DNA from: Comamonadaceae bacterium
GTDB taxonomy: Bacteria > Pseudomonadota > Gammaproteobacteria > Burkholderiales > Burkholderiaceae_C
Direction of reading: 5' to 3'
DNA: 64,000 nt
Assembly: GCA_947372865.1 (NCBI GenBank)
Contig: CANBVJ010000002.1
Location: forward strand, 1-64,000
Shown: positions 1 through 64,000 of the stretch, piece after piece
Position numbering within the stretch: position 1 is the stretch's first letter
Layout of the letters: every line of letters begins with the position of its first letter
The notes under the pieces: generated by a model
Seen by the model: only the letters and a program-made list of their open reading frames with translations
Told to the model about the DNA's origin: nothing
Databases searched by the model: none
Position numbers and translations under genes: made by a program

Positions 1-116
1 CAAATGGCCATGCGAGCGGCTTGCTTTTCGCCGCGCGCGGTGAGCGAACGCTCCATGTCGTTGCATCCTTCTTGCCACTCTTGCGCTTCGGCGTGCCGCC
101 ACAAAATCAAGTCCAT
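1..116 (-). CDS. sixA: Phosphohistidine phosphatase SixA (partial, N-terminal part; runs off window start)
   Basis: Reverse strand from CAT at 114-116 reads MDLILWRHAEAQEWQEGCNDMERSLTARGEKQAARMAI; the LxRHA(E/D)A histidine-phosphatase motif is present. Not in the ORF track because it is truncated. Confidence 0.8.
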   Translation of the reverse strand, partial: MDLILWRHAEAQEWQEGCNDMERSLTARGEKQAARMAI

Positions 117-121
117 GCTTG

Positions 122-2266
122 CTAGCCCGCGGTGGTACTGCGTGGGGAAGTGGCTACACCGTGCAATGCCATCAAAGCCTCTTGGGCGCCGTGCACTTCG
201 GCGCTGCCATCGGCATTGACGCGCTGGTAATGGCCGTTGGCTTGCAGGCTCCAGGCGTCTTTGGTGTCGCACAAATAGGCGGTCAGGCATTCGTCCACTA
301 TGCGTTGTCGAATGCGCGCATCGGTCACTGGCCAGGCAATTTCTACCCGGCGCAGCATGTTGCGGTTCATCCAGTCGGCACTGGACAAATACAGCTCGTC
401 CTCTTGGCCAATGCGAAAGTAAAACACCCGTGAATGCTCCAGCATGCGGCCAATCACCGAGCGCACGCGGATGTTGTCGGTCCAGCCCGGCACTTGCGCG
501 GGCAGCATACAAGCGCCGCGCACGATCAGGTCGATCTGCACACCTTGCTGCCCTGCTTTGATGAGGGCGTGCATCAAAGCCTCGTCGGTAAGCGCATTCA
601 TTTTGACGACGATGCGGGTGTCTTTTTGCAGCGCTGCCGCCTGAGCGACTTGCTCAATTTTTTCGATCAAACGGCGGTGCAAATAAAAGGGCGCCACCCA
701 CAGGCGCTGCATGCGCGGCAGCTTGATTTGGCTGGCCACATTCAAAAACACATTGTCGATGTCAGCGGTGAGTGCCGGGTCGGCCGTGAGGTAGCTAAAG
801 TCGGTATAGAGTTTGGCGGTGCGCGGGTTGTAGTTGCCGGTAGACAAGTGGGCATAGCGTTTGAGTGAGCGGCCTTCGCGCCGCGTGACCAGTAGCATTT
901 TGGCGTGCGTTTTCAAGCCAACAATGCCGTAGACCACCTGCGCGCCAATCGACTCCAACATCTCGGCCCAGTTGATATTGGCCTCTTCGTCAAAGCGGGC
1001 CTTGAGCTCCACCACGACCGTCACCTCTTTGCCCTTGCGCACTGCTTCGCGCAGCAAGTCCATCATCGTGGAGTCGGTGCCGGCGCGGTAAATTGTCTGT
1101 TTGATGGCCAGCACGTCAGGGTCGTTGACGGCGGCTCGCAAAAAAGCCAGCACGCCATCAAAGCTTTCATACGGCTGGTGGAAAACGACGTCGCTATGTT
1201 TAAGCTGCTCAAAGACATTGACTGCCAGGTCCATCTGCCGGGGAAAGCAGGGTTTGTAAGGTGCAAAGCACAAGTCCGGGCGGTCCAGCAGGTCAATCAT
1301 CTGCGTCAGGCGCACCAGGTTGACCGGACCGGAAACGCGAAACAAGGATAGCTCGGGCAAATCAAACTGCTTGAGCAAAAAGTGCGAAAGGTGTTCCGAG
1401 CAACCCGACGACACTTCCAGGCGTACCGCCTCGCCGTAGTGGCGGTGCACCAGGCCCTGGCGCAACGCGGTGCGCAGGTTTTGCACATCGTCCTCGTCCA
1501 CCGCCAGGTCCGAGTGGCGTGTGACGCGGAACTGCGAAAACTGCCCGACCGTGCGACCCAAAAAAAGTTCGTTCAAGTGCGCGCGTATCACGCTGGTCAG
1601 GGCCACGAACACCGCTTTGCCACCCGCGAGTTTGTCAGGCAAGCGGATGATGCGCGGCAACACGCGCGGCACCTTAACGATGGCGATTTCATTGCTGCGG
1701 CCAAAAGCGTCGTGGCCGCCCAGGCGCACGATAAAGTTCAGCGCCTTGTTAGCCACCTGCGGAAACGGATGCGCCGGATCCAGCCCGACCGGGATAAGGA
1801 GCGGGCGCACTTCGCGCAGGAAATACTGCTTGACCCACAGGCGCTGCGCCGCATTGCGGTCACCGTGCGAGATGATCCTGACGCCGTTTTGCTCCAGCGC
1901 AGGCAACAAGGACTCGTTGTACAGCGCATATTGGCGATGCACCAGTTGGTGCAAGGCCACTGACAGGCGCTGGAAGGATTCAACCGTATAGGTACCGTCC
2001 CGGTCGTCGGCGCGCTTGGCCGTGAGGTGGGGCTCGGCGCGCACTTCAAAGAACTCATCCAGATTCGACGAGACGATGCACAAGTAGCGCAAGCGCTCGA
2101 GCACCGGAACGTCAGGGCGCGCTGCCCAACTGAACACCCGCTCGTTAAACGCCACCAGGCTGTGGTCGCGGTCCAGCAGATGGCTGCGCCCGGCGTCGTG
2201 AAAGGCCTTGGACGTCGTCCAATGCGACACGCTGTCTGAAGAACCATGAACCGTCATGAAACCCAC
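122..2266 (-). CDS. ppk1: Polyphosphate kinase 1
   Basis: 714 aa with PPK1 hallmarks (RYLCIVSSNLDEFFEVR, GLKTHAKMLLVTRREG, YAHLSTGNYNPRTAKLYTD). Confidence 0.95.
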   Translation of the reverse strand: MGFMTVHGSSDSVSHWTTSKAFHDAGRSHLLDRDHSLVAFNERVFSWAARPDVPVLERLRYLCIVSSNLDEFFEVRAEPHLTAKRADDRDGTYTVESFQRLSVALHQLVHRQYALYNESLLPALEQNGVRIISHGDRNAAQRLWVKQYFLREVRPLLIPVGLDPAHPFPQVANKALNFIVRLGGHDAFGRSNEIAIVKVPRVLPRIIRLPDKLAGGKAVFVALTSVIRAHLNELFLGRTVGQFSQFRVTRHSDLAVDEDDVQNLRTALRQGLVHRHYGEAVRLEVSSGCSEHLSHFLLKQFDLPELSLFRVSGPVNLVRLTQMIDLLDRPDLCFAPYKPCFPRQMDLAVNVFEQLKHSDVVFHQPYESFDGVLAFLRAAVNDPDVLAIKQTIYRAGTDSTMMDLLREAVRKGKEVTVVVELKARFDEEANINWAEMLESIGAQVVYGIVGLKTHAKMLLVTRREGRSLKRYAHLSTGNYNPRTAKLYTDFSYLTADPALTADIDNVFLNVASQIKLPRMQRLWVAPFYLHRRLIEKIEQVAQAAALQKDTRIVVKMNALTDEALMHALIKAGQQGVQIDLIVRGACMLPAQVPGWTDNIRVRSVIGRMLEHSRVFYFRIGQEDELYLSSADWMNRNMLRRVEIAWPVTDARIRQRIVDECLTAYLCDTKDAWSLQANGHYQRVNADGSAEVHGAQEALMALHGVATSPRSTTAG

Positions 2267-2444
2267 TTTCGAACACTATTGCAAGCCGTCCACTGTAAGC
2301 CGCCAAGCCTTGGCACGACCACACAAGCATCAAAGAACATTGAAATAAAAACTAAAACTTTTGCTTAACTGCGCAGCTCCTCTGCAGGCGGCCAGGCCAA
2401 CGCCAGAACGCGTGTCGCCGCAGACCCATCCTTGGCGCACGCAG

Positions 2445-3281
2445 TCAGGTACCGAGAAAATGCTTTCGGTAGCGTGCAGGCATGTCAGCCAGACGCATCA
2501 TCATAGGCAGGTCGGCTGAGTTGAAATCGGGATCCCAGGCCGGAGCGCCGAGAACTTTGGCACCCAGGCGCAAATAGCCCTTGATCAAGGCCGGCGGCTC
2601 CACAGCGAGATTCAGGTCCAGGCGATCTAAAGGCAAGGGCAAGCGCGGGCGCACCTGGTGTTCAATCGGGGCCAAATGTGTGGCCTGCAACTGGTGCCAG
2701 ATGCTGGCGGCGGCGTCACCGCACACCATGCCCTTGTGCAACATAGGAATGCTGGCGCAGCCGATCATGGTATCGAGTTGGTTGCGTGCCATGAACTCGG
2801 CCAAGGCGCTCCACAAGGCCAGGATCACGCCGCCATGGCGGTGGTCGGGATGCACACAACTGCGGCCCAGCTCAACCATGCGTTCACGCAGGCTGCGCAG
2901 CCGGGTCAGGTCAAACTCGGTGTCGCTGTAGGTGCTGCCCACGCGTTTTGCCTGCACCGGCGTGAGCACGCGGTAGGTGCCTATCACCTGCGCGGTGGCG
3001 CTGTCGCGCACCAGCAGGTGCTCGCAGTAGTTATCAAACAAGTCAATGTCGTGGCCGGGCAGCGGCGAGTTCAGACGCGCGCCCATTTCTCCGGCGAACA
3101 CCTCGTAGCGCAGTCGCTGCGCGGCGCGCACTTCGTCTTGGTGGCGCGCCCAGGACACGGTAATGCCACCTGGCGCTGGCCGTGCTGGCCGAGCCGTAAC
3201 ACCTGCAAGCGTAATCGGCATGTGCGACGCGATCCGCTCTTGTGCGACTCCAAAACTGCGCGATTGGCCCGAATATTCCAT
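2445..3281 (-). CDS. GNAT-family N-acyltransferase, OlsB-like (ornithine-acyl-ACP acyltransferase / 'hemolysin-like' family); start may be internal at MPITLAGV
   Basis: RYEVFAGEMGA, DLFDNYCEHLLVRD, VIGTYRVLTP, MVELGRSCVHPDHR, and IGCASIPM blocks typical of the OlsB/Acetyltransf_5 family. Confidence 0.75.
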   Translation of the reverse strand: MEYSGQSRSFGVAQERIASHMPITLAGVTARPARPAPGGITVSWARHQDEVRAAQRLRYEVFAGEMGARLNSPLPGHDIDLFDNYCEHLLVRDSATAQVIGTYRVLTPVQAKRVGSTYSDTEFDLTRLRSLRERMVELGRSCVHPDHRHGGVILALWSALAEFMARNQLDTMIGCASIPMLHKGMVCGDAAASIWHQLQATHLAPIEHQVRPRLPLPLDRLDLNLAVEPPALIKGYLRLGAKVLGAPAWDPDFNSADLPMMMRLADMPARYRKHFLGT

Positions 3282-3487
3282 ACATCACTCCATCCATGCA
3301 GCAGCGCTGCGATAGTCTGGAAGTGTGCAAAATCACCATGACAAAAATAAGTCTGAATGGTGAAAAATTTTTTAAATTCCGCTGCACTGCGCTTGATTCG
3401 CGCGTCACGGTGCTGACGGCTACTCTGACTATCATGCAGCTCGGCGCGTTCCTAAATTTCCTGCCTGCGCCATGAGCACACCCGTCC

Positions 3488-4366
3488 TTGATTGAAATGC
3501 CCCTGACCATTCCCGCCGCGCAAGTCCGTGCATTTGCGGCCGCACTCGCAGCCCCAGAACGTCTCGCCCTGGAAACGCTTTGGGGGAACGCGCGGCAAAA
3601 ACCGCCCGTGGACTGCGTCACGCTGCGCTGCGGCGCGCAAATACTCGGGCAGCTGTCACCCGACCACGCCCGTGCACTTGCGGCGGTGCTGCCTCACTGC
3701 GTTTTTCAAGAGGGCGCGCTACTGTGGGACGCCGCACATGAAAGCCCCGTGCGCCGCAGCGCACAACTACAGGCCGCGCTGCAGCGTTTGCGCGACCAAG
3801 GCCACGTCCAAGGCTGGCGAGACGAAGCGTTTTGCTTTTGGCCAGGGGCCGACGCCAGCCCGGATGCGCAGCAAGCCGCCTTCCTGCAGATGGAGCGCGC
3901 AGGTTTTCGGTTTTTGGGGATGATGAACCACGCGGTGCACATCAACGGCTTCACATCCGACGGACGCATGTGGTGCGGCCAACGCAGTGCCAGCAAGGCC
4001 ACCGATCCGGGAATGTGGGACAACGTCACGGCCGGAGGCTTGGCTGCGAACGAGACCTTGGCCAGTTGCGCCCAGCGCGAGCTGTGGGAAGAAGCGGGTT
4101 ACCACTTACAGGGGCCAGAACAACTGGTCCCGGTCGGTCGGGTGCGCATCTCCCGCGCCACGCCCACCGGCTGGCATGACGAAATGCTGCATGTTTTTAA
4201 CCTGGCATTGCCCGCCGACTTTGTGCCCTGCAACCAGGACGGGGAGGTACAGTCCTTCGCCTGCCTGTCGGCGCCCGAAGTGATGGCGCGACTCTCCGCA
4301 GGGCAATTTACGGCAGACGCCGCCTTGGCCTTTGCACAAGGCGTCTTTCCCGCAAATCCTCCATGA
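3488..4366 (+). CDS. NUDIX hydrolase with N-terminal DUF4743-type domain
   Basis: Nudix box GGLAANETLASCAQRELWEEAGY (Gx5Ex7REUxEExGU). Confidence 0.9.
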   Translation: MIEMPLTIPAAQVRAFAAALAAPERLALETLWGNARQKPPVDCVTLRCGAQILGQLSPDHARALAAVLPHCVFQEGALLWDAAHESPVRRSAQLQAALQRLRDQGHVQGWRDEAFCFWPGADASPDAQQAAFLQMERAGFRFLGMMNHAVHINGFTSDGRMWCGQRSASKATDPGMWDNVTAGGLAANETLASCAQRELWEEAGYHLQGPEQLVPVGRVRISRATPTGWHDEMLHVFNLALPADFVPCNQDGEVQSFACLSAPEVMARLSAGQFTADAALAFAQGVFPANPP

Positions 4367-5388
4367 ACGCATCCAAACAAACCATTCCCGGCGACACCTA
4401 TGGCGCCGACCAGCACGGCTTGATCTGCGGCTTTGTATTCGGGCCCGATGGCGTTGGGCACACCCTGGGTACTGAGCAGGCCTTGCAGTGGCTGGCGCTG
4501 CCTGCGCAGCAGAGCGGCTTTGTCTGGCTGCATTTCAACCTGGCCCAGGTCAATGCCGAAAAGTGGCTGCGCCAGCACCTGGCCTTATCTGACGTTTTTT
4601 ATGAAACCCTGCGCGAGGCCTCGCGCTCGACCCGGGTGGAGCTCGATGACGGCACGCTGGTGGCCGTGGTCAACGATGTCCATTACGACTTTTCCTTCGA
4701 GCCCTCCGATATTTCCACGTTGTGGCTGTCGGTGAGCGAAAAGCTGATCGTCACCGCCCGCATGCAGCCGCTGCGCTCGGTGGACCGCCTGCGCGACGCC
4801 GTGCGCCGGGGCGCGCCCATCGCCTCATCGGTGGCGCTGCTGGTGCATCTGATGCACGACCAAGGCGACGTGCTGGCCAATATCGTGCGTGAAATCACCA
4901 CCCGCATCGACACCATTGAGGACAAGCTGCTGGCCGGCCGGCTGGAAACCAAACGCGCCGACCTGGGCGTGTCGCGCCGCCTGCTGGTACGGTTGCAGCG
5001 CCTGCTCGCGCCCGAGCCCGCCGCCCTGTTTCGCCTGCTCAAAAAACCCCCAGCATGGATCAGCGAGGCGGATATCGAAGACCTGCACCAATCGTCTGAA
5101 GAGTTCAACGTGGCGCTCAGCGACATGGCGGCCCTGCAAGAACGCATCAAGCTGCTGCAAGAAGAAATTGCCGGGCGTGTGGCCGAGGCCAATAACCGCA
5201 GCCTGTTTGTGCTGACGGTGGTTACTGTGATGGCGCTGCCCATCAACATCATCGCCGGCCTTTTGGGTATGAACGTGGGCGGCATTCCGCTGGCCGATCA
5301 CCCGGCGGGCTTTTGGATCGTGGTGGCGGTGATCGTCAGCTTTACCGCCGTGGCGGCCTGGATCGTATTCCGCAAGGACCGGGACTAG
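4363..5388 (+). CDS. CorA/ZntB-family metal-ion transporter
   Basis: C-terminal GMNVGGIP motif followed by a second TM helix; two C-terminal TM segments; 4-nt ATGA overlap with the NUDIX gene. Confidence 0.9.
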   Translation: MNASKQTIPGDTYGADQHGLICGFVFGPDGVGHTLGTEQALQWLALPAQQSGFVWLHFNLAQVNAEKWLRQHLALSDVFYETLREASRSTRVELDDGTLVAVVNDVHYDFSFEPSDISTLWLSVSEKLIVTARMQPLRSVDRLRDAVRRGAPIASSVALLVHLMHDQGDVLANIVREITTRIDTIEDKLLAGRLETKRADLGVSRRLLVRLQRLLAPEPAALFRLLKKPPAWISEADIEDLHQSSEEFNVALSDMAALQERIKLLQEEIAGRVAEANNRSLFVLTVVTVMALPINIIAGLLGMNVGGIPLADHPAGFWIVVAVIVSFTAVAAWIVFRKDRD

Positions 5389-5395
5389 CGCGGGC

Positions 5396-5432
5396 AAAAA
5401 AAAGGCCGCTGGCACCCATGGGCGCCAGCGGC
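5396..5432 (-). terminator. Rho-independent terminator of the metallophosphoesterase-like gene
   Basis: 9-bp perfect stem GCCGCTGGC/GCCAGCGGC followed on the minus strand by C then T8. Confidence 0.85.
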
Positions 5433-5449
5433 TCGGTGCCAGTGCCGGC

Positions 5450-6460
5450 TTAGGGCTGGCGAACGATCACCGGCTGGATAGTAAACACCTGGTCTGAGGC
5501 AGCATCCACCGTCACGCGCACCCAATGCAAGCTGGGGCTGCCAAAGGTTTGCAGGCGGGTGAAGTTGGGCAGCAGCTTGGTAGGGCTGTACAAGGGCTTG
5601 TCCATCTTGAAGAAGTGCGTGTCACCGTGCACAAACAAGACCTGGCCTTTGAACTGCTCGGTTTGCGCCGTCAGCTTGGACATGAAATTGCGAAACCCGC
5701 TGAAGGCCGGGTCCAGGCTTTCGTTCACTTCTTCGGTCTCGGGCCAGTCAAAGCCGGGGTCGCCTTGGGTGACCACCACAATGCCAGCGGCTTTTTGGGC
5801 CTTGGCGGCTTCGAATGAGGCCACCATCCAGCCCACGTTGGCCGTATCGCGTTCCAGGTATTCCGCATTGGCCGCGTCGCACTGGGCGTTGTCGCGGGCG
5901 CTCTTGCTTTTGCATTCCTTTTCGGTCATCACCACGTTGTTGTTGCTGCCGGGCTGGTTGATGCCGACAAACACCACGCCACCATGGCTAAAGCGCGTGT
6001 TTTCCACAAACTTCTCGCCCAGCTTGCCCTGGTGCTCCAAGGGCAATGTGGTCTGGCCCAGGCTGTTGGCGGTGGGAAACATCACCTTGCGGATGTGCGC
6101 CAGTCGCTCCAGCGTATCAAAGCCACCGTTATTGCTGCGGTGGCAATCGGTCCACTCGTTGTCGCCGGGCACATAAACCACGGGCTTGACCAGCGTGTTG
6201 AACATTTTGAGCGCGTCGGTATAAACCTCATCGGTGCATTTGGAGCTACCGTCCTTGATGTCACCGTCGTACAGCGAAAACAAGATGTCCGACTGGTTGA
6301 TGCTTTGCAACACAGCGGGCAACTTGGGGTCGTCGCCCGCTTTTTTGTAGGGCATATCACCCCACAGGCCAAAACTAAAGGGCTTGGCCGTTTGCGCAGC
6401 ACAGGGGCCCGCTAGCAGAGCCAAGGACACCAAAGACAAAGCGGCAATCCGAACGAACAT
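5450..6460 (-). CDS. Secreted metallophosphoesterase-like protein
   Basis: N-terminal signal peptide (MFVRIAALSLVSLALLAGPCAAQ) and calcineurin-like motifs GDMPY, DGDIKDG, VPGDNEWTD, VHGDTHFF. The ORF opens at 6472. Confidence 0.7.
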   Translation of the reverse strand: MFVRIAALSLVSLALLAGPCAAQTAKPFSFGLWGDMPYKKAGDDPKLPAVLQSINQSDILFSLYDGDIKDGSSKCTDEVYTDALKMFNTLVKPVVYVPGDNEWTDCHRSNNGGFDTLERLAHIRKVMFPTANSLGQTTLPLEHQGKLGEKFVENTRFSHGGVVFVGINQPGSNNNVVMTEKECKSKSARDNAQCDAANAEYLERDTANVGWMVASFEAAKAQKAAGIVVVTQGDPGFDWPETEEVNESLDPAFSGFRNFMSKLTAQTEQFKGQVLFVHGDTHFFKMDKPLYSPTKLLPNFTRLQTFGSPSLHWVRVTVDAASDQVFTIQPVIVRQP

Positions 6461-6571
6461 AAATAGCTCCAAGAGTGAAAAGACCGCTCAACGCTAAACC
6501 CCCTTTGTGACCGCGTGATGACCCAGACGTTGGTGCAACACAAACCGTTCCATTGCCGCAACAGCGTAAAA

Positions 6572-6600
6572 GCTTCACGAAAAATTCACGGGATCGTCAC
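6572..6600 (+). promoter_or_regulatory. Three 11-bp-spaced TCAC repeats (Pho-box-like / response-regulator-like site) upstream of the porin
   Basis: GCTTCAC-GAAA-AATTCAC-GGGA-TCGTCAC: TCAC at 6575, 6586 and 6597 with exact 11-bp periodicity. Confidence 0.4.
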
Positions 6601-6691
6601 CCAAAAATTCAACACTAGGCGCTGTCGATTCAAAACTTTTATGTTTTTTTGAATTTTGGCAATACGTTTTAACCCTTAGAAAGTCTGATCC

Positions 6692-7888
6692 ATGAAATTT
6701 ATCGCACGCAAATCCCTGTTGGCCGTCGCCGCAGGCATGACCTTGGCTTCTACCGCCTTCGCGCAAACCGCTCCTTCGGTGACCTTGTACGGTCGCATGG
6801 ACCTGGCCGTTGAGAGCGCAAACGACGGCGCATTGACCCGCACCATGCTGCAAAACTATGCATCGCGCTTTGGCATCAAGGGCGACCGCAGCTTCGGCGG
6901 CGACCTAACCGGCATTTTCCAAGTGGAAACAGCGTTTTCTCCTGAAGATGGCAAGAACCAAAACGTTTCTACCGCTACGACTGGCACCAACGCCGGCATC
7001 ACCGGCGGCTCAGCTCCCTCCGGCGGCGGCAGCATCACTGGAACTCCTTCGACCCAGTCAGTGGTCACCAAAGTCGGCACCACCACCGGTTACCTTGCCA
7101 GTCGCAATACATTTGTTGGTTTGAAGAGTCTTTCCAAGGGAACCATTCTTTTTGGAAACTATGACACACCATTGAAGTCATTGGATGGCGCAGGCCTTGC
7201 ATCCACCTTGTGGGCTGAAGGCGACGCCATGGAAGTAATCATCCATGGCAAGGGTACTAAAACGGCCGGCTCCAACTTTGACAATGTACACACCCGTCAA
7301 AACAACAATCTGGTCTACATCAGCCCCAAATTTGCGGATATCGTGGTGAAGGCCTCTTACTCGCCTGACGAAGCGCAAACCACCACTACCAACCAGCCTC
7401 TTTACAGCCTGTCTGCCGAATGGGATAACGGCACTTACAACTTCGGCCTTGCAACCCAAAAGAAAGATGTGTCTGACCAAGCGTTTGGCATGAGTGCAAC
7501 TAAAGTCACCATGGGCGCCAAAATGGGTGATTTCACCGCAGGCTTGGCATTCAGCACTCTAGACAACAACGCTGCAGCGTCTGCCAACGCACGCAAGACC
7601 AACAACTCCTTGGTGGTTTTGGGTTACACCATGGGCGCTACCGTGTTCAAGTTCAACTACGGCATGTCCGGCGAGTCGGCGGCCAATGCCAAAGACGATC
7701 TGACCATGACTTCGGTTGAAGTGGGCTACGCACTGGACAAGCAGACCACGCTGTACACCAATTACGCGCAGATCATGAACAACAGCAACGCCAAGGGTAC
7801 GTTTACTGCTGCTGATAACTTCCCAGCAGTTGGTGTGGCCGGCAACGACCCCACCGCCCTGTCTTTCGGTATTCGCTACAACTTCTGA
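6692..7888 (+). CDS. Gram-negative trimeric porin (Omp32-type)
   Basis: Signal peptide MKFIARKSLLAVAAGMTLASTAFAQ, SVTLYGRMDLAVE start, C-terminal ALSFGIRYNF. Confidence 0.95.
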   Translation: MKFIARKSLLAVAAGMTLASTAFAQTAPSVTLYGRMDLAVESANDGALTRTMLQNYASRFGIKGDRSFGGDLTGIFQVETAFSPEDGKNQNVSTATTGTNAGITGGSAPSGGGSITGTPSTQSVVTKVGTTTGYLASRNTFVGLKSLSKGTILFGNYDTPLKSLDGAGLASTLWAEGDAMEVIIHGKGTKTAGSNFDNVHTRQNNNLVYISPKFADIVVKASYSPDEAQTTTTNQPLYSLSAEWDNGTYNFGLATQKKDVSDQAFGMSATKVTMGAKMGDFTAGLAFSTLDNNAAASANARKTNNSLVVLGYTMGATVFKFNYGMSGESAANAKDDLTMTSVEVGYALDKQTTLYTNYAQIMNNSNAKGTFTAADNFPAVGVAGNDPTALSFGIRYNF

Positions 7889-7913
7889 TAGCGGCCGACT
7901 AGGTCGGGACAAA

Positions 7914-7949
7914 GCGGCCTCTGTTACCAGAGGCCGCCCAGGTTTTTTT
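7914..7949 (+). terminator. Terminator 1 of the porin gene (10-bp perfect stem, TTAC loop, T7 five nt downstream)
   Basis: GCGGCCTCTG-TTAC-CAGAGGCCGC-CCAGG-TTTTTTT. Confidence 0.8.
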
Positions 7950-7966
7950 CATTTTCCAGAGTTTTA

Positions 7967-7996
7967 CGGCCGCCTTCACAGGCGGCCGTTTTTTTT
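7967..7996 (+). terminator. Terminator 2 of the porin gene
   Basis: CGGCCGCC-TTCACA-GGCGGCCG followed by T8. Confidence 0.9.
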
Positions 7997-8058
7997 GGTT
8001 TGGCAACTCCAAAACCATGCAAACCAAGGTTCGCCCGCGCAAGCACGCTAAACGGCGA

Positions 8059-8562
8059 TCAGTCCAGCCACTTCTGCAAAAACTGCGCGCTACCCGCCGC
8101 CGGGTCGAGCTGGTATTGGGCAAAGCCCAGGCGCGTATACAGGCGCAGCGCTCCCAGATTCCCAGACAAGACCTCCAAGGTCAGCTTGCAAGCACCGCGC
8201 TCCTGCGCAATGGCTTGCACCATAGTAAACATGCGCTCGGCCACGCGCTGACCCCGGTAGGCCGGCAATACCACCACGTCGTGCACATTGACCAGTGGCT
8301 TGCAGGCAAAGGTGGAGAAACCCTCAATGCAGTTGATCAGCCCCAGCGGCTGCGTCTCGTCCTCGCCCGCAAAGGCCAGCACGCTAAACGCTTGCGAGCG
8401 TGCGGCCAAACAGGCGACCAGGTTTTGTTTGGCAAAGTCGCTCAGCGGCTCAGCCCCACCCATCGGGTCTTGCGCATAGGCGTCCAGCAATTCGACCAAC
8501 ACCTGGGCGTGGCGCGGATTGGCGTAGTCGGCGCGGCAGACATGCAGCATTTGGCGACTCAT
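8059..8562 (-). CDS. GNAT-family acetyltransferase
   Basis: [18 protein letters not shown] (acetyl-CoA binding R/QxxGxG/A-like) and [25 protein letters not shown] overlap with glmM. Confidence 0.85.
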
Positions 8563-9887
8563 TGCAGCGTGTCCGCAATACGTTGCGCGCAACGAAGGGC
8601 TTGCGCCGGGTCACGCGCCTCCACCATCACGCGCACCAGGGGCTCGGTGCCGCTGGCCCGGATCAGCACGCGGCCGCTTTGCCCCAACTCTTGTTCCACC
8701 GCCAGCGTTTGCTCCTTCATCGCCGCATTGGTCTGCCAATCCATGCACGGGCGCAGACGCACATTGAGCAGGGTTTGCGGAAACAGCGTCACGCCTGCCA
8801 GCAAGTCGGCCATGCTTTTGCCCGCTCGCACGCAGGCCTGCAACACCTGCAGCGCAGAAATCAGGCCGTCACCGGTGGTGTGTTTGTCCAGCGCCAGCAG
8901 ATGGCCCGAGCCTTCGCCGCCCAAAATCCAGCCGCGCGCCTCCATGGCCTCCAGCACATAGCGGTCTCCCACCTTGGCGCGCACCAGATCCACGCCTCTG
9001 GCTTTAAGCGCCAGCTCAATGGCCATGTTCGTCATCAGGGTGCCCACTACGCCCGGCAGCGCCTCACCCCGGCCCAGGCGCTCGTCGGCCATCAGATAAA
9101 GCAGCTCGTCGCCGTTGTACAGGCGGCCTTGGGCGTCCACCATTTGTAGGCGGTCCGCGTCGCCGTCCAGCGCCACGCCAAAGTCGGCCTTGTGCTCTTT
9201 GACCGCAGCCACCAGCGCTTCGGGGTGGGTGGCGCCCACCAAGTGGTTGATATTCAGGCCGTCAGGCGCGCAGCCAATCGCGATGACGTCGGCGCCCAAC
9301 TCATGGAAGACCTTGGGCGCAATCTGGTAGGCCGCGCCATGGGCGGCGTCCACCACGATTTTCCGGCCCTTGAGCGTCAGGTCGTTGGCAAAAGTGCTTT
9401 TGCAAAACTCAATGTAGCGCCCAGCGGCGTCGTCCAAACGGCGCGCCTTACCCAAACCAGCGGACTGCGCCCATTGCGGCGCAAGCTTGAGCGCCGCCTC
9501 CACCTCCAGTTCCCAGGCTTCGGACAATTTGGTGCCCTGGGCACTGAAAAACTTGATGCCATTGTCCTCAAACGCGTTGTGGCTGGCGCTGATCACCACG
9601 CCCAAAGACGCACGCTGCGCCCGTGTTAAGTAGGCCACGCCCGGCGTGGGCAAGGGCCCGAGTAAGACCACGTCCACACCGGCCGAGTTGAAGCCGCTTT
9701 CCAGCGCGCTTTCGAGCATATAGCCCGAAATGCGCGTGTCCTTGCCGATCAGCACCACAGGGCGCGCCTCGGTTTTGCGCAGCACCTGCCCCACAGCGTG
9801 TGCCAGGCGCAGCACAAAATCGGGCGTAATAGGCGCCTGGCCTACGGTGCCGCGGATGCCGTCGGTTCCAAAATATTCGCGTTTCAT
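8559..9887 (-). CDS. glmM: Phosphoglucosamine mutase
   Basis: [53 protein letters not shown]. Confidence 0.97.
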
Positions 9888-9904
9888 AAGCCTGTCTTCC
9901 CTTG

Positions 9905-10762
9905 TTAGTTTTTCATTGCGGCCTGCGTTGCCGACAACACGCGCAAGGCCTGTACCGTGGCGTGCACATCGTGCACCCGCACAATGCGCGCGCCGTTTTG
10001 CACCGCAAGCGTCGCCGCTACCGCACTGGCCACGACCCGGTCGTCCGCCGCCGCGCCTGTCACCGCGCCCAAGGACGATTTGCGCGACCAGCCAGCCAGC
10101 AGCGCAAAGCCGGGCGCTAGCAACTCGTGTTGGCGCGCCAGCAGGCTAAAGTTCTGGGCCACCGTCTTGCCAAAACCAATACCCGGATCAATGCAAATGC
10201 GCGCTGCGTCCACGCCCTGCGCCACCAAGGCCTGCGCCGCCTGCGCCAAAAATTCGCGCACCGGCGCCACGATGTCGCCCTCCATAGGCGACACCTGCAT
10301 GGTTTGCGGATTGCCGTGCATGTGCATCAGGCACACGCCGCAGCGGGGGTGTTGCGCCACCACTTGCGCGCCTGTGCGGCCGTTCGCCGTATCAAGCCAG
10401 CGCAGCGCCCAAATGTCGTTGATGATGTCCGCACCCATGTCGAGCGCCGCCTGCATCACGCCGGGCTTGTACGTGTCTATGGAAATGGGAACGCCTAACG
10501 TGACCGCCTCGCGCAGCACCGGGAGCAGCCGCTCCAGCTCTTGCGCCTGTGACAAAGGCTGCGCCCCCGGGCGGGTAGATTCGGCGCCCAGGTCCAAAAT
10601 GTCGGCGCCTTGGGCGATCAGTGTCTCGCAATGCGCCAGGGCGGCGCGGGTGCTGGCGTGCTGGCCACCGTCGGAAAACGAATCAGGCGTGACGTTGACG
10701 ATGCCCATTACCTGCGCGCGCGCCAGGTTAATCCGGGTTCGGCTGGTTTGCCAATGGGGCAT
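9905..10762 (-). CDS. folP: Dihydropteroate synthase
   Basis: [40 protein letters not shown]. Confidence 0.97.
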
Positions 10763-10827
10763 GGTGCGAGCCCTGGGGAAAAGGAATGATTGGGGCGCCT
10801 GTTCGCAAGGCGCCCCGGCCGGGGCCT

Positions 10828-12747
10828 TTAGGCGGCCGTCGCAGCCGGCTCGGGCGTGACGGTAGCCGTTGGGGTGCCACCATCGCCAGAACCAGCGCTG
10901 GGCACCCGTGGCGACCAGTCTTTGGGGGGACGCGGCTCTTTACCGGCCATGATGTCGTCGAGCTGGTCGCTGTCGATGGTTTCCCATTCCAGCAACGCCT
11001 TGGCCATGGCGTGGATCTTGTCCTGGTTCTGTTCAATGAGGGTGCGCGCCTGCAGGTACTGCTGGTCGATGATGCGACGCACCTCCGAGTCCACCTTTTG
11101 CATGGTCTGCTCGCTCATGGTGGTGGTTTTGGTCACCGAGCGGCCCAAGAACACTTCACCCTCGTTTTCTGCGTACACCATGGGGCCCAGCGCATCGGTC
11201 ATGCCGTAGCGGGTCACCATGTCGCGGGCAATCGAGGTGGCGCGCTCAAAGTCGTTGCTGGCACCCGTGGTCATTTGCTTCATAAACACTTCTTCGGCAA
11301 TGCGTCCGCCAAACAGCATGCTGATCTGGTTGAGCATGTATTCGCTGTCGTAAGAATAGCGGTCTTGCGCGGGCAGGCTCATGGTCACGCCCAGAGCGCG
11401 GCCACGGGGGATGATGGTGACCTTGTGCACCGGATCGCACTTGGGCAGCAGCTTGCCGATCAGGGCGTGGCCAGACTCGTGGTATGCCGTGTTGCGGCGC
11501 TCGCCTTCGGGCATGACCATGCTCTTGCGCTCAGGGCCCATCAAAATCTTGTCCTTGGCCTTCTCGAAGTCCTGCATCTCCACCAGACGGGCATTGCGAC
11601 GCGCAGCCATCAAGGCAGCTTCGTTGCACAGGTTGGCCAAGTCCGCGCCAGACATGCCAGGGGTTCCACGGGCAATCACGCCAGGGTTCACGTCTTGGGC
11701 CACCGGCACCTTGCGCATGTGCACATTCAGGATTTGTTCGCGGCCCCGGATGTCGGGCAGCGTCACATAAACCTGACGGTCAAAGCGGCCTGGGCGCAAA
11801 AGGGCAGCGTCCAAAATATCGGGGCGGTTGGTGGCAGCCACCACGATCACGCCAACATTGGTCTCGAAGCCGTCCATCTCCACCAACATCTGGTTGAGGG
11901 TTTGCTCGCGTTCGTCGTTACCACCGCCCAAACCGGCGCCACGCTGGCGACCCACGGCGTCAATTTCGTCAATAAAGATGATGCAAGGCGCGTTCTTTTT
12001 GGCGTTGTCAAACATGTCGCGCACGCGAGACGCGCCCACGCCAACAAACATTTCCACAAAGTCGGAACCCGAAATGCTGAAAAACGGCACTTTGGCTTCG
12101 CCTGCAATCGACTTGGCGAGCAGGGTTTTGCCGGTTCCCGGCGGGCCTACCAGCAGCAAACCGCGCGGAATGCGACCGCCCAGTTTTTGAAATTTGGTCG
12201 GATCTTTCAGAAAGTCAACGACTTCCTTGACTTCTTCTTTGGCCTCGTCGCAACCCGCCACGTCAGCAAACGTTACGGTATTGGTGTTTTCGTCCAGCAA
12301 ACGGGCCTTGCTCTTACCAAAGCTAAATGCTCCGCCCTTGCCGCCACCCTGCATCTGGCGCATGAAATACACCCACACGCCGATCAACAGCAGCATGGGG
12401 CCCCAGCTCACCAGCAGGGTCATGAGCAAAGAGCCTTCTTCACGGGGTTTGACGTCAAATTTCACACCGTTAGAGATCAGGTCGCCCACCAAACCGCGGT
12501 CCAGGTAGGTGGCGGTGGTTTTGATGCGGCGCTCGTCGGTGGTCAGCGCGATGATTTCGGTACCGCCCTGGCCTTCCTGGATCACGGCGCTCTTGATGTG
12601 TTTGTTGCGAACTTCTTCGAGGAAATCGGAGTAGCCCAAGGTGGTGGCGTTGGCGCCGCTGTGCGAGTCAAACTGCTTGAAAACGGTAAAAAGTACCAAG
12701 CCAATGACCAGCCAGACTGCAATTTTTGAGAACCACTGATTGTTCAA
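10828..12747 (-). CDS. ftsH: ATP-dependent zinc metalloprotease FtsH
   Basis: [17 protein letters not shown] Walker A, SRH region, HESGH zinc-protease motif. Confidence 0.98.
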
Positions 12748-12896
12748 GCGAAGCTCCAGTTAGGGCGCAAGAGAAGATACCTTGCTTACATGCGCCGCAT
12801 TTTAGAGCTTTCAAGGTGCGGCGATCGACTATTTGCATTTATCAGCCACAAGAGCGCAAAGGCCATAGGACAAGGCGCACACAGCGCGCCAAAGTG

Positions 12897-13598
12897 CTAT
12901 CGCAGCCCGATACCGACCAAAAAAGTCTCGGACGAGCGGTCGCGCGAAGCCTTGGGTTTGTAAGGTTTGACGGTGTGGAAGGCCGCTTTAAAGCGCTGGA
13001 CCACGTCGTTGTAACTGCCACCGTGGAACACCTTGGCCACCAGAGCGCCCTCAGGCTTCATGTGGTTTTGGGCAAATTCGATGGCCAGCTCCACCAGGTA
13101 TTCAATGCGCGCGGCGTCGGCTGACGAGATGCCTGAGAGGTTGGGCGCCATATCCGACACCACCAGATCAGCTTGGCGACCGGCCAGCGCAGCCTCCAGT
13201 TGGGCCAGCACCTCGGCCTCGCGAAAGTCGCCCTGAATGAAGTGCACGCCTTCAATCGGGTCCATGGCCAGCAGGTCCAGGCCGATGATGGTGCCGTTGA
13301 GGTCGCCCACGGCGGCACCCTGGGGCGACATGCGCCGGCGCAAATACTGGCTCCAGGCGCCTGGCGTGCAACCCAAGTCCACCACCAGTTGGCCGGGCTT
13401 GACCAGCCCGAAGACCTCGTCAATTTCCTTGAGCTTGTAGGCGGCACGTGCCCGGTAGCCTTCGCGCGACGCGAGTTTGACGTAGGGGTCGTTGATATGG
13501 TCGTGCAACCAGGCCTTGTTGACCTTTTTTCCCTTGATAGACGGCTTGGGTGAGCCAGCGGCCGCAGCGGGACTGGGCGCAGAGGGAGTTTTTTTCAT
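12897..13598 (-). CDS. rlmE: 23S rRNA (uridine-2'-O-) methyltransferase RlmE (FtsJ/RrmJ)
   Basis: [51 protein letters not shown]. Start placed at [10 protein letters not shown] (13598) rather than the ORF-track start 13856. Confidence 0.95.
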
Positions 13599-13616
13599 TG
13601 CACCGATAATACCGGT

Positions 13617-14099
13617 ATGCCCCAAATACAACTTACCCCCGCCCAGCGCAAAGTTCACCGCGCCGACGCGCACCACCTCGACCCCGTAGTCATGGTCGGC
13701 AACGACGGCCTGACGGCCAATGTCAAAAAAGAAGCGGACAACGCGCTTAACGCCCACGGCCTTATCAAGGTCCGCGTTTTTTCGGACGACCGTGTCGCCC
13801 GCGAAACCATGTTCCAGACCCTGGCCGACGAACTCAGCGCCGCGCCTATCCAGCACATCGGCAAGCTGCTGGTGCTGTGGCGCCCGCTACCAGACACGGT
13901 TAAAGAAAAATCGGTGGACGAGGACCGCATGGCGGGTCCGCGCGACTTCAAGGTCTTGAAATACAGCAAGCGCGCCGGTCAGCGCCCTGAAGTAAAGACC
14001 TTGCGCGTGCTGGGCAACCAGCGCCTCACAGCGGGCGGCAACGTCAAGCGGGCCAAACCGAAGCCCCAGACCAGCGTCAAAAAACGAAGCCAGACCTAA
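13617..14099 (+). CDS. yhbY: YhbY-family (CRM domain) ribosome-associated RNA-binding protein
   Basis: [49 protein letters not shown] typical of YhbY/CRM. Confidence 0.9.
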
Positions 14100-14103
14100 A
14101 CCG

Positions 14104-14541
14104 CTATGCGTGCCAGCGCGCCCGGGCCACGGCCTGGCGCCTGACCAGCAACTGAAAAACGGCAACGGCGCAAAGCCATTGCAGCAAGTACATACCGCTG
14201 CCAAGGCGATGCCAAAGTTGCAGATCTTCGCGCGCCACGATGCGCGGGGCGACCACCCACTCGGCCAGCACGGCGCACAACAAGCCAATCCCGGCGAGCA
14301 AGGGAAGCCACGCAATTTTTGGCCGTTCGTGGGCAAACCCAAGGGCGTCGCGCTTTCGCAGGTTCAGCAGTAGCAAAACTGCGGCGCAGACGCAGGACAC
14401 CCAGGTTTGCGCGCTGAACAAGTGGGCCGCCATCGCGCCCGCCATCGCTGGCGTGGGCAAATGCATGAACAGCAGGGGCACCACGACAAAACCCAGCAGG
14501 CTCAAACTGGCCCACCAGGCGGCGGCAAGCCATAAGCACAT
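14104..14541 (-). CDS. DUF4149-type small membrane protein
   Basis: Four predicted TM helices, position between yhbY and greA; start uncertain (ORF opens at 14619). Confidence 0.7.
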   Translation of the reverse strand: MCLWLAAAWWASLSLLGFVVVPLLFMHLPTPAMAGAMAAHLFSAQTWVSCVCAAVLLLLNLRKRDALGFAHERPKIAWLPLLAGIGLLCAVLAEWVVAPRIVAREDLQLWHRLGSGMYLLQWLCAVAVFQLLVRRQAVARARWHA

Positions 14542-14566
14542 TTGAGCTGCCACCTGGCTGCGGCGA

Positions 14567-15043
14567 TCAGACGTAGCGAACCGCCACGATTTCGTAGGCC
14601 TTGTCGCCACCGGGCGCAATCACCACGGCGGTGTCGCCCTCTTCCTTGCCGATCAGGGCCCGGGCAATGGGCGAGCTGATGTTGATCAATCCTAGTTTGA
14701 GATCCGCCTCGTCTTCACCCACGATTTGGTAGGTCACGCGTTCGCCGGTTTCTTCCTCTTCCAGATCCACCGTGGTACCAAACACGATGCGCCCGCCGGC
14801 GTCGAGCGTCTGCGGATCGATGATTTGCGCGGCAGAAAGTTTGCCTTCCACCTCCTGGATACGGCCTTCGATAAAGCCCTGGCGGTCTTTGGCGGCGTCG
14901 TATTCGGCGTTTTCGCTCAGGTCACCCTGGGCACGGGCCTCAGAAATGGCGTTGATCACCCACGGACGCTCCACGGTCTTGAGCTTGTGCAGCTCGGCTT
15001 TGAGGATCTCGGCGCCGCGCTTGGTCAGGGGGATGGTGGCCAT
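14567..15043 (-). CDS. greA: Transcription elongation factor GreA
   Basis: [62 protein letters not shown]. Confidence 0.97.
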
Positions 15044-15132
15044 AGGAAAAAGAGGTAAACGGGGAATCAATAAAACAGCGCGGGACAGCACCGCGCGCTA
15101 GCGCTGCACTGTCCCGGCATGGAAGCTGCGGA

Positions 15133-18100
15133 TTATGCCAACAGTTGTGCGTGCATTTCCTGCACCGAGATCACGCCCAGGTCATCGAGGTATTTCATGC
15201 CCTCCACCGCCGCTTCCGCGCCGGCGATGGTGGTAAACGTGGTTACCCGGGCCAGCAGCGCTGAGGTGCGGATATGGCGCGAATCGGCAATGGCGTTACG
15301 CCGCTCTTCCACGGTGTTGACCACCAGCGACACTTCGTTGTTCTTGATCATGTCCACAATGTGCGGCCGGCCTTCGGTGACCTTGTTCACCGTGCGGCAG
15401 GCCACGCCTGCGCTGGTGATGGCCAGGGCCGTGCCCTTGGTGGCCAGCAGCTCAAAGCCCATCGCCGCGAGTTTGCGTGCCACTTCCACGGCGCGCGCCT
15501 TGTCGCTTTGCTTGACCGAAATAAAGGCCCGGCCCGAGCGCGGCAGCTTGGTGCCCGCGCCGAGCTGCGACTTGACAAAGGCCTCGCCAAAGGTTTTTCC
15601 CACGCCCATCACTTCGCCGGTGGACTTCATCTCGGGGCCGAGAATCGTGTCCACGCCGGGGAATTTGACGAAGGGGAACACGGCTTCCTTGACGCTGAAA
15701 TACGGCGGCGTCACCTCTTTGGTCACGCCTTGCTGCGCCAGGGTTTGCCCGACCATGCAGCGCGCCGCCACTTTGGCCAGTTGCACGCCGGTGGCCTTGC
15801 TGACGAAAGGCACGGTGCGGCTGGCGCGGGGATTGACTTCGAGCACATAAATCACGTCTTTGCCGTCCACGTTCTGGATCGCAAACTGCACGTTCATCAG
15901 GCCGACCACGTGCAGCGCGTGCGCCATGGCCGCCGTCTGGCGTTTGATCTCGGTCACCGTTGCGGCGCCCAGGCTATAGGGCGGCAGCGAACACGCCGAG
16001 TCGCCGCTGTGCACGCCGGCTTGTTCAATGTGTTCCATCACGCCGCCAATCCAAGTGGCGCCAGTGGCGTCACGGATGCAGTCCACGTCGCACTCAATGG
16101 CGTCGTTCAAAAAGCGGTCCAGCAGCACGGGTGAATCGTGGCTCACCTTGACGGCTTCGCGCATATAGCGCTCTAGGTCGCGCTGCTCGTGCACGATTTC
16201 CATGGCGCGGCCACCAAGCACGTAGCTGGGGCGCACCACCAGTGGATAGCCCAGAGCGGCGGCTTTTTCCAGCGCTTCGGGCTCGGTGCGGGCGGTGGCG
16301 TTGGGCGGCTGGCGCAGTTCCAGCGCATGCAGCAGCTTTTGGAAGCGCTCGCGGTCTTCGGCTGCGTCAATCATGTCCGGGCTGGTGCCGATGATGGGCA
16401 CGCCGTTGGCTTCCAAATCCAGCGCAAGCTTCAAGGGCGTTTGGCCGCCGTATTGCACGATCACGCCGACCGGTTTTTCCTTGTCCACGATTTCCAGCAC
16501 GTCTTCCAGGGTGAGCGGCTCAAAGTAGAGGCGGTCTGAGGTGTCGTAGTCGGTGGACACGGTCTCGGGGTTGCAGTTGACCATGATGGTCTCGTACCCG
16601 TCTTCGCGCATGGCCAGCGCGGCGTGCACGCAGCAGTAGTCAAACTCGATGCCCTGGCCAATGCGGTTGGGGCCGCCTCCAAGCACCATGATTTTCTTGT
16701 TGTTGGTGGGCGCGGCTTCGCACTCGGCGCCTTGCGCCTCGTAGGTCGAATACATATAGGCGGTGTGCGTGCCAAATTCGGCCGCGCAGGTGTCCACGCG
16801 CTTGTAGACCGGTCGCACACCCAGGGCGATGCGCTTGTTGCGCACGGCGGTGTCGGTGGTTTTGAACTGGCGCGCCAGGCGGCGGTCCGAAAAGCCTTTT
16901 TGCTTGAGCGCGCGCAGCGTGGGCGCACCCATGGCGTCCAGCGCCGAACCGGTAGCGGGTTGCGGCAAGCCTTCAATTTCCAACTCAATCTTGACGATTT
17001 GCTCGATTTGCACCAAAAACCAGGGGTCGATCTTGGTCAAGGCAAACACCTCGTCCACGCTCATGCCCTGGGCAAAGGCGTCGCCCACGTACCAAATGCG
17101 CTCAGGGCCGGGTTCGCCCAGCTCTTTTTCCAGCACTTCGCGGTCTTGCGTCTTTTCGTTCATGCCGTCCACGCCCACTTCCAGGCCGCGCAGGGCTTTC
17201 TGGAAGGACTCCTGGAAGGTGCGGCCCATGGCCATCACCTCGCCCACCGACTTCATCTGGGTGGTGAGGCGGCTGTCGGCGGCGGGGAATTTCTCAAACG
17301 CAAAACGCGGGATTTTGGTGACCACGTAGTCGATGCTGGGCTCAAAACTGGCAGGTGTTGCGCCGCCGGTAATGTCGTTGCGCAGCTCGTCAAGCGTAAA
17401 GCCGACCGCCAGCTTGGCGGCAATTTTGGCAATCGGAAAACCCGTGGCCTTGGACGCCAGCGCCGAGGAGCGCGAAACGCGCGGGTTCATCTCGATCACC
17501 ACCATGCGGCCGTCCACCGGGTTGATGGAGAACTGCACGTTCGAGCCACCCGTGTCCACGCCGATTTCGCGCAGCACGGCCAGAGAAGCGTTGCGCAGAA
17601 TCTGGTATTCCTTGTCGGTCAGCGTCTGGGCGGGGGCCACGGTGATGGAGTCGCCGGTATGCACGCCCATGGGGTCCAGGTTTTCAATCGAGCAGACGAT
17701 GATGCAGTTGTCCGCCTTGTCGCGCACCACTTCCATCTCGTACTCTTTCCAACCCAAGAGCGACTCTTCAATCAGCAACTCATTGGTGGGCGAGGCTTCC
17801 AGGCCACGTTTGCAAATCGTCTCGAACTCTTCCGAGTTGTAGGCGATGCCGCCGCCGGTGCCGCCCAGGGTGAAACTGGGGCGGATGACGGTGGGGAAAC
17901 CCAGCGTCTTTTGCACAGCCCAGGCCTCATCCATGCTGTGGGCGATACCTGATCGCGCCGAACCCAGACCGATTTTGGTCATCGCGTCCTTGAACTTGAG
18001 CCGGTCTTCGGCCTTGTCAATCGCTTCGGGCGTGGCGCCAATGAGTTCAACCTTGTACTTTTCGAGCACGCCGTTGTGCCACAGGTCGAGCGCGCAGTTC

Positions 18101-18387
18101 AGCGCGGTCTGGCCGCCCATGGTGGGCAAAATCGCGTCAGGCTTTTCCTTGGCGATGATTTTCTCCACCGTCTGCCAGGTGATGGGCTCAATGTAGGTCA
18201 CGTCCGCCGTGTCCGGGTCGGTCATGATGGTGGCAGGGTTGCTATTGATCAGAATGACTTTGTAGCCCTCTTCGCGCAGCGCCTTACAGGCCTGCACGCC
18301 GGAATAATCAAACTCACAGGCCTGGCCGATGATGATGGGCCCGGCGCCGATGATCAGAATGCTTTTGATGTCGCTGCGTTTTGGCAT
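15133..18387 (-). CDS. carB: Carbamoyl-phosphate synthase large subunit
   Basis: 1084 aa, [30 protein letters not shown], two ATP-grasp halves, C-terminal MGS domain. Confidence 0.98.
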
Positions 18388-18473
18388 GTTCTCTGCTGCT
18401 CTCTACTTTTTTTTGGCCGCGCACCGGGCGCCGCCGCTGTTACTACTAAAACCGAAGGTAATTGCCCAATGGC

Positions 18474-19130
18474 TCAGGCCAGACTGGCATTGGCCAGCTT
18501 GACCCCAAACCAGACAAACACCGCGCCCACGGCGCTGGACAAACTGGCCGACAACTTATGGCGCGAGCGAAAGCCTTGCGCCAGGCGTGCGCCGGCAAAA
18601 ATCAGAACCGACAAATACAAGGCGCTAAAGCCCATGACGATGGCGCTCAAAATCAAAAAAGGCACGACCGGCGTCTCGTAGGCCGGGTCAATGAACTGCA
18701 CAAAAAACGAAAGCAAAAACAATATCGCCTTCGGGTTGAGCAAACTCACCAAGAGTGCGCGTTTGAACGGCTGCGCCATGTGCGCGGGAATCTCGGGCTC
18801 GGCCTGCGCGGGCAAATCCGCACTGCGCCATTTTTTGAGGGCCGCCAGCAGCAATTGCACGCCGACCCAGCTCAGGTAAGCGGCGCCCGCGTACTTCACC
18901 ACCATGAACAGCGCAGGCGTGGTGCGCAGCAAACCGGCGGCGCCCAATCCCACCAGCGCCAGCAGCACCGTGTCACCCAGGAACACGCCCAAGGCCCCCT
19001 GAAAACCCGCCTTGACGCCGCGCACTGTGGCCACCGACAAGATGAACAGCGAATTGGGGCCAGGCAGCAAGATGATGCCAAAGGCGCCAATCACATAGGT
19101 CCACAGGTCGGTCACGCCATAAAAACTCAT
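18474..19130 (-). CDS. LysE/RhtB-family amino-acid exporter
   Basis: [39 protein letters not shown] and [11 protein letters not shown] signature. Confidence 0.93.
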
Positions 19131-20293
19131 GCCCGCGACTCCATCTCCCGGATAAAGCGGTCAAACAAGTAGCCAATATCGTGCGGGCCGGGCGAGGCTT
19201 CCGGGTGGCCCTGGAAGCAAAAGGCCGGCTTGTCCGTGCGCTCCAGCCCTTGCAGCGTGCCGTCAAACAGGCTGATATGGGTGGCGCGCAAATGGGCGGG
19301 CAAGCTTTTTTCGTCCACCGCAAAACCGTGGTTCTGGCTGGTGATGCTGACGCGCCCAGTTCCTAAGTCTTTGACCGGATGGTTGGCGCCGTGGTGGCCA
19401 AATTTCATCTTGAAGGTCTTGGCGCCAGACGCCAGCGCCATGATCTGGTGGCCCAGGCAAATGCCAAACACCGGCACGCCGGACTCGATCAACGTGGCTG
19501 CAGCGGAAATAGCGTAGTCGCAAGGCTCGGGGTCGCCGGGGCCGTTGCTCAGAAAAATACCGTTGGGCTGGAGTTTTTGCACCTCGGCGGCCGGCGTTTG
19601 CGCAGGCACCACGGTTACCTTGCAACCGCGCTCGCTGAGCATGCGCAAAATATTCTTTTTGACGCCAAAGTCGTAGGCCACCACGTGGAACCTGGGCGCG
19701 GTTTGCTGGCCGTAGCCTTGTCCCAAGGTCCATTCGGACTCGGTCCAGGCATAGCTCTTGTCCGCGCTGACCACACGGGCCAAATCCAGGCCGGCCATGG
19801 AGGGTGCGCCTTTGGCGGCAGCCACGGCTTGCGCAATCAGGGCGTCCGTCACGGTTTGGTCTGCGGCAAGTGCCCAGATGCAACCGTTTTGCGCGCCCTG
19901 TTCGCGCAGTTGGCGCGTCAGTTGGCGGGTGTCGATGTTGGCAATGGCCACGGTACCGTGGTTTTGCAAATAGGCGCTGAGCGTCTGGGTGCTGCGAAAG
20001 TTCGACGCCACCAACGGCAGGTCTTTGATCACCAGACCGGCGGCATGCACCGCGTCAGACTCGACGTCTTCCGGGTTGGTGCCGTAGTTGCCGATGTGGG
20101 GATAGGTCAGCGTAACGATCTGCTGGCAATAGCTGGGGTCGGTCAGGATTTCTTGGTAGCCGGTCATGGAGGTGTTAAACACCACTTCGCCGACGGTGGA
20201 GCCTGTCGCCCCGATGGAATTGCCAAGGTAGACCGTGCCGTCTGCGAGCGCCAAAATAGCGGGGGGGGTATTACCCTGAAGAGACAAAAGCAC
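19127..20293 (-). CDS. carA: Carbamoyl-phosphate synthase small subunit (likely GTG start at VLLSLQG; ORF-track start is 20326)
   Basis: [44 protein letters not shown]; class-I amidotransferase [10 protein letters not shown]. Confidence 0.96.
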
Positions 20294-20442
20294 TGGGTTC
20301 TCCGAATGGGTTACGGGTACGCCCAAGCGCGCTCAAGAGTCCATCTTGGCTGCTTTTATTCGAAGGGGATTGGGCTTTTCGAGCGCTTGGGCGGGCTGGT
20401 TTATGGAAAGCCTACCATTGTAACCCAGCGACTTTTTCGCCT

Positions 20443-21213
20443 TCAGCGCGCGCCAATGCTGCTTGCGTGCAGGCAAATGGCGGCGGCGGCGGCCACGTTG
20501 AGCGACTCTTCACCCCCGGGCTGGCCGATGCGCACATGCACCTGGGCGCGCGCCAGCAAACCCGGGCGCACGCCCTGCCCTTCGTGCCCGAGCGCCCATG
20601 CGCAGGGAAAAGGCAGGCGCAAGTCCTGAATCAAGCTACCTTGGTGCGAGCTAGTGACCACCAGTGGCACTTGCAAAACGTCCAGCGCAGGCTCTTGCAC
20701 GCCTTCAAACAGCGCCAAGCCAAAATGCGCGCCCATGCCCGCGCGCAGCACTTTGGGCGACCACAGGGCGGCCGTTTCCTGCAGCGCAATCACCTGCTTA
20801 AAGCCAAAGGCGGCGGCGCTTCGCAAAATCGAGCCCACATTGCCCGCATCCTGCACCCGGTCCAAAATGACCGTGGGTGCGTGCGGATCGATTTCAGCAT
20901 GGGGCGGCAAATCCAATACAAAACCCAGCTTGGCCGGTGACTCCAGCCCGCTGATCTCGGAAAACAGCGCGTCAGGCACCACCACGTTTTTGGCCGCTGC
21001 GCTACCAAACTGCGCGGCCGCCTGCGACCAGCAGGATTCGGCAAACACCGCGATCGTTGGCTGCAAGCCGCGCAACAAGGCGGCGCTGCACAAATGGTCG
21101 CCCTCCACCCAGAAGCGTCCGGTCTTGCGGTAGGCGGTGTTGCCCTGGGCCAGTTTGCGCAGCTCTTTGAGCAGCGGGTTGTCGCGCGAGGCGATGGGGT
21201 GCATGGAAATCAT
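20443..21213 (-). CDS. TrmH/SpoU-family RNA 2'-O-methyltransferase
   Basis: [51 protein letters not shown] overlap with rnhB. Confidence 0.92.
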
Positions 21214-21806
21214 CGCAATAAGTCGGTGACCGGCCTGAAGGTCCGGCGGTGTTGGGGGCAAGGCCCGTGCAGGCGTAGCGCAGCCAAATGGTCGGCGGTG
21301 CCGTAGCCCTTGTGCTGGTCAAAACCGTAGTGGGGGAATTGCTGGTGGTATTCCAGGCACCAGCGGTCGCGGGTCACCTTGGCCAAAATAGACGCGGCCG
21401 AGATGGCCGGCACCTTGTCGTCGCCTTTAACAATCGCCTCTGCCCGAATATCGAGCACCGGCAGGCGGTTGCCGTCCACCAGCACCAGTTTGGGCGGCAG
21501 GCGCAGGCCCATCACCGCGCGGCGCATGGCTAAGAGTGTAGCTTGCAGAATATTGAGCTCGTCAATCTCTTCCACGCTGGCCTGGGCAATCGAACAGCAC
21601 AAGGCTTTGGCGCGAATTTCGTCAAACAAGGCCTCGCGCCTTCGGGCGCTGAGCTTTTTGGAATCCGCCAGACCTTGAATCGGCCGCAACTCGTCCAGAA
21701 TGACCGCTGCAGCCACCACGGGGCCAGCCAGCGGCCCGCGACCGGCCTCATCCACGCCAGCGACCAGGCCCGAGACTTCCCAAACCAGCTCCGCTTGCTG
21801 CGGCAT
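21210..21806 (-). CDS. rnhB: Ribonuclease HII
   Basis: [38 protein letters not shown]; start MPQQAELVW at 21806. Confidence 0.96.
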
Positions 21807-21813
21807 CAAGGGC

Positions 21814-23007
21814 TTAGGCACCGAGCACGCTCGCAATCGCCTGGGTTGCCAGCGCGGCGGTGTCGCGGCGCAACAAGTCGTGGAGCGCCGTAAAGCGCGC
21901 CTCCAGCGCCTGGATTTTTTCGGGTTGCTGGTGTTTGGCGTCCAGCCAGTCCACAACGGCTGCCGCCAGCGCGCTGGCCGTGGCGGCGTCTTGCAGCAGT
22001 TCGGGCACCACAAACTCTTGGCACAGGATGTTGGGCAATCCCACCCAGGGCTGCAGTTTTTTGCGCCGCATGATGCGCCAAGACCAGGCGCCCATGCGGT
22101 AGGCGATCACCATCGGGCGCTTGAACAGCGCGGCCTCTAGCGTGGCGGTGCCACTGGCAATGAGCGTGGCGTCGCAAGCGGCCAGCACCGTGTGCGACTG
22201 GCCGACCACGATCTGGATCTGCCAGCCCAGGCCGCTGGCGCGCGCTGCTGCCTCAATCTGTGCCTGTAAACCCGGCACGGCGGGCACCACAAACTTGACG
22301 CCGGGGCGCAGCGCATGGATGCGCCCTGCCGCCTCAAAAAACCGCAAGGCCAAATGCCGCACCTCGGATTTGCGGCTGCCCGGCAGGATGGCGACCACAT
22401 CGTCGTCGGGCGCCAAACCCAGCGCCTGGCGCGCCGCTGCCCGGTCTGGCACCACCGGAATCACCTGCGCCAGCGGATGGCCGACATAGGTGGCCGCAAT
22501 ACCGTGCTGGGCCAGCAGCGCCGGCTCAAACGGAAAAATGCACAGCACATGGTCCACGCTGCGGCGAATCACTTCGAGCCGTTCCGGGCGCCATGCCCAC
22601 ACCGAGGGGCAAACAAAATGCACCGTCTTGACGCCTTGGCGGCGCAGGTTTTCTTCGAGCTGCAGATTGAAGTCCGGCGCGTCCACGCCAATGAACAAGC
22701 GGGGCTTTTCATTGGTCAGGCGCTTGAGGAGTTGCTTGCGGATGCCGACAATTTCGCGGTAGCGCAACAGTACGTCCCAGCCAAAGCCGTGTACCGACAA
22801 TTTGTGATGCGGCCACCAGGCCTGAAATCCCTGGGCGGCCATACGCGGCCCGCCAATGCCTGCGGCCACCAAAGCGGGCCAGCGTGCGCGCAGCGCCTGC
22901 AGCAGCAGGCCCGCCAGCAAATCACCCGAGGCTTCTCCGGCCACCATGGCCAAAGACCACGGTGTCTGGGCGTCAGTCGCCGGTATTGATGCTGGCGCTG
23001 GGGTCAC
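21814..23007 (-). CDS. lpxB: Lipid-A-disaccharide synthase
   Basis: [57 protein letters not shown]. Confidence 0.97.
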
Positions 23008-23798
23008 CGCACAATGCCGCGCTGGGGCGAGGCGTGGCGCAAAAACTCCACCATCATTGCCACGTCGGGCGCAGTGTCAGGGCGGGACTCGGCCAGTCCA
23101 GCGATCTGAGACTGCGCGCGCTCCAGCGTCAGGTCTTCGCGGTACAGGGCTTTGTGCATGGCTTTGACGCCGGCAATGCGCTCGGGGGAAAAGCCGCGGC
23201 GGCGCAGGCCCTCGTAGTTCATGGAACGCGCCGCCGCCGGTTGACCCTGGCACATCACAAACGGGGGCAAGTCGGCAAACAAGAGCGAGCACATCGCCGT
23301 CATGCTGTGCGCGCCTAAGCGCACAAACTGGTGCACCACGGTAAAGCCGCCCAAAATCACCCAGTCGCCCACCACCACGTGACCGGCGAGCTGGGAGTTG
23401 TTGGCAAAAATCGTGTGGTTGCCGACCTGGCAGTCGTGCGCCAGGTGGACGTAGGCCATGATCCAGTTGTCGTTGCCCACGCGGGTGACGCACAGGTCGC
23501 CAGGCGAACCGATGTTGAAGGTGCAAAACTCGCGGATGGTGTTGCGGTCGCCAATGATGAGCTCGCAGGGCTCACCCGCGTACTTCTTGTCCTGCGGAAC
23601 CGCACCCAGCGAGTTGAACTGAAAAATGCGGTTGTCCGCCCCAATGGTGGTGTGGCCTTCGATGACGCAATGTGCACCGATGGTGGTGCCCTGGCCCACT
23701 TTCACGTGTGGGCCAATCACGGTGTACGGGCCCACGGTGACCGACGGGTGCAGTTGGGCGCCCGGCTCAATAATTGCGGTGGGGTGAATCGCCGCCAT
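23004..23798 (-). CDS. lpxA: UDP-N-acetylglucosamine acyltransferase
   Basis: [29 protein letters not shown] hexapeptide repeats, [16 protein letters not shown]. Confidence 0.97.
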
Positions 23799-23800
23799 CT

Positions 23801-24250
23801 TCAGGCCTTGGGGTCAATCGCGCGCATGGCGCAGGTCAGTTCGGCTTCGACGGCAGTTTCACCCGCCACGCTGGCGCGGGCCTTGAACTTGAAGATGCCC
23901 GCCTTCATGCGCAGCAACTCCACTTCCAAAATCAGTTGGTCGCCGGGCTCCACCGGGCGCTTGAAGCGGGCGCCATCGATACCAGCAAAGTAGTACACCG
24001 TCTCGTCATTGGGCGAGGTGTTGAGCGCGTCAAACGCCAGCAAGGCGGCGGCTTGCGCCAAGGCTTCAAGCATCAGCACGCCAGGCATCACCGGGCGGTG
24101 CGGGAAATGACCTTCAAAAAAAGGCTCGTTCATGGTGACGTTTTTCAGCGCCGTGATGGTCTTGCCCTTGTCCAGCTCCAGCACCCGGTCCACCAGCAAA
24201 AAGGGGTAGCGGTGCGGCAGCTGTTTGAGGATTTGGTGGATATTCATCAT
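23801..24250 (-). CDS. fabZ: 3-hydroxyacyl-[ACP] dehydratase FabZ
   Basis: [52 protein letters not shown]. Confidence 0.97.
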
Positions 24251-25254
24251 GGTTGGGGTTCGCTTTCTAGTTTTTTGATGCGGTCGCGCAGGCTGTGCAA
24301 CTGCTTGACGGTGGCGGCATTGCGCTCCCAGGCGGCGTTGTCGTCCAGCGGAAAAAAGCCAGTGTAATGGCCCGCTTTTTTGATCGACTTGCTCACCACG
24401 GTGGCCGCCGAGATGTGCACGTGGTCGGCGATCTGCAGGTGGCCCAGCACCACCGCGCCGCCACCAATCGTGCACTGCGCACCGATGGTGGCGCTGCCAG
24501 CAATACCGGCGCAACCGGCAACCGCCGTGTTGCGGCCAATGCGCACGTTGTGCCCGACCTGAATCAGGTTGTCGAGTTTGACGCCGTCTTCGATCACCGT
24601 GTCTTGCAAGGCACCGCGGTCGATGCAGGTGTTGGCACCAATCTCTACGTCGTCGCCAATGCGCACAGCGCCTAGCTGTTCGATCTTTTCCCAGCGGTCG
24701 CCGTCGGGCGCAAAGCCAAAGCCGTCGGCGCCAATGACCACGCCGCTGTGCACGAGGCAACGCGCGCCCACCACGCAATCTTCGCCCACGGTGACGCGCG
24801 CGCGCAGCTCGGAGCCCGCGCCAATCTGGGCACCACGCTCGATGACGCACAAGGCGCCAATGCGGGCGGTTGGATGAACGAATGCCTCAGCATCCACCAC
24901 GGCGGAAGGGTGAATTGCGACAGCGCCGTGAACAGGACGCGCAGCACGCAAAGTGGCACGCCAGAGTTGCGTCAGGCGAGCGAAGTACAAATAGGGCTGG
25001 TCGGTGACGATGCAGCTGCCCCGAAGCGAGGCGGCCTCTAGCAGCGCAGGGCCGACGATGACGCAGGCTGCGCGCGAGCCCGCGAGCTGCTGCTGGTAGC
25101 GCGGGTTGCTGACGAAGCTGATTTGTCGCGCAGTGGCCGTCTCCAGAGGCGCCAAGCCCGTGATGCGCTGGTCGCCGTTCCCATGTAATTCGCCGCCCAG
25201 CGCGGCGACGATGGCGGCAAGCCTTAGTTCAGACACACCGGCGCCAACATGCAC
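24247..25254 (-). CDS. lpxD: UDP-3-O-acylglucosamine N-acyltransferase
   Basis: Left-handed beta-helix repeats, [42 protein letters not shown]. Confidence 0.97.
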
Positions 25255-25256
25255 GC

Positions 25257-25769
25257 TTACTTGACGGCGGCCGAATTGAGAATTTTCAGTACTTTTTCGG
25301 TGATGTCATGCTTGGCGCTGCTGTAAACCACCTCCTGGATAACCAGGTCGTACTTTTCGTCTTCCGCCACTTTTTTGACGGCTTTGTTGGCTTTGTCCAG
25401 CACTTGTTGCAGCTCTTCGTTGCGGCGACCGTTCAGGTCTTCCTGGTATTCACGCTGCTTGCGTTGGAAATCGCGGTTGAGTTCGGCACCCTCTTTTTGG
25501 CGGCTAGCGCGTTGCGATTCGGTCATGGTGGGCGCGTCGCGTTCGAATTTTTCACTGAAATTTTTCAGCGCAGCCTGCAAATCAGCCAGTTCTTTTCCAC
25601 GTTTGGAAAACTCCTGCTCAAGCTTGGCCTGCGCCGCCTTGGCAATCACCGACTCGGTGGTGATGCGCTGGGTGTTGATGTAGCCAATTTTGGAATCCTG
25701 GGCCATCACGCCGGCACTCAAAGAGGCCAGCAACACGGCGACAGACGCCAGCTTGTGTGAGAGTTTCAT
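25257..25769 (-). CDS. skp: OmpH/Skp periplasmic chaperone
   Basis: Signal peptide, [14 protein letters not shown], coiled-coil, position between lpxD and bamA. Confidence 0.93.
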
Positions 25770-28066
25770 TAGAAAGAGGTTCCAATTTGAAATTGCAGTG
25801 ACTGCATTTTATCGCCATCGAACTTGGTGATGGGGCGCGCCACCGCAAGGCGCAGCGGCCCCACGGGGGAAATCCAGCTAATGCCGACGCCAAACGAGGA
25901 GCGCAGGTCGCCAAGCTGTATCGCCTCGTCGGCGCCGTAGATGCCGCCCGCGTCGACAAACCCGTACATGCGCAGCGTGCGGTCATTACCGCCACCGGGC
26001 AAGGGCGAGAGCACCTCGGCGTTGAACGTCAGCTTCTTGGCGCCACCCGTCGAGACGGCGCCCTGGGCGCGCTGGGTGCCGGTGGTCAGGCTGCCCTGCT
26101 CAAAACCGCGCACCGAACCCAAGCCGCCGGAATAGTAGTTCTTGAAGAGTGGATAGGCCTTGTCGGTCGTGGCAGCGCCCACCGAGAGTTCGCCGTTCAG
26201 GGCCAAGGTAACTTTCTTGCTCAGCGGAAAATACTGTTGCAACTGCGTGGTAGCGCGGGCGTACAGCAGCTCGCCAGCGATGCTCCACTCCCCGTTGGCC
26301 CGCAACAAGCGCCCGGAACTGGGAACCAATCCGCTGTCGCGGGTGTCACGCGCCCAGCCCACCGTCAAGGGAACAGCATTGGACGTGTAGCCAAACTGGT
26401 CGGCAAAGTCGCTGTAGGCCGTGGGCAGCAAGGTGCCGGGCACGATGGTGGTCCGGTCTGCACCAACACCAAAGTAGACGGTGTCGGTTTCGGTAAACGG
26501 AACCCCAAAGCGCACGCTCGCACCCATGGTTTCCAAAGAGTAGCTGTTCAGGTCCACATAGGGCTTGGTGGTGCGCTGGTAAACGTCGATGGTGCGCGAC
26601 ACGCCGTCATCGGTGAAATACGGGTTGGTGGTGTTGAACACCACGGTGCGGTTCAATTTGCTGGTGTTGAGCTCCACGCCCAGCGAATTACCCGAACCAA
26701 AAGCGTTGTCCTGCTTGAAGCCGAGTTGCAGGCCCAATCCATCGGCACTTGACACGCCAGCACCCAGACTCAGGCTACCCGTGGGTTTTTCTGCCACGGT
26801 CACGGTCAAATCCACCTGATCGGGGAATCCCGCCACCTCTTGGGTGTCGATGGCCACGTCTTTGAAATACCCCAGACGGTCCACCCGGTTGCGCGACTGG
26901 CGGATCTTGTCGCCGTCGTACCAGGCGGCTTCCAACTGGCGAAACTCGCGACGGATCACCTCGTCGCGCGTGCGGTCATTACCCGCCACGTTGATGCGGC
27001 GCACATAGACGCGGCGCGACGGATCGGCGCGCAGCGTCACTTCCACCCGGTTGGTCTTGCGGTCCAGGCTGGTAACAGGCTCCACTTGCGCAAAGGCAAA
27101 ACCGAAGTTGGCATAAAAATCAGTGAATGCCTTGGTAGTTTGGGCTACTTCGTTGGCGTTGTAGGGCTCGCCCACCTGAATGGCAACGAGCGACTGGAAC
27201 TCAGCCTCTTTGTCCAAAAAGTTGCCCGCCAGCTTGACTTTGGAGACGACAAAGCGCTCGCCCTCGGTCACGTTGATGGTGATGCTGATGTCTTGCTTGT
27301 TGGGCGAAATCACAACCTGGGTTGAGTCAACGGCAAACTCAAGGTAGCCGCGCGACAAGTAGTAGGAGCGCAGAGTCTCCACATCGGCGTTGAGCTTGCT
27401 GCGCACATAGCGGTCCGACTTGGTGTACCAGCTCAACCAGCCGCCGGAGTCCGAGTCAAACAGGCCCAAGAGCGCGTTTTCAGAAAAAGCCTTGTTGCCG
27501 ACGATGCGAATACTTTTGATCTTGGCCGTGTCGCCCTCGCTTACGGCAAAGCTCAGGTTCACCCGGTTGCGCTCGATGGGGGTGACGGTGGTGACGACCT
27601 CTGCGGCATACATGCTGCGGTTGATGTACTGGCGCTTGAGTTCCTGCTCAGCCTTGTCGGCCAAGGCCTTGTCAAACGGACGGCCATCGGCCAGACCAAT
27701 GTCCTTGAGCGCCTTGACCAGCACGTCCTTGTCAAATTCTTTGGTGCCGGTAAAGCTCACTTCGGCCACGGTGGGGCGTTCTTGCACTACGACGATCAGC
27801 ACCTTGTCCTGCACATCAATGCGCACATCGTTGAACAAACCCAGACCAAACAGGGCGCGAATCGAAGCACCAGCCTTGTCGTCGCTATAGGTATCGCCAA
27901 TGCGCACCGGAATGGAGCCAAACACGGTGCCGGCTTCGACCCGCTGCAGGCCTTCGACACGGATGTCTTCCACTGTGAAAGGCGTCACCGCCCAGGCAGC
28001 GTGCGCTAGCGAAAAGGCCAGGACGGCGGCAATCAGACGGAAAAAGTGCATAAACGCGAGGGGCAT
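25769..28066 (-). CDS. bamA: Outer membrane protein assembly factor BamA
   Basis: POTRA repeats (FTVEDIRVEGLQRVEAGTVF...), C-terminal Omp85 barrel ending QFQIGTSF. ORF opens at 28147; start at MPLAFMHFFRLIAAVLA more likely. Confidence 0.96.
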   Translation of the reverse strand: MPLAFMHFFRLIAAVLAFSLAHAAWAVTPFTVEDIRVEGLQRVEAGTVFGSIPVRIGDTYSDDKAGASIRALFGLGLFNDVRIDVQDKVLIVVVQERPTVAEVSFTGTKEFDKDVLVKALKDIGLADGRPFDKALADKAEQELKRQYINRSMYAAEVVTTVTPIERNRVNLSFAVSEGDTAKIKSIRIVGNKAFSENALLGLFDSDSGGWLSWYTKSDRYVRSKLNADVETLRSYYLSRGYLEFAVDSTQVVISPNKQDISITINVTEGERFVVSKVKLAGNFLDKEAEFQSLVAIQVGEPYNANEVAQTTKAFTDFYANFGFAFAQVEPVTSLDRKTNRVEVTLRADPSRRVYVRRINVAGNDRTRDEVIRREFRQLEAAWYDGDKIRQSRNRVDRLGYFKDVAIDTQEVAGFPDQVDLTVTVAEKPTGSLSLGAGVSSADGLGLQLGFKQDNAFGSGNSLGVELNTSKLNRTVVFNTTNPYFTDDGVSRTIDVYQRTTKPYVDLNSYSLETMGASVRFGVPFTETDTVYFGVGADRTTIVPGTLLPTAYSDFADQFGYTSNAVPLTVGWARDTRDSGLVPSSGRLLRANGEWSIAGELLYARATTQLQQYFPLSKKVTLALNGELSVGAATTDKAYPLFKNYYSGGLGSVRGFEQGSLTTGTQRAQGAVSTGGAKKLTFNAEVLSPLPGGGNDRTLRMYGFVDAGGIYGADEAIQLGDLRSSFGVGISWISPVGPLRLAVARPITKFDGDKMQSLQFQIGTSF

Positions 28067-28143
28067 GGTGAAAACTCGATTGACAAGGCGCAAATTCAAA
28101 ATCAGCTGTGGTGCCCAAGACTGGCGTTTGGCAGCGAGCGCCA

Positions 28144-29352
28144 TCATAACGAGGATGGGGACAGACGTTGCACCAGGGCTTGCGCAAGCCTGCGGGCTTG
28201 GCTGTCGACCGCCAGCAGATCCGCCAGCGATCCTGGTGCGTCAGGAAGGTAGCCTGCCAGGCATTCGGTGTTGACGGCATGAATCTGGTCAAAACGGATG
28301 CGGCGGTCCAAAAATGCGGCCACGGCCACTTCGTTGGCAGCATTTAACACTGCGGTGGTACCGGGCGGCGCAGCCAAAACGTCCCAGGCGAGTTGCAAGC
28401 CAGGAAAGCGCGTAGCGTGGCCCTGCGTGGCAATGGGCTCAAAACTGAGCGCCGCCATGGAGGAAAAGTCCAGAGCGCTGGCGCCGCTGGTGCGCCGCGT
28501 GGGCCAGGACAGGCCGTAGCCGATGGGCCCGCGCATATCGGGCGTGCCCAGTTGCGCCACCACCGAGTGGTCCACGAACTGCACCATGGAATGCACCACG
28601 CTTTGCGGGTGGATGATGACTTCAATCGCCGACGGCGCCACGCCAAACAGAAACTTGGCTTCAATCACCTCCAGGGCCTTGTTCATCATGGTGGCCGAAT
28701 CGACAGAAATCTTGCGGCCCATGACCCAATTCGGGTGGGCGCAAGCTTCTTCCGGGCTGATGGAGGCAAAAGTGGCGGGGTCGCGGGTGCGGAACGGGCC
28801 GCCGGATGCGGTCAGGATGATTTTGTGGATCACTTCGGGCCAGCTGTCCGGGTCTTCGGGCAGCGACTGGAAGATGGCTGAGTGTTCGCTGTCAATAGGC
28901 AGCAAGGTGGCCCCACCCCGGCGCATCGCATCCATGAAAAACGCCCCACCCACCACCAGCGCCTCTTTGTTGGCTAGCAACAAACGCTTGCCCGCCAGCG
29001 CAGCCGCAATGCACGAGGCCAGCCCAGCGGCGCCCACAATCGCGGCCATCACGGTAGTGACTTCTTCGTGCGCCGCAACCCATTCCAGTGCCGAAGCGCC
29101 CCAAAGCACTTCGGTGGGCAAACCCAGTTCGGTCAGCGTGCGTTTGAGCTCGCGCCCGTGCCATTCGCTCACCATCACCGCAAAACGGGGGCGAAACTGC
29201 ACGCACTGCGCGGTCATCAATTCGAGTTTGCTGTGGGCGCTGAGCGCGAACACCTCGTACCGCTCCGGGTGGCGCTGCATGACGTCCAAGGTATTGACGC
29301 CAATGGAGCCCGTTGAGCCCAGCACGCTAACGCGTTGGATGGCAGAGTTCAT
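28144..29352 (-). CDS. dxr: 1-deoxy-D-xylulose 5-phosphate reductoisomerase
   Basis: MNSAIQRVSVLGSTGSIGVNTLDVMQRHPERYEVFALSA, LPIDSEHSAIFQ. Confidence 0.97.
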   Translation of the reverse strand: MNSAIQRVSVLGSTGSIGVNTLDVMQRHPERYEVFALSAHSKLELMTAQCVQFRPRFAVMVSEWHGRELKRTLTELGLPTEVLWGASALEWVAAHEEVTTVMAAIVGAAGLASCIAAALAGKRLLLANKEALVVGGAFFMDAMRRGGATLLPIDSEHSAIFQSLPEDPDSWPEVIHKIILTASGGPFRTRDPATFASISPEEACAHPNWVMGRKISVDSATMMNKALEVIEAKFLFGVAPSAIEVIIHPQSVVHSMVQFVDHSVVAQLGTPDMRGPIGYGLSWPTRRTSGASALDFSSMAALSFEPIATQGHATRFPGLQLAWDVLAAPPGTTAVLNAANEVAVAAFLDRRIRFDQIHAVNTECLAGYLPDAPGSLADLLAVDSQARRLAQALVQRLSPSSL

Positions 29353-29365
29353 GGTGATATCTGGC

Positions 29366-30211
29366 CTACAAGGTGCACAACAACATGGCCAGGGGCAAGA
29401 CGGGCAAGAGCGCGTCAATGCGGTCCAGCACGCCACCATGGCCCGGCAGCAAGACGCCGCTGTCTTTGACGCCTGCGGCGCGTTTGAACAAAGACTCCAG
29501 CAAGTCGCCCACCACGCCCATGGTGGTCAGGAAAATCACCGAAACTGTCAAAAACAAAGGATTCACACTAACCAGGCGGCTGTACAAACTTCCCCCCGGC
29601 GTAACACCAGCCACGTCAAGCGCGCGCCAGGCAAAGGCCATGCACAACACGCCCACCATGGCGCCTGCCACGCCTTCCCAGGTTTTGCCCGGGCTGATGC
29701 TGGGCGCTAGCTTTTGCCTGAAAAACCGCCCGCCCAGGGCCCGACCGGAGAAATAAGCAGCTACGTCAGCCACCCACACCAGCAACAAGACCGAAAACAG
29801 AAAATCAATGCCCACCAGCCGCGCCTGCACCAAGGCCAACCAGGCCGCGCACAACAGCGCCACGCCGCCAAGCCAGCGCAAAAACAGGGGCTGGGGTAAC
29901 CACACAGCCACCCCGGCACGCAAGAGCCACAGTGCCAGCCCTACCCAGGCCGCGCCCGCCAGAAACCACACCCACGGCAAGGCGCTTGCCGCCAGGCCAC
30001 TCACCCAGAGCGCGCCGCACAGACCCGCGCACAGTGCGGCAGTGGCCAAAGAAGCCGCAGCCGCAAGTCCGTTCAGACGCGCCCACTCCCAGCCGCCCGC
30101 GCCCATGAGGAGCACAGTCAGAACAACAAAACCCAGGGGATTGGTGGCCAGCACCGCCGGCACCAGCAAGGCCAGCAGGACGATGGCCGTCAGAATTCTT
30201 TGCTTAAGCAT
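29366..30211 (-). CDS. cdsA: Phosphatidate cytidylyltransferase
   Basis: C-terminal SISPGKTWEGVAGAMVG...GDLLESLFKRAAGVKDSGVLLPGHGGVLDRIDAL signature. Confidence 0.96.
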   Translation of the reverse strand: MLKQRILTAIVLLALLVPAVLATNPLGFVVLTVLLMGAGGWEWARLNGLAAAASLATAALCAGLCGALWVSGLAASALPWVWFLAGAAWVGLALWLLRAGVAVWLPQPLFLRWLGGVALLCAAWLALVQARLVGIDFLFSVLLLVWVADVAAYFSGRALGGRFFRQKLAPSISPGKTWEGVAGAMVGVLCMAFAWRALDVAGVTPGGSLYSRLVSVNPLFLTVSVIFLTTMGVVGDLLESLFKRAAGVKDSGVLLPGHGGVLDRIDALLPVLPLAMLLCTL

Positions 30212-30294
30212 GGCGTGCATGCGGCCCGCACAGGGCGGGATCAAGCGAATACAACAGGAAAATAAAGGCGTGAGACATAGCGGAGCAAAGGCCG

Positions 30295-30855
30295 CTAGAC
30301 CGCCATGATGTCCTGCTCTTTGGCCGCCACCAGACGGTCGACTTCAACGATGTAGCGGTCGGTTAGCTTCTGGATGTCGGCCTCGGAGCGCTTTTGCTCG
30401 TCTTCGGACACCAGCTTTTCTTTTTCGAGCTTTTTGACGGCTTCATTGGCATCACGGCGCAGGCTGCGAACCGCCACTTTGGCGCCCTCGCCTTCGCTGC
30501 GCACCACCTTGGTCAGCTCGCGGCGGCGCTCTTCGGTCATCACCGGCATGGGCACGCGGATCAGGTCGCCCATGCTCGACGGATTGAGGCCCAGATCGCT
30601 CTCCCGAATGGCTTTTTCAATCTTGGCGCCCATGTTTTTTTCCCAGGGCTGGATGCCCACGGTGCGCGAATCAATCAGCGACAAATTGGCCACCTGGCTC
30701 AGGGGCACCATGGAGCCGTAGTAGTCCACGTGCACGTTGTCGAGCAATGCGGGGTTGGCACGTCCGGTGCGGACTTTGCCCAGATTGTTCTTGAAGGCGG
30801 CGATGGACTGCTCCATCTTGCCTTCGACGTTGTTTCTGATTTCTTGGATAGCCAT
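30295..30855 (-). CDS. frr: Ribosome recycling factor
   Basis: [33 protein letters not shown]. Confidence 0.97.
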
Positions 30856-30873
30856 GGCATTCACTCCAAATGG

Positions 30874-31596
30874 TCAAACATGCACCAAGGTGCCTTCGTC
30901 TTCGCCCATCACCACCCGCTTGAGGGCGCCGTGCTTGAAGATTGAGAACACCTTGATCGGCAACTTCTGGTCGCGGCACAGCGCAAAGGCCGCCGCATCC
31001 ATGATGCCCAGATTTTGCTGCATCGCACTGTCAAAAGTCAGCGAGGTGTAGCGCTTCGCGGTCGGAACCTTCTTGGGGTCGGCGTCGTAGACACCGTCCA
31101 CCTTGGTGGCCTTGAGCACAATTTCCGCCCCGATTTCCGCGCCGCGCAAAGCAGCAGCGGTGTCGGTGGTGAAAAACGGGTTGCCGGTGCCGGCCGCAAA
31201 AATAACGACTTTGCCTTCTTCAAGGTACTGCAAGGCCTTGGGCCGCACATAGGGTTCGACCACCTGCTCAATGGCGATAGCCGACATCACGCGTGCGGTC
31301 AGACCGGCCTTGTTCATGGTGTCACCCAGCGCAAGGGCGTTCATCACCGTGGCGAGCATGCCCATGTAGTCGGCGGTGGCGCGGTCCATGCCGACCGATC
31401 CGCCAGCCACCCCGCGAAAAATATTGCCCCCGCCAATGACCACCGCCACCTCAACACCCAGGCGGGTGATTTCGGCAATCTCGTCCACCATGCGCACGAT
31501 GGTGTCGCGGTTGATACCAAACTGGTCATCCCCCATCAAGGCCTCACCCGACAGCTTCAACAAAATTCGACTGTAGGCGGGCTTGGCAGTGGTCAT
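30874..31596 (-). CDS. pyrH: UMP kinase
   Basis: [32 protein letters not shown]; start [10 protein letters not shown]. Confidence 0.97.
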
Positions 31597-31674
31597 AAGG
31601 GGTTCCATCGAATATTTAAGAGGTCCGGGCGCCAGGAGCGGCACCCGGAGGGCGCGTCTTGCAACGCGCAGGGC

Positions 31675-32595
31675 TTAGCCAGCCTTGGCAGCGGCGATCT
31701 GGGCAGCCACTTCGGCCGCGAAGTCGTCGACCTTCTTCTCAATGCCCTCGCCCACCACGTACAAGGTAAAACCGTGCACTTTGGTGGCTTTTTCCTTGAG
31801 CATCTGCTCTACGGTCTGCTTGTCGTTCTTGACAAAAGACTGGTTGAACAAAGACACCTCTTTGAGGTATTTCTGCACGCCGCCTTCGATGCGCTTGGTC
31901 ACGATTTCTGGCGATTGCACAGGCTTGCCTGCGGCCACGGCCACTGCGGCGTCCTCGGCTGCCTTGGCGGCTGCTACCGAACGCTCGCGCGCCACCAATT
32001 CGGCGGGCACTTCGGCGCTGGACAAAGAAACGGGCTTCATGGCGGCCACGTGCATGGCCACATCTTTGGCGGCAACTTCGTCGCCCTCAAACTTCACCAG
32101 CACGCCAATGCGCGTGCCGTGCAAGTAAGACGCCACTTTGGCGCCCGAGCTGCAGCGTTTGAAGCGGCGGAACGTCATGTTTTCGCCGATTTTGCCGATC
32201 AGTCCCTTGCGCACGTCTTCGAGCGTAGGACCAAAACCATCTTGCGTGTAGGGCAGCGCGCCCAAGGCGGCGACGTCGGCGGGGTTGTGTTGTGCCACCA
32301 ACGTGGCTGCGGCGTTGGCCAGGCCCAAGAAACTGTCGTTCTTGGTGACAAAGTCGGTCTCGCAGTTGACTTCGAGCATGGCGCTAGCAGCGTCGGCGCT
32401 GGCGATGGTGATCACGCCTTCGGCGGTCACGCGAGCGGCGGCTTTGCCGGCCTTGCTGCCGAGCTTGACGCGCAACAACTCTTCAGCCTTGACCATGTCG
32501 CCTTCGGCTTCGGTCAGTGCTTTTTTGCATTCCATCATGGGGGCGTCGGTCTTGCCGCGTAATTCGGCGACCATGCTTGCGGTGATTACAGCCAT
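31675..32595 (-). CDS. tsf: Elongation factor Ts
   Basis: [42 protein letters not shown]. Confidence 0.98.
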
Positions 32596-32636
32596 TTTTC
32601 AGTACTCCGTATCAGTTCAAGTGAACAATAAAAATT

Positions 32637-32665
32637 AAAAAAAAGGGGCTAGCAAGCCCCCTTTT
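32637..32665 (-). terminator. Terminator/attenuator-like hairpin between rpsB and tsf
   Basis: Minus strand AAAAGGGGGCTTGCTAGCCCC followed by T-rich tract. Confidence 0.7.
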
Positions 32666-32681
32666 GAGGCAAAAACGGGGC

Positions 32682-33431
32682 TTAGGCAGCCGCGTCAACC
32701 TCAACGAATTCGTCTTCACCTTGGTCAACCACGGCCTTGACCAGATCGTCCACGGCATTGGCGCGGCCTTCAAGCACGGCGTCAGCGATGCCGCGTGCGT
32801 ACAAGGTGACAGCCTTGGACGAGTCGTCATTGCCAGGAATCACATAGTCGATACCTTCGGGCGAGTGGTTGGAGTCCACCACACCGATCAAGGGAATGCC
32901 CAGCTTGCGGGCTTCGGCGATGGCAATCTTGTGGTAACCCACGTCGATCACGAAAATCGCGTCAGGCAAGGTAACCATGTCCTGGATGCCGCCGATGTCT
33001 TTTTCGAGCTTGGCCAGTTCGCGGGCGAACATCAGTTGCTCTTTCTTGCTCATGGCGTCCAATCCGGCTTCTTGCTGGATCTTCATGTCCTTGAGGCGTT
33101 TGATCGATGTTTTGACCGTCTTAAAGTTGGTCAGCATGCCGCCGAGCCAACGCTGGTCCACAAAAGGCACGCCAGCGCGCTGGGCTTCTGCTGCAACGGT
33201 TTCGCGCGCTTGGCGCTTGGTGCCGACCATCAAAATGGTGCCGCGCTTGGCCGAGAGTTGACGCACAAACTTGGCTGCGTCCTGGAACATCGGCAACGAT
33301 TTTTCCAGATTGATAATGTGAATTTTGTTGCGGTGGCCGAAGATGAACGGTGCCATCTTGGGGTTCCAGAAGCGGGTTTGGTGTCCAAAATGGACGCCGG
33401 CTTCCAACATTTCGCGCATAGTTACTGACAT
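32682..33431 (-). CDS. rpsB: 30S ribosomal protein S2
   Basis: [32 protein letters not shown]. Confidence 0.98.
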
Positions 33432-33593
33432 ATGAATACTCCGAAGGTTAGGTCTTAAAGCCGTTCCGCTTATTCCCGGCCCGGCTTGTGCGGATCGGAG
33501 AACACCTTGGTGGGAACGGTTTGCGAATGAATTGCCGAAAACGCTGCAGCGCAACGAGACCAGCAAAGCCAGTCAAGTTTACACCAGAACTTA

Positions 33594-33627
33594 CCCTCTG
33601 AGGTCCGGACAGCCGGACCTCAGAGGG
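33594..33627. repeat. Perfect 15-bp inverted repeat (hairpin), 4-nt loop, no U tract
   Basis: CCCTCTGAGGTCCGG-ACAG-CCGGACCTCAGAGGG. Confidence 0.9.
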
Positions 33628-33637
33628 CGTAAAGGCC

Positions 33638-35959
33638 TTAGCCTGCCGTCGTTTCCTCTGGCTTGGCGCGGCCTTCGCGCTTGGGCAAGGGTTGGATATC
33701 GAGCAGCACTTCGGTCTTGGACTCGTCCTTGTCGTCCAGATCCACTGTCAGGCGCCCACCGTCGGTCAGGCGGCCAAACAGCAGCTCGTCGGCCAGGGCG
33801 CGGCGAATCGTGTCCTGAATCAGGCGCTGCATGGGGCGCGCGCCCATGAGGGGATCGAAACCTTTTTTCGCCAGGTGCTTGCGCAGCTTGTCGGTAAAGG
33901 TGACGTCCACTTTCTTCTCGGCGAGCTGGGTTTCGAGCTGGAGCAGGAATTTGTCCACCACGCGCAGAATCACGTTTTCGTCCAGCGCCTTGAAGCCGAC
34001 GATGGCGTCCAGGCGGTTGCGGAACTCGGGGGTGAACAGGCGCTTGATGTCCACCATTTCGTCGCCCGACTCGCGCGGGTTGGTAAAGCCAATGGTGGCC
34101 TTGTTCATGGTTTCTGCGCCCGCATTGGTCGTCATGATCAGGATGACGTTGCGGAAATCAGCCTTGCGTCCGTTGTTGTCGGTGAGGGTGCCATGGTCCA
34201 TCACCTGCAAAAGCACGTTGAAGATGTCCGGATGCGCTTTTTCGATTTCGTCAAGCAGCAGCACGCAATGCGGCTTTTTGGTGACCGCCTCGGTCAACAG
34301 ACCACCCTGGTCAAAGCCCACGTAGCCCGGAGGCGCACCAATCAGGCGGCTCACCGCGTGGCGCTCCATGTACTCAGACATGTCAAAGCGAATCAGGTCA
34401 ATGCCCATGATGTAGGCCAACTGCTTGGCCGCTTCGGTCTTGCCCACGCCAGTGGGGCCGCTAAACAGGAATGCGCCGATGGGTTTGTCGCCCTTGCCCA
34501 GGCCGGAGCGCGCCATCTTGACCGCCGAGGCCAAAATGTCGAGCGCCTTGTCTTGGCCATAGACCACGCTCTTGAGGTCGCGGTCCAGCGTTTTGAGCTT
34601 GCCCCGATCGTCCTGAGAGACATTGGCTGGGGGAATGCGCGCGATTTTGGCCACAATTTCCTCGACCTCGGTCTTGGAAATGGTCTTTTTACGCTTGTTG
34701 GGCGGCAAGATTTGCTGCGCGGCGCCCGCTTCGTCAATCACGTCAATCGCCTTGTCAGGCAGGTGGCGGTCGTTGATGTACTTGGCGCTCAGTTCGGCGG
34801 CGGCCTGCAAGGCAGCCAAGGCGTATTTCACCTTGTGGTGCTCTTCAAAGCGCGACTTCAAACCTTTGAGAATTTCCACGGTTTGCTCAACGGTGGGCTC
34901 AAGCACGTCGATTTTCTGGAAACGGCGCGACAGCGCGGCATCTTTTTCGAAAATACTGCGGTATTCGGTGAAAGTGGTCGCGCCAATGCACTTGAGTTGG
35001 CCCGAGCTCAGGCTGGGCTTGAGCAAGTTGGACGCGTCCAGCGTGCCGCCCGAAGCCGAGCCAGCACCGATGAGGGTGTGGATTTCGTCGATGAACAGCA
35101 CGGCGTTGGGTCGGTCTTTAAGCGCCTTGAGCACGCCCTTGAGGCGCTGCTCAAAGTCGCCCCGGTATTTCGTTCCGGCCAGCAATGCGCCCATGTCCAG
35201 GGAATAGACCACGGCTTCTGCCAGCACTTCGGGTACGTCTTTCTGGGAAATGCGCCAGGCCAAGCCCTCGGCGATCGCGGTTTTCCCGACGCCGGCTTCT
35301 CCGACCAGCAAGGGATTGTTCTTGCGGCGGCGGCACAGGGTCTGAATCACGCGTTCGACTTCGTGCTCACGACCGATGAGCGGGTCAATTTTTCCGTCTT
35401 TGGCGAGCTGGTTCAGGTTTTGCGTGAACTGCTCCAAGGGCGACGCCTTCTCGTTCTTTTCGTTGCTGGCTTCTTCGCCCTCGGCGGCACCTTCACCCGC
35501 CTTGGGCAGCTCTGGCGGCTCGTTTTTCTTGATGCCGTGGGCAATAAAGTTGACAACGTCCAAACGGGTTACGCCCTGCTGGTGCAAGTAATACACGGCG
35601 TGCGAGTCTTTTTCGCCAAAGATCGCGACCAGCACATTGCTCCCCATGACTTCTTTTTTGCCGCTGCCGGTGGACTGCACGTGCATGATGGCGCGCTGTA
35701 TCACGCGCTGAAATCCGAGCGTGGGCTGGGTGTCCACTTCGTCCACACCTGCGACTTGCGGCGTGTTGTCCTTGATGAAATGCGTCAGCGACTTGCGCAG
35801 GTCGTCCAGATTGGCCGAACACGCGCGCAGCACTTCGGCCGCGCTGGGGTTGTCCAACAAGGCCAACAACAAATGCTCAACCGTGATGAACTCATGGCGC
35901 TGCTGACGGGCCTCAACAAAGGCCATATGCAGACTCACTTCTAACTCTTGGGCGATCAT
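33638..35959 (-). CDS. clpA: ATP-dependent Clp protease ATP-binding subunit ClpA
   Basis: Two AAA+ modules ([34 protein letters not shown]), N-terminal ClpN domain. Confidence 0.97.
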
Positions 35960-36042
35960 GGCTTTTCCTTTATCTCAAACAAATGTCAGATGCCGCCCGA
36001 TATGGGTCCTGCAACTCCTAAGCGCTATATGGCGTCATCGCC

Positions 36043-36405
36043 TCAAAAACCAACCGGCTCACTCACACATTGCAAGGGATGGCCAGCGCGGCGCGCCGCG
36101 TCCAGCACCTGGTCCACTTTGGTAGCAGCCACATCCCTCGAATACACACCGCAAACCCCTTTTCCATCCAGATGGATTTTCAACATGATCTGGGTGGCAG
36201 TGTCCAGGTCCTTGGCAAAAAACTCCTGAATCACCATGACCACAAACTCCATGGGCGTGAAGTCGTCATTGAGCATCAAAACCTGGTGCATCTGCGGCGG
36301 CTGAACTTTGAGCGGCACACGCTCCAGAACCACTGTCCCACCGTCGTCACGCCGAGGAGTCGGCCGGGGAATGGATGGAGGTTTGGGTGGGGGGGATGTC
36401 GCCAT
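36043..36405 (-). CDS. clpS: ClpS adaptor protein
   Basis: [24 protein letters not shown]-type motif ([17 protein letters not shown]), adjacent to clpA. Confidence 0.96.
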
Positions 36406-36489
36406 GATTGCTATTCTAGGGGCCGGGTGCGTGCGAAGGTCTCGCAGGGGTAATTGGTGCTATCGAAGTCATATTCAAGCACATAAAGC

Positions 36490-36529
36490 AAAAATCGCCA
36501 GCCGCAGTCAAGCAGGTCTGGCGATTTTT
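36490..36529 (-). terminator. Terminator (12-bp perfect stem, bidirectional A/T tails) downstream of icd
   Basis: AAAAATCGCCAG...CTGGCGATTTTT. Confidence 0.85.
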
Positions 36530-36562
36530 ACCGCTCTGGGCAGCAGGCTGCCCTCAAGAGGA

Positions 36563-37816
36563 TTACATGTGGTCGATCATGACCTGGCCAAAGCCGGAGC
36601 AGCTCACTTGGGTCGCACCATCCATCAAGCGGGCGAAATCGTAGGTGACTTTCTTGCTGGCGATGGACTTCTTCATGGAGCTGATGATCAGGTCCGCCGC
36701 CTCAATCCAGCCCATGTGGCGCAGCATCATTTCAGCCGACAAGATTTCTGAACCTGGGTTGACATAGTCCTTGCCGGCATATTTGGGCGCCGTGCCGTGG
36801 GTGGCCTCAAACATGGCGATGGTGTCGCTCAGATTGGCCCCAGGGGCGATACCAATGCCGCCAACTTGCGCGGCCAGGGCGTCAGACACATAGTCGCCAT
36901 TGAGGTTGAGCGTGGCAATGACGCTGTATTCGGCGGGACGCAGCAAGATTTGCTGCAAGAACGCGTCAGCAATGCTGTCCTTGACCACGATTTCTTTACC
37001 CGTCTTGGGGTTTTTGAATTTGCACCAGGGTCCGCCGTCAATCATCTCAGCGCCAAATTCCTTTTGCGCCAAAGCGTAGGCCCAATCGCGGAAGCCGCCT
37101 TCCGTGTACTTCATGATGTTGCCCTTGTGCACGATAGTCAGGCTGGGCTTGTCGTTGTCGATGGTGTATTGCAGGGCCTTGCGCACCAAGCGCTCGGTGC
37201 CTTCGCGCGACACGGGCTTGATGCCGATGCCCGAGGTGTTGGGGAAACGGATCTTTGTGACGCCCATCTCGTCTTGCAGGAACTTGATCAGCTTCTTGGC
37301 CTTGTCGGACTCGGCTTCGAATTCGATACCGGCGTAGATGTCTTCCGAGTTTTCACGGAAGATCACCATATTGGTCTTTTGCGGCTCTTTCACCGGGCTG
37401 GGCACGCCATCAAAGTACTGGATGGGGCGCAGACAGACGTACAAGTCAAGTTCCTGGCGCAAAGCCACGTTCAAAGAACGGATGCCGCCGCCCACGGGCG
37501 TAGTCAAAGGGCCCTTGATCGACACCACGTAATCGCGAATGGCATGCAAGGTTTCTTCGGGCAACCAGACGTCGGGGCCGTACACATTGGTCGATTTCTC
37601 GCCGGCAAACACTTCCATCCAATGGATCTTGCGTTTGCCGCTATAGGCCTTGGCCACCGCAGCGTCCACCACCTTAAGCATTACAGGCGTGATGTCCAGG
37701 CCGGTACCGTCACCTTCGATGTACGGAATGATGGGCTGGTCTGGCACGTTCAGAGACAGATCGCTGTTCACAGTGATTTTTTGGCCTTCGGTAGGGACTT
37801 TGATGTGCTGGTACAT
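36563..37816 (-). CDS. icd: NADP-dependent isocitrate dehydrogenase
   Basis: [26 protein letters not shown], substrate-loop and NADP-binding segments; start MYQHIKVP. Confidence 0.97.
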
Positions 37817-38028
37817 GGAGCGATCTCTGTTGGATGTCGATTCTTGGAAAGTGGCGGGCAACGCTTTATTGAAGCGCTACCCCTCGGAAGAACCGATTTT
37901 AGTCCCAAACAATTACGGGATTCTGTCAAATCTGCGAGGGAGATTGGGGGGCTGAACCGCGTCTGGAGCGCAATTTTCGGCGTCGCAGTGCGGCCAACCC
38001 GACAACCACTTGGTTCACAATTGCGCCC

Positions 38029-38490
38029 ATGAAGTACCTTCGCCCTTTCGCCCTTGTATTCGCCTGCGCCGCTGCGCTGTCCGGTCCCTGTGTCGCCCAG
38101 CCCGCGCCTCAGATGAACTTGCAGCGCACCACCCTGACCCTGGGCATTCACCAAATCCAGGCGCAAGTGGCACAGACAAACGAGCAGCACGCCACAGGCC
38201 TGATGTTTCGCACCGACATGCCGCAACAAGAAGGAATGCTGTTTGTATTCAACGCGCCAAGCCAGCAGTGCTTTTGGATGAAAAACACGCTTATTCCGCT
38301 GACCGCCGCCTTTGTGGCCGACGACGGCACCATCGTGAACCTGGAAAACATGCAGCCGCAAACCACCGAATCGCACTGTTCGAGCAAACCCGTGCGCTAT
38401 GTGTTGGAGGTCAATCAGGGCTGGTTTGCAAAGAAGGGGCTCAAGGCGGGCGCCAAGTTGCTGGGCGCGCCTTTTCAGTCAGCGCAGTAA
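38029..38490 (+). CDS. DUF192-family exported protein
   Basis: Signal peptide; QATGLMFRTDMPQQEGMLFVF, CFWMKNTLIPL, VLEVNQGW. Confidence 0.9.
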   Translation: MKYLRPFALVFACAAALSGPCVAQPAPQMNLQRTTLTLGIHQIQAQVAQTNEQHATGLMFRTDMPQQEGMLFVFNAPSQQCFWMKNTLIPLTAAFVADDGTIVNLENMQPQTTESHCSSKPVRYVLEVNQGWFAKKGLKAGAKLLGAPFQSAQ

Positions 38491-38605
38491 GCGCGCGCCC
38501 CGCATTGCGCCCAATGCTCTTTTTTCTGAAAGAGCATTGCATCCATCGTGCACTTTCGCCACGATTTCAAGCCAAAGCAAAAAAATCCTTGCAAAACGAA
38601 TAAAG

Positions 38606-38621
38606 CTGGATAAAAATACAG
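38606..38621 (+). promoter_or_regulatory. Near-consensus LexA box (upstream copy)
   Basis: CTGG-ATAAAAAT-ACAG (one mismatch to CTGT-N8-ACAG). Confidence 0.65.
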
Positions 38622-38624
38622 CCA

Positions 38625-38640
38625 CTGTTTAAGATTACAG
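38625..38640 (+). promoter_or_regulatory. Consensus LexA box of lexA
   Basis: CTGT-TTAAGATT-ACAG, 44 bp upstream of the lexA start. Confidence 0.9.
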
Positions 38641-38683
38641 TGTCGCCAGGCCTCTTGGCGGCAGCCCACACCCAGGAGCCACC

Positions 38684-39358
38684 ATGCTTGAAACCTTGAA
38701 ATTGACTGCCCGCCAGCAAGAAATCCTGACCCTGATTGAAAGCGCCATTGCGCGCACCGGTGCGCCCCCTACCCGCGCTGAAATCGCCACCGAACTCGGT
38801 TTCAAGTCCGCTAACGCTGCCGAAGAGCATCTCCAGGCCCTGGCCCGCAAGGGTGCCATTGAACTGGTCAGCGGCACTTCTCGGGGCATCCGCTTGCGCG
38901 GACAGTCCTTGCGCGACCTGCACGTATCGCGCTCCAAACAGCTTTCCTTGGGCATCCCTGGCCTGGCGCAACTGTCATTGCCCCTGATTGGCCGGGTGGC
39001 AGCAGGCTCGCCCATCCTAGCGCAAGAGCATGTCGAGCAAACCTATTACGTGGAGCACAGCCTGTTTCAACGCCAACCGGACTATCTTCTCAAGGTCAGC
39101 GGCATGTCCATGCGCGACGTGGGCATCATGGACGGCGATTTGCTGGCCGTGCAATCGACCAAAGAGGCCAAAAATGGCCAGATCATTGTGGCCCGCATAG
39201 GCGAAGAAGTAACGGTCAAGCGCTTTCGGCGCAACAAGCACCTGATTGAGCTGCACCCAGAAAACCCCGATTTCCAGGTCATTGTGGTCGAGCCTGGTGA
39301 GCCCTTCGAGATTGAGGGCCTGGCGGTCGGCCTGATTCGCAACACCATGATCATGTAA
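38684..39358 (+). CDS. lexA: SOS repressor LexA
   Basis: [44 protein letters not shown]; peptidase S24 region ([19 protein letters not shown]). Confidence 0.97.
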
Positions 39359-39377
39359 ATACATCAGGCCCATCACC

Positions 39378-39695
39378 ATGCTTCCAATGCTCTCATCCCA
39401 AACCGTTTCTGCCACCCTCTACCGCCTGGCCGACTGGTTCAAACCCGAAGGCGAACGCCCTGCACAAAAATCCGCACCGGCCGCCATTTTTCCGCTGGTT
39501 CGTACATCAAGTTCGGCCGTAGCCATTGCGCGCACCGCCCGTCCAAGCCAAACTCGCCGTCCATTGCGGGTGGTGCGGGTGGTTGATGCGGACCAAACCC
39601 GCAAAAATACCGGGCGGATCGTCATTTCTGGCTGCATGGCCGATGTCTGCGCCGAACTCGACCGCATGGTCCAAAGAGAAAGCGCGGCGGCATAG
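39378..39695 (+). CDS. Small uncharacterised protein downstream of lexA
   Basis: 105 aa ORF 20 bp after lexA, same strand; conserved-looking C-terminus RKNTGRIVISGCMADVCAELDRMVQ. Confidence 0.6.
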   Translation: MLPMLSSQTVSATLYRLADWFKPEGERPAQKSAPAAIFPLVRTSSSAVAIARTARPSQTRRPLRVVRVVDADQTRKNTGRIVISGCMADVCAELDRMVQRESAAA

Positions 39696-39821
39696 GCCCT
39701 GGCACCAAGCAGGCCAGGCGCGTTTTGACGCCCAGGCGACAACCCGGTTTCACAGGCGGGTGCGCACCCGGTCACAATGGGCCGCATGCGATCCTTTGCC
39801 CCCCACCGATAGAGTCCAAGC

Positions 39822-40541
39822 ATGGACGAACCGATTCTCACCATCGAAGAGCGAAGCGCCATTAATTCAGGGCGCTGGTTCTCGGCGCTCTCTCCATCGC
39901 TCAAGCACGACATCCTGCGCTGTGCCTACGTCAAGCGCCACCGGGACGGCGATCTGATCGCTGCCCGCGGCGAACCACCCGAAGAATGGATCGCCTGCGC
40001 CAAAGGCGCGGTGCGCGTGAGTTCGACCTCACTCTCGGGCAAGCAAATCACTTTGACCTATGTTGAGCCGGGCATCTGGTTCGGCGATGTCAGTATTTTT
40101 GACGGCGACCGGCGCACGCATGACGCTTATGCGCACGGCGACACCACCACCTTGTGCGTGGCAAAAGCCGATTTCAAAAAAATTCTGGCCTCGCACGTCG
40201 AGCTGTATGAGGCGCTTTTGCGCCTGCATTCCCGCCGCATCCGCCAGCTCTATGGCTTGGTGGAAGACCTCAACACCCTGCCTTTGCGTGCCCGCCTGGC
40301 CAAACAGCTGTTGCATCTGGTGCGCAGCTATGGCGTGCCGTCGCTCAGCGATGGCAGCGAAGTGCGCATTGGCCTGCAGTTGGCCCAAGAGGAATTGGCC
40401 CAATTGCTTGGCGCCTCGCGCCAGCGGGTGAACCAGGAGCTCAAATCCATGGAGCGGGACAACACGATACGCATTGAGCCCGGTGGCCTGGTGGTGCGAG
40501 ACCGTGCTGCGCTGCTCAAGATTGCAGAAGCCGACATTTAG
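39822..40541 (+). CDS. Crp/Fnr-family transcriptional regulator
   Basis: cNMP-binding fold followed by HTH LAQEELAQLLGASRQRVNQELKSMERDNTIRIEPGGLVV. Confidence 0.92.
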   Translation: MDEPILTIEERSAINSGRWFSALSPSLKHDILRCAYVKRHRDGDLIAARGEPPEEWIACAKGAVRVSSTSLSGKQITLTYVEPGIWFGDVSIFDGDRRTHDAYAHGDTTTLCVAKADFKKILASHVELYEALLRLHSRRIRQLYGLVEDLNTLPLRARLAKQLLHLVRSYGVPSLSDGSEVRIGLQLAQEELAQLLGASRQRVNQELKSMERDNTIRIEPGGLVVRDRAALLKIAEADI

Positions 40542-40581
40542 GCACTTTTCCCATGCCATTTCCACACCCTTTGAGAAGACC

Positions 40582-41667
40582 ATGAGCGACTTTGACCATT
40601 TTGTAGGCACCCAAGCGGTTGCAGGCCAGCATGCATTTGACGTGGAGGCACTGTCTTACTGGCTCGAAAAGAACCTGGCGGGTTACGCAGGTCCCTTGAC
40701 GGTCGAGTCCTTCAAAGGCGGACAAAGCAACCCGACCTACAAGCTCATCACCCCCACGCGCAGTTATGTGATGCGGGCAAAACCCGGGCCAGTGGCAAAA
40801 CTGCTGCCTTCGGCGCACGCCATTGAGCGCGAATACGCAGTCATGCGCGGCCTGGCCGGAACCGCTGTTCCGGTGCCCGAGATGTTGGTGCTGTGCGAAG
40901 ACGAATCCGTGATTGGCCGCGCCTTCTACCTCATGGAATTTATTGCCGGGCGCATTCTTTGGGACCAAACCCTGCCGGGCATGGAGCCGTCCGAGCGCAA
41001 AGCCATTTACACCGAGATGAACCGCGTCATCTCCGCCTTGCATTTGGTGGACTTTGCAGCCCAGGGTTTGGCCAGCTACGGCCGCCCGGGCAACTATTTT
41101 GAACGCCAGATTGCCCGCTGGAGCAAGCAGTATTTGGCCTCCGTCACCCAGCCCATTCCTGAAATGGACCAGTTGATTGCCTGGCTGCCCCACCACATTC
41201 CCGACATGGCCAAGTCAGAGACGATGGTCAGCATCGTGCATGGCGACTTCCGGTTGGACAACATGATCTTTCATCCGACCGAGCCGCGCATTCTGGCGGT
41301 GCTGGACTGGGAGCTTTCCACCCTGGGCCATCCTCTGGCCGACTTTAGCTACCACGCGATGGCCTGGAATATCCCACCGGGCAGCTTTCGGGGTATCGCC
41401 GGCATTGATGTGGAGGCGCTGGGCATTCCCACCCAAGCCGAGTACATCCGAATGTACTGCGAAAACACCCAACTGGTCAGCCCTGAAGCACTCAAGATCG
41501 ACTGGAACTTTTACATGGCCTACAACATGTTTCGCATTGCCGCGATTTTGCAAGGCATTGCCAAGCGCGTCGAAGCGGGCACCGCCGCCAGCGCACAAGC
41601 CGTGAGCTCCGGCGCGGGCGCAAAACCTCTGGCGCAACTGGCCTGGAAATTCGCCCAACAAGCCTAA
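40582..41667 (+). CDS. APH-family phosphotransferase (ACAD10/11-kinase-like)
   Basis: [60 protein letters not shown]. Confidence 0.9.
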
Positions 41668-41719
41668 GCCCCCCCCCTTTCCCCTCCTTCATTCACACAA
41701 CCCATCGATTGGAAACGCC

Positions 41720-42994
41720 ATGGACTTCGAATACTCAGAAAAAACCAAGTCGCTACAGGCCAAGCTTTTGGCCTTTATGGACGAGCACATCTACCCCGCA
41801 GAAGGTGCCTACCACGCCGAAATCGAGGCAAACACCGCCGCAGGCAAGCGCTGGACTCCGCTACAAACCATTGAAAAGCTCAAGGTCAAGGCGCAAGCAG
41901 CAGGTTTGTGGAACCTGTTCCTGCCCGTGGACAGCGCTGAAGCCTCTGGCTACCACGGTGCCGGTCTGACCAACCAGGAATACGCACCCCTGGCCGAAAT
42001 CATGGGCCGTGTCATGTGGTCCAGCGAAGTGTTCAATTGCTCGGCGCCAGACACCGGCAACATGGAAACCATTGCCCGCTACGGTTCTGCCGACGCCAAG
42101 GCGCGCTGGCTCAAGCCCTTGCTCGAAGGCAAGATCCGCTCCGCCTTTGCCATGACCGAGCCCGATGTCGCGTCCAGCGACGCCACCAATATCGCCACCA
42201 GCATCGAGCGCGATGGCGACGACTACGTTATCAATGGCCGCAAATGGTGGACCTCCGGCGCGGGTGACCCACGTTGCTCCATCTTCATCGTGATGGGAAA
42301 AACCGACCCAGAAGCAGCACGCCACTCGCAACAAAGCATGGTGCTGGTTCCCGCCGACACCAAAGGCATCACCATCGTGCGCCCTTTGACCGTCTTTGGA
42401 TATGACGACGCGCCCCACGGCCACATGGAAGTGCTCTTTAAAAACGTACGCGTGCCCGTGGGCAATATTTTGCTCGGCGAAGGCCGTGGCTTTGAAATCG
42501 CCCAGGGTCGCCTTGGCCCCGGACGCATCCACCATTGCATGCGCCTGATTGGCTTGGCAGAACGCGCACTGGAGCTGATGTGCAAGCGCGCTTCTTCGCG
42601 CGTTGCCTTCGGCAAACCCATTGCCGCCCAAACGGTGACACAAGAACGCATTGCCGACTCGCGCTGCAAAATTGACATGGCACGTTTGCTGACCCTCAAG
42701 GCCGCCTGGATGATGGACATGGGTGGCAACAAATACGCCAAAAACGAAATCGCAATGATCAAGGTTGTGGCGCCTACGATGGCCTGCGAGGTCATCGACT
42801 GGGCCATGCAAGTGCACGGCGGCGGTGGCATGTGCGACGATTTCCCGCTGGCTTACAGCTACACCAACGCGCGCACCTTGCGTTTTGCGGACGGCCCGGA
42901 CGAAGTACACCGCAACGCCATCGCCAAACTGGAGTTGGGCAAGTACGCCGTGAATCCTAAAGAAGTGGAAATGCCCATCACCCGGGGCTGCTAA
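41720..42994 (+). CDS. Acyl-CoA dehydrogenase (ACAD10/11-like)
   Basis: [75 protein letters not shown]. Confidence 0.93.
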
Positions 42995-43046
42995 ACGAAG
43001 GATAAACTGCAGCGCGCACGAGTCGCTGCAGTCGTCCGGGGTGAAT

Positions 43047-43679
43047 TTAGTGCAGGTGACGCGGTTTACGCCCGCCGCCATGGCCACTGCCAAAGCCACC
43101 GCCCGGTCCGCGCGGTGGCTTTCCTATTTCTAGTGAGCTCACCAAGGCGTCAAAGCGTTGCGCAAACAACTTGTCCACTTCGGCCACCACGCCGCCGAGT
43201 TCGGCGCCGTCAAAGTGGCGCTCCATCATGCTCACCACGTCTTGCACCAGCAAATCGCGCTGCACTTGCATGATTGCAGCCGGGTTGGGGCCAACAAACA
43301 GCATGACAAAGTCGTCGCGCGATTCACCCTCGGGTGCCTGCTCATCGTCGTCGTCGAAATCGGTGTCGTAGAAGGTAACTTCAATCGCAGCCCCGAGTGC
43401 GGCGAGTTCGTTAAGGTTCATGCACACCTCGTCGAGCACTTGGCGAAAATCATCATCTCCCGCCACTGTCCAGCACATCTGCAACAGGTGCTCGTCCGCC
43501 GAGAACGTGATCCCCGGCTCATCCTCGTAGGCACTTGCCGCAGCATCCGCCAGGTTACGGGCGCCGGCGTACTTCCACAAGGGTTTGAGCGCATCTTGCA
43601 GCGCATCAAAGCCAACGTCCGAACGCAAAGCAAGCTGTCCGTGGACGTGGATCTCAAAAGGTGTGTTGTAACGTGGCAT
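43047..43679 (-). CDS. Conserved hypothetical protein (DUF6806-like) with Gly/His-rich C-terminus
   Basis: 211-codon ORF, MPRYNTPFEIHVHGQLALRSDVGFDALQDALKPLWKYAGARNL; tail GGGFGSGHGGGRKPRHLH. Confidence 0.65.
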   Translation of the reverse strand: MPRYNTPFEIHVHGQLALRSDVGFDALQDALKPLWKYAGARNLADAAASAYEDEPGITFSADEHLLQMCWTVAGDDDFRQVLDEVCMNLNELAALGAAIEVTFYDTDFDDDDEQAPEGESRDDFVMLFVGPNPAAIMQVQRDLLVQDVVSMMERHFDGAELGGVVAEVDKLFAQRFDALVSSLEIGKPPRGPGGGFGSGHGGGRKPRHLH

Positions 43680-43757
43680 GGGCAACTGGTAGAACGGGGA
43701 AAGACACGTTGGGTTTGCGCCCAATGAGGCGGTTTCGCATCCAATAGTGAGTGTAGT

Positions 43758-43850
43758 TGGTGCCCGAGACCGGAATCGAACCGGTACGCCCGTTATTCAC
43801 GAAGCGGCGGATTTTAAGTCCGATGTGTCTACCTATTTCACCACTCGGGC
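43758..43850 (-). tRNA. tRNA-Leu(TAA), CCA encoded
   Basis: GCCCGAG...CTTAAAATCC...GGTTCGATTCC...CTCGGGCACCA on the minus strand, long variable arm. Confidence 0.97.
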
Positions 43851-43913
43851 CCTTGGCTCTATTGTGAACCAGAACGTCTGCACATCATGGTGCGCAAATC
43901 GCCGCGATGTATA

Positions 43914-43987
43914 TGGAGGCGCGGTCCGGAGTCGAACCGGACTAACCGGATTTGCAATCCGGGGCATAACCGCTTTGCTACCGCGCC
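43914..43987 (-). tRNA. tRNA-Cys(GCA), CCA encoded
   Basis: GGCGCGGTAGCAAAGCGGTTATGCCCCGGATTGCAAATCCGG...GGTTCGACTCC...CCGCGCCTCCA. Confidence 0.97.
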
Positions 43988-44029
43988 ATTTATGACATGG
44001 AGCCCGAAAAAGAGCTCCACACCCACTAA

Positions 44030-44058
44030 TAAAAAAGGGAAGCTTTTCGCTTCCCTTT
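44030..44058 (-). terminator. Terminator downstream of tRNA-Gly
   Basis: AAAGGGAAGC-GAAAA-GCTTCCCTTT followed by TTTATTAG on the minus strand. Confidence 0.8.
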
Positions 44059-44065
44059 CGGAATG

Positions 44066-44141
44066 TGGAGCGGGAAAAGAGTCTCGAACTCTCGACCTCA
44101 ACCTTGGCAAGGTTGCGCTCTACCAACTGAGCTATTCCCGC
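44066..44141 (-). tRNA. tRNA-Gly(GCC), CCA encoded
   Basis: GCGGGAATAGCTCAGTTGGTAGAGCGCAACCTTGCCAAGGTTGAGGTCGAGAGTTCGAGACTCTTTTCCCGCTCCA. Confidence 0.97.
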
Positions 44142-44221
44142 ATTTCAAGCTATAAATTATAGCGACATTTTCAGTGGTTTTCACGCAATCGTTAAAAGAG
44201 TGCGCTATCCCACGCAATGCC

Positions 44222-46663
44222 TCAATGTTTAACGGCGCCCTGCACTCCCTGTGATCCATCCACGGCCGGTGCGGGCACCACCAAAACCTCGTCTTCTGGC
44301 AACGGCACGGGCTGAGACACGAGCGCGTATTCCAACACTTGGTCAATCCAGCGCACTGGAATGATTTCCAGGCCCTTTTTGACGTTGTCCGGAATCTCTT
44401 GCAAGTCCTTGGCATTCGACTCGGGAATCAGCACCGTCTTGATGCCGCCACGCAGTGCGGCCAGCAGTTTCTCCTTGAGTCCACCAATCTCGGTGATCTC
44501 GCCACGCAGAGTGATCTCACCCGTCATCGCCACGTCACCACGCACCGCAATCCCTGTCAGGGCCGACACAAAGGCAGTGGCCATGGCGGCACCTGCACTC
44601 GGACCGTCCTTGGGTGTGGCGCCATCGGGTACGTGGATATGGATGTCTTTTTTCTCAAAAAACTCGTCCTTGATGCCCAGGCGGCGGGCACGGCTGCGCA
44701 CTACGGTGCGTGCGGCCTCGACCGACTCTTTCATGACATCGCCCAAAGAACCGGTGCGGGTGATGACGCCCTTGCCGGGTATCAGGGCTGCCTCAATGGT
44801 GAGCAAATCGCCCCCCACCTCGGTCCAAGCCAGACCAACGACTTGGCCGACTTGGTTCTGGTCTTCTGCGCGGCCGAAGCTGAACTTGCGCACGCCCAGG
44901 TAGTCATTCAGGTTGTCAGCGTTCACCAAGACTCGGGGCGTCAGTTTCTTGAGCAGCAGGCCCTTGACGACCTTGCGGCAAATCTTGGACAGCTCGCGCT
45001 CCAGCGAACGCACACCCGCTTCACGGGTGTAATAGCGCACGATGTCGCGCACCGCGTCCTCAGAGACGAGCAATTCGGCGTCTTTGACGCCGTTGTTCTT
45101 CATCTGCTTGGGCAGCAAATAGGTCAGCGCGATACTGGTTTTTTCGTCTTCGGTGTAGCCGGAAAGGCGAATTACTTCCATACGGTCCAGCAGCGCGGCC
45201 GGGATCTTCATGGAGTTGGACGTAGCCACGAACATCACGTCGCTCAGATCGTAGTCAACCTCCACATAGTGGTCGCCAAACTTGTGGTTTTGCTCTGGGT
45301 CCAGCACTTCAAGAAGCGCGCTACTCGGGTCGCCCCGGAAGTCCGTGCCCAGTTTGTCGATCTCGTCGAGCAAAAACAAAGGGTTGCGCGTGCCGACCTT
45401 GCTCAGGCTTTGCAAGACCTTGCCCGGCATAGCGCCGATGTATGTGCGGCGGTGGCCACGAATTTCGGCCTCGTCGCGCATGCCACCCAGCGCCATACGC
45501 ACGTACTTGCGTCCGGTCGCCTTGGCAATCGACTGGCCCAATGATGTCTTGCCTACACCCGGAGGACCCACCAAGCACAGGATGGGCGCCTTGACCTTGT
45601 CCACGCGCTGCTGCACTGCAAGATATTCCAGAATGCGGTCCTTGACCTTGTCCAGCCCGTAGTGGTCCTGGTTGAGCACGGCTTCGGCATTACCAAGGTC
45701 GTGTTTGATTTTGGTCTTGGTCGTCCACGGCAGGCCAATCAGCACGTCCAGGTAATTGCGCACCACGGTGGCTTCTGCCGACATGGGCGACATCAGCTTG
45801 AGCTTTTTGAGTTCGGCCTCTGCCTTTTTCAGGGCTTCCTTGGGCATCTTGGCCGCTTTGATTTTTTTCTCAAGCTCCTCAATGTCAGCGCCGTCTTCGC
45901 CGTCGCCCAGTTCCTTCTGGATCGCTTTGACCTGCTCGTTCAGATAGAAGTCGCGCTGGTTTTTCTCCATCTGGCGCTTGACGCGGCCGCGGATTTTCTT
46001 GTCCACATTGAGAATGTCCACCTCACGCTCGATTTGTTCGAGCAGGTTTTCCATCCGCGCTTTGACGTCGGCCAGGCTCAACACCACCTGCTTGTTTTCC
46101 AGTTTCAGGGGCAAATGGGCGGCAATGGTGTCGGCCAGGCGACCGGCGTCGTCGATGCTGGCAATCGAGGTCAGAATTTCGGCCGGGATTTTCTTGTTGA
46201 GTTTGACGTACTGGTCAAACTGCTGCATCACCGCGCGGCGCAGGGCCTCGATTTCGCTGGTGCTGGTTTTCTCGGCCTCGCCACTCAGGGCTGCGGGCGG
46301 CTCAATCGGCGTGACCAGGGCGGTGAAATGCGATTCGCCGTCTTCAATTTTGTCGACGGTGGCGCGCTGATGGCCTTCGACCAGCACTTTGACGGTGCCG
46401 TCAGGCAGTTTGAGCATCTGCAAAATCGTGGAAACGCAACCCACCTCGAACATGTCGGTGACCAGGGGCTCATCCTTGGCCGCCGTTTTTTGCGCCACCA
46501 ACATGATGCGACGGTCGGTTTCCATGGCCGCTTCGAGCGCCTTGATGCTCTTGGGGCGACCCACAAACAGCGGTATCACCATGTGGGGAAAGACCACGAC
46601 GTCGCGCAGGGGCAACATCGGCAAATCAATCGGGCTGGCAGGCAATGGGGTGTGACCGGACAT
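44222..46663 (-). CDS. lon: ATP-dependent protease Lon
   Basis: LPMLPLRDVVVFPHMVIPLFVGR, GPPGVGKTSLGQSIA, PKDGPSAGAAMATAFVSALTG. Confidence 0.98.
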   Translation of the reverse strand: MSGHTPLPASPIDLPMLPLRDVVVFPHMVIPLFVGRPKSIKALEAAMETDRRIMLVAQKTAAKDEPLVTDMFEVGCVSTILQMLKLPDGTVKVLVEGHQRATVDKIEDGESHFTALVTPIEPPAALSGEAEKTSTSEIEALRRAVMQQFDQYVKLNKKIPAEILTSIASIDDAGRLADTIAAHLPLKLENKQVVLSLADVKARMENLLEQIEREVDILNVDKKIRGRVKRQMEKNQRDFYLNEQVKAIQKELGDGEDGADIEELEKKIKAAKMPKEALKKAEAELKKLKLMSPMSAEATVVRNYLDVLIGLPWTTKTKIKHDLGNAEAVLNQDHYGLDKVKDRILEYLAVQQRVDKVKAPILCLVGPPGVGKTSLGQSIAKATGRKYVRMALGGMRDEAEIRGHRRTYIGAMPGKVLQSLSKVGTRNPLFLLDEIDKLGTDFRGDPSSALLEVLDPEQNHKFGDHYVEVDYDLSDVMFVATSNSMKIPAALLDRMEVIRLSGYTEDEKTSIALTYLLPKQMKNNGVKDAELLVSEDAVRDIVRYYTREAGVRSLERELSKICRKVVKGLLLKKLTPRVLVNADNLNDYLGVRKFSFGRAEDQNQVGQVVGLAWTEVGGDLLTIEAALIPGKGVITRTGSLGDVMKESVEAARTVVRSRARRLGIKDEFFEKKDIHIHVPDGATPKDGPSAGAAMATAFVSALTGIAVRGDVAMTGEITLRGEITEIGGLKEKLLAALRGGIKTVLIPESNAKDLQEIPDNVKKGLEIIPVRWIDQVLEYALVSQPVPLPEDEVLVVPAPAVDGSQGVQGAVKH

Positions 46664-46795
46664 AGTTAAACCTTGTGTATGTGTTCGATATGGACGGGTT
46701 TTAACAAATTTCAAGCCAGCAAAGGCAGAAATCTAGTGCAAACCCGTTCCAGATCAGGGCCTGTGCGGCCCCGCCCTCGCGCCCAAGCGCGAGGC

Positions 46796-48061
46796 TCAGG
46801 CTTTTTTGGCGATCTCGCGGTACACCAGCAGCGGGGGGTGGTTGTCTTCAATCGTGGACGCATCCACCACCACCTTGACCACATCACTGCTGTCAGGCAG
46901 CTGGTACATGGTGTCAATCAGTGACTGCTCCAGGATGGAACGCAGGCCGCGCGCACCGGTTTTACGTGCCAGCGCACGCTTGGCAATAGCCCGTAGCGCG
47001 TCCGGACGAATCTCCAGCTCGGCGCCTTCCAGAGCAATCAGCTTGGCGTATTGCTTGACCAGCGCATTCTTGGGCTCGGTCAGAATCTGCACCATGGCGT
47101 CTTCGGTCAGCTCGGCCAGGGTGGCCACCACGGGCATGCGGCCCACGAGCTCGGGGATCAGACCAAACTTGATCAAGTCCTCGGGCTCCACGTCCTTGAA
47201 GACTTCGGTCAGGCTGCGCTGCGCCTTGCTCATCACCGTGGCACCAAAGCCGATGCCAGACGACTGGGTGCGGTTTTCGATGACTTTCTCCAGCCCCGCA
47301 AACGCGCCGCCGCAGATGAACAAGATGTTGGTGGTGTCGATCTGCACGAAATCCTGGTTCGGGTGCTTGCGCCCACCTTGGGGCGGCACGCTGGCCATGG
47401 TGCCTTCGATCAGCTTGAGCAGCGCTTGTTGCACGCCCTCGCCCGACACGTCACGGGTGATGGACGGGTTGTCCGATTTGCGTGAGATTTTGTCGATTTC
47501 GTCGATATACACAATGCCGCGCTGGGCACGCTCGACTTCGTAGTTGCAGCTTTGCAGCAGCTTGAGCACGATGTTTTCCACGTCTTCGCCCACGTAGCCG
47601 GCTTCGGTCAGGGTGGTCGCGTCGGCCATCACAAAGGGCACATCGAGCATGCGCGCCAGGGTTTGGGCCAGCAGGGTTTTGCCCGAACCGGTAGGACCGA
47701 TCAGCAAAATATTGCTTTTGGACAGCTCTACGTCGTCCTTTTTGGCTTTTTCCTGGTGGCGCAGGCGTTTGTAGTGGTTGTATACCGCCACCGCCAGGGT
47801 GCGCTTGGCCGGTTCTTGCCCAATAACGTAGTTGTCCAGGTTGGCCTTGATTTCGGAGGGCGTAGGCAGGTCGCCACGGCCTTCGCTGTCGCCAGTGATG
47901 GACGGCACTTCGTCCCGGATGATTTCGTTGCACAGGTCAATGCATTCGTCGCAGACGAACACAGACGGCCCGGCGATAAGCTTTTTAACTTCGTGCTGGC
48001 TCTTGCCGCAGAACGAGCAATACAGGTTCTTTTCGCTCGAAGCGCCTTTTTTTTCGGCCAT
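46796..48061 (-). CDS. clpX: ATP-dependent Clp protease ATP-binding subunit ClpX
   Basis: Zinc finger [47 protein letters not shown]. Confidence 0.98.
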
Positions 48062-48103
48062 GGGACAAATGCCTTTTTAGGTATGAAAACCAATGATAAC
48101 CAA

Positions 48104-48139
48104 CTAAAAACGGTGTCTCCCGCTTGGAAAGACACCGTT
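48104..48139 (-). terminator. Terminator/attenuator between clpP and clpX
   Basis: Minus strand AACGGTGTC...GACACCGTT followed by TTTAG. Confidence 0.65.
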
Positions 48140-48165
48140 GCTGCTCTGGGCCCGTGGCCAGAAAT

Positions 48166-48795
48166 TTACGGGCGCTTGGCGATCACCTGGTCGATGAGGC
48201 CGTATTCCTTGGCTTCGTCGGCGGACAGGTAATAGTCGCGCTCGGTGTCACGTTCGATCTTTTCCAAAGGCTGGCCGGTGCGGTCGGCCAAGATTTTGTT
48301 CAACTGCTCGCGCGTTTTCAGGATTTCGCGGGCGTGGATCTCGATCTCGGTGGCCTGGCCTTGGGTGCCGCCCAAAGGTTGGTGAATCATGACCTTGGAG
48401 TTGGGCAGCGAAAACCGCTTGCCTTTGGCACCCGCCGTCAGCAAAAACGCGCCCATGCTGGCGGCCATACCGATGCACAGGGTGGACACGTCGGGCTTGA
48501 TAAAGTTCATGGTGTCAAAAATCGCCATGCCAGCGCTCACCGAGCCGCCAGGCGAGTTGATGTAGAACGAAATGTCCTTGTCCGGATTTTCGCTTTCCAG
48601 AAACAGCAACTGCGCCACCACCAGATTGGCCGTCTGGTCATTGACCGGGCCGACCAAGAAAATCACGCGCTCTTTGAGCAGGCGCGAGTAAATGTCGTAC
48701 GAGCGCTCGCCCCGGCCCGACTGTTCGATGACCATGGGAACCATGCCCAGGGCCTGGGTTTCCAGGGCGCCTGGCATTCCATATTTCACGTTCAT
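48166..48795 (-). CDS. clpP: ATP-dependent Clp protease proteolytic subunit
   Basis: [54 protein letters not shown]. Confidence 0.98.
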
Positions 48796-48945
48796 AGGAT
48801 CTCCGAAAAAATGTAAGGGGCTGCACCAAGGGCGGGCCCACCAAACCAAGCTGGGGGTTGAAAACGAAACTGCAAGCCCCGCCCTCAGTCCAAAGCCACC
48901 CAACGCCCGGCCTGCAACTGCAACGGCAGCGTCGACTTGTGGCGA

Positions 48946-50256
48946 TTAATTTTGCCCCATCAACTCGTCAAAGGAGATGGCCTTCTCAGAGACCTTCAAT
49001 TGCGACAGCACATAGGCGGTCACGTTGTTTTCAATCACGATGGACTCGACCTCGGCCATGCGGCGGTTGTCGCCGTAGTACCAACGCACCACCTCGGCGG
49101 GCTTTTCGTAGCTGGCAGCGAGCTCTTCCACGTGCGCTTTGATCTGGTCGGCGGTGGCGTGCAGGTCTTTCGTACGCACCAGTTCGGCCACTACCAGGCC
49201 CAGACGCACGCGGCGCTCGGCCTGGGCGGTGAACAATTCAGCGGGAATCGGCGCTTTGTCCGCGTCCTTGACGCCGCGCTGCTTGAGGTCGGCGCGTGCG
49301 CCTTCGATCAGGCGGTCCACTTCGGACTGCACGCTGGCCTTGGGCAAGTCGAGTTCGGCTTTGGCCACCAGCGCGTCCATGACGACTTGCTTGTTGCGTC
49401 CAAGCAAGCGGGCCTTGACTTCGCGCTGCAGGTTTTTGCGGATGTCAGCGCGCAGGCCGTCAACCGTACCGTCGGCGATGCCCAGGGCAGCAGCCAAGGC
49501 GTCGTCCACTTCAGGCAGGTGCGCGGCTTCGACCTTCTTCAAGGTCACCAGGAAGTCGGCGGTTTTGCCGGCTACGTCTTTGCCGTGGTACTCGGCGGGG
49601 AAAGCCAGGGGGAAGGTTTTGCTTTCGCCAAACTTCATGCCGCGGGTGGCTTCCTCAAATTCTTTGAGCATCTGGCCGTCGCCCAGGATGAACTGGAAGT
49701 CTTCGGCCTTGCCGCCTTCAAACGGCTCGCCGTCAATCTTGCCGGCAAAGTCCACCGTCACGCGGTCGGTGTCTTGGGCTGCGGCGTCATGGGGGCGTTG
49801 CGAGAAAGTGCGGCGCTGCTTGCGCAGAATGTCGATGGTCTTGTCGATGGCGGCATCGGTCACATCGGCGGTGACGGTTTCCACTTCAGCGCTGGCCAGG
49901 TCGCCAATCACCACTTCGGGGAACACTTCGAACACGGCGTCAAAGGCCATAAAGCCTTCGGCGGCGCCGGTGGCCTCGGTGATGCTGGGCTGGCCTGCTA
50001 CACGCAGTTTGGCTTCGTTGGCGGCGGCAGAGAAAGCTTCGCCGACCTTGTCGTTCATCACTTCGTAATGAACCGAATAGCCGTAGCGCTGGTTGACCAC
50101 GTTCATGGGCACTTTGCCGGGACGGAAACCGTCCATCTTCACCGTGCGGGCCATTTTGCGCAGGCGTGCGCTGACTTCGGACTGAACGGCCTCAACGGGC
50201 AGGTTCAGGGTAATTTTGCGTTCGAGCTTTTCCAGGGTTTCAACGATAACGGTCAT
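48946..50256 (-). CDS. tig: Trigger factor
   Basis: MTVIVETLEKLERKITLNLPVE, MDGFRPGKVPMNVVNQRYG. Confidence 0.97.
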   Translation of the reverse strand: MTVIVETLEKLERKITLNLPVEAVQSEVSARLRKMARTVKMDGFRPGKVPMNVVNQRYGYSVHYEVMNDKVGEAFSAAANEAKLRVAGQPSITEATGAAEGFMAFDAVFEVFPEVVIGDLASAEVETVTADVTDAAIDKTIDILRKQRRTFSQRPHDAAAQDTDRVTVDFAGKIDGEPFEGGKAEDFQFILGDGQMLKEFEEATRGMKFGESKTFPLAFPAEYHGKDVAGKTADFLVTLKKVEAAHLPEVDDALAAALGIADGTVDGLRADIRKNLQREVKARLLGRNKQVVMDALVAKAELDLPKASVQSEVDRLIEGARADLKQRGVKDADKAPIPAELFTAQAERRVRLGLVVAELVRTKDLHATADQIKAHVEELAASYEKPAEVVRWYYGDNRRMAEVESIVIENNVTAYVLSQLKVSEKAISFDELMGQN

Positions 50257-50340
50257 TCAAATGCTCCTAAAGGTCAAGGGCAGCGCCCGCCGTGTGCGGC
50301 TGTGCGATGCCCAAAAAGTGGGAAATCAAGTACTCAAGGA

Positions 50341-50427
50341 TGGTGCGCGGGGCGGGACTCGAACCCGCACACTGTTGCCAGCGTCAGGACCTAAACCTGG
50401 TGCGTCTACCAATTTCGCCACCCGCGC
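50341..50427 (-). tRNA. tRNA-Leu(TAG), CCA encoded
   Basis: GCGCGGGTGGCGAAATTGGTAGACGCACCAGGTTTAGGTCCTG...GGTTCGAGTCCCGCCCCGCGCACCA. Confidence 0.97.
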
Positions 50428-50433
50428 AGTAAA

Positions 50434-50489
50434 AAATCAGGGTCTAACCTGTCCAGGCGCGCCCTGGGGCGCCGTGTCTGGGTTAGACC
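50434..50489 (-). terminator. Candidate terminator downstream of the RND permease (9-bp outer stem, long GC-rich inner hairpin, T6 after 4 nt)
   Basis: GGTCTAACC (50481-50489 read on minus)...GGTTAGACC then CTGATTTTTT. Confidence 0.6.
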
Positions 50490-50500
50490 TTTGAAATCGG

Positions 50501-53500
50501 TCAGCTGACTATTTTAGCCTGCGTCGGCACAGCCTCGCGGTGTACCCGAAACCAGGCCGCGTACATGGCCGGCAGCGCCAGCAAGGTCAGCACTGTGGCC
50601 ACAATCAGGCCACCCATGATGGCCACCGCCATCGGCCCCCAGAACACCGAGCGCGACAGCGGAATCATGGCCAGCACGGCGGCAGCAGCGGTGAGCACAA
50701 TAGGGCGCAGGCGGCGCACCGCGGACTCCACAATCGCGTCCCAGGCTGGCACGCCATTGGCGCGGTCTTGCTCAATCTGGTCGATCAATATGACTGAGTT
50801 GCGCTGAATCATGCCCATGAGCGCAATCACGCCCAGCAGCGCCACAAAGCCAAACGGCCGGCCCGAAATCAGCAGCGCTGCGGCCACACCGGCAATACCC
50901 AAGGGGCCGGTCAAAAACACCAGCATGGCGCGGCTAAAACTGTGCAGTTGCAGCATCAGCAGCGTGAAGGTGATGAACAGCATGATGGGCACGCCTGCCG
51001 CAATCGAGCTGGAGCCCTTGCTGCTTTCGGCCACGGCGCCGGCCACTTCGATGCGGTAGCCCGCGTCGCTGCCGGATTTCCAGGTGGCTTCCAGGCGGTT
51101 GAGCGCGGGCAGCAACTGGGCGGTGACGGTGGCGCCTTGCAGGCCTTCCACGATGTCGCCCTGCACGGTTATCGCGTAGTCGCGGCCGTCCCGCCAAAGC
51201 ACACCGGGCTCCCAGGCGAAGCTGGGTTTGGCGATTTGCGTCAAGGGAATGGACTTGCCGCTGGCTGTGGGCAAGTAGGCGTTGCCGATGTCAGAAATGG
51301 CGTTGCGCTCGCTTAACGGGCCACGCAAGACGATGTCGATGAGCTTGTCGCCTTCGCGAAACTGCCCCACCGTGCTGCCCGAGAGCAGAATTTTGGAGGC
51401 CTGGGCGATGGACTGGCTGGTTACACCCAGTGCGCGTGCCTTGGCCTGGTCCACTTCCAGGCGCAGCACTTTGACCGGTTCGTTCCAGTTGTCGTTAACA
51501 CCGCGCATATTGGCGTTGGCGCGCAGCACGGCCTTGACCTCGTTGGCCCGCTGGCGCAGCACCTCTGGGTTCTGGCCCATCACGCGAAACTGCACCGGGT
51601 AGGCCACCGGCGGGCCGTTGGGCAAGATCTTTACGCGGGCGCGCACTTCAGGAAATTCCTGGCCCATCAGCGCTGGCAGCTTGATGCGCAATGATTCGCG
51701 CACTTTCAGGTCCTTGGGCAGGATGATGAGTTGCGACACATTGCTTTGCTGAAAGATCGAATCCAGCGGCAAATAAAAGCGCGGCACGCCCGAACCGATC
51801 CAGGTGGTGACGCTTTGCACGCCGGCCTCTTGCATCATGCGGGCCTCCACGCGTGCAGTGGTGGCCTCGTTGGCGGCAAATGACGTGCCCTCGGGGTACC
51901 ACAGCTCGAGCAAGACTTCGGGGCGGCTCGAATCCGGGAAGAACTGCTGCTGCACCTTGCCCATGCCAAAAATGCCCAACCCAAAGGTGGCCAGCATCAA
52001 CCCGATCGTGATCCAGCGGTGCAGGATGCACCAGTTCACCGCGCGGCGAAAGGCGTTGTAAAACGGCGTGTCATAGAGGGCGTTTTCGTCCTCTTCGTCC
52101 ACGGCGTGGGCCGGGGTCTTGAGCAGCAAGGTGCCTAAATAGGGCACGAAGTACACCGACACCAGCCAGCTCAGCATCAGCGCCAGCCCGGTCACACCAA
52201 AAATGGCGAAGGTGTATTCCCCGGTCACCGACTTGGCAATACCAATGGGCAAAAAGCCCACGGCGGTAATTAGCGTGCCGGTCAGCATGGGCATGGCGGT
52301 GATCTCATACGCAAAGGTGGCAGCGCGCACCTTGTCGTAGCCTTGTTCGAGCTTGCGCACCATCATTTCCACCGCAATGATGGCGTCGTCCACCAGCAGC
52401 CCCAGCGAAATGATGAGCGAGCCCAGCGAAATCTTGTGCAGGCCGATGCCCCAGTAGTACATGCCCAAAAATGTGACTGCCAGCACCAACGGAATGGTGA
52501 TACCCACCACCAGGCCCGGGCGCACATCGACGTAATAGCGCTGGAACCAGCGCTGCTTGCCCGGACGCTTGTGAAAGCCCAGGGCCACAAAACTCACCGC
52601 CAACACGATCACGATGGCTTCGACCAGCGCGCGCACAAATTCATTGACCGAGCCCGCCACGGCGGTCGGCTGGTCTTGCACTTCCACCAGGCGCAAGCCC
52701 GCAGGCAGCGCAGCGTTGATGGCCGCAGTGGACGCCTTGAGCGCTTTGCCCATGGCGATGATGTCGCCGCCCTTGCTCATGGAAATGCCCAAGCCCAGCA
52801 CCTGCTTGCCCTGGAAATGCATCTTCACCCCGGCTGGGTCAATCACCCCGCGCTTGATCTCGGCAATATCGCCCAAATGCAGCTGGCTGCCCGAGCTGCC
52901 GCGAATCGGCATGGCGCGCAGCTCTTGCACCGCCTCAAACTGACCGGCCACGCGCACTTGCACCACGTCCAGCGGCGTTTGCACCGTGCCGGCGCTCTCG
53001 ATGGCGTTTTGCTGGCCGAGTTGCGCCAGCACCTGGTTCATGTCCAGACCGAGTTGCGCCAGGCGCTTTTGCGAAATTTCGATGTAGATTTTTTCGTCCT
53101 GCACGCCAAACAGGTCCACCTTGTTCACGTCGGGCACGCGCAGCAGCTTTTGGCGCACCTCGTCGGCAGCGGTTTTGGCCTCCACGTCCGAGAAACCATC
53201 GGCCTCCAACGCGTAGATCACGCCATAGACATCGCCAAACTCGTCGTTAAAAAACGGCCCTTGCACGCCTGCGGGCAGCGTGTAGCGCATGTCGCCGAGC
53301 TTTTTGCGCACCACGTACCAAAGATTAGGCACCTCGGCGGCCTTGGTGGAATCCTTGACTTCAAAGAAGACGGTGGTCTCGCCCGGCTTGGAAAAGCTGC
53401 GGATCTTGTAGGCAAAGGGCACTTCCTGCAGCGCCCGCTCCATCTTGTCGGTGACTTGTTCGGCCATTTGCTGCGCCGTGGCGCCCGGCCAGTAAGCGCG

Positions 53501-53668
53501 CACCACCATGGCCCGAAAGGTGAAAGGCGGGTCTTCGTCCTGCCCGAGCTGGAAGTACGAGGCCATGCCCAGCACCAGCAGCACCAGCATCAGATAACGG
53601 GTCAGCGCGCTGTGTTCCAGCGCCCAGCGCGACAGGTTGAAACCCGCTTTGGGAGTGTCTTGTTTCAT
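50501..53668 (-). CDS. RND-family efflux transporter permease (AcrB/HAE-type)
   Basis: 1055 aa; VSVYFVPYLGTLLL, LGSLIISLGLLVDDAIIAVEMM, GVIALMGMIQRNSVILIDQIEQ. Confidence 0.95.
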   Translation of the reverse strand: MKQDTPKAGFNLSRWALEHSALTRYLMLVLLVLGMASYFQLGQDEDPPFTFRAMVVRAYWPGATAQQMAEQVTDKMERALQEVPFAYKIRSFSKPGETTVFFEVKDSTKAAEVPNLWYVVRKKLGDMRYTLPAGVQGPFFNDEFGDVYGVIYALEADGFSDVEAKTAADEVRQKLLRVPDVNKVDLFGVQDEKIYIEISQKRLAQLGLDMNQVLAQLGQQNAIESAGTVQTPLDVVQVRVAGQFEAVQELRAMPIRGSSGSQLHLGDIAEIKRGVIDPAGVKMHFQGKQVLGLGISMSKGGDIIAMGKALKASTAAINAALPAGLRLVEVQDQPTAVAGSVNEFVRALVEAIVIVLAVSFVALGFHKRPGKQRWFQRYYVDVRPGLVVGITIPLVLAVTFLGMYYWGIGLHKISLGSLIISLGLLVDDAIIAVEMMVRKLEQGYDKVRAATFAYEITAMPMLTGTLITAVGFLPIGIAKSVTGEYTFAIFGVTGLALMLSWLVSVYFVPYLGTLLLKTPAHAVDEEDENALYDTPFYNAFRRAVNWCILHRWITIGLMLATFGLGIFGMGKVQQQFFPDSSRPEVLLELWYPEGTSFAANEATTARVEARMMQEAGVQSVTTWIGSGVPRFYLPLDSIFQQSNVSQLIILPKDLKVRESLRIKLPALMGQEFPEVRARVKILPNGPPVAYPVQFRVMGQNPEVLRQRANEVKAVLRANANMRGVNDNWNEPVKVLRLEVDQAKARALGVTSQSIAQASKILLSGSTVGQFREGDKLIDIVLRGPLSERNAISDIGNAYLPTASGKSIPLTQIAKPSFAWEPGVLWRDGRDYAITVQGDIVEGLQGATVTAQLLPALNRLEATWKSGSDAGYRIEVAGAVAESSKGSSSIAAGVPIMLFITFTLLMLQLHSFSRAMLVFLTGPLGIAGVAAALLISGRPFGFVALLGVIALMGMIQRNSVILIDQIEQDRANGVPAWDAIVESAVRRLRPIVLTAAAAVLAMIPLSRSVFWGPMAVAIMGGLIVATVLTLLALPAMYAAWFRVHREAVPTQAKIVS

Positions 53669-53675
53669 GCCAGGC

Positions 53676-54806
53676 TCACTTTGCGGCCGACGCGGGGGCC
53701 AGCGCGGACGGGGCGGATGGCACCGCCTGCTCCCGGTAAATCGTCACTTTTTGGCCGGGCGAGAGCACATGCACGCCGGCCGACACCACTTCCATGCCCG
53801 GCTGCAAGCCGCTGGCCACCACCACGTCGTTGCCGTCGGCCGTGGCAATGGCAATCGGCTGCAGGCGCACCGTCATGCTGGCGCGCTCCAACACCCACAC
53901 CGCCACCGCCGTACCGTCATGCTGCAAGGCGCTGGTGGGTAATTTGATAACTGCCGGACCCGAACGGTCCAGGGCCTGCGGCAGCACCGACACCGTGGTG
54001 CCCAGGGGCAGCACATCGGCACCGGCAAGCGTCACCTTCACCACAAAAGTCCGGGTCACCGGGTCGGCGCTGGCCGACACCTCGCGCACCTTGCCCTGGT
54101 AAACAGCCGCACTGGCCCAGGCCCGCACTTCCACGGCCGAGCCCAGTTTCATCTGGCCCACTTTGTCTTCGGGCACAGAAAACACCACATCACGCGCGCC
54201 GTCCTGGGCAATGCGCACCACCGGCGTGCCGACGGCCAGCACCTGGCCGGGTTCGGCGTCCACCGACGTGACTACGCCCGCCGCGTCGGCCACCAGCGTG
54301 GCGTAGGCGCTTTGGTTGCCCTGGGCAGCGAATTGCGCCTGCGCCTGGTCCAACTGCGACTGGGCGGCCTTCAGGGCCACATCGCGCCGCTCGAGTTCGG
54401 CCGCGCTGATGAAGTTTTGGTCGCGCAAGTCTTTGTAGCGCTTGAAATCGGCCGCCGCCAAATCACGGTTGGCCACGGCCGCTGCGAGTTGGGCGCGCGC
54501 GGCGTCCACCGAAAGCTTGAAATCTTGCGCATCCAACTGCGCCAGCGCCTGGCCCGCGCTCACGTGCTGACCGGCTTCCACCATGCGGCGCAAGAGCTTG
54601 CCGCTGACCCGAAAGCCCAGGCGCGACTCGGTGCGGGGCCGCACTTCAGCGGCATATTCAGCGCCCGAACGGATGCCGTCGGCGGCCACGACCACCACCT
54701 TGACGGCCCGCACCGGCTCCTCAGGGGGTACTGGTTTGGTGCAAGCCGCCAGGGCGGCGACGGCCGCAATCAGGGCAAATCGGAAGAGAAAGGGTGATGG
54801 ATTCAT
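53676..54806 (-). CDS. RND efflux periplasmic adaptor (membrane-fusion) lipoprotein
   Basis: Signal/lipobox MNPSPFLFRFALIAAVAALAAC; lipoyl/HlyD pattern. ORF track starts at 55811 but the upstream part is shadow ORF antisense to hpnC. Confidence 0.92.
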   Translation of the reverse strand: MNPSPFLFRFALIAAVAALAACTKPVPPEEPVRAVKVVVVAADGIRSGAEYAAEVRPRTESRLGFRVSGKLLRRMVEAGQHVSAGQALAQLDAQDFKLSVDAARAQLAAAVANRDLAAADFKRYKDLRDQNFISAAELERRDVALKAAQSQLDQAQAQFAAQGNQSAYATLVADAAGVVTSVDAEPGQVLAVGTPVVRIAQDGARDVVFSVPEDKVGQMKLGSAVEVRAWASAAVYQGKVREVSASADPVTRTFVVKVTLAGADVLPLGTTVSVLPQALDRSGPAVIKLPTSALQHDGTAVAVWVLERASMTVRLQPIAIATADGNDVVVASGLQPGMEVVSAGVHVLSPGQKVTIYREQAVPSAPSALAPASAAK

Positions 54807-54974
54807 AAAAGCGATGCAAACACGTTGGGAAAAGCGGGGGCGTGCTGGCATATCGGGGAATAATGACCAGCGGGTTATTAATTTTAGCCCAGACGCAGTT
54901 TTTGCCAAATCCCCGGGCTTTTCACTTGCGGCCAACAGGGTATCGGGCCACCGCCGCCAAGGCACAATGCCGCC

Positions 54975-55874
54975 ATGCCGCTGTCCCATCCCCCTGCCCC
55001 GCCACCGCAGCCCCCGGGTCAGGCGCTCACCCCGGCCGTCGCGCCGATTAGCCATTACGAAAACTTTCCGGTGGCCTCGTGGCTGTGCCCCGCGCACCTG
55101 CGCGCGCCGATTGCCGCGATGTACCACTTTGCCCGCACCGCCGACGACCTGGCCGACGAAGGCGACGCCAGCGCCGCGCAGCGCCTGGCCGACTTGCAGG
55201 CCTACCGCGCTGCGCTGGACTTGGCTTGCGCAGGCCAGGTGACCGCAGCCGGACGCTGGGCCTGGGTGTTTGGGCCGCTGCACCAAGCCATCGCCGCCCA
55301 CCATTTGCCGCCCGAACTGTTGCACGCGCTCTTGGACGCCTTTGTGCAGGACATCGAAAAAACCCGCGACGGCACCGGCTACGCCGATGAGGCTGCGCTG
55401 CTGGACTATTGCCAGCGCTCGGCCAACCCGGTGGGGCGCTTGCTGCTGCATTTGTATGGCGTGGCGGACGCGCAGGCGCTGGCCTGGAGCGACGGCATTT
55501 GCAGCGCCCTGCAACTCATCAACTTCTGGCAAGACCCCAGCCGCGACCTGCCACGTGGGCGCTGCTACTTTGCGCAAGACGCTTGCGCCCAATGGAATGT
55601 GAGCCAGCAAGACCTGCAAGACCCGACTCAGTCGCGCCGCGCCGACGGTCTGATCGCCCAATGCGCCCACAGCGCACGCAGCCGCATGGAGCGCAGCGCC
55701 GCCCTGGTGCACCGGGTGCCCGGGCGCGCAGGGTGGGAGCTGCGCCTGGTGGTACAAGGCGGCCTGCGCATTTTGGACAAAGTAGAGGCGCTGGGTGGCC
55801 GGGTGTTGCACATGCGGCCGCGCCTACGGCCCTGGGATACACCGCTACTGATCTGGCGCGCCCTCTGGATGTGA
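54975..55874 (+). CDS. hpnC: Squalene synthase HpnC
   Basis: ENFPVASWLCPAHLRAPIAAMYHFARTADDLADEGD, LQLINFWQDPSRDLPRGRCYF. Confidence 0.95.
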   Translation: MPLSHPPAPPPQPPGQALTPAVAPISHYENFPVASWLCPAHLRAPIAAMYHFARTADDLADEGDASAAQRLADLQAYRAALDLACAGQVTAAGRWAWVFGPLHQAIAAHHLPPELLHALLDAFVQDIEKTRDGTGYADEAALLDYCQRSANPVGRLLLHLYGVADAQALAWSDGICSALQLINFWQDPSRDLPRGRCYFAQDACAQWNVSQQDLQDPTQSRRADGLIAQCAHSARSRMERSAALVHRVPGRAGWELRLVVQGGLRILDKVEALGGRVLHMRPRLRPWDTPLLIWRALWM

Positions 55875-55910
55875 TCTGGTGGACGAGAAGGCCTGAGCGA
55901 CAATAGGCCA

Positions 55911-56750
55911 ATGACACCGGCGCAGTACGTTGAACAAAAGGCTGCTGCCTCGGGCAGCAGTTTCTATTACGCATTCCTGTTTTTGCCTGCGCCCCGGCGT
56001 GCGGCGATCACGGCTTTTTACGCCTTTTGCCGTGAGGTGGACGACGTGGTGGACGACGCAGTGGACCTGGGCGTTGCCGCCACCAAGCTCGCATGGTGGA
56101 GCACCGAAGTGACCCAGGCCTACGCCGGGCGCCCCAGCCATCCCGTCATGCAGGCGCTCATTCCGCACACCGGCGCATATGGCATTGCCCAACACCACCT
56201 GCAAAGCGTGATTGAAGGCTGCCAAATGGACCTGGAGCAAACCCGCTACCTGGACTACCCCAACCTGCAGCGCTACTGCCACTTGGTGGCCGGCGTGGTG
56301 GGCGAAGTGGCTGCCGCCATTTTTGGCCAAACGCAGGCGCAAACCACCACCTACGCCCACACCCTGGGTCAGGCCCTGCAACTGACCAACATCATCCGCG
56401 ACGTAGGCGAAGACGCGCAGCGCGGGCGCATTTACCTGCCGGTTAACGAGTTGCAGCGTTTTGACGTCAAGGCGCACGAGATTCTCAAACGCCTGCCGTC
56501 CGAGCGTTTTCAGGCGCTGATGGCCTTTCAGGCGCAGCGCGCCCATGCCTTGTACGACGAGGCCTTTGCCCTGCTGCCTGAGGCCGACCACCGCAGCCAA
56601 AAGCCCGGCCTGATGATGGCCAGCATTTACCGCAGCCTCTTGCGCGAGATCGAAGCCCAGCGCTTTCCGGTGCTGGAGCAGCGGGTGCGCCTCACGCCTT
56701 TGCGCAAACTCTGGCTGGCCTGGAAAGTCCAGGCGCTGGGGCGGCTTTGA
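55911..56750 (+). CDS. hpnD: Presqualene diphosphate synthase HpnD
   Basis: GSSFYYAFLFLPAPRRAAITAFYAFCREVDDVVDD, ALQLTNIIRDVGEDAQRGRIYLP. Confidence 0.95.
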   Translation: MTPAQYVEQKAAASGSSFYYAFLFLPAPRRAAITAFYAFCREVDDVVDDAVDLGVAATKLAWWSTEVTQAYAGRPSHPVMQALIPHTGAYGIAQHHLQSVIEGCQMDLEQTRYLDYPNLQRYCHLVAGVVGEVAAAIFGQTQAQTTTYAHTLGQALQLTNIIRDVGEDAQRGRIYLPVNELQRFDVKAHEILKRLPSERFQALMAFQAQRAHALYDEAFALLPEADHRSQKPGLMMASIYRSLLREIEAQRFPVLEQRVRLTPLRKLWLAWKVQALGRL

Positions 56751-58150
56751 AAAGCAAAAAAGTCTGCGTTGTCGGCGCCGGTTGGGCCGGTCTGGCAGCA
56801 GCCGTGGGTGCCACCCAGGGCGGCCACCGGGTCACCGTGCTGGAAGCCACGCGCACCTTGGGCGGACGGGCACGCACTCTGGCGCCAGACGTGACGCACC
56901 GCCTGCCCGACGGCAGCACGCCCTCGCTGGACAACGGCCAGCACATTCTGATTGGCGGCTACCGCGAAACCTTGGAACTGATGTGCGTCGTCGGCTTGGA
57001 CCCAGCCGCCCTGCTGCTGCGCCTGCCCTTGACGCTGCAGTTTCCCGATGGCAGCGGCCTGCGCCTGCCCGACTGGCCCCAGCCCTGGAACCTGCTCGCG
57101 GGGGTGCTGGGCGCGCGCGGCTGGAGCCTGGGCGACAAATGGTCGCTGTTGGTGGCGCTTCGGCGCTGGCAGCGTGCCGACTTTCAGTGCAGCGCCGCCG
57201 CCACCGTGGCCGAACTGTGCGTGGGTGTGCGCCCGCAGGTGATGGACAGTTTTATCGAGCCCTTGTGTGTTTCGGCCCTGAACACCCCGGCGCAGCAAGC
57301 CAGCGGCCAGGTCTTTTTGACGGTGCTGTACGACACGCTCAAGCCGGTGATCCCACCCAAAGTGCCCGAAGGTGCAGCGCCGGGAACAGCCGCTGAGCGG
57401 CCCTGGGCCGGCTCGGACCTGCTGCTGCCACGCGCCGACCTCTCGGCCTTGTTTCCGCAAGCGGCCGCGCACTGGCTGCAAGCCCGAGGCGCTGCGGTGC
57501 GCCTGGGCGAGCGCGCGCCCACGCCGCGTTGGACGGCCGGCCAGTGGCACGTCGGCGACGAAGCATTTGACGCCGTGGTCTGGGCCACCGCACCCGCACA
57601 CGCGGTGCAAGCCTTGGCTGAGTACGCACCCGAGGCGCCCAAGAATCTGGCTATTTACCTGCAGCGCTGGCTGCGCCCGGCCCAAAACCTGAAATACGAG
57701 GCCATTGCCACCGTTTACGCCTACGCCGACGGGCTGGTGCTGCCCGCACCCATGCTGGCCCTGACCAGCAGCCCACAGTTGCCTGCGCAATTTGTGTTTG
57801 ACCGGGGCCAGTTGGGCGGCCCCCTCGGTTTGATGGCGTTTGTGGCAAGTGCTGCCGTCGGCACGCACGACGCTATTGAAGAACAGGTGCTGGCCCAAGC
57901 CAACAGCCAGCTCGAACACCTGCTGGGTGGCCAGCGGCTGGTGCCAGTGCAAACCGTGGTGGAAAAGCGCGCCACCCTGGCCTGCACGCCCCGGATGGCG
58001 CGCCCGCCCCAGCGCATCGCACCGGGCTTGTTGGCCTGTGGCGACTACCTGTATGCGCCCTACCCCTCTACCCTGGAAGGCGCGGTGCGCAGCGGCTTGA
58101 TGGCCGCCCTGGCGCTGGACGAGGCCGACGGCTTTTCCTGGAAGCCCTAA
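56747..58150 (+). CDS. hpnE: Hydroxysqualene dehydroxylase HpnE (squalene-associated FAD-dependent desaturase)
   Basis: VCVVGAGWAGLAAAVGATQGGHRVTVLEATRTLGGRART; 4-nt overlap with hpnD. Confidence 0.94.
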   Translation: MKSKKVCVVGAGWAGLAAAVGATQGGHRVTVLEATRTLGGRARTLAPDVTHRLPDGSTPSLDNGQHILIGGYRETLELMCVVGLDPAALLLRLPLTLQFPDGSGLRLPDWPQPWNLLAGVLGARGWSLGDKWSLLVALRRWQRADFQCSAAATVAELCVGVRPQVMDSFIEPLCVSALNTPAQQASGQVFLTVLYDTLKPVIPPKVPEGAAPGTAAERPWAGSDLLLPRADLSALFPQAAAHWLQARGAAVRLGERAPTPRWTAGQWHVGDEAFDAVVWATAPAHAVQALAEYAPEAPKNLAIYLQRWLRPAQNLKYEAIATVYAYADGLVLPAPMLALTSSPQLPAQFVFDRGQLGGPLGLMAFVASAAVGTHDAIEEQVLAQANSQLEHLLGGQRLVPVQTVVEKRATLACTPRMARPPQRIAPGLLACGDYLYAPYPSTLEGAVRSGLMAALALDEADGFSWKP

Positions 58151-58275
58151 CAGCTCCCAGGAGCGTCGCGCACCGGACTCCCACCGTGAACTCTCAGGGT
58201 CTTGCCCTATGTCTTACGGGGCCGAGAGCCACTAGCATCGTGCTCCTTTTCGCAATATTCCTGAAGCGCGCGACC

Positions 58276-60681
58276 ATGAAAACTTTCCTCAAACTCTTGG
58301 CCACCGCCCTTGTTGTACTACTGGCTGGCAGCGCCTGGTATCTGCACGGCAAACAACCGGTGCGCGACGGCAGTATGGACCTGCGCGGCCTGCAGCAATC
58401 CGTGACCGTGCGCTACGACGAACGCGGTGTTCCCCACATCACCGCGCAAAACGAGCCCGACCTGTACCGCGCGCTGGGCTATGTCCATGCCCAAGACCGC
58501 CTGTTCCAGATGGAAATGGTGCGCCGCCTGGCGATGGGCGAACTCGCCGAAATCCTCGGCCCCAAGCTGCTCGATACCGACCGCCTGTTTCGCACCCTGG
58601 GTATCCGCGAACACGCGCAGCGGGTTGCGCAGACCCTGGACATGGGCACACCGGCCAACCAGACCCTGGCCGCCTACCTGGACGGCATCAACCAATTCCA
58701 GGCCGGCCACCCCGCGCCGATGGAGTTTGATTTGCTGGGGATTCCCAAGCGCCCTTTCACGCCCCAAGACACGCTGGCGGTGTCTGGCTACCTGGCGTAC
58801 AGCTTTGCCGCCGCCTTCAAAACCGAGCCGGTGATGACGCTGATCCGCGACCAACTGGGGCCCAACTACCTGCGCATTTTTGACCTCGACTGGCATCCCC
58901 AAGGTGCGGTCAAAACCGCCGCGCTAGCCCAACCCAACACCAAAACCGCGCTGGGCCCAGCCGACTGGCAAAGCTTGGGTCGGCTCGCGGCGCTGAGCCA
59001 AAGCGCGCTGGAACAAGCCGGCGTGCCCGCTTTTGAGGGCAGCAACGCCTGGGTGATTGACGGTCACCACACCGCAAGCGGCAAACCCATCTTGGCGGGC
59101 GATCCGCATATTGCGTATTCGGCGCCTTCGGTCTGGTACGAGGCGCACCTGAGCAGCCCGGGTTTTGAGTTGTACGGCCACTACCAGGCGCTCAACCCGG
59201 TGGCGCTGCTCGGTCACAACGCCGAATTCGGCTGGAGCCTGACCATGTTCCAGAACGACGACATTGACCTGGTGGCCGAAAAGGTCAACCCGACCAATGC
59301 GGATGAAGTCTGGGACCACGGCACATGGGTCAAACTCACCGAGCGTTCTGAGACCATTGCCGTCAAAGGCCAGACACCTGTGGAGCTGCGCCTGCGCCGC
59401 TCGCCCCACGGCCCGCTGCTCAACGACGCCTACAAAGACACGCTGGGCACCACGCCGATTGCCATGTGGTGGGCCTTTCTGGAAACCGAAAACCCGTTGA
59501 TCGACGCCTTTTACGAACTCAACCGCGCCAACACCCGGGACAAGGCGCGTGTGGCGGCCAGCAAAATCCACGCCCCCGGCCTGAACGTGGTCTGGGCCAA
59601 TGCGCAAGGCGACATTGGCTGGTGGGCGGCGGCCAAGTTGCCTATTCGCCCCAAGGGCGTGAATCCCACTTTTATTCTGGACGCCGCCAAAGGAGAGGCA
59701 GACAAGCCCGGCTTCTACCCCTTCAAGGACAACCCGCAAGAAGAAAACCCGGCGCGCGGCTTCATCGTCTCGGCCAACCACCAGCCCGCAGGCGCGCGCG
59801 CCGTGCCGGGCTACTACAACCCCTCGGGCCGCGCCCGGCGCCTGACCGAGCTGTTACAGGCGGCCCAATCCCCAGCCGACACCGCCGCCATGCAGGCCAT
59901 GCAGCTCGACACCCAAACCGACTTTGCGCCCCAGGTGCTCAGCGGCCTGCTGCCCGTACTCGGCGAAGTCGTCACCGACCCGCAAGAGCGGGGCTTGTTG
60001 CAAACACTGCAGCAATGGGACGGCCGGTTCAGCATGGACAGTGCGGCGCCCACGCTGTTTAGCCAAATGCTGTTTGAAGTGGCGCGCGCTGCCATGGCCG
60101 ACGAGCTGGGCGAGGTTGAATTCAAAGCCATGCTGCGCACCCGCGCCTTGGACGAAGCGCTGCCCCGCCTGCTGGCCGACGCCAACTCTCCGTGGTGGGA
60201 TGTGCGCGGCACGCCTGCCGTGGAAACCCGCGCCGACACCGTCAAGGCCGCCTGGAAGGCCGCGCTGGTGCACCTGAAAAACACCTATGGCCCCGACACC
60301 CACCAATGGGTCTGGGGCAAAACCCACACCGTGACGCACAAGCACCCGCTGGGCCAGCAAAAACCACTGGACAAACTGTTTGATGTCGGCCCCCTGCCCG
60401 TGCCCGGCGGCCGCGAAGTGCCCAACAACCTGTCGGGCACCATCACAGCAGCACCTTGGGCGGTGAGCTACGGCCCGTCTACCCGGCGCGTGGTGGATTT
60501 TGCTGACGCCAGCCAAGCCTTAGGCATCAACCCGGTGGGGCAAAGCGGCGTGCTGCTGGACGCCCATTACGCCGACCAGGCCAAAGCCTTTGCGCGGGGG
60601 CAGTACATGCGCCAGTATTTGTCGGTGGGCGACGTGAGCGCCCATACCCAAAGCACGCTGCAACTGCGCGCGGTGCCTTAG
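58276..60681 (+). CDS. Penicillin acylase family (Ntn-hydrolase) exported protein
   Basis: N-terminal TM/signal; GVPHITAQNEPDLYRALGYVHAQDRLFQMEMVRR; predicted autoprocessing site EG/SNAWVIDGHHTASGKPILAGDPH. Confidence 0.93.
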   Translation: MKTFLKLLATALVVLLAGSAWYLHGKQPVRDGSMDLRGLQQSVTVRYDERGVPHITAQNEPDLYRALGYVHAQDRLFQMEMVRRLAMGELAEILGPKLLDTDRLFRTLGIREHAQRVAQTLDMGTPANQTLAAYLDGINQFQAGHPAPMEFDLLGIPKRPFTPQDTLAVSGYLAYSFAAAFKTEPVMTLIRDQLGPNYLRIFDLDWHPQGAVKTAALAQPNTKTALGPADWQSLGRLAALSQSALEQAGVPAFEGSNAWVIDGHHTASGKPILAGDPHIAYSAPSVWYEAHLSSPGFELYGHYQALNPVALLGHNAEFGWSLTMFQNDDIDLVAEKVNPTNADEVWDHGTWVKLTERSETIAVKGQTPVELRLRRSPHGPLLNDAYKDTLGTTPIAMWWAFLETENPLIDAFYELNRANTRDKARVAASKIHAPGLNVVWANAQGDIGWWAAAKLPIRPKGVNPTFILDAAKGEADKPGFYPFKDNPQEENPARGFIVSANHQPAGARAVPGYYNPSGRARRLTELLQAAQSPADTAAMQAMQLDTQTDFAPQVLSGLLPVLGEVVTDPQERGLLQTLQQWDGRFSMDSAAPTLFSQMLFEVARAAMADELGEVEFKAMLRTRALDEALPRLLADANSPWWDVRGTPAVETRADTVKAAWKAALVHLKNTYGPDTHQWVWGKTHTVTHKHPLGQQKPLDKLFDVGPLPVPGGREVPNNLSGTITAAPWAVSYGPSTRRVVDFADASQALGINPVGQSGVLLDAHYADQAKAFARGQYMRQYLSVGDVSAHTQSTLQLRAVP

Positions 60682-60705
60682 GGCGCGGGGATCGGGCGGC
60701 GCGGG

Positions 60706-61407
60706 CTAGGTCGCCAGCCCCAAGGCCGCGCACAACTGCGCCATATCGGTCGTGGTCAGGTGCGGCGTGTGCGAGTGGCTCCAGACCTTGGCGTCGCGGT
60801 TCAGCCACGCGGCCTGCATACCGGCGTCCAGAGCACCCACCACGTCCAGGTGCGCGTCGTCGCCCACGTGCAGCACTTCGTCGGGCGCGCACCGCAGCGC
60901 GCGCGCCGCCGCATGAAAAATGTCAATATGCGGTTTGGCCACGCCACAGGACTGGGCGCTGACGCTGCCCACAAAATACGCACCCAGGCCGACGCGATGC
61001 ACATCGGCATTGCCGTTGGACACCGCCAGCACCGGAAAGCGCGCCGCCAGTACCGCCAGTGCGCCCAAAGCGTCCGGGTAGAGCGTGACGCGCTGGCGCT
61101 CGGCAAAAAACACCTCAAACGCGGGGTGCGCCAGGGCCGTGTCCTCGCCCGCCTGGCCCAGCGCATGGCGCAAATAAGCGCGGCGCAGGGCGCTGAAATC
61201 ATGCGCCACTTCAGGGTGGGCCAGGTTCACCGCCTTGCGCAACTGGCTGCGTGTGGCACTGCTGCTGAGCAAGGTGGACGTGGCGGGCGCGTGCTGGGCC
61301 AGCCAGTCGGCCAGCGCCTGTTCGGCACGCACGATGGTGGGCTCGACGGGCCACAGCGTGTCGTCCAGGTCCAGGGTAATGGCTTTGATTTTGGAAACAT
61401 GGAGCAT
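60706..61407 (-). CDS. HAD-superfamily hydrolase
   Basis: [52 protein letters not shown]. Confidence 0.92.
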
Positions 61408-61426
61408 AGGTGCGCGAGAATACCCC

Positions 61427-62518
61427 ATGCCTTTTTCCAAAGAACCCCTATTTACCCACGGCCAGACTCCCCGCACCGCCGTCTTGTATTGCAACCTGGG
61501 CACGCCTGACGCACCCACCGCAGCCGCAGTGCGCCGCTACCTGGCCGAGTTTTTGAGCGACCAGCGTGTGGTTGAAATCCCGCGTTTGCTTTGGCTGCTG
61601 ATCTTGCACGGCATCATCCTGCGCTTTCGCCCGGCCAAATCGGCGGCCAAATACGCCAGCATCTGGACGCCTGAGGGTTCGCCGCTCAAGATCGGCACCG
61701 AAAAGCAGGCCAAACTGTTGCAAGGCTGGCTGGGCGAACAAGGCGAAAAAGTCGTGGTGCGCTGGGCCATGCGCTACGGCAGCACCTCGATTGCCTCGCA
61801 GCTTGACGCGCTCAAGGCCGAAGGCGTCACCCGCGTGCTGGTGCTGCCGGCCTATCCGCAGTATTCGGCCACCACCACGGCCAGCCTGTTTGACGCGGTT
61901 TACACCTGGGCCAGCAAAATTCGCAGCATCCCCGAGCTGCGCTTTGTCAACCATTACCACGACCACCCCGCTTACATCGAGGCGCTGGCAGAGAGCGTGC
62001 GCAACTACTGGCTGGGCCAAACCCGCCCGGACGTGCTGGTGATGAGCTTTCACGGCGTACCCGAGCGCACGCTGGCCTTGGGCGACCAGTACCACTGCGA
62101 ATGCTTCAAGACCGCGCGCCTGCTGGCCGAAGCCCTGGGTTTGTCCAAGGACCAGTACAAAGTGACCTTCCAAAGCCGCCTGGGCCGCGCCAAATGGCTG
62201 GAGCCCTATACCGAGCCCACGCTGATCGCAATGGCGCAGGCGGGCGTGCAGCGGGTGGACGTGGTGTGCCCCGGCTTTACCAGCGACTGCCTGGAAACGC
62301 TGGAAGAAATCAATATGGAGGCTCGCGAAGCCTTTTTGCACGCCGGGGGCAAAGTCTTCGGCTATATCCCCTGCCTGAATCACGACCCGGCCGGCATCAC
62401 CGCCCTGGGCGCCGTGGCGCAGCAGCATCTGGCGGGCTGGAACACCCAAGAGCTGGCCGACCCGCGCCTGCTTGCCGCGTCACGCGCCGCCGCCTTGGCC
62501 TTGGGCGCCAAGCAATAA
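61427..62518 (+). CDS. hemH: Ferrochelatase
   Basis: [65 protein letters not shown]. Confidence 0.97.
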
Positions 62519-62543
62519 GGCGCACGGGCAACACAGCAGCACG

Positions 62544-63521
62544 ATGGCGATTGTTTTAGCCCCGATGGAGGGCCTGCTGGACTTTGTGCTGCGCGACATC
62601 CTGACCCGGGTGGGCGGCATTGACCGCTGTGTGTCCGAATTCATCCGCGTCACCAACACCTTGCTGCCCGAGCGCGCCTTTGTGCGCGTGGTGCCCGAGT
62701 TGCTGACCGGTGGCCGCACGCTCTCGGGCGTGCCCGTGCGGCCCCAGTTATTGGGGTCAGACCCGCATTGCCTGGCCGACAACGCAGCGCGCGTGGCGGG
62801 CCTGGGCGCTGATGGCGTGGACCTGAACTTTGGCTGCCCGGCCAAGGTCGTCAACCGCCACGGCGGTGGCGCGGCCTTGCTGGAAGACCCGGAGTTGCTG
62901 TTCCAGATCGTGTCCGCCGTGCGCCGCGCCGTGCCTGCGCACCAGGTGGTGTCGGCCAAGATGCGCTTGGGCTTTCATGACGACCGCCGGGCCGAAGAAT
63001 GCGCGCTGGCCTTGGAGGCCGGAGGCGCGGGCGAGATTGTGGTGCACGCCCGCACCCGCGCCGATGCTTACCGCCCGCCCGCCTACTGGGGCCGCATTGC
63101 AGACATTGCCGCCGTGGTGCGCACGCCACTGGTGGCCAATGGCGAGATCTGGAACGTGCAAGACGCGCAGGCCTGCCGCGCCGAGTCGGGCTGCCACACG
63201 CTGATGCTGGGGCGCGGCATCGTCAGCTACCCCGGCCTGGCGCACGCCATTGCCCAGGCTGCGGGGCAAACCGCCCCCACGCAGGTGACCGACTGGCCGG
63301 CGTTGCATCCGCACATCGCCAGCTTTTGGCAACTGGTGCGCGCCACGCTAGAGCGCCGCCAGCAGGCCGGGCGCCTCAAGCAATGGCTCAACTTTTTGCG
63401 CCGCCACTATCCGCAGGCGCAGCTTGCTTACAACGCGCTCAAGGCGGTGAACGATGTGGCGGTGATTGACGCTTGGGTGGCGGGGCTGGGTGTCGGAAAA
63501 TTGAACACAAATGCTGTATAA
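62544..63521 (+). CDS. dusC: tRNA-dihydrouridine(16) synthase
   Basis: MAIVLAPMEGLLDFVLRDILTRVGGIDRCVSEFIRV, VDLNFGCPAKVVNRHGGGAALLEDPE. Confidence 0.95.
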   Translation: MAIVLAPMEGLLDFVLRDILTRVGGIDRCVSEFIRVTNTLLPERAFVRVVPELLTGGRTLSGVPVRPQLLGSDPHCLADNAARVAGLGADGVDLNFGCPAKVVNRHGGGAALLEDPELLFQIVSAVRRAVPAHQVVSAKMRLGFHDDRRAEECALALEAGGAGEIVVHARTRADAYRPPAYWGRIADIAAVVRTPLVANGEIWNVQDAQACRAESGCHTLMLGRGIVSYPGLAHAIAQAAGQTAPTQVTDWPALHPHIASFWQLVRATLERRQQAGRLKQWLNFLRRHYPQAQLAYNALKAVNDVAVIDAWVAGLGVGKLNTNAV

Positions 63522-63575
63522 AATAACAGTTACTATTTTTGTGTAATCGCTTAGTTTTAACTACAAAATAACTTC

Positions 63576-64000
63576 ATGGCACTTCAATCAATCGAAATTT
63601 GCGCTGGCGCCGGTGGTCAGGCTTTGGGACTGGAGCAGGCCGGTTTTGAACATGCGAGTCTGGTTGAAATAGAAGCCCCCGCCTGCCAGACACTGCGCAT
63701 GAACCGGCCTAACTGGAACGTAGTGGAAGCCGATGTACACCAGTACAGCGCAGACCGCTGGAAGGGTGTCGCACTGTTTGCAGGCGGCGTACCTTGCCCG
63801 CCGTTTTCCAAGGCCGGCAAGCAGTTGGGCCACGACGATGAACGCGATCTCTTTCCCCAGGCAATCCGCCTGGTGGACGAATGTAAGCCGCAAGCCGTGA
63901 TGCTGGAAAACGTGCGTGGTTTGCTAGATCCAATGTTTGCCGACTACCGCGCCAAGATCGTGTCCGATCTGGCCAAGCTGGGCTACGTGGGCGAATGGAA
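63576..64000 (+). CDS. DNA (cytosine-5-)-methyltransferase, N-terminal part (truncated by window end)
   Basis: MALQSIEICAGAGGQALGLEQAGFEHASLVEI (motif I), ALFAGGVPCPPFSKAGKQLG (motif IV, PCPPFS), AVMLENVRGLL (motif VI). Open to the end of the window. Confidence 0.93.
   Translation, partial: MALQSIEICAGAGGQALGLEQAGFEHASLVEIEAPACQTLRMNRPNWNVVEADVHQYSADRWKGVALFAGGVPCPPFSKAGKQLGHDDERDLFPQAIRLVDECKPQAVMLENVRGLLDPMFADYRAKIVSDLAKLGYVGEW

Follow-up and report, generated by a model that had tools for sequence, protein, structure and literature searches.

Recurrent loss of rseP between dxr and bamA accompanies excision of rpoE-rseA-rseB in Comamonadaceae

Escherichia coli cannot grow without rseP, degS, and rpoE, a requirement that is bypassed at reduced outer-membrane protein load (PMC12421810). 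A 64,000-nucleotide stretch of a Comamonadaceae draft genome (the window) appears to lack the first of these genes at its customary site between dxr and bamA. This locus raises two questions: whether rseP has truly been lost, and what could have made such a loss tolerable.

The minus strand of the window carries, in order, rpsB, tsf, pyrH, frr, cdsA, dxr, bamA, skp, lpxD, fabZ, lpxA, lpxB, and rnhB. The DXP reductoisomerase gene dxr (28144–29352) ends in a TGA at 28146–28144, and an ATG at 28066 begins the signal peptide of BamA (Omp85; 25769–28066). Both flanking genes are intact; dxr matches PF02670, PF08436, and PF13288 over their full length, and bamA encodes five POTRA stretches and a complete Omp85 domain. 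Beyond them lie skp/ompH (25257–25769), which follows bamA, and, on the other side, cdsA (29366–30220) and frr (30295–30855), all on the minus strand; cdsA is an open reading frame whose homologues occupy the same position in relatives. What separates dxr from bamA is a spacer of 77 bp (28067–28143, minus strand), exactly where relatives carry an rseP of ~455 aa. The original prediction that rseP is absent here, with about 77 bp left, was borne out: at a threshold of E 1e-3, the dxr-bamA interval gave no RseP match, either in the window or in the 19 relatives without RseP that we examined, and the 77-bp spacer contains no trace of an rseP remnant. It took 28066 as the likely bamA start but also had an ATGATG at the dxr stop open the bamA frame. 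A 792-aa frame does run from this point into bamA, but it breaks in the close relatives L145 and L147, so we rejected a BamA N-terminal extension and regard 28066 as the likelier start.

We surveyed 72 genomes, each at least 85% complete, from the window's genus, which we take to be GTDB Rhodoferax and which includes a small-genome freshwater clade. The assignment follows from Rhodoferax lacus (L112, G153), whose RseP lies at contig coordinates identical to those in G063, a genome of this genus. RseP is absent in 22 of these, and in 20 of the 22, including the window's genome, bamA directly follows dxr on one contig; the remaining two are G005, where a contig ends, and G084, in which no dxr was found. 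The gap in the RseP-less genomes measures 51–149 bp, except in G062, where it is 342 bp. Named Limnohabitans loci, among them that of the isolate MMS-10A-192, share the rseP-less junction. The original prediction could have been undone by an arrangement without rseP ancestral to the whole family; comparison of synteny across Comamonadaceae instead showed that most loci place an rseP of ~455 aa between dxr and bamA. Sampling 24 further families across the order likewise gave a PF02163 match at RseP level in every one (that of G042 being a contig fragment). Because RseP is found in most other Comamonadaceae and in all of these families, the rseP-less junction is derived.

The search for rseA and rpoE proposed with the original prediction showed that both, together with rseB, are absent genome-wide from the window's genome. 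Across the genus, RseA_N, RseB, and RpoE occur as a set: 39 genomes have all three, and the other 33 have none (the RpoE count involves two genes cut at contig ends and three scoring just below the cut-off). Both RseP and this sigma-E module are missing from 21 genomes and both are present in 38; 12 retain RseP alone, and one, G062, retains sigma-E alone (Fisher p = 8e-9, uncorrected for relatedness). Fifty named genomes, a set that overlaps the genus set in part and in which RseB served as the sigma-E marker, fall into the corresponding categories as 14 lacking both, 16 with RseP alone, 20 with both, and none with sigma-E alone (Fisher p = 2e-4, relatedness ignored). Sigma-E is thus absent from 35 of 36 RseP-less entries (14/14 named and 21/22 genus, the sets partly overlapping).

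The module has been removed with precision. Genomes that possess it have the order fabG-fabF-hyp-rpoE-rseA-rseB-mucD-lepA. In the window's genome and 16 other sigma-E-less genomes, only rpoE-rseA-rseB are missing, with fabF, mucD, and lepA retained; this count covers fetched loci that reach fabF and leaves out G005 and G093, whose contigs end inside mucD. The window's genome has an intact fabF-hyp-mucD-lepA junction, and the same exact excision is found in the closed genome G083 and the isolate G129. At the excised locus, hyp is present in all but the three loci on the Limnohabitans side.

A quickly built tree of Dxr and BamA (95 rows, with a long-branch flag on G062 and a long branch for G093 as well) requires four changes in RseP and nine in sigma-E. 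RseP-less members form a window clade (22 rows, support 97), a Limnohabitans subclade (5 rows, support 100), and the single genomes G093 and G062, and a single origin of the loss is rejected (AU p = 9e-84). Loss of RseP is therefore clade-wide and recurrent, and it is accompanied by excision of rpoE-rseA-rseB. The order of events can be read in Limnohabitans, where the five RseP-less rows are nested within a 14-row clade (support 96) that lacks sigma-E throughout, indicating that sigma-E was lost before RseP. RseP and sigma-E are both absent throughout the window's own clade, in which sigma-E presumably also went first. A tree-based independent-pairs test of RseP against sigma-E had only four independent losses to draw on and was without power.

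We consider it probable that loss of sigma-E and RseA rendered RseP dispensable and that streamlining then deleted rseP. Under this model, the first event would have been the excision of rpoE-rseA-rseB from the interval bounded by fabF(-hyp) and mucD, which left the periplasmic protease MucD in place. Deprived of RseA, its main client, RseP would no longer have been needed to free sigma-E by intramembrane proteolysis. Finally, rseP would have been deleted cleanly from between dxr and bamA in the ancestor of the clade, a change either neutral or favored by streamlining. The causal step would run from loss of RseA and sigma-E to dispensability of RseP, and other tasks of RseP, such as signal-peptide clearance and the processing of other anti-sigma factors, would have to be dispensable or taken on by other proteases. 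Loss of sigma-E is not sufficient, since 12 sigma-E-less genus genomes keep RseP; these may retain it for other clients, for example FecR-type anti-sigma factors.

An alternative is that general streamlining removed rseP and rpoE-rseA-rseB separately and that their association reflects nothing but small genomes. Size is indeed a confounder, as RseP-less genus genomes are mostly 2.2–3.6 Mb and most others about 4 Mb, and uppS has moved as well. We nevertheless judge unlinked loss unlikely: a genome of only 2.2 Mb (G094) has RseP, one of 4.6 Mb (L095/G143) lacks both RseP and sigma-E, and the absence of sigma-E from 35 of 36 RseP-less entries, in partly overlapping sets, speaks for a connection. 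The original prediction had grouped uppS with rseP as lost from the cluster, by streamlining or relocation. Both are gone from it, with uppS missing at the frr-cdsA junction (30221–30294, minus strand), but the two alternatives apply to different genes: rseP is lost, whereas an intact uppS lies on another contig (C24:6328–6984, 268 bits; locus L173, C24:6283–7113). This copy shares only 43–52% identity with the uppS that relatives carry in the cluster and is possibly a replacement from elsewhere. In Limnohabitans-type loci, uppS is likewise not in the cluster. The link between rseP loss and the uppS move is weak, because a sister subclade (G085, G073, G101, and G095) lacks rseP and keeps uppS in the cluster.

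A further alternative is that RseP relocated or was replaced by another site-2 protease. In the window's genome (G000; a draft of 3.0 Mb, 84 contigs, and 95.6% completeness), the genome-wide search suggested with the original prediction returned no RseP: the profile TIGR00054 gave no matches, and PF02163 matched a single 233-aa frame on contig C10. This sole match carries the HExxH and LDGG catalytic motifs (ITLHEAAHG, PPLDGG); it is not, however, a full-length protein in which PDZ domains separate the two catalytic halves, and it has no TIGR00054 match. Equivalent short M50 frames occur in most RseP-positive relatives and in G062, so the protein was not acquired with the loss of RseP. It is thus not RseP, nor was it gained as a stand-in, and we regard relocation or replacement as very improbable. 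An assembly or binning artefact at the junction, conceivable in a draft of this kind, has a negligible chance of being the explanation and is refuted for the clade, because the junction recurs in 19 further genomes of the genus and in named loci that were assembled separately, among them the 20-contig G035 and the isolate Limnohabitans MMS-10A-192.

G062 is the exception to sigma-E loss as the setting for RseP loss. Its rpoE-rseA-rseB-mucD module is intact (L161, L165, L166), and it has no RseP; because the genome is a single closed 4.74-Mb contig, a missed contig is unlikely. Loss of sigma-E is therefore not strictly required for loss of RseP, and release of sigma-E from RseA in this organism would need another route, such as another protease or constitutive leak. 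That G062 runs an RseP-independent sigma-E pathway strikes us as doubtful, though conceivable.

Several genomes carry altered copies of rseP, and those of L062, L101, L111, and L063 look like intermediates that support the proposed model. The sigma-E-less Limnohabitans relatives L062 (7189–8301), L101 (7186–8295), and L111 (1165–2274) encode a shortened RseP of 370–371 aa with HEYGH and LDGG; a Pfam scan detected one PDZ stretch in that of L101 versus two in L085. The rseP of L063, also sigma-E-less, is frameshifted. More broadly, faster divergence of RseP after sigma-E loss was not seen, the RseP/Dxr identity ratio being 0.79 in sigma-E-less genomes versus 0.81, so general relaxation is not evident. 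Separately, rseP is split across two frames in a sigma-E-positive draft (L065:7201–8435; G074/G125), possibly through sequencing error or as a recent pseudogene. In one small sigma-E-less genome, RseP (L200; G029:C58:168–878) is cut short by the end of a contig, and the remaining half contains one in-frame TAG; this copy may be decaying.

The junction left by the deletion has a feature of its own. A -10-like box, CGTTATGATGG (28141–28151, minus strand), is conserved across the RseP-less window clade, in which the spacer of every dxr-bamA locus read contains TAT(G/C)ATG. The box reads TATCATG in a sister subclade, and the remainder of the spacer diverges across the clade; RseP-positive loci give only scattered matches (L019, L060, L185, and L186). 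It is a possible but unproven bamA promoter, and this remains a suggestion because no match to the full sigma-70 consensus was found in the spacer.

These lineages are natural, free-living bacteria, including the cultured Limnohabitans MMS-10A-192, that lack RseP and the sigma-E module. They allow one to ask whether the essential role of RseP is sigma-E activation only or extends to housekeeping such as signal-peptide clearance, with sigma-E-less, RseP-positive relatives as the matching control. A literature search that covered at most a minority of subscription journals found no paper mentioning RseP alongside Limnohabitans or Rhodoferax. Relatives conform to the known RseP/sigma-E pathway, with rseP between dxr and bamA and rpoE-rseA-rseB-mucD before lepA, whereas the window clade lacks all four signaling genes and retains mucD and bamA. 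According to PMC12421810 and its citation of Douchin et al. 2006, RseP essentiality in E. coli is suppressed by loss of OmpA and OmpC, or of cardiolipin and OmpC. Such suppressor cells live without RseP when sigma-E no longer has to be activated, and the lineages described here probably do likewise; unlike those laboratory mutations, whole natural lineages here lack both RseP and rpoE-rseA-rseB. The case also resembles other essential genes that some taxa lack, a matter of compensability (PMC3386227), in that E. coli depends on a gene that is missing elsewhere. It differs in that a single genus here displays what probably enabled the loss, namely the disappearance of the client pathway.
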